A stretch of DNA of 47,041 bases from Candidatus Methanomethylophilaceae archaeon (GTDB taxonomy: Archaea; Thermoplasmatota; Thermoplasmata; Methanomassiliicoccales; Methanomethylophilaceae). The notes under the pieces were generated by a model that made no database searches, was not told the origin of the DNA, and was given only the letters and a program-made list of their open reading frames with translations. Positions 1 through 47,041 of the stretch are shown here, in pieces. Position numbers and translations under genes: made by a program. Numbering within the stretch: the first letter of the stretch is position 1; each line of letters starts with the position of its first letter. Where the stretch lies: assembly GCA_017508065.1 (NCBI GenBank), contig JAFVZR010000165.1:1-47041 (forward strand). Direction: 5' to 3'.

Positions 1-1
1 C

Positions 2-472
2 AACAGGGACCTGTACAAGTTCCTTAAGGAGATTAAAAAACTCGGCAAGAGGATCAGATTAGAGACCAACGGTTGCGACCCCAATACCTTGGACGACCTG
101 ATAGGCGCCAATCTCATAGATTTTGTCAGCATGGACATCAAGGCACCGCTGACTGCGGACGAGTATGCGATGAACACCAATGCGATATGCAACATGGAGA
201 ACATCGAGAAGAGTATCAAGGTAGTCATGGGCTCCGATGTTGACTATGAGTTCGTGGTCACGATAGTGCCGATACACATCACCAGTACGGATCTCGAGTC
301 GATATGTTCATCGATCAAGGGTGCCAAATGCCTCCGCCTCAACCAATTCGTCCCAGGAGACTGTTTTGACAGTGCGTTGAACCACATCACCCCATACAAG
401 GAGAAGGTGATCAGGGAGATGGAGGGTATCGCACGCAATTATGTGAAAAAGGTTAGGGTTTCCGGACTGTGA
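2..472 (+). CDS. Radical SAM activating enzyme, C-terminal part (NrdG-like), cut by window edge
   Basis: The reading frame is open from the first bases, so the start and the CxxxCxxC iron-sulfur site lie outside the window. The visible 156 residues contain LETNGCDP followed by DFVSMDIKAPL, a pairing typical of archaeal anaerobic ribonucleotide reductase activases and related glycyl-radical activases, which use SAM and a 4Fe-4S cluster to place a radical on a partner enzyme. A later PIHI segment and QFVPGDCFD fit the barrel end of this family. It ends in TGA one base before the convergent aldehyde dehydrogenase relative. The substrate cannot be decided from this fragment; a pyruvate formate-lyase activase type is the alternative. 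Confidence 0.75.
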   Translation, partial: NRDLYKFLKEIKKLGKRIRLETNGCDPNTLDDLIGANLIDFVSMDIKAPLTADEYAMNTNAICNMENIEKSIKVVMGSDVDYEFVVTIVPIHITSTDLESICSSIKGAKCLRLNQFVPGDCFDSALNHITPYKEKVIREMEGIARNYVKKVRVSGL

Positions 473-473
473 A

Positions 474-1883
474 TCAGTCCAGGAAGTTTGCGACCTTCGC
501 CTTCGATGCAGCACCGATGATGATACTGGGATCGTTGACGAAGATCTCGTCCGCGTTCACCTCTCTGATGAACTGGTCCGCTACTGCATCATCCTTGGTG
601 ATGACTCCCGCGGAAAGACCGAATTCGGAACAGTTGATGACCTCGATGGCCGCATCGACATCCTCTACGATCTGAACGGAAAGAACCGGGAGGGCATTGT
701 CCATATTGTTGATGTCCTCGTCCTCGGGTGCACCGACGAACACAGCAGGAGTGACATAGTATCCTGCACCTGTGAGCTCGTTCATGACCCTCTTTCCACC
801 ATATACGAGATAGTCGAAGTTGTCATCGATGAGTGTGTCGAAACGATCGTACACGTTCTTGGAGATGATCGGACCCATATCGGTTCCGGGCTCTGCGGGA
901 TCATCGATCTTGAGCTCCCTGATGACTGCTAAGAGCTCATCGAGGAACTGCTTCTGCTCCTTGATCGTGACAACGACCTTGGAACATGCGTCCACACTCT
1001 GACCTGCGAAAGAGAATGCGGATGCTGCGACCTTCCTTGCCGCATCCTTCATGTTTCCGGGCCTGTAGACAAGGATAGGATTCATACCTTTGACCTCATT
1101 GATGAAACGAAGCTCGTCATCTGCCTGCATGAACATGAGATTCTCGAGCCTATCACCGGAACCCGCAGCGACGATACCGGCAAGATCCATGTTGTTGGCC
1201 AAGGAGTTGGTGGTACTGTCGAACCTGTCTGTGATGATGTTGAACACGCCGTCAGGAAGGCCTGCCCTGACAAGGATGTCGTAGACGAAGTAGATCGGTA
1301 CGGGCGCGTACTTGGAGGGGATGATGATGACCGTGTTTCCTGCCATCATGGCCGCTGCGGCATAACCGAGCGGTGCTGCAAGAGGGGAGTTGTACTCGGA
1401 GAGGATAGCCCATACACCGGAGGGCTTTCCTTCGATACCCTCATCGAGGTCCTGACAACCGTCATCGATGACCTCGATCAATCTCTCTACCTCGTCCAAT
1501 GCCTCATCACGAGTCATTCCGGACGATAGTGTGACGAGTGCGGCGATCCTGTACTTCTGACGAATGATGTTCTCCAATGCCTGGTCGAAGATCTCCATCC
1601 TCTCGGAAGGATCCTTTGCGGACCACTCTGCGAAAGCCTCCTTCGCAACAACTACTGCTCTATCGGTGAGGCCTTCCTCAGGTTCCTGGAACGTTCCGAA
1701 GATGATACTGTTGTCAACAGGACTTGCGACAGGGAACTCGTGACCGGACGCGATCTTGAGCCCTCCGACATATGCAGGATAATCCTTCTTGTCCATGTGG
1801 AGGATTGAGTTCAGGGATGCTTCGAACTTACGGTCCTCTTCGGTACCTTCGGTGACTTCCATGATGGCACGGGTGTCAGACAT
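474..1883 (-). CDS. Aldehyde dehydrogenase superfamily protein lacking the catalytic cysteine
   Basis: The 469-residue protein has the full ALDH fold order: an YNSPL segment with the conserved Asn (165), AGNTV (182), AGLPDGVFN (207-215), a GSGD turn (241), the general-base Glu263 in EVKGMNP, and PVLSV near the C-terminus. The nucleophile position of the usual GQxC motif is Val297 (GQSVDAC); the nearest Cys is residue 300, three places later. The Lys of the usual KPSE cofactor motif is replaced by Ile188. A standard thioester mechanism therefore looks impossible unless Cys300 substitutes. A TATA box at 1907-1914 puts transcription at or next to the ATG, so the mRNA is probably leaderless. The proBA genes are near but separated by a tRNA. 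Function is not assigned; the frame is intact, so it is not an obvious pseudogene. Confidence 0.8.
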   Translation of the reverse strand: MSDTRAIMEVTEGTEEDRKFEASLNSILHMDKKDYPAYVGGLKIASGHEFPVASPVDNSIIFGTFQEPEEGLTDRAVVVAKEAFAEWSAKDPSERMEIFDQALENIIRQKYRIAALVTLSSGMTRDEALDEVERLIEVIDDGCQDLDEGIEGKPSGVWAILSEYNSPLAAPLGYAAAAMMAGNTVIIIPSKYAPVPIYFVYDILVRAGLPDGVFNIITDRFDSTTNSLANNMDLAGIVAAGSGDRLENLMFMQADDELRFINEVKGMNPILVYRPGNMKDAARKVAASAFSFAGQSVDACSKVVVTIKEQKQFLDELLAVIRELKIDDPAEPGTDMGPIISKNVYDRFDTLIDDNFDYLVYGGKRVMNELTGAGYYVTPAVFVGAPEDEDINNMDNALPVLSVQIVEDVDAAIEVINCSEFGLSAGVITKDDAVADQFIREVNADEIFVNDPSIIIGAASKAKVANFLD

Positions 1884-1906
1884 AGACGGTGGATGGATAC
1901 GATTCG

Positions 1907-1914
1907 CTTTAAAG
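1907..1914 (-). promoter_or_regulatory. TATA box of the ALDH-like gene
   Basis: CTTTAAAG read on the minus strand lies about 27 bases before the ATG at 1883, the spacing expected for a leaderless archaeal transcript. Confidence 0.5.
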
Positions 1915-1951
1915 CCTTGTATACGCGCGTATCAGTATTCTCCCCGATTCC

Positions 1952-1958
1952 TTAAATA
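1952..1958 (+). promoter_or_regulatory. TATA box of tRNA-Val(CAC)
   Basis: TTAAATA lies about 28 bases before the mature 5' end of the tRNA at 1983, a normal distance for an archaeal promoter with a very short leader. Confidence 0.6.
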
Positions 1959-1982
1959 GGAATTGCGCGTAATCCCGTACGA

Positions 1983-2058
1983 GGACTCGTGGTCTAGGGG
2001 TTATGACGTCGCCTTCACACGGCGGAGGTCGCCGGTTCAAATCCGGCCGGGTCCACCA
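1983..2058 (+). tRNA. tRNA-Val, anticodon CAC
   Basis: A 7-bp acceptor stem pairs GGACTCG with CGGGTCC (one G-U). The anticodon stem TCGCC/GGCGG encloses loop TTCACAC, giving anticodon CAC for valine GTG codons. The T arm carries GGTTCAAATCC and the 3' CCA is encoded (2056-2058). No intron is visible. The body is nearly identical to the second valine tRNA at 43462-43537, differing mainly in the acceptor and anticodon stems. The 3' end is only 12 bases from the end of proB on the opposite strand. Confidence 0.95.
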
Positions 2059-2070
2059 TCTTTTCCAATT

Positions 2071-3192
2071 TCACATCAGCACGAGGTTCTCGCTTCTGAT
2101 GATATCATCATAGCTCTTATGACCCAGCACCGCTTCGATCCTATCACTGCGAATACCGCGGATCCTGAAGATGTCCTCTGAATCGTAATCGGGAATGCCC
2201 TTCGCGATGACTTTCCCGGCGGACTCGATGTTGACCACATCGCCCCTCTCGAACCTTCCGATGACATCTCTGACACCTACCGCCAAAAGACTGACATTAC
2301 CTTTCATCAGCTTCTCTGCAGCACCGGAATCGACGATGAGCGTACCTTTTGCATGTGCTGCCTTGATCCAACGACTCTTCTTCCTCTCCTTCTCTCCGGC
2401 AAGGAATATCGTACCGATATCATCACCGTTCACTGCCCTGACGATTCCGTTGGGTTCCGAACAACTGGCTATGATCATGTTGCATCCTGCCTCATGACAT
2501 ATCTCGGCAGCCTTCAACTTGGTCTTCATACCACCGGTTCCGACCCTGGTGGTCGGATCACCGGCCATGCCCAACACCGATGACACGTCGGTCACAACGG
2601 GCACGATCTCTGCATCCGGGTAGATCTTCGGATTCCTATTGTAGAGTCCATCTACATCGGAGAGGATGATGAGAAGGTCCGCATCCATCTTACTGCAAAC
2701 ATAAGCGGAGAGGGTATCGTTGTCTCCGAACATCGCGTCGATCTCCTTGACACAGATGACGTCATTCTCGTTGATGATCGGTATGACACCATATGCCAGC
2801 AAAGTCTGGATGGCGTTCCTGAGATTGAGGTACTTCTCGCGATCGGAATAGAAATCGTATGTGAGAAGGATCTGTGAGACTATGAGCCCCTGCTTCTCGA
2901 AGCTCTCGTTCCACTTCTGCATAAGGATTCCTTGACCCACGGACGCGGCCGCCTGTCTTATGGGGATCTCCTTGGGTTTGGGCTTGGCGTTCATCGCAGC
3001 AAGACCCACACCGATGGCACCGGACGAAACGATCAGTACTTGCTTACCCTGGTCGCGAAGGCATTTCACCTGTTCCGCAACTGAATCCATGAACTCCACC
3101 GAAACGGAGTTGGCACCACCTGTGATCGAAGATGTGCCGACCTTGACCACCACGGTCTCTACATGGGACAGAACGGATTTCCTATCCATCAT
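2071..3192 (-). CDS. proB: Glutamate 5-kinase
   Basis: ProB phosphorylates L-glutamate with ATP to gamma-glutamyl phosphate, the first step of proline synthesis. The N-terminal amino-acid kinase domain shows VVKVGTSSIT (residues 14-23), SSGAIGVG, the INENDV motif and FGDNDTLSA; GVGTGGMKTKL follows before a C-terminal PUA domain (about residues 275-355). At 373 residues it matches full-length PUA-containing bacterial and archaeal enzymes. Its ATG overlaps the TGA of proA, so the two are translated as a coupled pair. Feedback inhibition by proline is usual for the family but cannot be read from the sequence. Confidence 0.96.
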   Translation of the reverse strand: MMDRKSVLSHVETVVVKVGTSSITGGANSVSVEFMDSVAEQVKCLRDQGKQVLIVSSGAIGVGLAAMNAKPKPKEIPIRQAAASVGQGILMQKWNESFEKQGLIVSQILLTYDFYSDREKYLNLRNAIQTLLAYGVIPIINENDVICVKEIDAMFGDNDTLSAYVCSKMDADLLIILSDVDGLYNRNPKIYPDAEIVPVVTDVSSVLGMAGDPTTRVGTGGMKTKLKAAEICHEAGCNMIIASCSEPNGIVRAVNGDDIGTIFLAGEKERKKSRWIKAAHAKGTLIVDSGAAEKLMKGNVSLLAVGVRDVIGRFERGDVVNIESAGKVIAKGIPDYDSEDIFRIRGIRSDRIEAVLGHKSYDDIIRSENLVLM

Positions 3193-4493
3193 CTCAACTC
3201 CAGGGCCTTGTCGACAACCATATGCTTGTATGGCCTGGCACTATTTCCGACATAGTCCTTCACGACCTGTCCCTCACCGATGAGCACATACTTGTAGATC
3301 ATGAGGCCCTCCATTCCCACGGGGCCCCTCGAATGGATCTTGTTGGTCGATATTCCGACCTCTGCACCCTTTCCGAATCTGAATCCGTCCGCAAACCTGG
3401 TGGATGCGTTGACGAAAACATCCGCAGAGTCCACATTGTTTACGAAATAAGCGATTCTGACAGGATCCTTGGTGATGATCGCATCGGTGTGATGGGAACC
3501 GTGTGTGTTGATGAACTCCACAGCGTCTTCGACGGAATCGACGACCCTTACCGAGAGGACATAGTCATTGTATTCGGTGTCCCAATCCTCTTCGGATGCT
3601 GGCACAGCACCATCCATGAATTCCATGGACCGGGTATCGCATCTTATCTCCACATTGTTATCCTTCAACAACTGGCACATCCTTGGGAGGAACCTGTCCG
3701 CTACGTCTGCGTTGACAAGGAGCGTCTCCATCGCATTGCAGACTGCCGGATATTGTACCTTCGAATCGAGGGCGACGTCCCATGCCATTTCCATATCCGC
3801 GTCCGAATCGACGTACACATGACAGATTCCAGCGGCATGACCCAGAACTGGAATTGAAGTGTTCTGTTGAATGAATCTCACGAATTCGTTGGAACCACGT
3901 GGGATCAAAAGATCGATGTACTCGTTCAATCCCAGTATGGCGTTCACATCCTCACGGGTCTCGATCATCACGAAAGATGATGCTGGCACAATATCTGCCA
4001 CAGAGTCCCTGAGAATGGTGAACAGTGCCCTGTTCGTCTCGGTAGCCTCCCTTCCGCCCTTGAACACCACACCGTTTCCTGATTTGAGACAGAGCGACAT
4101 GATCTGGGGTACGACATCCGGACGGGATTCGAATATGACACCTATGAGCCCGATGGGACAGGATATCTGGTACAGTGTTAATCCGTCATCCAGTTCCATG
4201 GTCGAGAGTGTGTCCCCGACAGGATCCTTCAGGGAGATCACACTACGGATTCCAGCGATCATGGAATCGATCTTTGAATCGTCCACGAGAAGCCTCTTCA
4301 GCATTACCTTACCAAGGCCCTCGGAACGTGCATTCTCCACATCCCTGGCATTGGCTTCCAGAATTATGGACCTCGATGCATCCAATGCATCAGCCATAGC
4401 GGACAATGCGGAATCCTTGACAGGCGTAGGCAAGGCTGCTAGTCGTCTTGATTCGGCTTTTGCATCCTTGATATTGGAAATAACGTCTGTCAT
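3189..4493 (-). CDS. proA: Gamma-glutamyl phosphate reductase (glutamate-5-semialdehyde dehydrogenase)
   Basis: ProA reduces gamma-glutamyl phosphate with NADPH to glutamate semialdehyde, which cyclises to pyrroline-5-carboxylate. The 434-residue protein has the family's signature stretches: FESRPDVVPQ (121-130), GNGVVFKGGREA (139-150), LIPRGSNEFV and the catalytic Cys252 in AVCNAMETLL. It lies directly upstream of proB with overlapping stop and start codons. A TATA-like TTTTATCC (4519-4526) about 29 bases before the ATG suggests a leaderless or nearly leaderless operon mRNA. ProC, the last enzyme of the route, is encoded separately at 21896-22705. Confidence 0.96.
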   Translation of the reverse strand: MTDVISNIKDAKAESRRLAALPTPVKDSALSAMADALDASRSIILEANARDVENARSEGLGKVMLKRLLVDDSKIDSMIAGIRSVISLKDPVGDTLSTMELDDGLTLYQISCPIGLIGVIFESRPDVVPQIMSLCLKSGNGVVFKGGREATETNRALFTILRDSVADIVPASSFVMIETREDVNAILGLNEYIDLLIPRGSNEFVRFIQQNTSIPVLGHAAGICHVYVDSDADMEMAWDVALDSKVQYPAVCNAMETLLVNADVADRFLPRMCQLLKDNNVEIRCDTRSMEFMDGAVPASEEDWDTEYNDYVLSVRVVDSVEDAVEFINTHGSHHTDAIITKDPVRIAYFVNNVDSADVFVNASTRFADGFRFGKGAEVGISTNKIHSRGPVGMEGLMIYKYVLIGEGQVVKDYVGNSARPYKHMVVDKALELR

Positions 4494-4566
4494 AATTCCC
4501 AGAATTTGTTAGTATGGGATAAAACCATCGTTTTGCAAAATATACAGACTCAATTATTTGAGTGTC

Positions 4567-4574
4567 TTTAAATA
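4567..4574 (+). promoter_or_regulatory. TATA box that decides the start of the winged-helix regulator
   Basis: TTTAAATA sits about 26 bases before the ATG at 4597. An in-frame ATG at 4558 lies upstream of this box and so would not be in the transcript, which rules it out as the start. Confidence 0.6.
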
Positions 4575-4596
4575 CGGAAAAAGTGATTTTATCGGC

Positions 4597-5217
4597 ATGG
4601 GCAGTTGCAAAATGGAACTTGTTTACATGGATCCCGTAACATACACGGCTATTTCTACCCATGAGCTGAGACAGACCATTCTTACCAAGCTCTACAAGGA
4701 AGCATACAACGGCAATTCGCTTACCAAACAGGAACTCGCCGATTCCTTGGGGATCAAGTACCAACAACTCGTCTACCAATTGATGAATCATGTGAAGGAC
4801 TTCTGGACCGTCGTGAAGGAAGAGAAGGTCCGTGGTACCAGGATGGAATATATCGCCCCTGCGAACCCGAATGCCATCCATATCTGCATCGGGAAGGACA
4901 GGAGAATCTTCATCGTTGACCCCATCGCAGAACTCTATGGACCGCTCGACGAGGTAGGTGCCAGGTGCGACATGTGCTCCGTTGACGAGGCGGAATATTG
5001 CGTCAAGTCCCTTATCGAGAAGAACATCGTCCCCAAGGACCTCACGCAGTCCGAGAGGGAGACGCTCAGCATCAACAAGAGGAGCGGACTGAGACCGCTT
5101 GACAGAGGATTCATCGAAGCACTCAAAGGAATCGCGTGTGGCGATAACTGCATACTTACGATCCCCTGTGAAAGATGTACATTCATGCAGAGAAGGAACC
5201 TCATCAACATTGAGTGA
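4597..5217 (+). CDS. Winged-helix DNA-binding protein with C-terminal Cys-rich metal site
   Basis: This 206-residue protein probably begins at ATG 4597 on a leaderless transcript. Residues 22-75 form a winged-helix segment: SLTKQELADSLGI followed by a recognition helix KYQQLVYQLMNHV. The C-terminal half has seven cysteines arranged C124-x2-C127-x7-C135 and C181-x3-C185-x5-C191-x2-C194, which suggests bound zinc or an iron-sulfur cluster and hence metal, redox or oxygen sensing. It stands alone between the divergent proAB operon and the CobW-type GTPase gene, either of which could be a target. No named family is recognised with confidence; a role as a transcription regulator is inferred. Confidence 0.72.
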   Translation: MGSCKMELVYMDPVTYTAISTHELRQTILTKLYKEAYNGNSLTKQELADSLGIKYQQLVYQLMNHVKDFWTVVKEEKVRGTRMEYIAPANPNAIHICIGKDRRIFIVDPIAELYGPLDEVGARCDMCSVDEAEYCVKSLIEKNIVPKDLTQSERETLSINKRSGLRPLDRGFIEALKGIACGDNCILTIPCERCTFMQRRNLINIE

Positions 5218-5251
5218 TTTCAAAATAAATTATTATAGTTTAAAATCAAAA

Positions 5252-5259
5252 TAAATATA
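5252..5259 (+). promoter_or_regulatory. TATA box of the CobW-type GTPase gene
   Basis: An A/T-rich box (TAAATATA) lies about 28 bases before the ATG at 5284 within a strongly A/T-rich intergenic strip, giving a leaderless or nearly leaderless mRNA. Confidence 0.5.
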
Positions 5260-5283
5260 ACGCACATCGGAGATATCGATATC

Positions 5284-6375
5284 ATGTCATCTACCAGACT
5301 GTTGGTTCTCGGAGGGTACCTCGGAGCCGGAAAGACCACACTTGCCGTCAATCTTGCAAAAACACTCAAAACCGAATACGACAAGTCGGTGGCGATAATC
5401 ACCAACGATCAGGGAGATGTATTGGTGGACACCGAATACTCCAAGGATGCCGGTTTCGACACCAGGGAGATCATGGGAGGATGCTTCTGTAAGAACTTCG
5501 ATGAGTTCGTGTCCAGTGCAAGAACGCTCGTGACATCCGGTAAACCAGATATCATCATCGCGGAACCCATCGGTTCGTCGACCAACCTCATGAGCAGTGT
5601 CGTTTCCCCGATGAGGACCATGTACCCCGATGAGTTCAGTGTCGCACCCTTCTGCGTAGTGGTAGACTGCGTCAGGGCCCTGGACATCCTTGCGAAGGAC
5701 AAGGAGCGCACCGTTGACACCGTGGACCTCATCCCCGCACATCAGATCCGTGATGCGGAGATCATCATCCTCACCAAGACCGATCTCGTGGACAGGGCCA
5801 CCATCGACCTCATCAGAGTGGAGATCGACGGAATCCTACCTGGTTGCAGGATGGTCGAGACCTCATCCAAAGACCTCAGGAACATCGCGGAAATCGTCGA
5901 TATCATCCTTTCCGAAGAGATGAGCGTCAAGGCACCCATCGCAGAGGACAACAGGGGATTCGCCATGGAGAAAGCGAAACTTGGATGGTACTCTGGCACA
6001 TACAACATCACACCGTCCGACGACCTCGATATGTACTCCATCTCCACAGACATGATGAAACTGGTCGCCGCAGAGTACGGTGCCGAATCCATCGTCCACG
6101 TCAAGGTGATGCTGGAATCCGAGGACGCGGGATGCAAGATGTCCCTCGTAGGAAAGGAGATGCAGGTCGATGGGATCGCAGGTTCCAGATACATGAAATC
6201 CCCCGGAAGGCTCGTCCTCAATGCCAGAGTCATCTCGCCTCCCAAGAGGCTCGAGGATGCTATGAGGGGTGTTATCGAGGAGATCTCCAAGAGGTATCCG
6301 ATCACATTGGAGAAGACCGGCGAGAAATGCTTCATGCCCAAACCGGAATCGCCGTCCCACTTCTTCTTCGAGTGA
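5284..6375 (+). CDS. CobW/P47K-type G3E family GTPase
   Basis: The N-terminal G3E GTPase domain has a P-loop GYLGAGKTT (11-19), a NDQGD strand (41-45), the CobW-family Cys motif reduced to GGCFCKN (Cys67, Cys69, with Lys where the second Cys of CxCC would be), an AEPIGSS switch segment and LTKTDLVD for guanine recognition. The C-terminal part (about 215-363) does not look like the standard CobW C domain. G3E GTPases deliver or protect metals and cofactors, including steps of cobalamin metabolism, so in a corrinoid-dependent methanogen a role in cobalamin or methyltransferase activation is plausible but inferred. It stands as a single gene with its own TATA box. Confidence 0.8.
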   Translation: MSSTRLLVLGGYLGAGKTTLAVNLAKTLKTEYDKSVAIITNDQGDVLVDTEYSKDAGFDTREIMGGCFCKNFDEFVSSARTLVTSGKPDIIIAEPIGSSTNLMSSVVSPMRTMYPDEFSVAPFCVVVDCVRALDILAKDKERTVDTVDLIPAHQIRDAEIIILTKTDLVDRATIDLIRVEIDGILPGCRMVETSSKDLRNIAEIVDIILSEEMSVKAPIAEDNRGFAMEKAKLGWYSGTYNITPSDDLDMYSISTDMMKLVAAEYGAESIVHVKVMLESEDAGCKMSLVGKEMQVDGIAGSRYMKSPGRLVLNARVISPPKRLEDAMRGVIEEISKRYPITLEKTGEKCFMPKPESPSHFFFE

Positions 6376-6388
6376 AAGACCCAGATAT

Positions 6389-6396
6389 CATAAATA
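6389..6396 (+). promoter_or_regulatory. TATA box of the methylase-csl4-thiI-like operon
   Basis: CATAAATA is centred about 26 bases before the GTG start at 6419, supporting that GTG as the start of a leaderless mRNA. Confidence 0.55.
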
Positions 6397-6418
6397 GTGG
6401 AAATCACTAGATATCTCC

Positions 6419-7012
6419 GTGAAGAAGAGAGACCTGGAGATCAGACTCCAGAACCTTGCCCCGTTCAAAGAGCCAAAGGTAGGTCTGGAACAGTACCCTA
6501 CCCATTCGTCCATAGCCACGGACATACTCTTCGAGGCCTACGCCAACGGTGACATCGCAGGAAAAGATGTGGTGGACCTCGGTTGCGGGACAGGGATCTT
6601 CGCGATAGGTGCTAGCCTTCTCGGTGCATCATCCGTCACTGCATACGACATCGACTCTGATGCATTGGAGATTGCCAAAGGCAATGCGACCGCGCTTGGA
6701 TGCGAGATAGAGTTCATCGAATCCGACATATCCAAAGTCGAAGGGAAGTACGATACGGCACTCATGAATCCGCCGTTCGGTTCACAGAAGAAACATGCGG
6801 ACCAACCCTTCCTCAGAACGGCTATGACAGTAGCCGATGTCGTGTATTCGATACACATGGCATGTACATTGGACCACCTCGACAAGGAGGCCAAGGCGTT
6901 CTCGAAGGAGATTGCTGGCCATAGAATCTATAAGTACGATATCCCGCATACATTCTCATTCCATACGAAGACGAAGAAATCCGTTGATATTGTGGCAATC
7001 AACATCAGGTGA
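6419..7012 (+). CDS. METTL5-type RNA N6-adenine methyltransferase
   Basis: The 197-residue protein starts with GTG, supported by a TATA box 26 bases upstream. It has LEQYPT (23-28), a segment diagnostic of the METTL5/COG2263 group, then the SAM-binding motif DLGCGTG (53-59), the acidic YDIDSDAL loop (76-83) and the catalytic NPPFG (117-121) of N6-adenine methylases. The human homologue methylates an adenosine in small-subunit rRNA; an rRNA target is likely here but inferred. It leads an operon with csl4 and a ThiI-like gene, both also acting on RNA. Length matches the archaeal family. Confidence 0.85.
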   Translation: MKKRDLEIRLQNLAPFKEPKVGLEQYPTHSSIATDILFEAYANGDIAGKDVVDLGCGTGIFAIGASLLGASSVTAYDIDSDALEIAKGNATALGCEIEFIESDISKVEGKYDTALMNPPFGSQKKHADQPFLRTAMTVADVVYSIHMACTLDHLDKEAKAFSKEIAGHRIYKYDIPHTFSFHTKTKKSVDIVAINIR

Positions 7013-7018
7013 ACTATT

Positions 7019-7579
7019 ATGAAGGATAAGATTGAAGTTTTCCCGGGAGACGAGGTCGCAGTCGAAGAAGAATACCTCGCGGCGGAAGGCACTTTTGCAA
7101 AGGATGGAAAGATCTACGCATCACAGATCGGACTTCTCGAACTCAACGACGAGGAGTGCATCGCAAGGGTCATCTCCCCCAACCCACCAAACATCCTCAA
7201 GATCGGGGATGTCGTTTATGCGGTCGTAGCAGACATAAGGAAGACCATGGCCACTGCTGACGTCGTTGCCAAGGAAGGAACAGAGAGAGGCCTGGGAGGA
7301 GAGACCTACGCCACCATCCACGTTTCCAAGATCTCTCCCGGATACACCGATGATGTCTCCAGAGAACTCAGGAAGGGAGACCGCATCAGAGCGGTCGTCA
7401 CCGGCACCTCCCCCTCACTTCAGCTCTCCACCAAGGACGACCACTTCGGAGTGATCAGGTCCCTCTGCGGCACATGTAAGGCCGAGCTCAGGAAGAAGGG
7501 CAACGGACTCTACTGCGAGAAGTGCGAGAAGACCACTCCCAGAAAGCTCGCGGACGATTACGGGGACGTCATCTTCTGA
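7019..7579 (+). CDS. csl4: Exosome RNA-binding subunit Csl4
   Basis: Csl4 caps the archaeal RNA exosome and helps bind substrates for 3'-to-5' decay. The 186-residue sequence has the expected N-terminal domain (PGDEVAVEEEYLAAEGTF), a central S1 RNA-binding domain (about residues 60-145, GDVVYAVVADIRKTMA then HVSKISPGY) and a C-terminal zinc ribbon with CGTC and CEKC pairs. It begins six bases after the methylase gene, and the ThiI-like gene follows 19 bases after its stop. The remaining exosome genes (rrp4, rrp41, rrp42) are not in the window. Confidence 0.93.
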   Translation: MKDKIEVFPGDEVAVEEEYLAAEGTFAKDGKIYASQIGLLELNDEECIARVISPNPPNILKIGDVVYAVVADIRKTMATADVVAKEGTERGLGGETYATIHVSKISPGYTDDVSRELRKGDRIRAVVTGTSPSLQLSTKDDHFGVIRSLCGTCKAELRKKGNGLYCEKCEKTTPRKLADDYGDVIF

Positions 7580-7598
7580 TCTGTATGGGCGTGAGGAT

Positions 7599-8222
7599 GT
7601 GAAGTTCGTAACCTTACTCTCCGGAGGAATCGATTCGCCCGTAGCGGCATACCTCATGGCGAACGTAGGTGCGGACGTCATCCTCCTTCACATGGATAAC
7701 GGAGAATACGGCGACCCCAAAGAGATCGATAAGGTCAAGAAGCTTGCCGCACGTCTTTCCGAGATGACCGGAAAGGAACTCCCACTTTACATCGCAGCAC
7801 ACGGCCCCAACCAGGAAGCGATCAAGAAGAACTGTGAGTACAGCTACCAATGCGTTATGTGCAAGAGGGTCATGCAGAACGTGGCCAAACGCTTCGCACA
7901 GATGCAAGGCTGCGACGGGATCATCATGGGAGATTCCCTTGGACAGGTTGCATCACAGACCCTACGCAACATCAAAGCAGAACAATGCGATGTGGACTTT
8001 CCAATCGTCAGGCCTCTCATAGGTCTCGATAAGGAAGAGATCATCGACATCGCAAAGAGGATCGGTACCTTCGACATCTCCATCATCCAGACCGGAGGAT
8101 GCAAGGTGGTCCCCATGAAACCGGTGACCGAAGCTACGATCGATAAGGTATTGGCCAACGAAGCCAAATTGGATTTTGAAAAATTGGTTGCGGAATCCGC
8201 TGATAATGCGGTCCGCGTTTGA
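7599..8222 (+). CDS. Short ThiI-like PP-loop protein (tRNA 4-thiouridine synthase domain only)
   Basis: The 207-residue protein has the ATP pyrophosphatase P-loop SGGIDSPVA (8-16) and the ThiI-specific run GQVASQTL, then RPLIGLDKEEII and IGTFDISI. It consists of the PP-loop domain alone; the N-terminal ferredoxin-like and THUMP tRNA-binding domains and the rhodanese tail of bacterial ThiI are absent. A CVMCKR pair could act in sulfur transfer or bind a cluster. The start is GTG with a GTGAGG ribosome site just upstream; nearby ATGs are out of frame. tRNA thiolation is inferred from the family, and how it recognises tRNA without THUMP is unclear. Confidence 0.85.
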   Translation: MKFVTLLSGGIDSPVAAYLMANVGADVILLHMDNGEYGDPKEIDKVKKLAARLSEMTGKELPLYIAAHGPNQEAIKKNCEYSYQCVMCKRVMQNVAKRFAQMQGCDGIIMGDSLGQVASQTLRNIKAEQCDVDFPIVRPLIGLDKEEIIDIAKRIGTFDISIIQTGGCKVVPMKPVTEATIDKVLANEAKLDFEKLVAESADNAVRV

Positions 8223-8224
8223 AT

Positions 8225-8527
8225 TCAGTACCTTCCTCTACGATATGTAGGGAATGCGGGACAGGTATTGAGGTCCCTCTCGGTACAGAGCATATCCATT
8301 GACACCTGGTCGACATAGTCCGCCTGTACCCTGGAGATATAGAGTTTCTGATCTCCGACAGGGATGACGACATCGGTCGCCTTTGGCGGTTTGATTGAGA
8401 TAGGGACAAGTACTGGACCTCTGCATGCGGTGCATACACGATAGTCCTCTTTAGCATCGATGATCATCTGTTTAACATCATCATCGACAATTATCTGGAA
8501 CATACCGAGAGGATTGTCTAGAACCAT
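8225..8527 (-). CDS. Small hypothetical protein with CxxC
   Basis: I do not recognise this 100-residue protein. It contains VCTACRG (Cys32, Cys35) and two further cysteines (81, 89), so it may bind a metal, and ends in a basic tail (YRRGRY). The ATG at 8527 is chosen because the TATA element at 8561-8570, shared with the divergent nob1 gene, puts the transcript start near 8537. The downstream ATG at 8503 is the alternative. It ends two bases from the convergent ThiI-like gene. The reading direction is supported by the divergent promoter and by dense packing, but no homology can be claimed. Confidence 0.6.
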   Translation of the reverse strand: MVLDNPLGMFQIIVDDDVKQMIIDAKEDYRVCTACRGPVLVPISIKPPKATDVVIPVGDQKLYISRVQADYVDQVSMDMLCTERDLNTCPAFPTYRRGRY

Positions 8528-8560
8528 AAAATGGTTTGCCAGCACCTACCAACACACAGC

Positions 8561-8570
8561 CTAAATAATG
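8561..8570. promoter_or_regulatory. Bidirectional TATA element between nob1 and the small CxxC gene
   Basis: CTAAATAATG reads as a TATA box on the plus strand (about 26 bases before nob1 ATG 8590) and as CATTATTTAG on the minus strand (about 38 bases before ATG 8527). One short A/T core could serve both genes. Confidence 0.5.
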
Positions 8571-8589
8571 AGCGGACGATACTTCGGAC

Positions 8590-9051
8590 ATGACATTGGT
8601 CCTTGATAGCTCTGCATTGTTTTCCATGGAGAATCTACCTGAGGAGGATTCCGTATGCCCTCCGGGAGTCGTCAGGGAATTGACCAAATACAAAGACCCC
8701 AGATTGGAACTTTGGGGAGATATGCTCCGTACATCCGATTGCAGTTCCGAAGCCATGAAGAAAGTGGAGGAAGCTGCGAGAAAGACCGGGGACCTTGGCA
8801 GATTATCACCGGTCGATATGAGTGTCATAGCACTCGCACTCGATGTGGACGGTACTGTCCTCTCCGATGATTTCTCGATACTCAATGTATGTACGGTCAT
8901 GGGAATACCGAACCGCTCCGTTGGTACGAAAGGCATCAAGAAAGTGGAGAAGTGGAACTACCAATGCATAGGATGTAAGAAATGGTATAAGGAACGCTCC
9001 AACGAATGTCCGATATGCGGATCACCGATGAAGTCGTTCCGTAAGAAATGA
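8590..9051 (+). CDS. nob1: Nob1-type PIN-domain endoribonuclease
   Basis: Nob1 cleaves the 3' end of small-subunit rRNA precursor. The 153-residue protein has a PIN domain starting LVLDSSALF, with further acidic residues in SPVDMSVIALALD and VLSDDFS that fit the metal-binding carboxylates. The C-terminal zinc ribbon is CIGC plus CPIC, and a basic tail (KSFRKK) follows. Both the domain order and length match archaeal Nob1. The transcript is probably leaderless from a TATA element at 8561-8570, shared with the divergent small CxxC protein. Confidence 0.92.
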   Translation: MTLVLDSSALFSMENLPEEDSVCPPGVVRELTKYKDPRLELWGDMLRTSDCSSEAMKKVEEAARKTGDLGRLSPVDMSVIALALDVDGTVLSDDFSILNVCTVMGIPNRSVGTKGIKKVEKWNYQCIGCKKWYKERSNECPICGSPMKSFRKK

Positions 9052-9054
9052 AGT

Positions 9055-10155
9055 TTACGGGAAGATGCGCTTGCACGTGATCAGGTTGTGCATACGGCGC
9101 TTTCCCAAGATATTCATGCACATGGTCGTAGTCCACTCATAGTGGAATGCGAAGATGTCGGCAAGCTTCTTGTTGAACGCAGCAGTCTTCAAAGGCTTGA
9201 GCATAACGTTGCGCCATTCGGTCTGATAGTCCTCGAGAGAACGTCCGTTGAGGATGTTGTCTCCCGCGACGGTACCACAGATACGTCCTGCGATCAAAGA
9301 CAAGGGGATACCCCCTCCATTGACGGAGATGACGTGGCCTGCAGCATCCCCTACGACCATTCCGTTGCCGGACACGGTATTGGCGATTGGGCCCTCGCTT
9401 GGAACGTACTTTCCTTCGATCTTGTTGATGATCTCAAGATTGTTCTTTGCCCTGAACTTCTCAAAATACTCGGGAAGGGAGCCGTCTGCGAACTTAGGGG
9501 AGAACCCTACTCCGACATTTGCCTGACCTGCCTTAGGCATGATCCAGCTGTAAGCACCGGGTGCGATTCCGCCGAAGTACATGACGACGTAAGGGTCGAA
9601 ATCACCCTTTGCCTGAGCGGTGACTGCGGGGTAAGGGTTTCTGTTCTTGTTGAGTCCAAGGGAACGTGCAACACGGGAACCAGGGCCATCGGCACCGATG
9701 ATAACCTTGTACTCGATATCGCCCATGGAGGTCTTTGCTACGCCATCCTCGATACGACTGAAACTGCAATTCTTGATGAGTTCTGCACCGGCCTTGATGG
9801 CCTCGTCCGCAAGATACTGATCGAAACGATCCCTATCAGTGGTATATCCTGTAAGATCGAGAGTGGTGACCTTTCCCTTAGGGTTGACCAGACGGATACC
9901 TTTGAGTTCCCTGCACCTAAGGTTCGAAGGGATTGTGTCGAAAAGGGACTCCAAATCCTCTGCCTTAGGGAACATGCTCTGGATCATATCGGTCGTAGGG
10001 AGATATTCACCACAGCGAACAGGTACTCCGACCTGACTGCGTCTTTCGATGAATGTGACCTTAGCTCCCTTTTCTGCAGCATATTTAGCTGTCACAGAAC
10101 CGGCAGGACCGGAACCGACGACCAAAACGTCTGTTTTCAATGTAGTCTCAGTCAT
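9055..10155 (-). CDS. Digeranylgeranylglycerophospholipid reductase (geranylgeranyl reductase)
   Basis: This flavoprotein saturates the double bonds of archaeal isoprenoid lipid chains. The 366-residue form beginning MTETTLKTDV is chosen because a GGTGAT ribosome site lies just upstream; the longer frame reads back into the neighbouring gene. It shows the FAD motif GSGPAGS (14-20), the family signature VPVRCGEYLP, IGADGPGSRVAR and GDAAGHVISVNGGGIPL near the C-terminus. The gene directly follows the prenyl diphosphate synthase, matching chain synthesis to chain saturation. A second, more distant reductase lies at 35560-36714; this copy is the better candidate for the lipid enzyme. Confidence 0.9.
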   Translation of the reverse strand: MTETTLKTDVLVVGSGPAGSVTAKYAAEKGAKVTFIERRSQVGVPVRCGEYLPTTDMIQSMFPKAEDLESLFDTIPSNLRCRELKGIRLVNPKGKVTTLDLTGYTTDRDRFDQYLADEAIKAGAELIKNCSFSRIEDGVAKTSMGDIEYKVIIGADGPGSRVARSLGLNKNRNPYPAVTAQAKGDFDPYVVMYFGGIAPGAYSWIMPKAGQANVGVGFSPKFADGSLPEYFEKFRAKNNLEIINKIEGKYVPSEGPIANTVSGNGMVVGDAAGHVISVNGGGIPLSLIAGRICGTVAGDNILNGRSLEDYQTEWRNVMLKPLKTAAFNKKLADIFAFHYEWTTTMCMNILGKRRMHNLITCKRIFP

Positions 10156-10159
10156 ATAA

Positions 10160-11119
10160 TCACCTGTTACGGCGTACGATGTACTTTGCCAAACCGATGA
10201 GGGATTGTTTGTACTCGGAATCGGGAAGGACAGAGAGTGCGTCGATAGCCTCGAGAATGACCTCATCAGCCTTTGTATAGCACTGATCGATGGCTCCTGT
10301 CAAACGGATGAGATCGAGTGCCCTTATAACGTCCGCATCGGTAGGGACACGAGAATAGATGTCCCTGACCTCCTGTCCGAGCTCAGGGTGCTGCATAGCA
10401 TAGATGGTGGGCAAGGTAGGCTTACCCTCGGAGATGTCGATACCGATCTTCTTTCCGGTATTGCTGGTACCGATGACATCAAGGATGTCATCGACCATTT
10501 GGAATGCAAGACCGATCTTTGTAGAATATTCGTTGATGGCTTCGATCCATTCAGTGTTCTCGGTAGCGAGATATGCCCCAGTGACAGCACTTGCAACGAT
10601 AAGCATGGCAGTCTTACCAGTGATGATCTCAAGATAATCGTCAACAGTGACATCGAGGTTGTGTTCGAAATCCTTCTGAATGAACTCGGATTCGACCATC
10701 ATTCCTGCAGCCTTAATGATTAGGTCCATAGGCTCTTCGGGAAGTCTTCCAAGACACCTGTATCCCCTGACCAACATGTAGTCCCCTGCAACGAGGGCTT
10801 TGGTAAGCGAGTACTGTTTGTGGAGAGTCTTACGTCCACGTCTGATCTCTCCGTTATCATCGATATCATCATGAACAAGTGATGCCGTATGAAGGATCTC
10901 AAAACCGGCACCAACGGTCACAGGGATGGATGTGTCCTTTCCCCCACAAGCAAGATATGCAAGGATGCAAACAGCAGGTCTGACCCTCTTTCCACCGGAA
11001 CTGATGACATACTTACACATCTCATCGAGTTCCTTGTTATCGGATGAGAGTGCTCCCATGATAGTGTCCTCTACCTTAGAGAATTCGGTAGAGATGATAT
11101 CTGCCCAGTGGTCGACCAT
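10160..11119 (-). CDS. Geranylgeranyl/polyprenyl diphosphate synthase
   Basis: This enzyme condenses isopentenyl diphosphate with allylic diphosphates to build the C20 chains of archaeal lipids. It has both aspartate-rich motifs, DDIDD (84-88) and DDILD in FQMVDDILDV, plus GGKRVRP (42-48) and the GDYML helix. The start at ATG 11119 (319 residues) is preferred over ATG 11143 because the TATA box (11143-11150) overlaps the latter and lies about 27 bases before the former. Product length is set by residues before the first DDxxD and is not certain. It is followed at once by geranylgeranyl reductase. Confidence 0.92.
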   Translation of the reverse strand: MVDHWADIISTEFSKVEDTIMGALSSDNKELDEMCKYVISSGGKRVRPAVCILAYLACGGKDTSIPVTVGAGFEILHTASLVHDDIDDNGEIRRGRKTLHKQYSLTKALVAGDYMLVRGYRCLGRLPEEPMDLIIKAAGMMVESEFIQKDFEHNLDVTVDDYLEIITGKTAMLIVASAVTGAYLATENTEWIEAINEYSTKIGLAFQMVDDILDVIGTSNTGKKIGIDISEGKPTLPTIYAMQHPELGQEVRDIYSRVPTDADVIRALDLIRLTGAIDQCYTKADEVILEAIDALSVLPDSEYKQSLIGLAKYIVRRNR

Positions 11120-11142
11120 TGCGTAAGCATATCTACGCAACA

Positions 11143-11150
11143 TATATAAA
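11143..11150 (-). promoter_or_regulatory. TATA box of the prenyl synthase - reductase operon
   Basis: TTTATATA on the minus strand lies about 27 bases before ATG 11119. It covers the upstream in-frame ATG at 11143 and so excludes it as the start. Confidence 0.6.
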
Positions 11151-11204
11151 ATCTGGGTGGAAGGAAATCAATAGCCAGACAGTTAGATTCAACAGTTTTT
11201 GATT

Positions 11205-11216
11205 ATAAAAAAAGAG
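11205..11216 (-). terminator. Poly-T terminator after the fpo operon
   Basis: About 40 bases after the fpoN stop the minus strand reads CTCTTTTTTTATAA. Oligo-T runs without a hairpin are typical archaeal termination signals, and this one lies at the operon end just before the promoter of the prenyl synthase gene. Confidence 0.5.
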
Positions 11217-11253
11217 AAGGGGTTTAAGGGGTTTTGGGAGCAGCTCTTCAGGT

Positions 11254-12741
11254 TCAGAAGAGTGCTGCTGCAGCCTTGTCACAGAGCTCAAGGAGGATCT
11301 CGGGGTAGACTCCGAGAACGATGACTCCGATGACACAGAGTGCGATCGCGACCATGAAGGGTGCGGGGACGACGATCTTGTCATCACAGGCGGGCTTCTC
11401 GATGTACATGGTCTTGACTACGCGTGCGTAGTAGTACAGGGAGATTGCGGAGTTGATGACAGCGATGAAGGCGAGCCACATCCACTGCATGGAGACTGCT
11501 CCGTCCACAAAGATCGCTCCGGAGAACAGAACGAACTTAGAGGTGAATCCTGCCAGAGGCGGGATACCTGCCAGGGAGAACAGGAACAGCATCATTGCTG
11601 CAGCGAGGAGGGGTGTCCTCTTTGCGAGTCCCTTGTAGTCCTCGATCTTCTCTCCGAGTCCGGCGGTGATCAGTGCTGCGACCATGATGAATGCTCCACC
11701 CTTCATGACCACGTGAGTGAACATGTGGAAGAGAGCACCAGTGGTTGCGTACTGGCTCATGACTGCAAGTGCGATCATGATGTAACCTGCCTGTGCAACA
11801 GAGGAGTATGCGAGCATTCTCTTGATGTTGCTCTGGGAGATTGCGACGAGGTTTCCAACGGTCATGGTGATTGCTGCGATGATCGCGAAGACGTACTGGA
11901 ACTCCAGGGTGAAGACACCGGTGGATCCGATCACGAACAGTGCGAAGAAGATCTTGAAGAGTACTGCGAATCCCATCTTCTTCGATGCGGTTGCAAGGAA
12001 TCCAGACACAGGAGTGGATGCTCCCTCGTAGACATCAGGTGCCCAGGAGTGGAACGGAACTGCTGCGATCTTGAATCCGTAACCTGCGATCATACCGATG
12101 CATCCAAGGATGAATGCCCAGTTTGCGCCCATTACAGCGACCTTTGCTCCGATAGTCTCGATGTTGAGAGTACCGGTGACTCCGTAAATCATGGACATTC
12201 CCAGCAGGGTGAGTGCGGAGGAGAATGCACCGATGATCAGGTACTTGACTGCTGCCTCGGAAGCACGGGGATCGTTCTTCTTGAGAGCGACGAGTGCGTA
12301 GGAGGAGATACTGACGACCTCGACACCGATGAAGATGGCGAGGAGGGTAGTAGCGCTTGCAGCGAACATCATTCCTGCGACGATAGCGGCGATGAGAGAG
12401 TAGTACTCTCCAGCGTGCTTGGTGGTCTCGACGTGTACAGGGGAGACCATGATGGTCAGGAATGCAACAGCCATGAACAGGAGCATCATCAACGAGGAGA
12501 ACGGATCGAACTCGAACATGCCGAATGCAGTGCCGTAAGTAACGGTGTGCATCATGATCATGACGAGAATCGCCGAAATCGCGATGATGGCGAAGGATGC
12601 GCCTGCAACGATCTTTCCATCTTTGGTAGCAAAGTGGAGGAGGGGTGCGAGCAATGCTGCGATCAATACGATAACCTGGGGCAGGATGTAAGTGACCTGT
12701 CCGAAGGCCTCGACCAATGATTCTGCGAACGATTCAAACAT
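11254..12741 (-). CDS. fpoN: Fpo complex proton-translocating subunit FpoN (NuoN-like)
   Basis: FpoN is one of the three antiporter-like membrane subunits of the complex I-related F420H2 dehydrogenase family. The 495-residue form starts MFESFAESLV, preceded by AAGGAG at a normal distance; a longer frame would read into fpoM. The protein is almost entirely hydrophobic with about 14 predicted helices, and the core shows GYGFKIAAVPFHSWAPDVYEG, carrying the conserved Lys and the discontinuous helix, then LAYSSVAQAGY. It is the last gene of the operon. No fpoO or fpoF follows; the next gene is a prenyl synthase with its own promoter. Confidence 0.95.
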   Translation of the reverse strand: MFESFAESLVEAFGQVTYILPQVIVLIAALLAPLLHFATKDGKIVAGASFAIIAISAILVMIMMHTVTYGTAFGMFEFDPFSSLMMLLFMAVAFLTIMVSPVHVETTKHAGEYYSLIAAIVAGMMFAASATTLLAIFIGVEVVSISSYALVALKKNDPRASEAAVKYLIIGAFSSALTLLGMSMIYGVTGTLNIETIGAKVAVMGANWAFILGCIGMIAGYGFKIAAVPFHSWAPDVYEGASTPVSGFLATASKKMGFAVLFKIFFALFVIGSTGVFTLEFQYVFAIIAAITMTVGNLVAISQSNIKRMLAYSSVAQAGYIMIALAVMSQYATTGALFHMFTHVVMKGGAFIMVAALITAGLGEKIEDYKGLAKRTPLLAAAMMLFLFSLAGIPPLAGFTSKFVLFSGAIFVDGAVSMQWMWLAFIAVINSAISLYYYARVVKTMYIEKPACDDKIVVPAPFMVAIALCVIGVIVLGVYPEILLELCDKAAAALF

Positions 12742-12754
12742 TTCTTCACACTCC

Positions 12755-14260
12755 TTAGAAGGCTCCTGCGAAAGGCATGATGAAGTCGATCGCAAGTGTA
12801 GGCCAGATACCGAAGAGGGCAATCAGTGCGCAGAGAACTGCGAGGACTGCAACCTCGTTCTTAGCGATGTCGTGGCAGTGCGAGAGATCGATCTTATCAG
12901 TCTCCTTTCCGAAGAGGGTCTTCTGCATAGCCCAGAGGTAGTAACCTGCAGTGAGCATCATGTCAAGCAGTCCAAAGAGGATCAGTGCATGGAGGTTGTT
13001 GGCGGCGAGGTACTCCCAGAGTCCATAGAGGAGACCGAACTCAGCTATGAATCCCATGAGTCCAGGCAGTCCAAGGGATGCCATGAAACCGAACATCATG
13101 AACAGTGCGTAGACAGGGAACTTTCCTGCAAGTCCGCCGAGGAGACGCATGTCCCTGGTTCCGAAGTTGTGACCTGCGATACCGCAGACCATGAACAGGA
13201 CACCGGAGATGATTCCGTGGGCGAACATCTGGAAGATTGCGAACTCGATTCCGATGACGGAGTTGCAACCCATTCCGACGAGGACCATACCCATGTGGCT
13301 GATAGAGGAGTATGCGACCATCTTCTTGAGATCGTTCTGTGCGATACATGCGTATGCTCCGTAGACCATAGCGAAGATACCGAGACCGATCATGATGGGC
13401 TGCCAGAACTCCATAGCGTTGGGGAAGATCTTGTCGTCAAGACAAATCCTGATGATACCGTAGGATCCCATCTTAAGCATGACTCCTGCCAGGAGGACGG
13501 ATCCTCCGGTAGGTGCCTCGACGTGTGCGTCAGGCAGCCAGGTGTGGAAGGGAGGGACGGGCATCTTGACTGCAAATCCGAAGAAGAGCAGACCGAAGAA
13601 GAACGTCTGGAACACGGTATCGAATGCGGCGTTGTCTCTAACTGCATCGAATGCAAAGCTGATGTACTCGATTCCAGGAACACCTGCCTGTGCTCCGAAC
13701 ACAACAGCGAAGATTCCGATCAGCATGATGACGGATGCTACGTGGGTGTAGACGAAGAACTTGATTGCAGAGTAGTGCCTGCGAGGTCCTCCGTACCAGG
13801 AGATCATGAAGAACATCGGAATCAGGGTGACTTCCCACATGATGTAGAACAGGAAGTAATCCTGTGCCATGTAGACTCCCATGAGTCCAACTTCCATTGC
13901 CAGCAAGAGTGCGTGGTAGTAGTTGGGCCTGTCAGACTCGTGCCAAGAGAACATGACGACGAGGAAGACGAGGAGTGCGGTGAGGAAGACCATGAGGATG
14001 CTCAGTCCGTCGACTGCGAAGATGATGTTCATCTGCAGACCGGCTGCCTGGAACCAAATGTAGCTTTCATCGAACTGGCTGAAGTCGTAATCGTTCTTCA
14101 TTCCTGAGAACAGGAGGAAGAGGGAGACTACGAGGATGACTGCAGAGAAGACTGCTGCCACGTACTTTGCTTTGTCAGCCCTCTGACCGCCCATGAAGAG
14201 GGTCACGAGTGCTCCGATTAAGGGTATGATTACGAGTAAGGAAAGAATTGGGATATCCAT
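12755..14260 (-). CDS. fpoM: Fpo complex proton-translocating subunit FpoM (NuoM-like)
   Basis: This 501-residue antiporter-like subunit has about 14 hydrophobic helices. It shows the Glu of IMWEVTLIPMFF, the family motif FAVKMPVPPFHTWLPDAHVEAPT with the pumping Lys, and MVAYSSISHMGMV. Its ATG overlaps the fpoL TGA (ATGA), so translation is coupled. The length and motif order match NuoM and FpoM. In the assembled complex it sits between FpoL and FpoN and moves ions driven by electron transfer in the peripheral arm. Confidence 0.96.
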   Translation of the reverse strand: MDIPILSLLVIIPLIGALVTLFMGGQRADKAKYVAAVFSAVILVVSLFLLFSGMKNDYDFSQFDESYIWFQAAGLQMNIIFAVDGLSILMVFLTALLVFLVVMFSWHESDRPNYYHALLLAMEVGLMGVYMAQDYFLFYIMWEVTLIPMFFMISWYGGPRRHYSAIKFFVYTHVASVIMLIGIFAVVFGAQAGVPGIEYISFAFDAVRDNAAFDTVFQTFFFGLLFFGFAVKMPVPPFHTWLPDAHVEAPTGGSVLLAGVMLKMGSYGIIRICLDDKIFPNAMEFWQPIMIGLGIFAMVYGAYACIAQNDLKKMVAYSSISHMGMVLVGMGCNSVIGIEFAIFQMFAHGIISGVLFMVCGIAGHNFGTRDMRLLGGLAGKFPVYALFMMFGFMASLGLPGLMGFIAEFGLLYGLWEYLAANNLHALILFGLLDMMLTAGYYLWAMQKTLFGKETDKIDLSHCHDIAKNEVAVLAVLCALIALFGIWPTLAIDFIMPFAGAF

Positions 14261-16317
14261 CAGAATCCGCCTCCGTAAAGGAAGATCAGGGCAAAGATTG
14301 CCAGGATCGCGAGGACACCGACGACGACGAGACCTGCGTAGTCACGGACATATCCAGTCTGGATTGCGCTGAGTCCATCTCCACCGCCACATGCACTGTT
14401 GGACAGCCCGTTGACGGTTCCGTCGATGACGTGTTTGTCGAATGCGTTGACAATTCCTGCAATTCCAGCTCCGAACTTCCAGGAGATCCAGTTGTAGAGC
14501 TCGGGGAAGTAGTGCCTCTTTGCGTTGAAGTTGTACAGCGCACCGTGGTTCTCGGGCTTGAATGCCTCCTCATCGTAGGGAGTTGCTACGTACAGCTTGT
14601 ATGCGATTCCGATACCTGCGATTGCAAGAACGAGTGCAATGTAGGTGGGGATCTCCTTGAAGATCTGAACGATAGTTTCTCCTCCGGTGTGGAAGGGGAA
14701 CTCGAATCCGAATCCGACTGCAAGGGACTCAAGGACACCGTAGGTACCGAAGCTCTTGAAGGCGAGCATGAGCAGACCGCTGAGGGTTGCGAAGACTGCA
14801 AGGATGATCAGAGGAACGGACATGTTGTACGGAGACTCTCCGTGGCAGTGTCCGCGCTCCTTTCCGCAGAAGGTCATGAACCACATGCGGAACATGTAGA
14901 ATGCAGTCATGAATGCAGTGATCATACCGAGGATGAACAGGATCAGGAAGATGGTTCCTGCGTCGCCGAATCCGTGGTGGTAGGGTGCAAATGCTGCCTC
15001 AAGGACGAGATCCTTGGACCAGAATCCGCTGAAGATTGGGATTCCTGCAATGGAAAGACATCCGATGAGCATAGTGTATGCAGTGATAGGCATCTTGTGC
15101 CTCAGGCCACCCATGTGACGCATGTCCTCGGTTCCGACTGCGTGAATGACGGATCCAGATCCGAGGAAGAGCAGTGCCTTGAAGAAGGCGTGGTTGACCA
15201 TGTGCATGACTCCTGCTGTGAATGCTGCTCCTCCGAGGAGGAAGAGCTCTTCTGCGTGTTCTCCACCCTCAAGACCAAGGGAGATCATGTATGCTCCAGA
15301 TCCGAGTGCGAGGACCATGTATCCAAGCTGGGACAGAGTGGAGTATGCGAGAACCCTCTTGATGTTCATGTTGTTGAGTGCCATGGATGCAGTGTAGATA
15401 GCGGTGACACCACCGATGACTGCGACAATGACCATGACGTCAGTGCACTGAACGAACAGGGGGAAGGACCTTGCTATGAGGTAGATACCTGCCTTGACCA
15501 TGGTTGCTGCGTGAATGAGCGCGGAGACAGTGGTAGGTCCGGCCATTGCATCAGGAAGCCAGTCGTGCAGGGGGAACTGTGCGGACTTTCCAACGACACC
15601 TGCGAACATCAGGAGGATTGCTACGGGGAGCAGTTTTCCATACTTGTCCGCGAGGATTGCTGCATTGTCAAAGATGTCTGCGTAATCAAGGGATCCGACC
15701 ATGTACATGAGAATGAACAGACCGGCCATGAGACAGACGTCTCCGAGACGAGTTACGAGGAAAGCCTTCTTTGCTGCGGATGATGCCCTGAAGGATGCCT
15801 CATCACCCTCAGGGTGAGTGAAGCTCCAGAATCCGATGAGCAGGTAGGAACAAAGTCCCATGACCTCCCAGAACACGAACATCTCGAGATAGTTGCTGGA
15901 AACAGCAAGTCCGAGCATTCCGGTAAGGAAGAGGGAGACTTCTGCGTAGTACCTGGTCTTCTTCTCGCCCTGGTCATCCATGTATCCGATGGAGTAGATG
16001 AAGATCAGAGTGGAGATGAAGGATGCGAAGAGCATCATGATACAGGACAATGAATCGATGTAGACTCCGAAGTTGATTTCGAAGGTTCCGACCATCATCC
16101 AAGTCATGTCGACAGTGTATGCCTGGTTGTTTGCCCAGTAATCACTAGTCCAATAGTCAATAGAGGCCAGTGCCGCGATGATGAATGCAATTGCTGCACC
16201 TGCGACTGCGATGTATCCTCCGCCCTGGGGAGTCTTCTTTCCGAAGAGTCCTGCGAGCACGAAGCACACGACCGGTACGAGGGGCACGAGCCATACGTAA
16301 TCGAGTATACCTATCAA
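14260..16317 (-). CDS. fpoL: Fpo complex proton-translocating subunit FpoL (NuoL-like), TTG start
   Basis: At 685 residues this is the largest antiporter-like subunit. It has the N-terminal antiporter core with VGKSAQFPLHDWLPDAMAGPTTVSALIHAATMV and YSTLSQLGYM, and a C-terminal extension matching the lateral amphipathic helix region that braces FpoM and FpoN. Translation begins at TTG (codons TTG ATA GGT) with GAGGTGG a few bases upstream; no ATG lies nearby in frame. The start is 1 base after the fpoK stop. Weak TTG initiation could tune the amount relative to other subunits, but this is speculation. Confidence 0.95.
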   Translation of the reverse strand: MIGILDYVWLVPLVPVVCFVLAGLFGKKTPQGGGYIAVAGAAIAFIIAALASIDYWTSDYWANNQAYTVDMTWMMVGTFEINFGVYIDSLSCIMMLFASFISTLIFIYSIGYMDDQGEKKTRYYAEVSLFLTGMLGLAVSSNYLEMFVFWEVMGLCSYLLIGFWSFTHPEGDEASFRASSAAKKAFLVTRLGDVCLMAGLFILMYMVGSLDYADIFDNAAILADKYGKLLPVAILLMFAGVVGKSAQFPLHDWLPDAMAGPTTVSALIHAATMVKAGIYLIARSFPLFVQCTDVMVIVAVIGGVTAIYTASMALNNMNIKRVLAYSTLSQLGYMVLALGSGAYMISLGLEGGEHAEELFLLGGAAFTAGVMHMVNHAFFKALLFLGSGSVIHAVGTEDMRHMGGLRHKMPITAYTMLIGCLSIAGIPIFSGFWSKDLVLEAAFAPYHHGFGDAGTIFLILFILGMITAFMTAFYMFRMWFMTFCGKERGHCHGESPYNMSVPLIILAVFATLSGLLMLAFKSFGTYGVLESLAVGFGFEFPFHTGGETIVQIFKEIPTYIALVLAIAGIGIAYKLYVATPYDEEAFKPENHGALYNFNAKRHYFPELYNWISWKFGAGIAGIVNAFDKHVIDGTVNGLSNSACGGGDGLSAIQTGYVRDYAGLVVVGVLAILAIFALIFLYGGGF

Positions 16318-16318
16318 T

Positions 16319-16621
16319 TTACCACCTCATGGTCGAAAGCTTGTCGACATCGGTCGTCTTCTGGATCTTGTATGCGTTGAGCATGAGTGCGATACCGACT
16401 GCAACCTCAGCTGCCGCGATTGCGATAGTGAAGATGACGAACACAAGTCCATCTGCATTTCCAGTGTAGGTGGAGAATGCGACGAAGTTGATGTTAGCGG
16501 AGTTGAGCATAAGCTCGATGCTCATCAGAGTGACCACTCCTCTCTTGGAAGTAATCAGACCGAACATTCCGATACCGAACAGGATTGCACTGAATACAAG
16601 GAAGAATGCAATATCAATCAT
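16319..16621 (-). CDS. fpoK: Fpo complex membrane subunit FpoK (NuoK-like)
   Basis: The 100-residue protein starting MIDIAFFLVF has three hydrophobic helices and the NuoK signature with the two membrane glutamates: MSIELMLNSANINFVAF and IAIAAAEVAVGIALML. The start at 16621 has GGAGG just upstream and overlaps the end of the second fpoJ gene by eight bases. Length and motifs are normal for the family. It forms part of the ion path between FpoH and the antiporter-like subunits. Confidence 0.94.
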   Translation of the reverse strand: MIDIAFFLVFSAILFGIGMFGLITSKRGVVTLMSIELMLNSANINFVAFSTYTGNADGLVFVIFTIAIAAAEVAVGIALMLNAYKIQKTTDVDKLSTMRW

Positions 16622-16907
16622 CGTTATCTTCCTCCTCTCTTGAAACACAGACACCAGCAATCATCGCGGTGAACATGACAATGCCCAACACGAGGATGAC
16701 TGCGCCGTACTTCTCGAACAGAACCTTGTTCAATGCGTTGGGTGCGAGCTCACCGTCGTCTCCGGGGACGAAGGGGATTGCGTTGTCCTGAACTCCCTCA
16801 GAGTAGTCGACTCCGGTTCCGAGGTCTTCCCACTCAGTGAAGATTCCGATCGATGCTACTGCAACGACCATCACAACTGCCAGAAATGCTGCTGCTTTTC
16901 TGTTCAT
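16614..16907 (-). CDS. fpoJ: Fpo complex membrane subunit FpoJ, C-terminal half (split NuoJ)
   Basis: This 97-residue protein starts MNRKAAAFLAV, with one helix near each end (AAAFLAVVMVVAVASIGIF and YGAVILVLGIVMFTAMIAGV) and an acidic tail EEEDNDD. It matches the second half of NuoJ; splitting of fpoJ into two genes is also known in Methanosarcina. The start lies one base after the preceding fpoJ gene's TAA. The soluble loop between helices (about residues 25-60) is acidic. Assignment rests mainly on its position between fpoJ N-terminal and fpoK and on helix pattern. Confidence 0.85.
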   Translation of the reverse strand: MNRKAAAFLAVVMVVAVASIGIFTEWEDLGTGVDYSEGVQDNAIPFVPGDDGELAPNALNKVLFEKYGAVILVLGIVMFTAMIAGVCVSREEEDNDD

Positions 16908-16908
16908 C

Positions 16909-17238
16909 TTACTCGTCCTCCTCTTCAACAATGGTCCTCCTGGTCAGCATGACGCTGAATGCGAAGAGGATGGTGATTGCACCGACATAGACCATCATCT
17001 GGATAACACCTATGACCTCCGCGTTGAGGAAGAAATAGGTAACTGCAACACAGGTGAACACCAATGCAAGATAGAATGCGCTGTGCATAGTCTCTTTCGA
17101 GGTGACGACGAGGATTGCAGATGCGATTGCGATTGCTGCGACTACGACGAAGGCTGCTGCGTCTCCGTTGTTGTAGATTGCAGTGAAAGCATCGCCGATC
17201 CAACCAATTACGTTGTTAACTGCTGCTCCGATATCCAT
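16909..17238 (-). CDS. fpoJ: Fpo complex membrane subunit FpoJ, N-terminal half (split NuoJ)
   Basis: The 109-residue protein contains the typical NuoJ segment: three helices with MHSAFYLALVFTCVAVTYFFL and VIGVIQMMVYVGAITILFAFSVML, the latter including the conserved YVGAI bend. It ends TRRTIVEEEDE, where a full NuoJ would continue to further helices, here supplied by the next gene. It starts one base after fpoI. The first helix (about residues 27-47) begins after a short N-terminus. Confidence 0.92.
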   Translation of the reverse strand: MDIGAAVNNVIGWIGDAFTAIYNNGDAAAFVVVAAIAIASAILVVTSKETMHSAFYLALVFTCVAVTYFFLNAEVIGVIQMMVYVGAITILFAFSVMLTRRTIVEEEDE

Positions 17239-17239
17239 C

Positions 17240-17983
17240 TTACAACACCTCGTTCATCTTGAGCGCATCCTTGGGACAGTCGATGATACAGTTGCTGCAC
17301 GAGATGCAGGTTGCCTCATCGATCTTGGGGCGCTTGATGTCCTTTCCTTTGTCGTTCTGTCCTACGACGACCATCTCGATGGCGTTGACAGGGCAGACCT
17401 TTGCGCACTTCTGACATCCAATGCACTTCTTGTCCTCCAGGACGGGCCTGTCGGTGTTGTAGAATGCAGTGGGCTGGTCAGTGATGCCCTTCGCGAGGTT
17501 GGACATCAGGTGCTCTTCGATGTGTACCTCCATCATGTCGGTGGTGTACTCGAAGTGAAGCCTGCGGGGGTCGTAGATCAGATCGTATCTGTTGAACTCT
17601 GCGAGCTCGTAGTCAGTGGTGGTGGTCATTGCATCAACGGGGCAGTACTCTGCACAGTATCCGCACATCATGCACCTTCCGACGTTAACCTGAGGTCTGA
17701 GGACCATCTTTCCGTCATCGTCGGCGACCTCGACGAGCTCGATACAGGTAGTGGGGCATGCTCTGACACAGATTCCGCATCCGAGACACCTGTCGAACCT
17801 GAGTCCGGGGCGTCCGCGGTAGTTGTCAGGGACCCACTCCTTCTCGTAAGGGTAGAGGATAGTGACAGGCCTGTGGAAGGTGGTCTTGAACATGTGTTTG
17901 AAGACCTTCAGCACGGGCGTGATGATTCCGGTACCCTTGAACTTCTTAGGGTATTTTGAATAATATTCAGTAGGCTGTGCCAT
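17240..17983 (-). CDS. fpoI: Fpo complex ferredoxin-like subunit FpoI with four 4Fe-4S motifs
   Basis: FpoI normally passes electrons through two 4Fe-4S clusters to FpoB. This 247-residue version has four cysteine motifs: C66/69/72-C76 and C104/107/110-C114, matching NuoI, then a second tandem ferredoxin domain C187/190/193-C197 and C226/229/232-C236. An intermediate segment (about 120-180) links the two halves. The extra domain could be a docking or electron-entry module in a complex that has no FpoF. The start at ATG 17983 overlaps the fpoH stop as ATGA. The first two motifs make the family assignment secure; the role of the extra domain is inferred. Confidence 0.94.
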   Translation of the reverse strand: MAQPTEYYSKYPKKFKGTGIITPVLKVFKHMFKTTFHRPVTILYPYEKEWVPDNYRGRPGLRFDRCLGCGICVRACPTTCIELVEVADDDGKMVLRPQVNVGRCMMCGYCAEYCPVDAMTTTTDYELAEFNRYDLIYDPRRLHFEYTTDMMEVHIEEHLMSNLAKGITDQPTAFYNTDRPVLEDKKCIGCQKCAKVCPVNAIEMVVVGQNDKGKDIKRPKIDEATCISCSNCIIDCPKDALKMNEVL

Positions 17984-19215
17984 CAGAACACACCTCCATA
18001 ATCCCAGATCCACTTAATCAGGATGGTGATGACCAGGTTGATGACGGCGAGAGGCATGAGAACCTTCCATCCGACGTTGACGATCTGATCGGTCCTGACA
18101 CGAGGCAGTGCACCCCTTGCAGTAATGAAGAATATGAACACGAAGCAGGTCTTCAGGACGAAGAACAGCTCGGGGAAGTACTGATAGTACCAGTCAAACT
18201 CATTGATGATAGGCATGGACCAACCACCGAGGAACATGATGTTGACAAGTGCACATGCAACGAATCCTCTGAAGTAGTCTCCAAGCATGATGAGACCCCA
18301 CTTCATTCCGGCGTACTCGGTCTGCCATCCCTCGACGAGCTCAGCCTCTGCCTCGGAAAGGTCAAAGGGAACACGCTCGGACTCTGCGATAGCGCAGACG
18401 AGACAGACGAAGAATCCGACGATCTGGGGAACAATGAGCCAGATGTGCTCTTCCTGCCAGGTGATGATGTCACCGATGTTGAAGGATCCAGTCATGTAGA
18501 CGGTTCCAGCAAAGAGGATGAGCATAGGTACTTCGTACGAAATCATAAGTTCTGCCGCACGGAGACCTCCGATAAGCGAATACTTGTTGTTCTGTGCCCA
18601 ACCGGCGCACATGATAAGGAAGGGTGCCAGTGCGAAGAATGCGAAGATCAGCAGGAGACCGGTGTTGTAGTCGACGATGAACCACCTGGGGGACAGGGGA
18701 ATCATACATGCGAGCAGGACAGAGGTTCCGATGACGAGGACAACTCCCCACCAGTAGATCTTCTTATCGATTGCCCTAGGTGCAACGTTCTCTTTCATGA
18801 AGGTCTTAAGACCATCTCCCAGACACTGAAGGTATCCGAGAGGTCCGATCATGGTACCGCGCCTGTCCATCTGCCTTCCGAGGAACTTACGCTCTTGCCA
18901 GATCATCGTCAGGTTGGTGACGAATCCAATAGCGAAGATGACGACGACCATGAGGACGATCGCCATTGCGTTGGTTGCAGTATCGGAAATCAGTGCGAAG
19001 GACACTGCGTTGTTGGGAACAAACAGGTTGATGAGCCATGCGATGAGTCCACCGAGACTCTCCCAAACCTTGACTCCAATATCGTAAGGAAGGTTGTAAA
19101 CGTCATAGGGAGACATTCCAACGATGTCAGAGTACTCGTGACCGTTGAGGCATACAGAACCGCCATCTGCGAGATCGGTGGCCCTGTTAACAATCCATTC
19201 ACGTAATCCGGACAT
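17983..19215 (-). CDS. fpoH: Fpo complex membrane subunit FpoH (NuoH-like)
   Basis: FpoH anchors the peripheral arm and forms part of the quinone or methanophenazine chamber. The 410-residue protein has about eight helices and the family motifs GPLGYLQCLGDGLKTFMKE, AESERVPFDLSEAEAELVEGWQTEYAG and FIFFITARGALPRVRTDQ. ATG 19215 is chosen because an AGGTGAT ribosome site lies a few bases upstream; an in-frame GTG at 19224 falls inside that site. An N-terminal extension of about 60 residues precedes the first clear helix, longer than in many homologues. Confidence 0.95.
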   Translation of the reverse strand: MSGLREWIVNRATDLADGGSVCLNGHEYSDIVGMSPYDVYNLPYDIGVKVWESLGGLIAWLINLFVPNNAVSFALISDTATNAMAIVLMVVVIFAIGFVTNLTMIWQERKFLGRQMDRRGTMIGPLGYLQCLGDGLKTFMKENVAPRAIDKKIYWWGVVLVIGTSVLLACMIPLSPRWFIVDYNTGLLLIFAFFALAPFLIMCAGWAQNNKYSLIGGLRAAELMISYEVPMLILFAGTVYMTGSFNIGDIITWQEEHIWLIVPQIVGFFVCLVCAIAESERVPFDLSEAEAELVEGWQTEYAGMKWGLIMLGDYFRGFVACALVNIMFLGGWSMPIINEFDWYYQYFPELFFVLKTCFVFIFFITARGALPRVRTDQIVNVGWKVLMPLAVINLVITILIKWIWDYGGVF

Positions 19216-19220
19216 CTTAA

Positions 19221-20336
19221 TCACCTGTCAGTCTCTCCGAGACACATATCGATCATTGCCATGACGGTCGGGATATCTGCGAGCCTTACGCCCTGGACCA
19301 TGCGCTTCGAAGCGGAAACGTTGACGAAGACGGGACTGCGGACCTTGAGCCTGTAGGGCCTGTCGGTTCCATCGGAGATGAGGTACATGACACTCTCTCC
19401 ACGGGGGTCCTCTATCCTAGCCATGTGGGTTCCCTCGGGGATTGCCTTGGGGACCTTCAGCCTGTAGGGTGCGGTCTTGGGGATGGACTCGAGCTTCTTC
19501 ATTGCCTGCTTGATGATAGAACAGGACTGGAACATCTCCTCGATCCTGACTCTGAACCTTGCATAGGCATCTCCGTCCTTGTAGACGGGAACGTAGAAGT
19601 CCATGTCTCCGTATGCGTCATAGGGGTCGTCGCGCCTGACATCGTAGTCGACACCGCATCCGCGCATTGCGGGTCCGGTGATACCGAGGTTGGCACACTC
19701 CTCACGGGAGATGTAACCGATTCCCTTGACCCTTCCAACGAAGATGGAAGAATCGTCGGTGAGGTTGACGATATCCCAGAGGGCCTTCTCGAATCTCTCG
19801 ATTCCTCTGAGGCAGTCCCTCTCGAAGTAGTAAGGCATGTCGTTCCTGACTCCTCCGATACGGGGGTAGTTGGTGGTAAGCCTCTGTCCACAGAGCCTGA
19901 CGTTGAGATCGAGCATGAACTCCCTCTCCCTCAGTGCCCACAGGAAAATGGTGAGGTTACCTGCGTCAGTTCCGACTGCTGCGAGCCACATCAGGTGTGA
20001 CTGGATACGACAGATCTCATCTGCTACGACACGAAGGTACTGTGCCCTCTCGGGGACCTCGATGTCGAGTGCCTCTTCTGCAACCTTACAGAACAGGTGT
20101 GACCAGGTCATCGATGCAGAGTAGCAAAGACGGTCGGCCATGGGGATGATCTTCTGGTAATCCCTCTGCTCGCACTCTTTTTCCCATCCGCGGTGAAGAT
20201 ATCCGACTTCGGGTTCAGCATCGGTGACGATCTCTCCGTCGACCTGGGCCCTAAGGGTCCAAAGACCGTGAGAGAACGGGTGCTGGGGACCCATGGTGAG
20301 CCACATCTTGTCCGCGTTCATCTTCTCTTGTGCCAT
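19221..20336 (-). CDS. fpoD: Fpo complex subunit FpoD (NuoD-like, 49-kDa family)
   Basis: The 371-residue protein shows GPQHPFSHGLWTLRAQVDGE near the N-terminus (the family's GPxHP motif), then EVGYLHRGWEK, and ends ADIPTVMAMIDMCLGETDR, matching the conserved C-terminus of the 49-kDa subunit. It contributes the electron acceptor site together with FpoB and FpoH and is related to the large subunits of NiFe hydrogenases, but has none of the four nickel-binding cysteines. The ATG overlaps the fpoC TAA stop. Confidence 0.95.
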   Translation of the reverse strand: MAQEKMNADKMWLTMGPQHPFSHGLWTLRAQVDGEIVTDAEPEVGYLHRGWEKECEQRDYQKIIPMADRLCYSASMTWSHLFCKVAEEALDIEVPERAQYLRVVADEICRIQSHLMWLAAVGTDAGNLTIFLWALREREFMLDLNVRLCGQRLTTNYPRIGGVRNDMPYYFERDCLRGIERFEKALWDIVNLTDDSSIFVGRVKGIGYISREECANLGITGPAMRGCGVDYDVRRDDPYDAYGDMDFYVPVYKDGDAYARFRVRIEEMFQSCSIIKQAMKKLESIPKTAPYRLKVPKAIPEGTHMARIEDPRGESVMYLISDGTDRPYRLKVRSPVFVNVSASKRMVQGVRLADIPTVMAMIDMCLGETDR

Positions 20337-20836
20337 TACTGTGACCCCCTAAGCTTGTAGGACTTCCTGAAGGGGAAGAATTCGTAGCTCTTGGGTGTGA
20401 GCAGCCTCTCCAGCTTGGGGTGGCCGTCGAAAATGATTCCGAAGAGCTCATAGGTCTCCCTCTCGTGCCAGTTGGCACCGCCCCAAACGGGTGCGACGGA
20501 AGCCACGTGGAGATCATCAGCAGGAATGTTGACGACGATCTCAACGGTGATCGAGTTGAAGTAGTTGGTAATGTGGTAAACTACCTGCATGTGGTCGACC
20601 CAGTCAACACCGGTGACCATGGATGCCTGCTCGAAGTTGAGCTTGTCACGAAGGAAGTAGGCGAGATCGAGGATGACCTCCCTGTCAGCGTCCATGAAGA
20701 TCCTTCTCTTCTCGTTGATGGACCTGACGTTCTTCTTGGTGGACTGCCTGAACTTGACCTTGTCACCGAACTTGGATCCGATGAGGGAAATGATGTCGTC
20801 GTAGGACGGACTCTCAATTTTCTGTTCGTCTGCCAT
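20336..20836 (-). CDS. fpoC: Fpo complex subunit FpoC (NuoC-like, 30-kDa family)
   Basis: The 166-residue protein has the 30-kDa family signature WHERETYELFGIIFDGHPKLERLLTP near its C-terminus and a beta-rich N-terminal part. It is a structural subunit of the peripheral arm bound to FpoD. It lies four bases after fpoB and overlaps fpoD; together B, C and D form the core through which electrons pass from FpoI to the acceptor. Confidence 0.94.
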   Translation of the reverse strand: MADEQKIESPSYDDIISLIGSKFGDKVKFRQSTKKNVRSINEKRRIFMDADREVILDLAYFLRDKLNFEQASMVTGVDWVDHMQVVYHITNYFNSITVEIVVNIPADDLHVASVAPVWGGANWHERETYELFGIIFDGHPKLERLLTPKSYEFFPFRKSYKLRGSQ

Positions 20837-20840
20837 GTTA

Positions 20841-21404
20841 TCAGTCCATCATGAAGTTGCCTCTCTTGAAGTAGGCATCAATCTTCTTCTGAAGCAGGAA
20901 GAATCCATCGAGCATCGCATCGGGCTTGATCGGGCATCCGGGGATGTAGACATCCACAGGAACGATCTGATCGAGTCCCTGAACGATGTTGTAGGAGTCG
21001 TACCAGGGTCCACCAGAAATGGCGCACTCTCCCATCGCGACAACCCACTTGGGTGAGGGAATCTGCTCATAAAGACGCCTGATGTCGGGGCGGAGCTTCT
21101 TGGAGATCCATCCGTTGATCAGGAGAATATCGGTCTGCCTGGGCGAAGAACGGTAGATGATACCGACACGCTCTGCGTCGTACCTGGTGTTGGATGCCGC
21201 TGCCATCTCGAGTGCACAGCATGCCAGTCCGAAGTGCAGAGGGTGCATGGAGTTCCTCATAGCCCAAGCCCAGACGGGTCCGGTCAATCTGTCGACCGTC
21301 CTCTTCACACCTGACGACAGCATGTTGTTGATCATTGCTGAAGACCAGGACATGAATTCGTCCGCGCTCATTGCAACTGCGTGGGGATACAGGCTCATAT
21401 CCAT
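20841..21404 (-). CDS. fpoB: Fpo complex iron-sulfur subunit FpoB (NuoB-like)
   Basis: FpoB holds cluster N2, the last electron carrier before the acceptor. The 187-residue protein has all four ligands: the adjacent Cys62-Cys63 in GLACCALEM, Cys127 in GECAISGG and Cys157 in PGCP. The ATG at 21404 has GGAGG seven bases upstream; a second ATG at 21398 overlaps the fpoA stop (ATGA) and is the alternative. Surrounding motifs (SPRQTDILLINGWI, YIPGCPIKPDAMLDGFFLLQ) match the family. Confidence 0.95.
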   Translation of the reverse strand: MDMSLYPHAVAMSADEFMSWSSAMINNMLSSGVKRTVDRLTGPVWAWAMRNSMHPLHFGLACCALEMAAASNTRYDAERVGIIYRSSPRQTDILLINGWISKKLRPDIRRLYEQIPSPKWVVAMGECAISGGPWYDSYNIVQGLDQIVPVDVYIPGCPIKPDAMLDGFFLLQKKIDAYFKRGNFMMD

Positions 21405-21757
21405 ATGGTTTCCTCCTTCTTAAGTGCGTAAGCCACTCCGAGCAGGAGTATACCCAAGAAGACAAGCACGAATACTGTTGCAGTCGTGCTGAGTGCCGAA
21501 TAGGCAACGGCCCACAACGCGAGGAAGGTCGCGACCAGGTCGAAAACGACGAAAATGATTCCGAATGCATAGTACTGGAATCTGAACTGGACGCGTGCGA
21601 CTCCGATCGGTTCTGAACCGCACTCATAGGTATCGTCCTGCCACTGGGATGGCTTCTTAGGTCTGAGGAACCTAGACATCCACCATGCGAGTGGGGCGAA
21701 GCCGAGAGCTAACACTCCCAACGCCGCCAACGGTATATAACTCACAATAAGTGACAT
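21395..21757 (-). CDS. fpoA: Fpo complex membrane subunit FpoA (NuoA-like)
   Basis: The 120-residue protein has three helices and the family motif YECGSEPIGVARVQFRFQYYAFGIIFVVFDLVATFL, with the membrane-edge Asp and Glu typical of NuoA (motif at about residues 44-78). It is the first gene of the operon, directly behind a TATA box, and overlaps fpoB by ten bases. It wraps around FpoH near the acceptor chamber in the assembled complex. Confidence 0.95.
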   Translation of the reverse strand: MSLIVSYIPLAALGVLALGFAPLAWWMSRFLRPKKPSQWQDDTYECGSEPIGVARVQFRFQYYAFGIIFVVFDLVATFLALWAVAYSALSTTATVFVLVFLGILLLGVAYALKKEETIWI

Positions 21758-21781
21758 TGGTCATCCAACATGGGATGTACT

Positions 21782-21789
21782 TATTAAAG
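21782..21789 (-). promoter_or_regulatory. TATA box of the fpo operon
   Basis: CTTTAATA on the minus strand, preceded by an A/C-rich stretch fitting a BRE, is centred about 29 bases before the fpoA ATG. A second A/T box (21811-21820, TTTATTATAT on this strand) lies further upstream and reads as TATA on both strands, so it might serve proC or fpo. Confidence 0.5.
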
Positions 21790-21810
21790 GTTTACGTCGC
21801 GCGCGTTCCT

Positions 21811-21820
21811 ATATAATAAA
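21811..21820. promoter_or_regulatory. A/T box between fpo and proC, possible bidirectional TATA
   Basis: ATATAATAAA is flanked by CCT and GG, resembling BRE plus TATA on the plus strand. It would give proC a leader of about 55 bases. A weaker CTTAAAA at 21857-21863 lies nearer and could give a short leader instead. Confidence 0.4.
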
Positions 21821-21895
21821 GGAAAAGAGGGTGCTGGCTACCCGATTTCCGAAGACCTTAAAACACATCGACCTGATGCTCCGTAGGGCATCGAA

Positions 21896-22705
21896 ATGGT
21901 CTACAAAATTGGATTCATCGGTACAGGGAAGATGGCATCCGCCATCATCAAAGGGATCGTCGATAAGGGATTCTGCGCTAAGGACGAGATCATCGCGAGC
22001 AATCCTCGCGAGAGTTCCAGGAAGAGGGCTGAGGCCGAACTAGGTATCACCGTCGTCACATCGAACGCCGAGGTCGTAAGCTCTGCAGAGGTCGTCGTAC
22101 TGTCCGTGAAACCCCAACAGATCCCAGGCGTTTTCTCCTCGGAAAAACTGGAATTCGGTCCATCTCACACCCTCGTCAGCATCGCTGCAGGCGTGACCAT
22201 CGAGACACTCAAAAATTATGTGCCAGATAGTAAAATTATTAGGGTTATGCCTAACATTTGCAGTACGAATTTCGTAGGAACGGCTTGTTTTTCGTATTCC
22301 GAAAACTGCTCCGAAAACGACGTTAATACCGTAAGATCCATCTTCGAATCCATCGGGATCTGTATCGAAGTAAAGGAGAAGGACATCGATGCTGTGACTG
22401 GAATATCAGGCAGTTCGCCAGCTTTCATGTTCATGATCCTCGATGCCATGGCCGATGCTGGTGTGCTCCTCGGATTGCCCAAGGACCTCTCACTCAAATT
22501 CGCTGCACAGACGATGATGGGCTCCGCCATCACACTGATGGAGTCCGGCAAACATCCCGGCGAACTCAAGGACATGGTTTGTTCTCCCGGCGGCTCCACG
22601 ATCGAGGGTGTCAAGGTCCTCGAGGAATACGGGGTCAGGTCAGCGTTCATCTCCGCCATACAGGCATGTGCGGAGAAGAACAAGGAATTGGGAAGGAAGG
22701 GCTGA
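21896..22705 (+). CDS. proC: Pyrroline-5-carboxylate reductase
   Basis: ProC reduces pyrroline-5-carboxylate to proline with NAD(P)H. The 269-residue protein starts with the Rossmann motif GFIGTGKMASAIIKG (6-20) and has LSVKPQ, IRVMPNI and the family signature near the C-terminus: PGELKDMVCSPGGSTIEG. Length matches bacterial and archaeal enzymes. It is a single gene, divergent from the fpo operon and convergent with the B12/radical SAM gene, and completes the pathway begun by proA and proB about 17 kb away. Confidence 0.96.
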   Translation: MVYKIGFIGTGKMASAIIKGIVDKGFCAKDEIIASNPRESSRKRAEAELGITVVTSNAEVVSSAEVVVLSVKPQQIPGVFSSEKLEFGPSHTLVSIAAGVTIETLKNYVPDSKIIRVMPNICSTNFVGTACFSYSENCSENDVNTVRSIFESIGICIEVKEKDIDAVTGISGSSPAFMFMILDAMADAGVLLGLPKDLSLKFAAQTMMGSAITLMESGKHPGELKDMVCSPGGSTIEGVKVLEEYGVRSAFISAIQACAEKNKELGRKG

Positions 22706-22711
22706 GCCCCC

Positions 22712-22758
22712 TATATTATTATTCTATAATAGAAGATTAAGGGGTTTGGAGGAAGAAC
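22712..22758. terminator. A/T-rich convergent spacer between proC and the B12/radical SAM gene
   Basis: The short spacer holds a TATTATTATT run and a small TCTATAATAGA palindrome between CCCC and GGGG blocks. It can end plus-strand transcription in a weak hairpin with A/T-rich flanks. Evidence is only positional. Confidence 0.3.
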
Positions 22759-22759
22759 C

Positions 22760-24508
22760 TCACATAACGGGGTTCTTCTTCCTTCTCTCGAAGGGCCATG
22801 AGTGCTTGACGAGACCCATGACGACCCTGGGAGCGTTGGACCATATAGAGCCAGCATCCCAATCGAGGTCCTTCTTGTTGCAGACGGTGGAGGCCATCAT
22901 CCTCTCACCCTCTTCCTTAATGTCCCAGAGCTTCGCAGTACGAGTGCTCTCGTCCTTGATGAGGAGGATGTCGTCGATGCGGTGCAGGAGGTCTCTGGCT
23001 ATGTTGGTCCTCTCCACACGCTCGTCATAGGCTTCCTGAGTGGTGCGTCCACACTCGAGTTCGATATGTGCCAGCTCGAGTGCTGCATCGTAGGAGACGT
23101 CTGCGATCATATCCCTGGTCATCCACTTGGTCTCGTAGGACAGGACATGTTTCCAAGAGGGATTCTCCAAGAGTGCCCTGTGCTCATCGAGCGTCCTTGC
23201 GAAGAACTTGTATCCGAACCTCTCTGGCTCTTCGAATGCCCTGCTTCCGGGATCGACGAATGGTGCGAAGGGTGCGGTGTAGACGTAGAGCTTGTCGTCC
23301 TTTCCAACGGCGTTCCAGAGGTTCCTCGCCTCACGTGAACTGTTCATAGCGGACTCGACAGTCTGCTCTGGAAGTCCGGTCATGTAGAAAACATCGAATC
23401 TGGCACATCCATTTGCGAACGCAGAAGTGAGGGTCTTCTCGACGGACTTGTTATCGTAGTTCTTACCCATGGCCATCCTTACGAGCTCATCACTGGAGTC
23501 AGGAGAGATCTCCATAGAGTACTCTCCGAATCCGTGCTGGAGCTGTGAGAAGAACTCCTCGTTTCCGGGAGCGAAGAGCTCGAAGGCAACATGGTTCTTG
23601 ATACCTTCTTTCCTTGCTGCCTTGACCATGCGCTCGACATAGTCCTTTCCTCCCTGACGGGGATCCCCGATGACGAAGATAGGCGTATCCAGATAGTCCT
23701 GGATGATGGACATGTCCTCTACGAGCTTCTCAGGACTTCTGAAAGCAGCATGATTCCTGCACAGGAGCCTCTTGTTCGCTGCATGGGATCCACCGCACTC
23801 AGCACAGTTGAGGTTACATCCACGGACGGTGAAGACGGAGGTCAACGGGAGCTTGTCCCAGTCCAACCAAGGGAGTGCCCCTTTGATGTCCCTGTTCCTG
23901 AGAGTACATTTGATCATCGTTCCGTAATCGAACATACACCAGTCGAGATCCTCGGGGATGTTGGTGATGGGGTTGACATGAACCTTTCCGTTCTTGTCCT
24001 TCCAGGTGAGGTTGGGGACGTCCTCCAGGTTTCCTCCGTCACAAAGCACCTGCATGAGCTTGACGTGTGGAAGCTCGGTGGAGTCACCGCGCATGACCAT
24101 ATCGATGTAGGGCCTCTGGATCAGATCCTCGTAGAAGTATGAGGAGGAGAATCCTCCGAACTCGACTATTGCATCAGGATGGTACTTCTTGACTATCTTA
24201 GCGATCTCGATGGCACCGTGACAGTGGGGCATCCAGTGAAGATCGATGGCGTACACCTTGGCATGGAGCTTCTGGATGACACGCTCTACGTCGAGCTTCT
24301 TGTTCTGGAGCATCTGAACCGCAAGGTTGACGATCCTCGTCTTGAATCCTGCAGCCTCGAGGTGAGAGGACATGGTCATGAATCCGATAGGGTACATCTC
24401 GAACACAGGGGACGAGGGGACCACATCACTGACCGGTCCGTAGAAGATCGGTTTCTTCCTGAAATCGTACACAGTTGGTGCGTGTATGAATACAATATCT
24501 GTTGCCAT
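22760..24508 (-). CDS. B12-binding domain/radical SAM protein (Ta0216-like family)
   Basis: The 582-residue form starts MATDIVFIHAP with GGTGAAAAA just upstream. The N-terminal third resembles a cobalamin-binding Rossmann domain (PIGFMTMSSHLEAAGFKTRIVNL), and a radical SAM core begins with the cluster motif CNLNCAEC. Additional cysteines (GGSH...LLCRN) follow. The pattern resembles a family described from Thermoplasma (Ta0216). Such enzymes perform radical methylations or rearrangements at unreactive carbons; the substrate here is unknown. It is the last gene of an operon after uppS and marker 11, which hints at, but does not prove, a lipid or coenzyme modification. Confidence 0.85.
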   Translation of the reverse strand: MATDIVFIHAPTVYDFRKKPIFYGPVSDVVPSSPVFEMYPIGFMTMSSHLEAAGFKTRIVNLAVQMLQNKKLDVERVIQKLHAKVYAIDLHWMPHCHGAIEIAKIVKKYHPDAIVEFGGFSSSYFYEDLIQRPYIDMVMRGDSTELPHVKLMQVLCDGGNLEDVPNLTWKDKNGKVHVNPITNIPEDLDWCMFDYGTMIKCTLRNRDIKGALPWLDWDKLPLTSVFTVRGCNLNCAECGGSHAANKRLLCRNHAAFRSPEKLVEDMSIIQDYLDTPIFVIGDPRQGGKDYVERMVKAARKEGIKNHVAFELFAPGNEEFFSQLQHGFGEYSMEISPDSSDELVRMAMGKNYDNKSVEKTLTSAFANGCARFDVFYMTGLPEQTVESAMNSSREARNLWNAVGKDDKLYVYTAPFAPFVDPGSRAFEEPERFGYKFFARTLDEHRALLENPSWKHVLSYETKWMTRDMIADVSYDAALELAHIELECGRTTQEAYDERVERTNIARDLLHRIDDILLIKDESTRTAKLWDIKEEGERMMASTVCNKKDLDWDAGSIWSNAPRVVMGLVKHSWPFERRKKNPVM

Positions 24509-24518
24509 TTTTTCACCT

Positions 24519-25295
24519 TCACGTACCAAAACGTCTGGCACGTTGTTGATAGGACCTTACTGCCCTCAGGTAATCGATGTACCTGAAACTGGGCCAATAC
24601 ACGTCCGTGAAATAGAGTTCTGAATATGCTAACTGCCAAAGCAGGAAATTGGAGACCCTGAACTCACCGGAGGTCCTGAGCACGAGATCGGGATCGGGGA
24701 CCTCGAAGGTGTACAGGTACTTGGAGATGGTTTCCTCATCCACATCATCGATATCGAGTTCGCCGGAGTTCACACGGGAAGAGATCTCCTTGACCGCATT
24801 GACGATCTCCTGTCTTCCCCCATATGCGATGGCCATGTTGAAGTTGTAATCGCCGTAGTCCGCGGTCTTCTCCTCGGCGTAGACGATGGCCTCCAACATC
24901 TCGTCCGGGATCAGGTCCCTCTCCCCTATGGCTCTGAGACGGACGCGGTTGTCGTGGACCCTCTGATCGTCCGCCAACTCCCTCAGGGATTCGCCTATGA
25001 GCTCCATGAGGAAGGATACCTCCTCCGGATCCCTGTTGAAGTTTTCGGTGGAGAATGCGTAGACTGTGAGGTTCCTGACACCGAGTTCCATACACCAATC
25101 GAGGACGTCCTTGATCTTCTCCTTTCCGGCAAGATGTCCTTCCCTGGGTTCGAGGCCCTGTTCACGGGCGTATCTCCTGTTACCGTCCATGATGATGGCG
25201 ATGTGCTTCGGAACGGGTTTGTCCGAGACCTCCCTCTCAAGACGCTTCTCATAGATTCCATAGATAGCGTTGGTCAGGAGGCCGAGAGGATTCAT
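24519..25295 (-). CDS. uppS: cis-Prenyl (di-trans,poly-cis-decaprenyl) diphosphate synthase
   Basis: This enzyme extends prenyl diphosphates in cis to make the lipid carrier for glycan assembly. The 258-residue protein has HIAIIMDGNRRYA (31-43) with the catalytic Asp37, GHLAGKEK, YAFSTENF and RTSGEFRVSNFLLWQLAYSELYF. The start at ATG 25295 overlaps the stop of marker 11 (ATGA) and has GGAGG six bases upstream; the longer frame reads into that gene. Archaeal members make dolichol-type C50-C60 chains, but chain length cannot be read here. Confidence 0.94.
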   Translation of the reverse strand: MNPLGLLTNAIYGIYEKRLEREVSDKPVPKHIAIIMDGNRRYAREQGLEPREGHLAGKEKIKDVLDWCMELGVRNLTVYAFSTENFNRDPEEVSFLMELIGESLRELADDQRVHDNRVRLRAIGERDLIPDEMLEAIVYAEEKTADYGDYNFNMAIAYGGRQEIVNAVKEISSRVNSGELDIDDVDEETISKYLYTFEVPDPDLVLRTSGEFRVSNFLLWQLAYSELYFTDVYWPSFRYIDYLRAVRSYQQRARRFGT

Positions 25296-26239
25296 TCGAA
25301 ATCCTCCGGGATTCCGGCCGCCTTGAGGCCTAGGTCGAAACAACCTATGGCCGCGACGGCACCGATCGTTCCCTTGTTACCGGTAACGTAATGGATCTCC
25401 ACACCGTTCCTCTCCGCTGCCGCAACGGCGTCATCGATGGTGAAGAGAACCGATTTCGCATCCCAGGACCACTTCTTGAGATCCTCGGGCACCTTGAGAC
25501 CGACGAAGGTCGTCATGACCGTGTCGTCCGAATAGGATCCCTTCCTGATGAACTCCTTTGCGAATTCGATGATCTTAGGGACCTCCTCCTCGGTGGCTGC
25601 GAATGAGACCGCTGTGGAACAACAGTTGGTGGTCTTGTTGGGAGCCTTGGGATTGAGCTGTATGATCTTGTGGTTGAGGAACTTACCGTAAGGGCATTCC
25701 CTTCCGAGCTGCATGGTGAGGACCCATGAGGCACCCTGCTGCGGGGTGTCGGTATCGTCGACACCGATCACGAGACGTACCCTCTTATGGGTGACGATCT
25801 CGGTCTCTGCAGAGAATGCACCGCCCATCTTGAAGTCGTCGGGATAGATGGTCTCGATGACATCGTCGGCCTGAGGGAGACATGCACCTATTCCGACGGA
25901 TGCCCCTGCGATACCTCTCCACTTGGTATGGACCCTGTCACCCTCGACACGGAGGGAATAGATACCCTGGGCACCGAGTTCCGTGGAGGCTGGACCGAAG
26001 TTCAGAGGCCTGTCACCGATCACGAGGTCCATCACGATGGCACCCTCGTCACGGATATCGGTGATGATTCCCTTGGTCCTCCTCCTGTTGACGATGTCCC
26101 ATTCCTTGGGGCCGGTCGAAGAACACTTCTCTACGACCTGTGCGCATCCGTTCTTCTCATCCACCATGGTGATGAGGGACTTGCAGAACATGGGGCCGTA
26201 TTTTTCCTTCACCTGTTCGGGCGTAAGAATCGTAGGCAT
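25292..26239 (-). CDS. Putative methanogenesis marker protein 11
   Basis: The 315-residue protein matches the methanogen-specific marker 11 family as I know it. It has GVDDTDTPQQGASW (about 169-182), a DDTD motif also seen in the tRNA-Ile agmatidine synthetase TiaS, then a conserved NKTTNCCSTAVSF and a C-terminal glycine-rich GNKGTIGAVAAIGC. Function is unknown; the DDTD fold suggests nucleotide or RNA chemistry. It sits between kptA and uppS in a five-gene operon. Its presence supports a methanogen origin for the window. Confidence 0.8.
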   Translation of the reverse strand: MPTILTPEQVKEKYGPMFCKSLITMVDEKNGCAQVVEKCSSTGPKEWDIVNRRRTKGIITDIRDEGAIVMDLVIGDRPLNFGPASTELGAQGIYSLRVEGDRVHTKWRGIAGASVGIGACLPQADDVIETIYPDDFKMGGAFSAETEIVTHKRVRLVIGVDDTDTPQQGASWVLTMQLGRECPYGKFLNHKIIQLNPKAPNKTTNCCSTAVSFAATEEEVPKIIEFAKEFIRKGSYSDDTVMTTFVGLKVPEDLKKWSWDAKSVLFTIDDAVAAAERNGVEIHYVTGNKGTIGAVAAIGCFDLGLKAAGIPEDFE

Positions 26240-26249
26240 GGTATCGCTC

Positions 26250-26894
26250 TCAATCGTTGAGTTCTTCCTCGTGGATGACCCTGAGGCAGTCCGCGGGGAC
26301 CATCTTACAGAGGAACACGGTCCTTCCTGCCTTTCCTATATCGTATCCTGCGTCGAAACACTTGTCGACATCGACTGCGAGGATCAGGGGATTCTCCACA
26401 CGGACAGAACCGGCGTTGTACGCGTCCTGATAGGTGAGCGAGAGGTGGACCATCATCCTGTCGGATGGCATGAGTCCGGTCTCAAGGATGATCTCTGCCT
26501 CCTCCTCAGTGGTCGGATAGTAGAGTTCGTCGGGGACGTTCTCGGTGGGCAACTGCAGGTCCAACGGAATGGTGTGCCCATACATCGCCCTGATAAGGTC
26601 TCCCGAGATCTGGTACCTTCCCTTGGGATCGGTCTCCACGAGTGCGATGATGTGATGGGGCCTGAGCCATTGCATGCGGTTGCGGTTCTCCTTGATGGCG
26701 GAGACCACTTTCCTGAGCTGGACGAATCCCTGGTCATCCATGGGAAGATCGAACTTGCCATGTCTGAGGATACCGGCCATCATCCTGCCGACCTTCTCCA
26801 TCTCGTAGTCGTTCATAAGGAACTTGCCGTCCTCTCCACAGATGGGACAGGTCTCGTCACGGAAATATCCGTGTTCCTCGCATTCTCTCATCAT
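26250..26894 (-). CDS. kptA: RNA 2'-phosphotransferase Tpt1/KptA with N-terminal zinc motif
   Basis: Tpt1/KptA moves an internal RNA 2'-phosphate onto NAD+. The 214-residue form begins MMRECEEHGY with GAGGT upstream. An N-terminal CPIC pair, with earlier Cys and His residues, likely binds zinc. The core keeps the essential Arg-His pair (LRHG), the Arg of IRAMYGH, MVHLS and the Arg of SVRVENP. The usual HGT after the second strand is YPT. It lies 13 bases after folD. Archaea lack the 2'-phosphate splicing route of yeast, so the cellular substrate is open. Confidence 0.88.
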   Translation of the reverse strand: MMRECEEHGYFRDETCPICGEDGKFLMNDYEMEKVGRMMAGILRHGKFDLPMDDQGFVQLRKVVSAIKENRNRMQWLRPHHIIALVETDPKGRYQISGDLIRAMYGHTIPLDLQLPTENVPDELYYPTTEEEAEIILETGLMPSDRMMVHLSLTYQDAYNAGSVRVENPLILAVDVDKCFDAGYDIGKAGRTVFLCKMVPADCLRVIHEEELND

Positions 26895-26907
26895 GATGAT
26901 TACCTCT

Positions 26908-27786
26908 TTAGCGTGATGCGGCATTCTCGGCTGCCTTGACCGTGTTGGCCATGAGCATGCATATGGTCATGGGCCCAACCCCTCCGGGGACGGGAGTGAT
27001 TGCGGATGCTTTCTTACTGACCTCGTCGAAGTCCACATCCCCGACGAGCCTGGATCCCTTGGGATGGGTGGGGTCCTCTATCCTGTTGGTGCCGACGTCG
27101 ATGACGACCGCTCCGTCCTTCACCATATCGGCGGTGATGAAACGTGCCTTTCCGATGGCCACGATGAGGATGTCGGCCTGCCTGGTGATCGATGCCAGGT
27201 CCTTGGTCCTGGAGTGGACGACGGTGACCGTGGCATCCGCACCGCGCTGGACCATGAGCGAGGCCATGGGCTTACCGACGATGTTGCTCCTTCCTACGAC
27301 GACCACGTGCTTGCCTGCGGTCTCGATGCCGGAACGGATGAGCATCTGCTGGACACCTGCCGGTGTAGCGGGCAGGAATCCGGGCTTACCGATGAGCATG
27401 TTTCCGACATTGACGGGGTGGAAACCGTCCACATCCTTATTGGGGTCGATGGCCTGGATGACCTTGTCCTCATCGATGTGTTTGGGTAAAGGAAGCTGTA
27501 CAAGGAATCCATGGATCGCAGGATCCTTGTTGAGCGCATCGATCCTGGAAAGGAGCTCCTCCTCGGAGGTCTCCGCAGGGAGAACGATGGTTTCGGAGTG
27601 CATTCCGAGCTCCTCGCATTTCCTTCCTTTGTTGCGAACATAAACCTGAGAAGCAGGATCGTCTCCGACGAGGATCACTGCAAGGCCGGGCATCGTGCCT
27701 TCGGACTTCAACCTCTCGATTCTGACACGGAGTTCGTCATAGATCTGGCCAGCTACTTCTGGGCCGGAGATAATCTTGCAAGACAT
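26908..27786 (-). CDS. folD: Bifunctional methylene-tetrahydrofolate dehydrogenase/cyclohydrolase
   Basis: FolD interconverts methylene-, methenyl- and formyl-tetrahydrofolate. The 292-residue protein has the catalytic YVRNK (Tyr49, Lys53), LVQLPLP, the NADP-binding [12 protein letters not shown] and the C-terminal [10 protein letters not shown]. Its presence shows a folate C1 pathway next to the methanopterin coenzymes of methanogens, as in other Thermoplasmata-related methanogens. It heads the operon folD - kptA - marker 11 - uppS - B12/radical SAM; a TATA box at 27807-27815 suggests a leaderless start. Confidence 0.95.
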
Positions 27787-27806
27787 ACTCCGAGTATCGG
27801 CTAGTA

Positions 27807-27815
27807 CTTTAAAAG
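27807..27815 (-). promoter_or_regulatory. TATA box of the folD operon
   Basis: CTTTTAAAG lies about 25 bases before the folD ATG at 27786, so transcription probably begins at the start codon. Confidence 0.55.
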
Positions 27816-27863
27816 AATATGGTCGCGCGTTTTATAACGGATAGGTAAAAGGAGGCCTCTGCC

Positions 27864-28676
27864 TCATTTTATCGACGCTGCGTGCCTGGCATCGACGGCC
27901 TCGAAACCCGAATCGATGAGTGACGACAGTACATCGCGGGTGGCGTCGTAGTTGGCGGACACATCCTCCTGGGACATGGGTCCGCCGGAACGTCTCTCGA
28001 CCATGTGCCAAGTATGCGTGGCGATCATACATACGCCCTCTTTGACAGTCTCACATAATGCTATGAAGTCTCCGGCAGACCTCTTCCCTTCGTGCATCGG
28101 CCACAGATAGGACGTGATCGTTTTCCCATTGGCGGATGTGCCTTTGAGTGCTGGCACTTCTGTGAGCATCATATTTCCGGATGGATATGGTTTCACAACA
28201 TCTGACACATATGCGTATCTTGATGAATCGTAGGTCACACCATACTCGTGGAGGAAATCCAGAAGCTCCTCGTTTGGATCCATGTATGGCGAACGGAAGC
28301 CTGTGGGAGAACACCCTACTTCGTCACGTATGACCTGTACGGATCTTTCCACGATTGATCTTAATTCCCCATGTGCCAGGATGACCTTCGATTTGGAACC
28401 TGTGAGGTCCTCGTGGTCGTACCCGTGCATAGCAACCTCGTACTTGGAGATCGATCTACCGATCTGGGTCTCCTGAAGTGTCCTGGCTTCCGCAAAGAAC
28501 GTGGCTTGGATGCCGAGATCGTCCAGGAGATCCAAAAGTACCAGAGTGCCCTTCTCCGAGGAGCTGAAACGTGGAGTGTTGCCTGAACCGCGGTCCAAGG
28601 ATACGGCTGCAGACGACCCCACAACAGCATCGTTCACGTCACGATCGAGATCGATTGTGAAACAGAGCTGCCTCAT
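27864..28676 (-). CDS. Polysaccharide deacetylase family protein
   Basis: The 270-residue protein has the NodB-type deacetylase pattern: FTIDLDRD at residues 6-13 supplying the metal-binding aspartate, ATFF (58-61), the HxxxH metal pair His84/His88 in MHGYDHED, GFRSPYMDPN and a late THTWHM supplying the last histidine. These enzymes remove acetyl or similar groups from N-acetylated sugars using zinc. No signal peptide is seen, so it is probably cytoplasmic. It starts one base after the AMP phosphorylase stop, as the last gene of the RubisCO operon, where no deacetylase is expected; its substrate is unknown. Confidence 0.85.
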   Translation of the reverse strand: MRQLCFTIDLDRDVNDAVVGSSAAVSLDRGSGNTPRFSSSEKGTLVLLDLLDDLGIQATFFAEARTLQETQIGRSISKYEVAMHGYDHEDLTGSKSKVILAHGELRSIVERSVQVIRDEVGCSPTGFRSPYMDPNEELLDFLHEYGVTYDSSRYAYVSDVVKPYPSGNMMLTEVPALKGTSANGKTITSYLWPMHEGKRSAGDFIALCETVKEGVCMIATHTWHMVERRSGGPMSQEDVSANYDATRDVLSSLIDSGFEAVDARHAASIK

Positions 28677-28677
28677 C

Positions 28678-30171
28678 TCATCCCTTCTCTATGAGCATAC
28701 CCTCGATGTGGATGGGGGCATAACGAAGTGCCAGCTCCTTTGCACGGATGCCTTTTGCCTCATTGTCCGCATGGATGCGCATGATGACATCACCCTTCTC
28801 CACCCTCTGCCCCCTCTTCTTGAATATGAGGAGACCTGCTCCCTTATCGGAAGGTGATCCTGCAGCCCTGGCGATCTGTACGATGGACTTGTTGTCAATG
28901 GAATGAACGAATCCCGCCTTGGTAGCGACCACGTCCTGCGTGTACTGGCCAGGGACCAGGTCGGAGGATTTGATATCGTAGTTTCCACCCTGTGCTGCTA
29001 CGACCTCACGGAACTTCTTCAATGCCGCACCGGACTCGAGAAGCTCCTTGGCCTTGTCGGCCCCGTTGGGAATCCCTCCCATCTCGAGGATCATACCTGC
29101 GAGTGCGCAAGCCTTCTCCACAACGCTTCCGGGATGGTTGTCGCCCTCAAGTACACGGATGCACTCCCTCGCCTCGAGGATGGGGCCTACGGCCTGACCA
29201 ACGGGTTGATCGGCGTATGTGATAGCACACTCCACATGCATTCCGAGCTTATGACCCAGATCTGTGAAGTCACGCACATATGCGCGTGCGACGTCCATGG
29301 TGGGGATCTTCGTTCCGGCACCCATGGGGATATCGACGAGAAGATGTGTGGCGCCTATCGCCACCTTCTTACTCATGATGGATGCCAACATCTGAGCGCG
29401 AGGGTTGATTCCCAGAGGATTCTCGACCTTGATGACGATGTCATCCACAGGTGCCAGATTCATGGAACCGCCCCATGCGAAGACTGCTCCGATCTCTTCT
29501 GAGATCTCCTTGACCCTTTCGGCGGAGAGCTCCACATCGCAGAACGTCTCCACAAAGTCGGATGTGCCACATGCACTGCTGATGGCACGAGAGGACGTCT
29601 TGGGCAACATGAGTCCCGCTGCTGCCACGATAGACACCACTATAGGCGTGACCTTGTTACCTGGCACACCACCTACGCTATGGAAATCGAACACCGGCTG
29701 ACGCTCGAATACGATCCTGTCACCGGTATCCACCATCGCATTCGTGAAATGACTGATCTCGTCGAGGTCCATCCCATTGATGTACAAGGAAGTCAACCAA
29801 GCTGAGACCTCTATGTTGGAGAGTTTGGCCTCGAGGATGTCGTTCACAACGGCATAGATCTCCTCCTTGGTGAGGGTCTTGTTGTCCATCTTCTTCCTGA
29901 TATAGATCACGGAATCCGGTTTGGGTGAATGTGCCACATCCACTTCGTCGCCATCCTTCAGGTTGTAACGTTTGAGGTAGATGTTGGGGATGAGGATCTG
30001 ACCCTTCTCAACGATGGTATCCGAATTACCAACAAGAGAGACCCAGACATCACCTGAATTGATCCTGACGCGGTCATGGACCTTGACGCCGAGACGGATA
30101 CAGTCGTCATCGTGGATGATGACTGCGGGCTCGGATGAGTCCAAATCGTATTCTTTGACTATGAGTTTCAT
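28678..30171 (-). CDS. deoA: AMP phosphorylase
   Basis: The archaeal enzyme splits AMP (or CMP, UMP) with phosphate to give the base and ribose 1,5-bisphosphate. The 497-residue form starts MKLIVKEYDLD at an ATGA overlap with RubisCO. It has the family's N-terminal extension (about 1-85) not found in bacterial thymidine phosphorylase, then DFHSVGGVPGNKVTPI, TSSRAISSACGTSDFVE and a C-terminal beta domain. The extension and the linkage to RubisCO and ribose-bisphosphate isomerase separate it from thymidine phosphorylase proper. Confidence 0.94.
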   Translation of the reverse strand: MKLIVKEYDLDSSEPAVIIHDDDCIRLGVKVHDRVRINSGDVWVSLVGNSDTIVEKGQILIPNIYLKRYNLKDGDEVDVAHSPKPDSVIYIRKKMDNKTLTKEEIYAVVNDILEAKLSNIEVSAWLTSLYINGMDLDEISHFTNAMVDTGDRIVFERQPVFDFHSVGGVPGNKVTPIVVSIVAAAGLMLPKTSSRAISSACGTSDFVETFCDVELSAERVKEISEEIGAVFAWGGSMNLAPVDDIVIKVENPLGINPRAQMLASIMSKKVAIGATHLLVDIPMGAGTKIPTMDVARAYVRDFTDLGHKLGMHVECAITYADQPVGQAVGPILEARECIRVLEGDNHPGSVVEKACALAGMILEMGGIPNGADKAKELLESGAALKKFREVVAAQGGNYDIKSSDLVPGQYTQDVVATKAGFVHSIDNKSIVQIARAAGSPSDKGAGLLIFKKRGQRVEKGDVIMRIHADNEAKGIRAKELALRYAPIHIEGMLIEKG

Positions 30172-31403
30172 TTGTATCCCCACTTTATAAGAGCCTCATT
30201 GAGTTCGACGTTGTCCTTCGCATATTCGGTGACAGGGATGTCCAAGAATGCTGCATCGATTGCCTGGCACATTGCCATCGCACCTTTCCTCACACCTCCG
30301 GGGTGTCCGGAAACTCCGCCCCCGGCCTGCACCTGTACGTTCTTTCCTGCGATCTGAATCATCCTGCCGATCATTCCGGGATAGACCCCTCCGGACAGAA
30401 CGGGCATGACCGTTCTGTATCCACCGGTGGAATCCAGACACGCATCCAGATTGGAAAGGTCACCCTTTGGATCGCCGGACATCTTTCCGACACCGAGGGT
30501 TCCGATATGCAACGCATCTCCTCCACACATACGGACGAGTTTTGTGATCGGTAACATCGCGATACCATGGAGCGGGTCCCTTGTGAACGCTCCATGCATG
30601 GTCCTGTGTACGTGGATCGGGACCTTGATGGATGGGTCCTCGGCCAATGCCTGCACTGCTCCGAACCCGCAGGTGATTACGTCCACCATCAGCTCCTTCG
30701 CACCCCAGGACTGCACCTTCTCTGCGAGCTCCACGATCCTGTCGCCATTGGTGCTGACATTGATCGCGTGCATCATCTTGTGACCTTCGGACTCCAACCT
30801 GTCAAGTGCTTCTGCGACTGCGACGGTACGGTCCTCGATGGGACAGAACTTCTGATTCGTGAGAGTCTCATCGTCCTTGCTGTTGGTCAATCCGCCTGCT
30901 CCCGCCTCATAGACGTAATTGGCGGTATCCTTGGGTGAAAGACCGATCTTTGGTTTGACTATCGTACCTACCAGGGGCTTCTCAGGCCTATCCAGGAGTT
31001 TCCTCATACCCTCGACTCCGAACTTGGGGCCCTTGTACATCTCCTGAATGGATCTGGGGAAGAACACGTCCTCCAATCTCAGTTTACTGACGGATTCCAA
31101 TCCGAATAGATTTCCTGCGATCACGGAGAGGATCTGGGGCACACCACCGATATCGATGCTGAAATCCTCTACCGGGAATGCGATACGTGTCATGTCCCCA
31201 TCGATGGACAGTACTTTCGCACCATAGTTCTCCACGATCTTGGAGGTTGTCGTAGTTAGGTCGGTCCATGTACCTGTGGACTGTTCCGCCGCGATAGCGT
31301 TCGCAGCCTTCTCCATAGACATCCCAGTAGTGACCCTGTAGTCACATATCACGTATGCGTCGACATCGATGTCTTCGCCCAGATGCATGTATGATGTGGT
31401 CAT
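30168..31403 (-). CDS. rbcL: Ribulose bisphosphate carboxylase, archaeal type III
   Basis: The 411-residue protein carries the complete RubisCO active site: Lys150 and Lys152 in VKPKIGLS, the carbamylated Lys176 with Asp178 and Glu179 in SKDDE, His266-Arg267 and His270 in HVHRTMHG, the loop-6 Lys307 in GVGKMSG, SGG (337-339) and GGG (361-363). It should add CO2 to ribulose 1,5-bisphosphate, giving two 3-phosphoglycerates. Type III is inferred from the operon with AMP phosphorylase and ribose-1,5-bisphosphate isomerase and the lack of phosphoribulokinase. ATG 31403 has GGTGAT upstream. Confidence 0.95.
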   Translation of the reverse strand: MTTSYMHLGEDIDVDAYVICDYRVTTGMSMEKAANAIAAEQSTGTWTDLTTTTSKIVENYGAKVLSIDGDMTRIAFPVEDFSIDIGGVPQILSVIAGNLFGLESVSKLRLEDVFFPRSIQEMYKGPKFGVEGMRKLLDRPEKPLVGTIVKPKIGLSPKDTANYVYEAGAGGLTNSKDDETLTNQKFCPIEDRTVAVAEALDRLESEGHKMMHAINVSTNGDRIVELAEKVQSWGAKELMVDVITCGFGAVQALAEDPSIKVPIHVHRTMHGAFTRDPLHGIAMLPITKLVRMCGGDALHIGTLGVGKMSGDPKGDLSNLDACLDSTGGYRTVMPVLSGGVYPGMIGRMIQIAGKNVQVQAGGGVSGHPGGVRKGAMAMCQAIDAAFLDIPVTEYAKDNVELNEALIKWGYK

Positions 31404-31407
31404 TTTA

Positions 31408-32334
31408 TCACCCAATTAACTTGAAAATGTCATCACCCAACTGATCGGTCATCACATGGTACACGGAACCCGGAGAGATCAGACCCACTTCGGTGATTAT
31501 TCCGTCGATGTACTTCGAAGGTGTGCTGTCGAACACAGGGTTGAATATCTTGACAGCGGGATCGAGGATCTCCCTCTTGGCGACCTCATCGTGATCACGC
31601 TCCTCTATCGTGACCATATCGCCGAACAAGGTCATGGGGGAGAACTTATAGGTCTCCGAACAGACGTAGAATTGTACCCTGGCCTCATTCGCTGCCAATG
31701 CCAGCTGCGATGTGCCGATCTTGTTGACCAATGTTCCGTGCGAAGTGATGGTATCGGCTCCGACGAACACCTTGGTCACGGACTTCATCACGGACCTCAC
31801 GGCACTGTCGATAATCAATGTGATGTCGATACCTTCCTTGGCGAGTTCGTTGACGGTGAGGATACCCTGCCTCCATGGGCGGGACTCCGTCGCATAGACC
31901 CTGAACTTCTTTCCCTGTCTGAATGCGGTCTTGATGACGCTCAATGCGGCACTGCTGTTGCAATGCGTGAGGATGACGTCACCATCCTGTATGCGTTTGG
32001 CACCGATCTCACCGATTGTCTTGACAGCATCCAACGATGCCTTGTTGAACCTCTCGGCGTTGGAGACTATGAGTTCCCTCATCCCCTCGACAGTGTCGCA
32101 CGCGTCCACCCCTTTGATGGTTGCATGTACGCCGTTCCAAAGCGATACGGCAGTTGGTCTGGAACCGAGGATCCTGTCCCTCGAATCCATGATCCCTGCG
32201 ATGAACCCCTTGGGATCGTCACCTTTGAAATTAGTAGCATAGTCCGCCAATGCGGATGCTCCGGCCCTGGCGATCCTTCCTGCTCCGCGGATCTCCATGC
32301 TCTTGATGGCCTCAACGGTCGTATCGACATCCAT
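31408..32334 (-). CDS. Ribose 1,5-bisphosphate isomerase (e2b2)
   Basis: This eIF2B-alpha-like enzyme converts ribose 1,5-bisphosphate to ribulose 1,5-bisphosphate. The 308-residue protein shows the catalytic Cys125 in LTHCNSSA and Asp194 in VGADTITSHG, with YATESRPWRQG and KIGTSQLALAA between and after. Homologues include initiation factor 2B subunits and methylthioribose-1-phosphate isomerase; the operon with RubisCO and AMP phosphorylase decides for the ribose-bisphosphate enzyme. It is the first gene of the operon, with a TATA box about 25 bases before its ATG. Confidence 0.93.
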   Translation of the reverse strand: MDVDTTVEAIKSMEIRGAGRIARAGASALADYATNFKGDDPKGFIAGIMDSRDRILGSRPTAVSLWNGVHATIKGVDACDTVEGMRELIVSNAERFNKASLDAVKTIGEIGAKRIQDGDVILTHCNSSAALSVIKTAFRQGKKFRVYATESRPWRQGILTVNELAKEGIDITLIIDSAVRSVMKSVTKVFVGADTITSHGTLVNKIGTSQLALAANEARVQFYVCSETYKFSPMTLFGDMVTIEERDHDEVAKREILDPAVKIFNPVFDSTPSKYIDGIITEVGLISPGSVYHVMTDQLGDDIFKLIG

Positions 32335-32354
32335 ACCATGTAATCGATATAGCG

Positions 32355-32362
32355 ATATTTAA
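32355..32362 (-). promoter_or_regulatory. TATA box of the RubisCO/AMP operon
   Basis: TTAAATAT on the minus strand is centred about 25 bases before the isomerase ATG, suggesting a leaderless operon transcript. Confidence 0.55.
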
Positions 32363-32411
32363 GAGGGGAGAATCTCCACTAAACCTATGGTCATTGGGAG
32401 GAACATGCGGT

Positions 32412-32936
32412 TCAGAATTCGAACCTCTCCATCAGAGGAAGCAGGATTATGTCCTGTACCAAACGCCTTGCACGGTCCATTCCGAATGCGAGGTACGTGG
32501 CTGCGATTATCGCTTCGAATATGTCCGAACGCATATCGTCGCTGAAACGGTCCCCCTTCTCGGATCTGAAGGACTTTCCAAGCAATGCGATATCCTCATA
32601 ATCGATCTTGTTGAACTCGAGATATTCGCATATCTTCGCATTGGCGACGGCTGCCTGCTTGAACTTGTTGGTCATCTCTCCTTCATCCTTGAGGGTACCG
32701 AGATTGTAGGCCTCATCGCATACGATGAACTCCAATACGGCATCCCCCAGGAACTCCAACCTCTCGTACGATTGGATCTTGTTATCGTGGTTGACGTTGT
32801 ACTCCTCAACGAATGAGGAATGCGTCAGAGCCGTGCGGAAGAGTGTAATCTGTTCATTATCGAACCTAAGATTGAACGGAGGTTTGGCGAAGAATTCCCT
32901 GATGCGCCTCTCGTACATCTCCAGACCTGTGACCAT
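32412..32936 (-). CDS. rnc: Ribonuclease III, catalytic domain only
   Basis: RNase III cuts double-stranded RNA. The 174-residue protein has the signature ERLEFLGDAVL (58-68) with Glu61 and Asp65, and DIFEA with Asp138 and Glu141, which together give the full metal-binding set. A TALTHSSFVEE segment (35-45) matches the family's first helix. There is no double-stranded RNA-binding domain; the protein ends about 33 residues after the last catalytic residue. RNase III is uncommon in archaea. It is a single gene with a TATA box at 32959-32966. Confidence 0.88.
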   Translation of the reverse strand: MVTGLEMYERRIREFFAKPPFNLRFDNEQITLFRTALTHSSFVEEYNVNHDNKIQSYERLEFLGDAVLEFIVCDEAYNLGTLKDEGEMTNKFKQAAVANAKICEYLEFNKIDYEDIALLGKSFRSEKGDRFSDDMRSDIFEAIIAATYLAFGMDRARRLVQDIILLPLMERFEF

Positions 32937-32958
32937 GATTCTCTATCGTCAAGAGAGG

Positions 32959-32966
32959 TATTTGAA
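32959..32966 (-). promoter_or_regulatory. TATA box of the RNase III gene
   Basis: TTCAAATA on the minus strand is centred about 27 bases before ATG 32936. The same octamer, on the plus strand at 33021-33028, serves the divergent unknown gene. Confidence 0.55.
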
Positions 32967-33020
32967 GTTGAGCAAAATGAGAGGATACAATCCCTCTCTG
33001 CAACTGTGGATTGCACACGG

Positions 33021-33028
33021 TTCAAATA
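33021..33028 (+). promoter_or_regulatory. TATA box of the 498-residue unknown gene
   Basis: TTCAAATA is centred about 27 bases before ATG 33051, so this start and a leaderless mRNA are well supported. Confidence 0.55.
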
Positions 33029-33050
33029 CTGATGAAAACATCAAGACCCT

Positions 33051-34547
33051 ATGGGACGCAGGGCAAGATTCAGAGGAGTCAAGCGCACGAACAAGAGATT
33101 GGAGAACGATATCCTGGAGAGGTCCAAGAACCTCTGGGAGAACCCTTCCATCCTAAGACCCAAATGCGCGGGCAACTGTAGGAAGTGTGCTTTCGACAAG
33201 ACCTTCAAGAAGATCGACAAACTTGAGAAGTACAAGAACAGCTCCGAAGCCCTCATTAAGTACGCAGGAAAAGGAAGCGACGATATCTTCAAGGCATACG
33301 CCGCCACCATCTCACTTTACGCTGCCGGTAGCGTCCCGTATATGGCAACCGCGAAGTTGGCTGGCGAGGATGTGCTCTTCGCTCAGAGAGGTGCTGTAGG
33401 TAACGACAAGTTGATCGGTTGTCAACATTACAACGACCCCAAGATCAGGTTGTTCCTGTACAACGCGTTCGCCAAGAAGAAGGGGCTTCTCCTCTACTCC
33501 TTCGATGACGAACTCGTATGTTCCAACTACCCGAATATGCCAGAGGACTATATCTATGACACATTCTGGGAATCCCCGTATGAGTTCCCCAACGATGAGT
33601 TGGAATGCGCCCACCCCAAGGAGGCCGCATTGGTCATCCACATAAAGTCCGCCAAGAGGAGGATCAGGATCTGTAAGAACTGTGCCAAGGATGTTTCCAC
33701 GATGCAGTACCTGATCTCCAGGATGATTGCCGAGAAACCCCTGGATGATTTCGAGGTCAGCATCGAACATAACTACCACTCCAAGGACGGATCGTCTTCC
33801 GAGAGGATAGAGGGGGATCTCCTCAAGAACTATGCATACGGAAAGCTCACCGATGTACAGCTGATCAAACAGGTACTCAAGGAGAGATTGGGTGCGTTGA
33901 AGGATAGTGCAGAATCCACATTCGTCATCGGCGACCGCAATTTCGGTTCCGATTCCGCCGCATTCATCGCCACACTCAAGGGCACACAGGACGAAATAGA
34001 TGCATTGACCAAATATCTGGCACAATACAAGGACTCCATCGTCGTTCAGACGGAGAGGGCGTCCGAGGCCCTTGCATCCATTTGGGAGACCTCCTACAGG
34101 GAAATCCTCGAATGCTTCACATCAGCGGAAACTGCGGAGAAGATGGGAGATGTAGGGAAGAAGAACCTTCAGGCCGTCCTCAGTGATGCACGTAGGATCG
34201 AAAGGTCCAAAGATGTTGTCAAGACCCTTCCGGAATTCAAACACATGGGAGATGTCACCAAGACCGCTGACACATATGCGAAAGCGATGAAGGTCGGTGG
34301 CACTGACCTCCTCATGGAGGAGATCTCGAAAGTACCTCCACGCAACTATCACGCACGTGCTCTGGCGAAGGGATTCGCACTTGCATACATCGAGAACCCC
34401 GACACTGTCAAGAGCACTGCAGAGGAGGCGGATCTGGCACAGTTCCTTGTACCCTTCATCCGCGACCTTGTGGACTCCACAGGTGACGAATATCGCCACA
34501 AGATGTCCACCCTCCTCACCGCAACGGGATGCGGAGAAACCGTTTAA
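33051..34547 (+). CDS. Unrecognised 498-residue Cys-rich protein
   Basis: I do not recognise this protein. It begins with a very basic segment (RRARFRGVKRTNKR), followed by a probable metal site C39-x3-C43-x2-C46 and later cysteines (124, 157, 186, and C208-x2-C211 in ICKNCAKD). The first half is basic; the second half (about 240-490) looks helical and has no cysteine until near the end. No signal peptide or membrane helix is seen. A basic N-terminus plus paired CxxC-type sites suggests nucleic-acid binding, which is inference. The stop codon overlaps that of convergent taw2. Codon use and stop type match its neighbours, so it looks like a resident gene. Confidence 0.8.
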   Translation: MGRRARFRGVKRTNKRLENDILERSKNLWENPSILRPKCAGNCRKCAFDKTFKKIDKLEKYKNSSEALIKYAGKGSDDIFKAYAATISLYAAGSVPYMATAKLAGEDVLFAQRGAVGNDKLIGCQHYNDPKIRLFLYNAFAKKKGLLLYSFDDELVCSNYPNMPEDYIYDTFWESPYEFPNDELECAHPKEAALVIHIKSAKRRIRICKNCAKDVSTMQYLISRMIAEKPLDDFEVSIEHNYHSKDGSSSERIEGDLLKNYAYGKLTDVQLIKQVLKERLGALKDSAESTFVIGDRNFGSDSAAFIATLKGTQDEIDALTKYLAQYKDSIVVQTERASEALASIWETSYREILECFTSAETAEKMGDVGKKNLQAVLSDARRIERSKDVVKTLPEFKHMGDVTKTADTYAKAMKVGGTDLLMEEISKVPPRNYHARALAKGFALAYIENPDTVKSTAEEADLAQFLVPFIRDLVDSTGDEYRHKMSTLLTATGCGETV

Positions 34548-35563
34548 TCCAGAATACGGACGTCGGCCACGTAGTGTGAGACGGATGGAGCGAAGGATTT
34601 CACTTCCCTTATCCCCTCCACTACGAACCTACGGTCACCGCAATATTTGGTGAACATCTCGTTCACCTTCTCCTTATACTCGTTTATGTAGAAGGTATCA
34701 TGATAATGTATCATTCCGCCGGGTTTGATCAACTGCAGAGCCTTCGGGATGAACTCGGAAGTGATCTGGACGTATCCCATGAGAATACGGTCCGCGAAAC
34801 ACTCGCCCGGAATATCGCGATTGTCACCCAACATCGGCTCCACTATATGGGAGACTTCGTTCAACTCCACATTATCGACCAGGAACCCGTAAGATTCCGG
34901 ATTCTTCTCACAGGCGATGACTCTCTTCGCCCCAGAGAATTTGGCAAGGGGTAATGTGAAATAACCTATGCCGGCGAACATATCCACAACGGTCTCACCG
35001 GTACAATCCAGATTCTTCATCCTTTCACGTTCATCCACATTACCGGACGCGAACATGACCTTCGTCACATCGAAACGATATTTGATCCCGTTCTCCAAAC
35101 GGGTGGATTTGGTCTTACTTCCATGGATGAGTTCCATACTTGGTTGTCTGAACTCACCGGACACGCCGCTGCGATCAACACAGACCGTGTCGGCATCCAA
35201 CTCGCTGGCATATACGTCTCCGATCCTGAACCTATATGGATCCGCGGAAGGATGCAACTTTATGATGACGATGTCCCCGACCGTCTCCCACCTCATTGGC
35301 AACTGGCACAGTACATCCTCCGGAAGGTCGGAAAGTGCATTCCTTATCCTCACCTGTGGAGGAGTACGATCCCTGGAATGGGCATCACCTTCTACGATCT
35401 CGTAACCTCTGGCACATATCTCATCCATAGCAGAATCCAGGATCGGGACCAATCTGTAATCCCCCTCCTTCGAGATCTTTGCATGTCTGTTGACGAGATC
35501 CGACCTAAGAAGCTCGGGAATCAGATCGTGTGCATCGGATGAGGGGATCTTCGCCATCCTCAT
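34544..35563 (-). CDS. taw2: tRNA wybutosine-synthesising protein 2 (Taw2-type aminocarboxypropyltransferase)
   Basis: Taw2 transfers the aminocarboxypropyl group of SAM to the modified guanosine 37 of tRNA-Phe. The 339-residue protein has the Trm5/Taw2 catalytic-domain features LENGIKYRFDVTKVMFASGN, VVDMFAGIGYFTLP (SAM-binding) and ACEKNPESYGFL. The segment DRILMGYVQ replaces the NLP/NPP-type motif of Trm5 methylases, favouring Taw2. The alternative is a Trm5 m1G37 methyltransferase. It overlaps the reductase gene by four bases (ATGA) and converges with the unknown 498-residue gene. Confidence 0.85.
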   Translation of the reverse strand: MRMAKIPSSDAHDLIPELLRSDLVNRHAKISKEGDYRLVPILDSAMDEICARGYEIVEGDAHSRDRTPPQVRIRNALSDLPEDVLCQLPMRWETVGDIVIIKLHPSADPYRFRIGDVYASELDADTVCVDRSGVSGEFRQPSMELIHGSKTKSTRLENGIKYRFDVTKVMFASGNVDERERMKNLDCTGETVVDMFAGIGYFTLPLAKFSGAKRVIACEKNPESYGFLVDNVELNEVSHIVEPMLGDNRDIPGECFADRILMGYVQITSEFIPKALQLIKPGGMIHYHDTFYINEYKEKVNEMFTKYCGDRRFVVEGIREVKSFAPSVSHYVADVRILD

Positions 35564-36714
35564 CTGAACAACCCCTTGAAAAGATATGGCATGAGCCTCA
35601 TGGCCATAGGTATGTTCCTAAGTGCCTTCAACACCATCGAACTCGGATTGTCTATCGTAGCGGTGGAAGCGAGGTCATGAACGAACGGCGTGTCTATGAT
35701 CCTACGGATTCCATCCAATTCATCATCCCTCAGATTGTTGTACATGCGTCTGAGCGTGAATCCATGCTTCAATTCGCTTCCGATCTCCTTCTTCCACAGC
35801 TTCTGATACCTTGAAAGATAACGTGCGGAGAAATCATTCTCCGAGAAGGCTCCCTCTACTACCTGAGCCAGGTATGGGGCGGAGGCCATCATCGGGTATA
35901 GACCGCCTCCAGAGATCGGTTTCACCTGTCCGGCCGAATCGCCCAGCAGAAGCAACCTGTCGGAATATGTCCTACTCTGGAGCCCTATGGGCACCTTGCC
36001 ACTGGACCTCTGAATGACTTTGGACTCGGACAATCCTGCCTTACGAAGGAATGTCTGAAGGAAATCCGCAGGTATACCACATGACCACTCGGTACAGAGC
36101 CCTATACGTACGGTGTCCTCATAGGGGACGGTCCAAGCGAAGAAACCGGGTGCGATGTTGGAACCCAGCCATACATCAATGGCATCCTGGTCATCGAAGG
36201 TGTGTTTCACATCCAACTGGATGCCACGGACCTGCATACGCGGAGGCTCGGAACATACCATCCTGCGGACCATGGAATTATGACCGTCCGCCCCGATGAC
36301 GATCTGGGAATCATATTCCTTTCCGGATTCTGTCACCGTGGTCACTGAATCCTTGAACACCTTACATGAAATGCAACGATCGGAATAGCGGAATTCGGCA
36401 CCAGCATCCATCGCCTTCTCGGCCAATAACCTGTCCAATCCGGAACGGTCGAGTAACACCGCCCTCTCGCTCTTACAATCTACGGAATAGATGAAGCCGT
36501 CTGGAAAATGCACATTCAATTTGGAGAATGAGTTTAGCACGGTCGGATTCACACCGGACATCTTCACGACATCGGGTGAGACCAGACCTGTGCATTGAAG
36601 GGGTGTCCCCGAAACGTTATGATCCTCGAGAACGACCACGTCATGGGCCTTCGCCAGCATCGCTGCCGACATACTGCCCGCCGGGCCGCCTCCAACCACA
36701 ACGATATCGGGCAT
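35560..36714 (-). CDS. Geranylgeranyl reductase family FAD-dependent oxidoreductase
   Basis: The 384-residue flavoprotein starts with VVVGGGPAGSMSAAMLA (FAD-binding) and shows PLQCTGLVSPDVV, a CxG segment of the reductase family, IGADGHNSMVRR and LLLGDSAGQVKPISGGGLYP. It is clearly paralogous to the lipid reductase at 9055-10155 but diverged. It may reduce other isoprenoids, such as methanophenazine or dolichol-type chains, but no direct evidence fixes the substrate. It follows transaldolase by six bases and overlaps taw2. Confidence 0.85.
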   Translation of the reverse strand: MPDIVVVGGGPAGSMSAAMLAKAHDVVVLEDHNVSGTPLQCTGLVSPDVVKMSGVNPTVLNSFSKLNVHFPDGFIYSVDCKSERAVLLDRSGLDRLLAEKAMDAGAEFRYSDRCISCKVFKDSVTTVTESGKEYDSQIVIGADGHNSMVRRMVCSEPPRMQVRGIQLDVKHTFDDQDAIDVWLGSNIAPGFFAWTVPYEDTVRIGLCTEWSCGIPADFLQTFLRKAGLSESKVIQRSSGKVPIGLQSRTYSDRLLLLGDSAGQVKPISGGGLYPMMASAPYLAQVVEGAFSENDFSARYLSRYQKLWKKEIGSELKHGFTLRRMYNNLRDDELDGIRRIIDTPFVHDLASTATIDNPSSMVLKALRNIPMAMRLMPYLFKGLFR

Positions 36715-36720
36715 CTTACC

Positions 36721-37368
36721 TCAGTTCTTCTTGGACTTCTCGTAGTCTGCGATGAACTTGTTGATTCCCTCAGTGGTCTTAGGATGACTGATCATCATCT
36801 TGAGAACGTCGTAGGGAATGGTTGCGATGTCGCATCCTGCGAGAGCTGCAGCGGAAACGTGGATGGGATTCCTGATGGATGCAGCGATGATCTCGGTGGT
36901 GATTCCGTAGTTGTTGAAGATCGCAGAGATCTCGTTGATGAGTGCGGTACCATCGATTCCGATGTCGTCAAGTCTTCCGACGAAGGGGGAGACGAATGCT
37001 GCTCCTGCCTTTGCAGCGAGGAGTGCCTGCTGTGCGGAGAAGATCAGGGTGACGTTGACCTTGATTCCCTTGGATGCAAGGACCTTGGTGGCCTTGAGGG
37101 ACTCGATGCACATGGGCAGCTTGATGTTGATGTTGGGGTGGATCTTTGCGAGCTCGAGACCCTCTGCGACCATACCCTCTGCATCCATGGACATGACCTC
37201 TGCGGAGATTGGGCCGTCGACGATCTGACTGATCTCTGTGACGATGGTCTTGAGATCCTTTCCCTCCTTTGCGATGAGGCTAGGGTTGGTGGTAACTCCG
37301 TCGAGAATTCCCCAGTCGTTGATTTCCTTGATTCTGTCAATGTTTGCTGTGTCGATGAAGATCTTCAT
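36721..37368 (-). CDS. Transaldolase, small TalC/FSA-type
   Basis: The 215-residue enzyme belongs to the small transaldolase/fructose-6-phosphate aldolase group. It has FIDTANID (4-11), [13 protein letters not shown] (24-36), the Schiff-base Lys83 in INIKLP and SPFVGRLDD. The residue that separates the two activities is Glu57 in SAEVMS, as in transaldolases, where E. coli fructose-6-phosphate aldolase has Gln. Transaldolase activity is therefore favoured. The start at ATG 37368 is chosen over an upstream codon because MKIFIDTA is the family's normal N-terminus. It follows the two transketolase genes and completes non-oxidative pentose interconversion. Confidence 0.9.
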
Positions 37369-37373
37369 TGATT

Positions 37374-38312
37374 TCACTCCTTCTTTTTAATGGAGATCTC
37401 TGCAGCGGCACGAATGTCCTCTGCGGTGAGACCGTATTTCTTGAACAGTTCGTCCGGATCTCCGGACTCGCCGAAGGTGTCGCGGGTACCGACCCTGGTG
37501 ATAGGACAGGGACAGTTCTCCGAGAGGAACTCCGCAACGGCGGAACCGAGTCCACCGATGACACTGTGCTCCTCGGCGGTGACGACACATCCGGTCTTCG
37601 AAACGGATTCGTAGATAGCCTCGATGTCGAGGGGTTTGATGGTGGAGATGTTGATGACCTCTGCGGATATCCCGTCCTTCTCCAACATCTCGGCCGCATC
37701 CATACAGAGGGAGACCATCTGACCGGTTCCGATCAAAGTGACATCGGATCCGGACCTGAGCTTCTTGGCCTTTCCGATCTCGAACTTGACATCCTCGTCG
37801 AAGAGGACGGGCATGTCGGCACGTCCGAGCCTCATGTATACGGGCCCGTCGAAATCTGCGATGGCGAGAGTTGCCGCGTATGCCTCGTATGCGTCCGCGG
37901 GGGAGATGACAGTCATGTTGGGGATGGCACGCATGATAGCGATATCCTCCAATGCCTGATGGGATGCACCGTCGGGTCCGACGGAGATTCCGCAGTGGGT
38001 CGAGACCACCTTGACGTTGAGCCTGGGATAGGCCATTGCGAGCCTGATCTGTTCCCAACACCTTCCGGTAGCGAACACCGCGAAAGTGGATGCGAACACA
38101 GTCTTTCCGGATGCTGCAAGACCACCGGCTATTCCGATCATGTCCTGCTCCGCGATTCCGACCTCGATGAATCTCTCGGGAGCCACCTTCCTGAACTCGG
38201 ATGTCTTGGTGGAACCTGCGAGGTCCGCGTCGAGGACGACGACGTTTGGATTCTCCTCTGCTAGCTTAGCGAGTGCCTTCCCGTAATAGTTGCGCTGTGC
38301 GAGCTTGGTCAT
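37374..38312 (-). CDS. Transketolase, C-terminal subunit
   Basis: The 312-residue subunit carries the pyrimidine-binding domain of thiamine diphosphate enzymes, with the activating Glu in [17 protein letters not shown] (about residues 51-67), and the C-terminal domain with [16 protein letters not shown]. Splitting of transketolase into two genes is common in archaea. It transfers two-carbon ketol units between sugar phosphates. One base separates it from the N-terminal subunit gene upstream. Confidence 0.94.
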
Positions 38313-38313
38313 T

Positions 38314-39138
38314 TCAGAGCGCCTCCTTGAGTTCCTTCATTGCCTGTTCGTACTCATCGGGCTTACATGAACGTCCGTGGAATCCTGCGTTGTTCTCCAT
38401 GAAGGAGACACCCTTTCCCTTGACGGTACGCATGACGATGACCGAGGGTGAATCTGTGGTCTTGGCGTTCCTGATGGCTCCGAGGATGTGATCGATGTTG
38501 TGACCGTCGATCTCATAGACGTCCCATCCGAATGCGAGCCACTTCTCGGTGAGGGGTTCGAGACCGACGACGATCTCGGTATCTCCTTCAATCTGGAGTC
38601 TGTTGCGATCGACGAATGCGATCAGGTGATCGAGCTTCTGCTGGGCTGCGAACATTATGGCCTCCCAATTCTGTCCGCTCTGCATCTCTCCGTCTCCGAG
38701 GAGACAGTATGTCCAGTAATCCTTCTTGTCAAGCTTTCCGGCCAAGGCGATTCCGCATGCCATACTGAGACCCTGTCCGAGGGATCCGGTGGACATCTCG
38801 ACTCCCGGAACCTTTCCCCTAACGGGATGGCCCTGGAGCTTGGAACCAAGCTTTCTGAGTGTGATGAGGTCCTCTACAGGGAAATAGCCGCATTCTGCAA
38901 GAGCAGAATAGAGAACGGGTGCGACATGACCCTTTGAAAGGACGAATCTATCCCTATCCTCCCAACCAGGATTCTTCGGGTCGTGGTTCATGACCTCGAA
39001 GTAGAGGGTGGATACGAGATCTGCTGCTGAAAGTGAACCTCCAGGGTGTCCGGAACCTGCCGCTGTGGTCATCTCGACGACATGGTACCTGAGCTTGTTG
39101 GCCTTCTTCTTCAGTTCAATCGCTTTCTCGGTGACCAT
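38314..39138 (-). CDS. Transketolase, N-terminal subunit
   Basis: The 274-residue subunit has the thiamine diphosphate-binding motif GDGEMQSGQNWEA, preceded by GHPGGSLSAAD and the His of SKGHVAPVLYSAL, and SLGQGLSMACGIA. Together with the next gene it forms a complete transketolase. ATG 39138 is taken as the start; an in-frame TTG nine bases upstream overlaps the PCNA stop region and is less likely. Confidence 0.94.
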   Translation of the reverse strand: MVTEKAIELKKKANKLRYHVVEMTTAAGSGHPGGSLSAADLVSTLYFEVMNHDPKNPGWEDRDRFVLSKGHVAPVLYSALAECGYFPVEDLITLRKLGSKLQGHPVRGKVPGVEMSTGSLGQGLSMACGIALAGKLDKKDYWTYCLLGDGEMQSGQNWEAIMFAAQQKLDHLIAFVDRNRLQIEGDTEIVVGLEPLTEKWLAFGWDVYEIDGHNIDHILGAIRNAKTTDSPSVIVMRTVKGKGVSFMENNAGFHGRSCKPDEYEQAMKELKEAL

Positions 39139-39143
39139 GGGAA

Positions 39144-39881
39144 TCAATCCTTTTCGATCCTGGGTGCGAGGAGGTATCTGACAACTCCGTTGCCCTCTGC
39201 GAGTGCGAACACGATCCTTACGGGGAAATCGGTATCCAACTCGATCCTGACGCGAAGGTCCGAAGGGATCGCCTTGATGAGATTGGAGAAGTAATCGAGC
39301 GGGAACATACTGCTGACCTTTCCGTCAGAGACGATCTTTACGTCGTTGGATGCCTCCATGACGAGATCGACCGAATCCGTGTCCCCATCACAGTGGAGTT
39401 CGAACTTGTCGGAATCGGCGGTGAGCGCGATGTGGTCGGAGATGGACTCAGAAGCCTTGATTCCCTTCTGAAGGTCGGTTACGGGGACCTCGATGGATGC
39501 CGCCAACTCGAGCTGTGGGACCCTGGGGTCGTTGAGGCTGGAGGTGTCGATGAGGTTCATGCGTCTGGTGATGTTTCCAACCTTGAAGATGAGTCTTCCG
39601 CGGCCCTCATCCTGCTCCATGGAGATGATGTCGCCGGAGCTGGCAAGCTTGAGAACATCCTTGACCTTGTCGATGTCGATACCGATCTCGGTATCATCGG
39701 CCTCATAGGACTCGAAAGCTCCCTTTCCAAGGTTGATCTCGACCATCGCGACATGTGCAGGGTCGACGGCCTTGAGGCTAATGCCCTCGGGAGAGATCGT
39801 GAACTTGACCTCATCGATCAAAGTGGAGATTACGTTGATGAGCCCTTTGAGCGCATCAGACCTGAGCTCTGCTTTGAACAT
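39144..39881 (-). CDS. pcn: DNA polymerase sliding clamp PCNA
   Basis: PCNA encircles DNA and holds replication proteins. The 245-residue protein has the family's FKAELRSDALKGLINVISTL start, LKAVDPAHVAMVEINL, the basic inner-surface helices and the C-terminal RYLLAPRIEKD. Length matches archaeal homotrimeric clamps, and only one copy is seen here. A GAGGT ribosome site precedes the ATG, and the gene starts 19 bases after the TFS stop, so the two are probably cotranscribed. Confidence 0.96.
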   Translation of the reverse strand: MFKAELRSDALKGLINVISTLIDEVKFTISPEGISLKAVDPAHVAMVEINLGKGAFESYEADDTEIGIDIDKVKDVLKLASSGDIISMEQDEGRGRLIFKVGNITRRMNLIDTSSLNDPRVPQLELAASIEVPVTDLQKGIKASESISDHIALTADSDKFELHCDGDTDSVDLVMEASNDVKIVSDGKVSSMFPLDYFSNLIKAIPSDLRVRIELDTDFPVRIVFALAEGNGVVRYLLAPRIEKD

Positions 39882-39900
39882 CGGAGATACCTCTGGTTAC

Positions 39901-40203
39901 TCAGTTGATTCTCCACTGGTGATTGCACTTGCAGCAGCGGTAGAACTGAGTCTCAGGTTCATCTGCTGCACGGGTCTGCCTGATGTCATAGAATGCCTCG
40001 GTATGAGAGCATTTTGGGCAGATGATGTGCATCTTGGACATGAATGCTGCAGCGCTTCCATCGAGGACGGTAGCGACCTTCTCCTCGTGCTTGGTGCTGA
40101 ACTTCTCGACCTTGTTGCCGATCTCCTCTTCATATCCACACTGCTGACAAACATACTTCCCATCCTGGGGGAACATAAGTGAACCACATTCATTGCAAAA
40201 CAT
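39901..40203 (-). CDS. tfs: Transcription elongation factor TFS (TFIIS-like)
   Basis: TFS rescues backtracked RNA polymerase by stimulating transcript cleavage. The 100-residue protein has an N-terminal zinc ribbon (CNEC ... CQQC), a linker, and a C-terminal ribbon (CPKC ... CCKC) with the acidic finger residues Asp-Glu in RAADEPETQF that reach the polymerase active site. The ATG at 40203 is chosen; the upstream in-frame TTG at 40209 is unlikely. It heads a run of seven close minus-strand genes ending at taw2. Confidence 0.95.
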   Translation of the reverse strand: MFCNECGSLMFPQDGKYVCQQCGYEEEIGNKVEKFSTKHEEKVATVLDGSAAAFMSKMHIICPKCSHTEAFYDIRQTRAADEPETQFYRCCKCNHQWRIN

Positions 40204-40240
40204 TAGCAATCGTCCTCTGGATGTGGCGATGTTCTATCAT

Positions 40241-40250
40241 TATAAAATAA
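40241..40250 (-). promoter_or_regulatory. TATA box upstream of tfs
   Basis: TTATTTTATA on the minus strand would place transcription about 15 bases before the tfs ATG, leaving room for the GAGGA-like ribosome site seen there. Confidence 0.5.
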
Positions 40251-40280
40251 GTTGGGTACGCGTGCCCGCGTACGAGAGAA

Positions 40281-41213
40281 TCAGAACCATTCAAGATCAT
40301 CCGACACCGAGGGTTTGTCGGCAGTAGAATTTTTCCCTGTGACTGGCACAGATGATTTGATCTGGTCCGGGGACGGTTTGTTCTCCTGGATGGCGGGATC
40401 GACCTGCTCGGACATCTTGTCGTCTGGCACATCCGTACTCGCATTTACGTCCGCATCAACCTCAGGAGTTTTGGTAGTTTCATCGTCTGGCACATCCAGA
40501 TCCGTCTTTGTGGGTACGGTAGGTGCCGAGGAGTCCATCACGGAGGATTGGGGCACGAGCACATCGTTGTCGCTAACCGCTTTGACACCGACCCTACTGA
40601 GATCGTCGTAGTTCTGGAACCCCATGTCGCGACCAGCGACGAACGCTGTGGTCGAACGTGCCGGCCTGGGTCTGTTGACATCCATGGACTGGGACACGAT
40701 GATCCTGAGTTCCTTCCTGGCCTGATCGGCGAACACGCCCCCAATCATGGCGAAACCTAAGATGGATGCATATGTCTGGGTCTGTACGGACACCGATATA
40801 TCGGAAGCGACTGTGACGAAATTATCGGAAAGGTATGAGGATATGCTCTCCAGACCGACGACGATGCTCGGGGAGATGGCCTCCAGAGTATCCATGAACG
40901 ACTGGTACTGTGGTTCGAACAGTTTCATGAGACCGAGGTTCAGAAGGAATGCAATACCGAAAACGAGGAGACTACCGAACACACCGACAACGAATCCACG
41001 GACGATGGACCCTGCCCTCCTCCCTCCAACGAACCCTGCAACGATAGGGCCGACATATGGAATCCATGACAGAGCCAAGGCTAGAACGACCACCATGGAC
41101 AGTCCCGACTTACTGTCGTAGAAACTGTTAGAATTGATACCAGCTGCGCCCTCTATGGCACTACGTGTCACAGAACCCAGCGTACGCTGGCGACGTTCAT
41201 TGCCTCTGCTCAT
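40281..41213 (-). CDS. Unrecognised membrane protein with long acidic hydrophilic tail
   Basis: The 310-residue form starts MSRGNERRQR; ATG 41222 is an alternative. A basic N-terminus is followed by two helices (about 39-63 and 72-95) with a Gly-rich IVAGFVGGRRAG turn between them, a loop of about 60 residues and a third helix (YASILGFAMIGGVF). From about residue 205 to the end the protein is low-complexity, Asp/Thr/Pro/Ser-rich, with two VPDD repeats, ending DLEWF. Folding of the tail is doubtful. No function can be assigned. The TATA box at 41260-41267 gives a leader of about 20 bases. Confidence 0.75.
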   Translation of the reverse strand: MSRGNERRQRTLGSVTRSAIEGAAGINSNSFYDSKSGLSMVVVLALALSWIPYVGPIVAGFVGGRRAGSIVRGFVVGVFGSLLVFGIAFLLNLGLMKLFEPQYQSFMDTLEAISPSIVVGLESISSYLSDNFVTVASDISVSVQTQTYASILGFAMIGGVFADQARKELRIIVSQSMDVNRPRPARSTTAFVAGRDMGFQNYDDLSRVGVKAVSDNDVLVPQSSVMDSSAPTVPTKTDLDVPDDETTKTPEVDADVNASTDVPDDKMSEQVDPAIQENKPSPDQIKSSVPVTGKNSTADKPSVSDDLEWF

Positions 41214-41259
41214 GCATCCCACACCGACCGAAGCCGATATCGTTCAATTCCGTAAACCA

Positions 41260-41267
41260 TATATAAG
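41260..41267 (-). promoter_or_regulatory. TATA box of the membrane protein gene
   Basis: CTTATATA on the minus strand lies about 45 bases before ATG 41213 and 37 before ATG 41222. A plus-strand A/T box for the nuclease gene lies 14 bases away. Confidence 0.5.
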
Positions 41268-41280
41268 CGTTGCTTATGGG

Positions 41281-41397
41281 TTATAATAATACGCGTTACG
41301 CGTGCGTAATGCCTCCATATCACAGTAGCAGGGCACTTGCCCTTATCACCAAAGTCCTCTAGAACAAGAGGCACACAATCTTTAGGAAGTTGATACG
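41281..41397 (+). promoter_or_regulatory. Promoter and structured 5' leader of the beta-CASP nuclease gene
   Basis: TTATAATAAT at 41281-41290 is the likely TATA box, putting transcription near 41310 and leaving an unusually long leader of about 90 bases. Two perfect hairpins lie in it: AGGGC/GCCCT at 41330-41343 with loop ACTT, and CCTCT/AGAGG at 41356-41371 with loop AGAACA. Most other genes here appear leaderless. No known riboswitch is recognised. A small RNA is an alternative reading. Confidence 0.4.
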
Positions 41398-42633
41398 ATG
41401 AAGATGAAATTCAGATTCCTAGGCGGTGCGGACACCGTCGGAAAAATGGGAATGACCATGGAGAATGGGGACGAGACATACCTTGTAGAATACGGTATGG
41501 CCCCTACCAAACCCCCAGAATACCCTCTGATGGCACCCAGGATCAAACACGCGTTCCTCACCCATTCTCACCTTGACCACTGTGGAATGATCCCCGCAGT
41601 CTGCGGAAGGGACAGATGCGAACTGTTCTCCACACCCCTCACCGCAGAGGTGGGAGAGATCATGATGCACGACAGCCTCAAGATCGCAAAGGCGGAGAAC
41701 TACCCTCTGCCCTACACCACCGGCGATATCGAGAGGACCATGAAGGCTGTCGTCCCGTTCACATTCGGTGACACCATAGAACTCAACGGTTTCGATACGA
41801 AGCTCCACTCCGCAGGACACGTCCCCGGAGCCACCATGTTCGAGTTCATCGGGGACACCAGTACCGTATACACCGGAGACATCCACACTGTCAGGACACG
41901 TCTCGTCGATGCGGCAAGGCCCGTCGACTGTGAGAACCTCTTCATCGAGGGAACCTACGGTGGACGCCTTCACCCCGACAGAAAGCAGGTCGAGGCCGAC
42001 TTCGTAGAGAAGGTCAAGGAGGTCGTCGACCGTGGAGGAACCGCACTCATCCCCAGTTTCGCTGTCGGAAGGACTCAGGAGATCATGATCATCCTGAAGG
42101 ACCTCGGATTCGACATGTGGGTCGATGGTATGGGAAGGTCCGTCACCCGCCTCTACTCCGAATACCCCGAATATCTGCTGAACGCGAAGGACCTCAAGGC
42201 TGCCAAGAGGAAGTTCAACGAGGTCAGGACCGCGAACATGAGAAGGGAGGCCAGAAGAGCGGACGTCATCGTCACCACCGGAGGAATGCTGGACGGTGGA
42301 CCCGCACTCAATTACATCAGATCCCTCAAGGACGATCCAGCCAACGCGATCCTGTTGGTCGGATACCAGGCGGAGGACACCAACGGAAGGATGCTCATGG
42401 ATACCGGTCTCCTGAAGCTCGATGATGAACCCGTCAAGATCAACTGCGAGTTGCAGAAGTTCGACTTCTCGGCACACGCCGATCACAAGCAGCTCGTGGA
42501 CTTCGTCAAGGCATGTGACCCCACCAACGTCGTCATCATGCACTCCGAGACGAGAGAGATGTTCCTCGACGACCTTGCGGACTACAACGTCATCCTGCCA
42601 TCCTTGGACGAGCCGTTCGAGCTCGACGTCTGA
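41398..42633 (+). CDS. Beta-CASP metallo-beta-lactamase-fold ribonuclease (aCPSF2-like)
   Basis: The 411-residue protein has the metallo-beta-lactamase motifs HSHLDH (56-61), HSAGHVPGATMF and YTGDIH, then the beta-CASP part with SFAVGRTQE and the late FSAHADH. It lacks the N-terminal KH domains of FttA/aCPSF1, so it belongs with the shorter archaeal CPSF2-like group that acts as endo- and 5'-exoribonuclease. Zinc binding and RNA processing are expected from the family. It is followed two bases later by nadC. The ATG lies after a structured leader. Confidence 0.88.
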   Translation: MKMKFRFLGGADTVGKMGMTMENGDETYLVEYGMAPTKPPEYPLMAPRIKHAFLTHSHLDHCGMIPAVCGRDRCELFSTPLTAEVGEIMMHDSLKIAKAENYPLPYTTGDIERTMKAVVPFTFGDTIELNGFDTKLHSAGHVPGATMFEFIGDTSTVYTGDIHTVRTRLVDAARPVDCENLFIEGTYGGRLHPDRKQVEADFVEKVKEVVDRGGTALIPSFAVGRTQEIMIILKDLGFDMWVDGMGRSVTRLYSEYPEYLLNAKDLKAAKRKFNEVRTANMRREARRADVIVTTGGMLDGGPALNYIRSLKDDPANAILLVGYQAEDTNGRMLMDTGLLKLDDEPVKINCELQKFDFSAHADHKQLVDFVKACDPTNVVIMHSETREMFLDDLADYNVILPSLDEPFELDV

Positions 42634-42635
42634 AC

Positions 42636-43451
42636 ATGTATGAGATCGACAGATTCCTGGAGGAGGACATCGGGTCCGGTGATGTGACGACCCTGATGTT
42701 CGTACCCGATACCGATGGCAGGGCCATAATCTCCTGCGAGGACGATGCCGTGGTCGCAGGATTGGAGGAGGCCGAATGCACATTCTCCAAACTCGGAGTG
42801 GTTGCCAGAAGACTCGTCGATGACGGAAGTTTCGTGAAGAGGGGCACGGACGTCATGGAACTGTCCGGCCCCGAACGCGGGATAACGACCGCGGAGCGTA
42901 CCGCCCTAAACATCATGATGAGGATGAGCGGTATTGCTACGATGGTCCATGAGGCCACCGAAAAGTGCAGACCGTTCTCCGATACTGTAAAGATCGCTGG
43001 AACCAGGAAGACCACACCAGGATTCAGGAAGTTCGAGAAGAAGGCCATAGTCCTTGGAGGCGGAGATCCGCACAGATTCGGATTGTACGATATGGTGCTC
43101 ATAAAGGACAACCACATCGCCGCTGCCGGAGGGATCGAGAACATCATGGAGAGAACGCTCGATCTCGAATACAACATGAAGGTGGAGGTAGAGGTGGAGA
43201 ACGCACATGATGCAGAGGTCGCGGCAAAATGCGGTGCGGACATCATCATGCTCGACAACCGCACCCCCGAAGAGGCCAAGGAACTCTATTCTCTGATAAA
43301 ATCGATCGACCCTGACATCATGGTGGAAGTGTCCGGAAGGGTCACCATGGACAATGTATCCGATTATGCAACATGTGCGGACCGCATATCCATGGGATGT
43401 ATCACGCATTCCGTAAAAGCAATCCATTTCTCGTTGTCTATGGATGAGTGA
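42636..43451 (+). CDS. nadC: Nicotinate-nucleotide pyrophosphorylase (carboxylating)
   Basis: NadC makes nicotinate mononucleotide and CO2 from quinolinate and phosphoribosyl diphosphate. The 271-residue protein has EEDIGSGDVTT (9-19), GPERGITTAERTALN, the active-site TRKTTPGFRKFEKKAI, GGGDPHRFGLYDMVLIKDNH and the C-terminal VSGRVTMDNV. Length is normal. It lies two bases after the nuclease gene and is probably translated from the same mRNA; no functional link between the two is obvious. nadA and nadB are not in the window. Confidence 0.95.
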   Translation: MYEIDRFLEEDIGSGDVTTLMFVPDTDGRAIISCEDDAVVAGLEEAECTFSKLGVVARRLVDDGSFVKRGTDVMELSGPERGITTAERTALNIMMRMSGIATMVHEATEKCRPFSDTVKIAGTRKTTPGFRKFEKKAIVLGGGDPHRFGLYDMVLIKDNHIAAAGGIENIMERTLDLEYNMKVEVEVENAHDAEVAAKCGADIIMLDNRTPEEAKELYSLIKSIDPDIMVEVSGRVTMDNVSDYATCADRISMGCITHSVKAIHFSLSMDE

Positions 43452-43461
43452 TTGTAAAACA

Positions 43462-43537
43462 TGGTGGGCCCGGCCGGATTTGAACCGGCGACCTTCGCCT
43501 TGTAAGGGCGACGTCATAACCCCTAGACCACGGGCCC
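43462..43537 (-). tRNA. tRNA-Val, anticodon UAC
   Basis: The acceptor stem pairs GGGCCCG with CGGGCCC. The anticodon stem TCGCC/GGGCG encloses loop CTTACAA, giving anticodon TAC (UAC) for valine. The D arm and T arm match the other valine tRNA at 1983-2058, and CCA is encoded at the 3' end (43462-43464). No intron is present. A TTTATTAA box about 28 bases before the 5' end on the minus strand (43561-43570) fits its promoter. Confidence 0.95.
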
Positions 43538-43743
43538 GATGATACCACATTGGCATGCAGTTAATAAATTTTGCCAAAGAAACATGGTATCGATGATGTA
43601 TTTTTCCCACGATTTAGGAATCGATCGTCAACAGACCACACAACACGAGAAATGGAATCTTACGACAGAACGTGTATTGTGTAACATAGGTTGAGTGCAT
43701 CCATTAAATAACTGATGTCCATGTAATAATAAGAGGTATCCAA
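43538..43743. other. 206-base intergenic region with two divergent promoters
   Basis: This is the longest gap in the window. It holds the minus-strand TATA-like box for tRNA-Val near 43561-43570 and the plus-strand ATTAAATA at 43703-43710 for rtcA. The middle (about 43580-43690) is A/T-rich and contains no open frame with a plausible start, and no repeat or hairpin was recognised. Confidence 0.5.
43703..43710 (+). promoter_or_regulatory. TATA box of the rtcA operon
   Basis: ATTAAATA puts transcription near 43733. A GAGGT ribosome site seven bases before the GTG at 43744 supports this start, so this mRNA has a short leader. Confidence 0.5.
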
Positions 43744-44775
43744 GTGCTGGAAATCGACTGTTCGAGAGGTGAAGGAGGAGGTCAGGCCGTCAGGACTTCC
43801 GTTGCTATGGCGGCCATCACAGGCAAGGCCACACACCTCACCAGGATCAGGGAGAACAGGCCTACTCAGGGACTGTCCAAACAGCACTGTACCGCAGTCA
43901 GCGCGGTCGCGCAGATGACAGGTGCCACAATCATCGGAAACTCGCTCGGGTCTCAGGACCTGACCGTTCTTCCAGGTGCCGAGAAGGAGTATGACATCGT
44001 CCTTGATGTCGGAAGCGCAGGAAGTGTCGCACTCGTCCTTCAAGCGATGATGTTGGCATCGAAGAACCATGAGAAATCCATCCATATGGACATCATGGGA
44101 GGCACCAATGTAATGTGGGCGCCTCCGATCGACTCCTACAAACATGTCCTCTTCCCACTGATGGAGAAGATGGGTATCAGAGCGGATCTGAAGATCATAC
44201 AGAGAGGCCTGTATCCCGAAGGGGGCGGACGTGTCATCGTCGACATGCACCCCATCGGAAAGATCAGCCCATTGTGCATAGAGAGCATGGGGGAACTGAA
44301 GAGGGTCAGAGGAACCTGTTTCGTACAGAACCTTCCCGGTTGGTTGGTCGATCAGATGGTCGAGGGTTGCACATCCGCATTGGGCGACCTTGATGTTGAA
44401 CTCGAGATCGAACGTATCGACGAAGGGATCTCCAGAGGTGCGGGAATGACATTGGCGGCCGAATACGAGAACGGTATGATCGGCAGTAACGTGCTCACTT
44501 CCAAGAGCCATCCCGCCAAACAGGCAGGGATCGACGTGGCCAACGACCTCCTGAAGATCATGGAATCGGGTTCCACGATGGATGTGCACACTGCCGACCA
44601 ATTGCTCCCTTACCTCGCAATGGCGGATGGGGACAGTGCATTCTCCGTTTCGCGTATCAGCAGACACCTTCTCAGTCAGATGGATACCCTTGAGACCTTC
44701 TTGGACGTCAAGTTCGGCGTGGAACGTCGTGAGGACCTCTACCACATCAGCGTAACACCGGGCGATAACCAATGA
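43744..44775 (+). CDS. rtcA: RNA 3'-terminal phosphate cyclase
   Basis: RtcA converts RNA 3'-phosphates to 2',3'-cyclic phosphates with ATP through an enzyme-adenylate. The 343-residue protein has the family start EIDCSRGEGGGQAVRTSVAMA, RPTQGLSKQH, DVGSAGSVALVLQ, the signature RGLYPEGGGRVIV and the nucleophilic His in MDVHTADQLLPYLA. It begins with GTG after a GAGGT ribosome site. Its stop overlaps the next gene's ATG as ATGA. The rtcB ligase is not in the window. Confidence 0.95.
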   Translation: MLEIDCSRGEGGGQAVRTSVAMAAITGKATHLTRIRENRPTQGLSKQHCTAVSAVAQMTGATIIGNSLGSQDLTVLPGAEKEYDIVLDVGSAGSVALVLQAMMLASKNHEKSIHMDIMGGTNVMWAPPIDSYKHVLFPLMEKMGIRADLKIIQRGLYPEGGGRVIVDMHPIGKISPLCIESMGELKRVRGTCFVQNLPGWLVDQMVEGCTSALGDLDVELEIERIDEGISRGAGMTLAAEYENGMIGSNVLTSKSHPAKQAGIDVANDLLKIMESGSTMDVHTADQLLPYLAMADGDSAFSVSRISRHLLSQMDTLETFLDVKFGVERREDLYHISVTPGDNQ

Positions 44776-45395
44776 GACCATTCATCCACATCAATTGTGC
44801 AATGAGTGCGGATGGGAAGATCGCAGGTTCCGAAAGGAAGCAGGTACGTATCTCTTCTCAAGAGGACAAGGACAGGGTCAAGTCTCTTCGCAGGACCTAT
44901 GATGCGATCCTCGTAGGCGTAGGGACCATCGTATCCGATGACCCACACCTCACTGTCAAGGGAAGGACATACGAGGAGAACCAGGTCCGTATTGTCATAG
45001 ACCCGAAGTGTAGGGTTCCCCTTGACTCACTCGTTCTGGACGACAGAGCCAGAACCATCATCGCTGTCGAGGATGGTCAAAAGAAGGATGTTCAGGGGGC
45101 CGAGATTTTAGAATGCGGTTCACCTTTCGACCTCGACTCCCTTATGACTCAACTGAGCCAGATAGGTATAGACAGCATCCTCGTCGAGGGAGGGGGCGAG
45201 ACGATAGCATCATTCTTCAAAAACGGTCTCGTGGACAGGTACACGGTATTCGTTGGAAGCAAGATCATAGGTGGAAGGATGTCGCCCACCCCTGCGGACG
45301 GAGACGGCTGGGTCATGCAGGATGGTTTTCCTCTGAAGCTTACCGGTGCCGATATCCTCGGCGACGGAGTACTCCTTTCCTACGATAGAGCATGA
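44772..45395 (+). CDS. 2,5-diamino-6-ribosylamino-pyrimidinone 5'-phosphate reductase (RibD C-terminal family)
   Basis: The 207-residue protein shows the archaeal reductase pattern INCAMSADGKIAG (7-19), DAILVGVGTIVSDDPHLTV, IDPKCRVP and the glycine-rich ILVEGGGETIASFF, ending with the strand VLLSYDRA. It reduces the ribosylamino intermediate with NADPH on the archaeal route to riboflavin and the deazaflavin F420 precursors. It stands alone without a deaminase domain, as in archaea. It overlaps rtcA by four bases although the two pathways are unrelated, and it is convergent with the next gene by abutting stop codons. Confidence 0.9.
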   Translation: MRPFIHINCAMSADGKIAGSERKQVRISSQEDKDRVKSLRRTYDAILVGVGTIVSDDPHLTVKGRTYEENQVRIVIDPKCRVPLDSLVLDDRARTIIAVEDGQKKDVQGAEILECGSPFDLDSLMTQLSQIGIDSILVEGGGETIASFFKNGLVDRYTVFVGSKIIGGRMSPTPADGDGWVMQDGFPLKLTGADILGDGVLLSYDRA

Positions 45396-46175
45396 TCATT
45401 CAGGTTCGAATGTCATCCTGATGTAGTTGTTCTTGATTCCGAAGATCTCACTGTCCGTGATGACAAAGTTCTTGGAGAGCTTTCCGCGAAGGATGGTCAC
45501 CATGTATCCCGATACGAACGATGCCATGACCTCTGCGGACAATTGGGTCATATCCACCGTATCCCTGAACAGGACAGTGATCGGATCCTTGCTGTAGAAC
45601 ACGAACTCGCCTATGTTGAACTCCATGAACCTCTCGCGAGCGATATCGAACATGAAGTTCACGTTACGGGACTTTATCTCGGGAAGGATATGTTTGGCCA
45701 CATCGCAACCAATGGTGAACATCAGAGGGGAGATGTCCATCCCTACACCGTCAAATGTCAGGATGAGTGATCTTAGAATGAGATTACTGGCACTTCCAGG
45801 ATTATCCAGGATCCCACCTAATATGTCCGATGAGAGTTCCAATGCGTTACCGTCCGGCCTCTTGGAGTTCACAAGGGGATCGGAGAGTAATGTGCACACC
45901 TTGCTTCTGGCATCGTCACCTTTGGAGACCATGGCGATGAGCCCGTCCCTCTCCAACTTGTTGAGGTACTCAGAAAGTGTAGAGCGGGATCTTCCGATCA
46001 CATAAGATAGTTCTGTAGGAGTGAAGTCCCCATCCTGAAGTGCGTGAAGGATCCTTCTCTCGACACCACTGGTGACCTTTACGACACCGTCCGCCGCCGC
46101 ATACAACTCATAATCCCCGGGCTTGGATTCCCGTAGCATACGCCATAGATTGCCTTGATAGTATATATCGTACAT
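45396..46175 (-). CDS. Winged-helix transcription regulator with probable V4R-like sensor domain
   Basis: Residues about 35-85 form a winged helix of ArsR/MarR type (TPTELSYVIGRSRSTLSEYLNKLERDGLI). The C-terminal part, from about residue 130, with DISPLMFTIGCDVAKHIL and ASFVSGYMVTILRGKLSKNFV, resembles a V4R small-molecule or redox-sensing domain, but has almost no cysteines. Two starts are possible: ATG 46175 (259 residues, from the box at 46201-46210) or ATG 46139 (247 residues) if the GATATATA at about 46159-46166 is the TATA box. It is divergent from larC, the obvious candidate target; that link is inference. Confidence 0.82.
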   Translation of the reverse strand: MYDIYYQGNLWRMLRESKPGDYELYAAADGVVKVTSGVERRILHALQDGDFTPTELSYVIGRSRSTLSEYLNKLERDGLIAMVSKGDDARSKVCTLLSDPLVNSKRPDGNALELSSDILGGILDNPGSASNLILRSLILTFDGVGMDISPLMFTIGCDVAKHILPEIKSRNVNFMFDIARERFMEFNIGEFVFYSKDPITVLFRDTVDMTQLSAEVMASFVSGYMVTILRGKLSKNFVITDSEIFGIKNNYIRMTFEPE

Positions 46176-46200
46176 ATCCGAAATATTTCAGAGAGAAGAA

Positions 46201-46210
46201 CTAAAAAATA
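46201..46210. promoter_or_regulatory. Shared A/T box between larC and the divergent regulator
   Basis: CTAAAAAATA reads as a TATA box in the plus direction, about 27 bases before the larC ATG 46232, and as TATTTTTTAG in the minus direction, about 30 bases before ATG 46175. One box may serve both genes, so regulator binding here would affect both. Confidence 0.5.
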
Positions 46211-46231
46211 GTCAGAGTCTATGGCATCACG

Positions 46232-47017
46232 ATGACTGGAATCATATATTTCGAATGCAGCTCCGGAATCAGTGGAGACATGGCGGTTGCCTCCATGATC
46301 GACCTTGGCATCGATCAGAACAGACTGCTCCATACACTCAATAGTGTTCCGGTCGAAGGTTTTGAAATCAAGATCTCCAGAGTGGACAAGTCTGGTATCA
46401 ATGTATGTGATTTCGATGTGATCCTTGAAGAGGATAACCACGACCATGACATGGAATACCTCTACGGGGAACATCACCACGAACATCACCATCATCACCA
46501 CGAACATCGCGGATTGTCCGATGTGCTCAAGATCATTTCCGAAACGGACATGACTGAAAGAGCCAGAGATATCGCAATGAAGATCTTCACAATCATTGCC
46601 GAAGCGGAGGCGGAAGCCCATGCGACCTCTGTCGACAAGGTACACTTCCATGAGGTCGGAGCCATAGACTCCATCGTTGACGTCATCGCACTGGCACATT
46701 GTATAGATGAACTATCTCCGGAACACGTATGCGTTTCCGAACTCTATGAAGGGACAGGCACTGTGAGATGCCAACACGGCATAATCCCTGTGCCAGCACC
46801 TGCCACTCTATCCATCGCCACCAGATACGGGTTGCCACTGAGGATATCCGAATCCAAGGGCGAATACGTTACACCCACGGGAGCGGCATTTGTCGCCGCA
46901 GTTCGTGACACGGAAGTTCCAGACACCATCATCGTGAAGAAGGTCGGTATGGGTAACGGTAAAAGGAAGACCGACAGACCCGGCTACGTAAGGGCGATGA
47001 TCATAGAGCCAGCATGA
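46232..47017 (+). CDS. larC: LarC-type nickel insertion protein, N-terminal (LarC1) part, with His-rich loop
   Basis: LarC inserts nickel into the pincer cofactor of lactate racemase-type enzymes. This 261-residue protein has SSGISGDMAVAS (10-21), a His-rich stretch at 70-92 (HHHEHHHHHHEH) that likely binds nickel, FHEVGAIDSIVDVI and TPTGAAFVAA, ending RPGYVRAMIIEP. Full-length LarC has about 400 residues; the C-terminal LarC2 part with its NIDD segment is absent before the TGA. In Lactobacillus the two halves are joined by programmed frameshift; here the window ends 24 bases later, so the second half may lie beyond. A leaderless start from the box at 46201-46210 is likely. Confidence 0.88.
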   Translation: MTGIIYFECSSGISGDMAVASMIDLGIDQNRLLHTLNSVPVEGFEIKISRVDKSGINVCDFDVILEEDNHDHDMEYLYGEHHHEHHHHHHEHRGLSDVLKIISETDMTERARDIAMKIFTIIAEAEAEAHATSVDKVHFHEVGAIDSIVDVIALAHCIDELSPEHVCVSELYEGTGTVRCQHGIIPVPAPATLSIATRYGLPLRISESKGEYVTPTGAAFVAAVRDTEVPDTIIVKKVGMGNGKRKTDRPGYVRAMIIEPA

Positions 47018-47041
47018 TATCCTGAGCAGATATGCGGACTC

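Follow-up and report, generated by a model that had tools for sequence, protein, structure and literature searches.

The window analysed here (the whole stretch of 47,041 nucleotides) encodes a complex I whose FpoI subunit carries four [4Fe-4S] binding motifs, a real and conserved variant of complex I that is undescribed as far as the open-access literature shows. I found no mention of a four-cluster FpoI in that literature, and a prior mention in primary papers beyond it is possible. The protein consists of an ordinary NuoI/FpoI, equivalent to the part with clusters N6a and N6b, to which a second 2x[4Fe-4S] ferredoxin-like domain is fused C-terminally. I consider it somewhat probable, from the sequence evidence set out below, that this fused domain is a built-in electron-entry relay of the headless, 11-subunit complex I.

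The fpo operon and the four-cluster FpoI protein

The subunits A, B, C, D, H, I, J, K, L, M and N are all encoded, which makes this a complete headless complex I operon (Table 1). A group 4 [NiFe] hydrogenase was ruled out, since FpoD lacks the L1/L2 CxxC motifs and is above the cut-off of a NuoD model. The claim that this complex operates without FpoF holds, as the metagenome-assembled genome (MAG) to which the window belongs (94% complete) encodes no protein of the FrhB/FdhB family (PF04432 absent); PF10589 is also absent from it, and so is NuoEFG. The polyprenyl synthetase and geranylgeranyl-reductase-like genes lie downstream of the operon in the same direction, and the former adjoins fpoN also in L037, L072, L087 and L088. 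A B12-binding radical SAM protein is encoded near fpoA (22760-24541), and a similar gene is located beside fpoA in the families f8 and f24 (L126, L127, L128, L136; f-numbers are working family labels).

Table 1. Features of the fpo operon, of the FpoI protein and of the adjoining genes in the window.
Feature	Position	Strand	Basis or remark
fpoA	21395-21757	minus	NuoA models; Oxidored_q4
fpoB, cluster N2 subunit, CC...C...C ligands present	20841-21404	minus	TIGR01957 above cut-off; sequence read
fpoC	20336-20836	minus	TIGR01961 slightly below its cut-off; Complex1_30kDa
fpoD, without [NiFe] cysteine motifs	19221-20336	minus	NF004739 above cut-off; sequence read
fpoH, start uncertain	17983-19224	minus	NuoH models
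fpoI	17240-17983	minus	247 aa + stop, ATG start; NuoI/FpoI with four [4Fe-4S] binding motifs
FpoI N-terminal NuoI/FpoI domain, residues 1-145	17549-17983	minus	N6a/N6b equivalent; TIGR01971 residues 31-142; Foldseek to NuoI chains
FpoI Cys motif 1, residues 66-76	17756-17788	minus	motif read; invariant in alignment
FpoI Cys motif 2, residues 104-114	17642-17674	minus	motif read; invariant in alignment
FpoI linker between dicluster domains, residues 146-178	17450-17548	minus	model confidence lower
FpoI C-terminal extra 2x[4Fe-4S] ferredoxin-like domain, residues 179-247	17243-17449	minus	Pfam Fer4_7, PorD_KorD, model
FpoI Cys motif 3, residues 187-197	17393-17425	minus	motif read; invariant in alignment
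FpoI Cys motif 4, residues 226-236	17276-17308	minus	motif read; invariant in alignment
fpoJ N-terminal half	16909-17238	minus	NuoJ models
fpoJ C-terminal half	16614-16931	minus	weak Oxidored_q3 match; position
fpoK	16319-16621	minus	NuoK models
fpoL	14260-16317	minus	NDH_I_L
fpoM	12755-14260	minus	NDH_I_M
fpoN, start uncertain	11254-12822	minus	NDH_I_N
polyprenyl synthetase, possible membrane electron-carrier synthesis	10160-11143	minus	PF00348
geranylgeranyl-reductase-like flavoprotein, same cluster as polyprenyl synthetase	9055-10266	minus	GGR_cat

Within the nuo/fpo operon, fpoI lies between fpoH and fpoJ. Its product passes the NuoI model TIGR01971 over residues 31-142 (163.6 bits, with a cut-off of 113.05). 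On NF040612, the model of 135 positions for FpoI of the Methanosarcina type, it scores 121.6 bits, below the curated cut-off of 180, and the best stretch covers the first two motifs only. All four motifs read in the first-pass annotation are present at exactly the residues listed in Table 1, each a CxxCxxCxxxC followed by P. The C-terminal part scores above the PorD_KorD cut-off in a profile search, and Pfam Fer4_7 matches residues 186-240.

The gene is present in 128 of the 147 Methanomassiliicoccales genomes (73 of 74 among the good ones), and Methanomethylophilaceae and Methanomassiliicoccus are among the named relatives that carry it. In an alignment of 41 sequences from the order, where the others are 42-87% identical to the window FpoI, all 16 cysteines are invariant; together with the broad presence of the gene, this indicates that the four motifs are not a product of chance. 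Every Methanomassiliicoccales FpoI sequence read has four motifs but L086, which has three and whose gene is cut by a contig end. The extra C-terminal ferredoxin proposed earlier is thus borne out as a conserved two-cluster ferredoxin-like domain, and motifs 3 and 4 presumably hold iron-sulfur clusters.

An AlphaFold2 model of FpoI (41 sequences) has a mean pLDDT of 76 and a pTM of 0.61, confidence being about 85 in both ferredoxin-like units and lower in the linker, and the extra domain is predicted to have ferredoxin-type strands and helices. In a Foldseek search against the PDB, NuoI chains match part of the model, and the extra ferredoxin unit is absent from them among the matches listed; the polyferredoxin FwdF is the only listed match that spans both halves, with a low TM. 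That the N domain was recently duplicated within the protein is unsupported, the halves being 37% identical. In a domain tree, the extra domains of Methanomassiliicoccales and relatives mostly cluster together, separate from the N domains.

The window FpoI shares its N-terminal domain and operon place with that of the Methanosarcina F420H2 dehydrogenase (NF040612); the latter however has two motifs and works with FpoF and FpoO, whereas the window protein has a second dicluster domain and no FpoF. The N6a/N6b domain is also shared with the bacterial, chloroplast and cyanobacterial NuoI/NdhI, the closest solved structures, but none of the NuoI chains among the PDB matches possesses the extra ferredoxin domain. 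NDH-1 likewise accepts electrons from ferredoxin. The polyferredoxins FwdF and MvhB are, as in the window FpoI, strings of CxxCxxCxxxCP dicluster units that act as electron wires, but they are separate subunits of other enzymes, whereas the extra domain is fused to NuoI.

The complex in the window corresponds to the published headless Fpo of Methanomassiliicoccales, which is reported to be devoid of FpoF and FpoO and to depend on ferredoxin, HdrD being its presumed partner (PMC4153887, PMC5011839, PMC7374477, PMC7485788, PMC10804542); the four-cluster FpoI is the feature added here. A ferredoxin-dependent headless Fpo has been proposed for both Methanothrix and Methanomassiliicoccales (PMC10470525, PMC7374477, PMC7485788), and no donor protein common to headless complex I has been found (PMC11238625).

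Distribution of the extra domain in Thermoplasmatota

The FpoI gene and its operon were read in representatives of many families of the class and phylum. About 13 Thermoplasmatota families beyond Methanomassiliicoccales possess extra FpoI motifs, mostly four to six in total: four in f13, f14, f19, f23, f25, f27, f28, f31, f36 and f52, mostly six in f8, five in f24, and three plus a degenerate one in f7. Two motifs are found in f22, f30, f33, f34, f45, f51, f53, f59, f60 and f37. The extra domain is therefore not confined to the window or to the order. A maximum-likelihood tree of FpoD and FpoH (44 rows) shows a 100/100 split between an extra-cluster clade of 32 rows and a sister clade of 12 with two-cluster FpoI, with f37 (L271) as the sole member of the former that lacks the extra FpoI domain. 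The domain is thus old and characterises one deep Thermoplasmatota complex I lineage, rather than a single methanogen.

The five- and six-motif proteins in L125, L126, L128 (f8), L127, L136 and L137 contain a third dicluster unit, with a motif spacing of 46 residues. Two types of extra domain can be told apart by cysteine spacing (35-39 versus 46), but as a loose label only, since a domain tree of 67 columns gives the division no support.

Electron entry, HdrD and FpoF

In the favoured explanation, reduced ferredoxin would dock on the fused C-terminal domain, and electrons would pass from clusters 4 and 3 to N6a/N6b, then to N2 in FpoB and on to the quinone or lipid-carrier site, where their arrival would drive pumping in FpoHJKLMN. 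Ferredoxin is the likely donor by analogy with what others have reported on Methanomassiliicoccus and Methanothrix, and the order of electron flow through the FpoI clusters is likewise a probable one. In families that possess HdrD, the FpoI arm may also serve as a docking place for an HdrD-type protein. Electron input from ferredoxin or a heterodisulfide reductase partner, in replacement of FpoF, had been suggested in the first-pass annotation; a role in input or docking is plausible, since a real, conserved two-cluster domain is found in a complex without FpoF, but the replacement of FpoF does not survive (see below). The two-cluster headless complexes of the same phylum imply that the extra domain is not required to run complex I without FpoF or NuoEFG, and its occurrence in f13, f14, f36 and f52, which have no HdrD orthologue, means that the shared function must be broader than heterodisulfide reduction.

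A possible alternative, of lower probability overall but a serious one in the HdrD-bearing families, where it is compatible with the entry relay, is that the C-terminal domain docks soluble HdrD (2x[4Fe-4S] and two CCG domains). Heterodisulfide reduction would then be coupled straight to pumping by complex I, with no need for HdrE or cytochromes; in organisms that are not methanogens, the enzyme coupled in this way would be an HdrD-like dehydrogenase. An association of Fpo with HdrD has already been proposed for Methanomassiliicoccales (PMC7374477, PMC7485788, PMC10804542); in contrast to the HdrD of HdrDE, no HdrE is reported in this order (PMC4153887), and Fpo has been proposed as the partner instead.

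I searched 300 genomes of the class for HdrD orthologues, defined as full-length matches with E<=1e-68, and found them in 111, belonging to f1, f2, f3, f5, f6, f8, f19, f20, f23, f24, f25, f27, f28 and f31. Within the class, these occur exclusively in families with an extra-cluster FpoI, the one exception being f20, where NuoI gave no match; none was found at this threshold in the two-cluster families f22, f30 and f33. The f20 genomes G160 (3.2 Mb) and G170 (5.2 Mb), each a single contig, encode two HdrD orthologues apiece and no NuoI match. Against docking, the extra-cluster families f7, f13, f14, f36 and f52 yielded no HdrD orthologue. In addition, the tree provides only one to three independent contrasts for the co-occurrence, and the case for HdrD therefore rests on gene linkage.

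The search had been prompted by hdrD-like genes beside fpoB and fpoI in f31 and f25, and the arrangement in f8 and f24 is an independent confirmation. Positions compared by hand place hdrD, or an hdrD-like gene, within about 12 kb of fpoI on the same contig in 26 genomes from six families (f8, 13 genomes; f27, eight; f24, two; f25, f28 and f31, one each). In f8 and f24, the sequences read show hdrD divergent from fpoA, with mobB-like and radical-SAM genes in between. In f25, f27, f28 and f31, the main operon has the order A-C-D-H-J, and fpoB and fpoI have moved out of it to lie together upstream of the hdrD-like gene (L132-L135, L138, L205, L206, L300-L308). The Hdr partner proposed earlier thus gains genomic support from six families with a multi-cluster FpoI, but all of these are outside Methanomassiliicoccales, where hdrD is unlinked to fpo (150 kb away in G072, for example).

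The Methanomassiliicoccales HdrD orthologue possesses two 4Fe-4S motifs and two complete CCG domains, as does the one encoded in the genome of the window (G000:C35:1951-3066, L296), and both CCG domains are also complete in f8, f24, f19 and f23. The HdrD-like protein of f25, f27, f28 and f31 is missing one cysteine in both of them (CC to CS; L133-L135, L138, L205, L206, L299), and with these usual noncubane cluster ligands lost, it probably does not act as an ordinary heterodisulfide reductase. Docking has the further difficulty that electrons accepted by HdrD at the input arm would bypass the pump in a short circuit. The f1 HdrD (L290, L291, L293, L296) has a long C-terminal extension with an Ala/Glu/Lys-rich stretch, followed in L290, L291 and L293 by a conserved domain (RRAAWNKGLRCR...); in L293 and L296, this extension has no Pfam match.

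A wider scenario, which I regard as tentative and on balance doubtful, can be drawn from these sequence comparisons: the extra-cluster FpoI would mark an ancient Thermoplasmatota complex I whose ferredoxin arm docks HdrD-family proteins, forming a cytochrome-free HdrD-complex I supercomplex that Methanomassiliicoccales inherited for heterodisulfide reduction, with non-methanogen relatives using other HdrD-like enzymes.

It is improbable that the main flow of electrons bypasses the C-terminal domain, with donors reducing N6a directly and the domain being an appendage that serves as a structural element or a redox buffer. The two-cluster headless relatives do without the domain, as does f37 (L271) within the clade, but the invariance of 16 of 16 cysteines in Methanomassiliicoccales and the retention of extra motifs in about 13 further families speak against this reading.

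As for FpoF, no protein resembling a true one was found in any genome checked, including all Methanomassiliicoccales genomes searched, and the FrhB/FdhB family is absent from nearly all Thermoplasmatota genomes checked, on both sides of the FpoI split; NuoF-type proteins occur only sporadically, in 8 of 58 genomes. All FrhB/FdhB-family hits for which a score was obtained fall far short of the FpoF cut-off. A few Methanomassiliicoccales have an FrhB-family protein, which was rejected as a hidden FpoF: the one tested scores at most 114 bits against FpoF cut-offs of 444-475, and its gene adjoins an HdrA2-FlpD fusion. In L222 (2964-9848; Methanomassiliicoccales), such a fusion is followed by an FrhB-like and then a glutamate-synthase-like protein, possibly an F420-linked Hdr. 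When compared with the loss of fpoF, the extra domain does not track it, as FpoF is missing in four-cluster and two-cluster families alike (the latter being f22, f30, f33, f34, f45, f51, f53, f59 and f60). That the domain arose on loss of F420H2 input and took over the role of FpoF is therefore unlikely, and the least probable of the explanations weighed here, even though Methanomassiliicoccales are devoid of a true FpoF, since the two-cluster complexes are equally so and the tree places the domain before the order.

What is new here, besides the four-cluster FpoI, is the class-wide tie of HdrD orthologues to the extra-cluster FpoI, and the linkage of hdrD to fpoI in 26 genomes. The fusion of a ferredoxin to the entry subunit, retained across a whole archaeal branch, provides a concrete candidate entry site for mutation and imaging. 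The hdrD neighbourhood outside the order offers independent genomic support for the proposed Fpo-HdrD link of methyl-reducing gut methanogens, and suggests that this link is older than methanogenesis, or separate from it.
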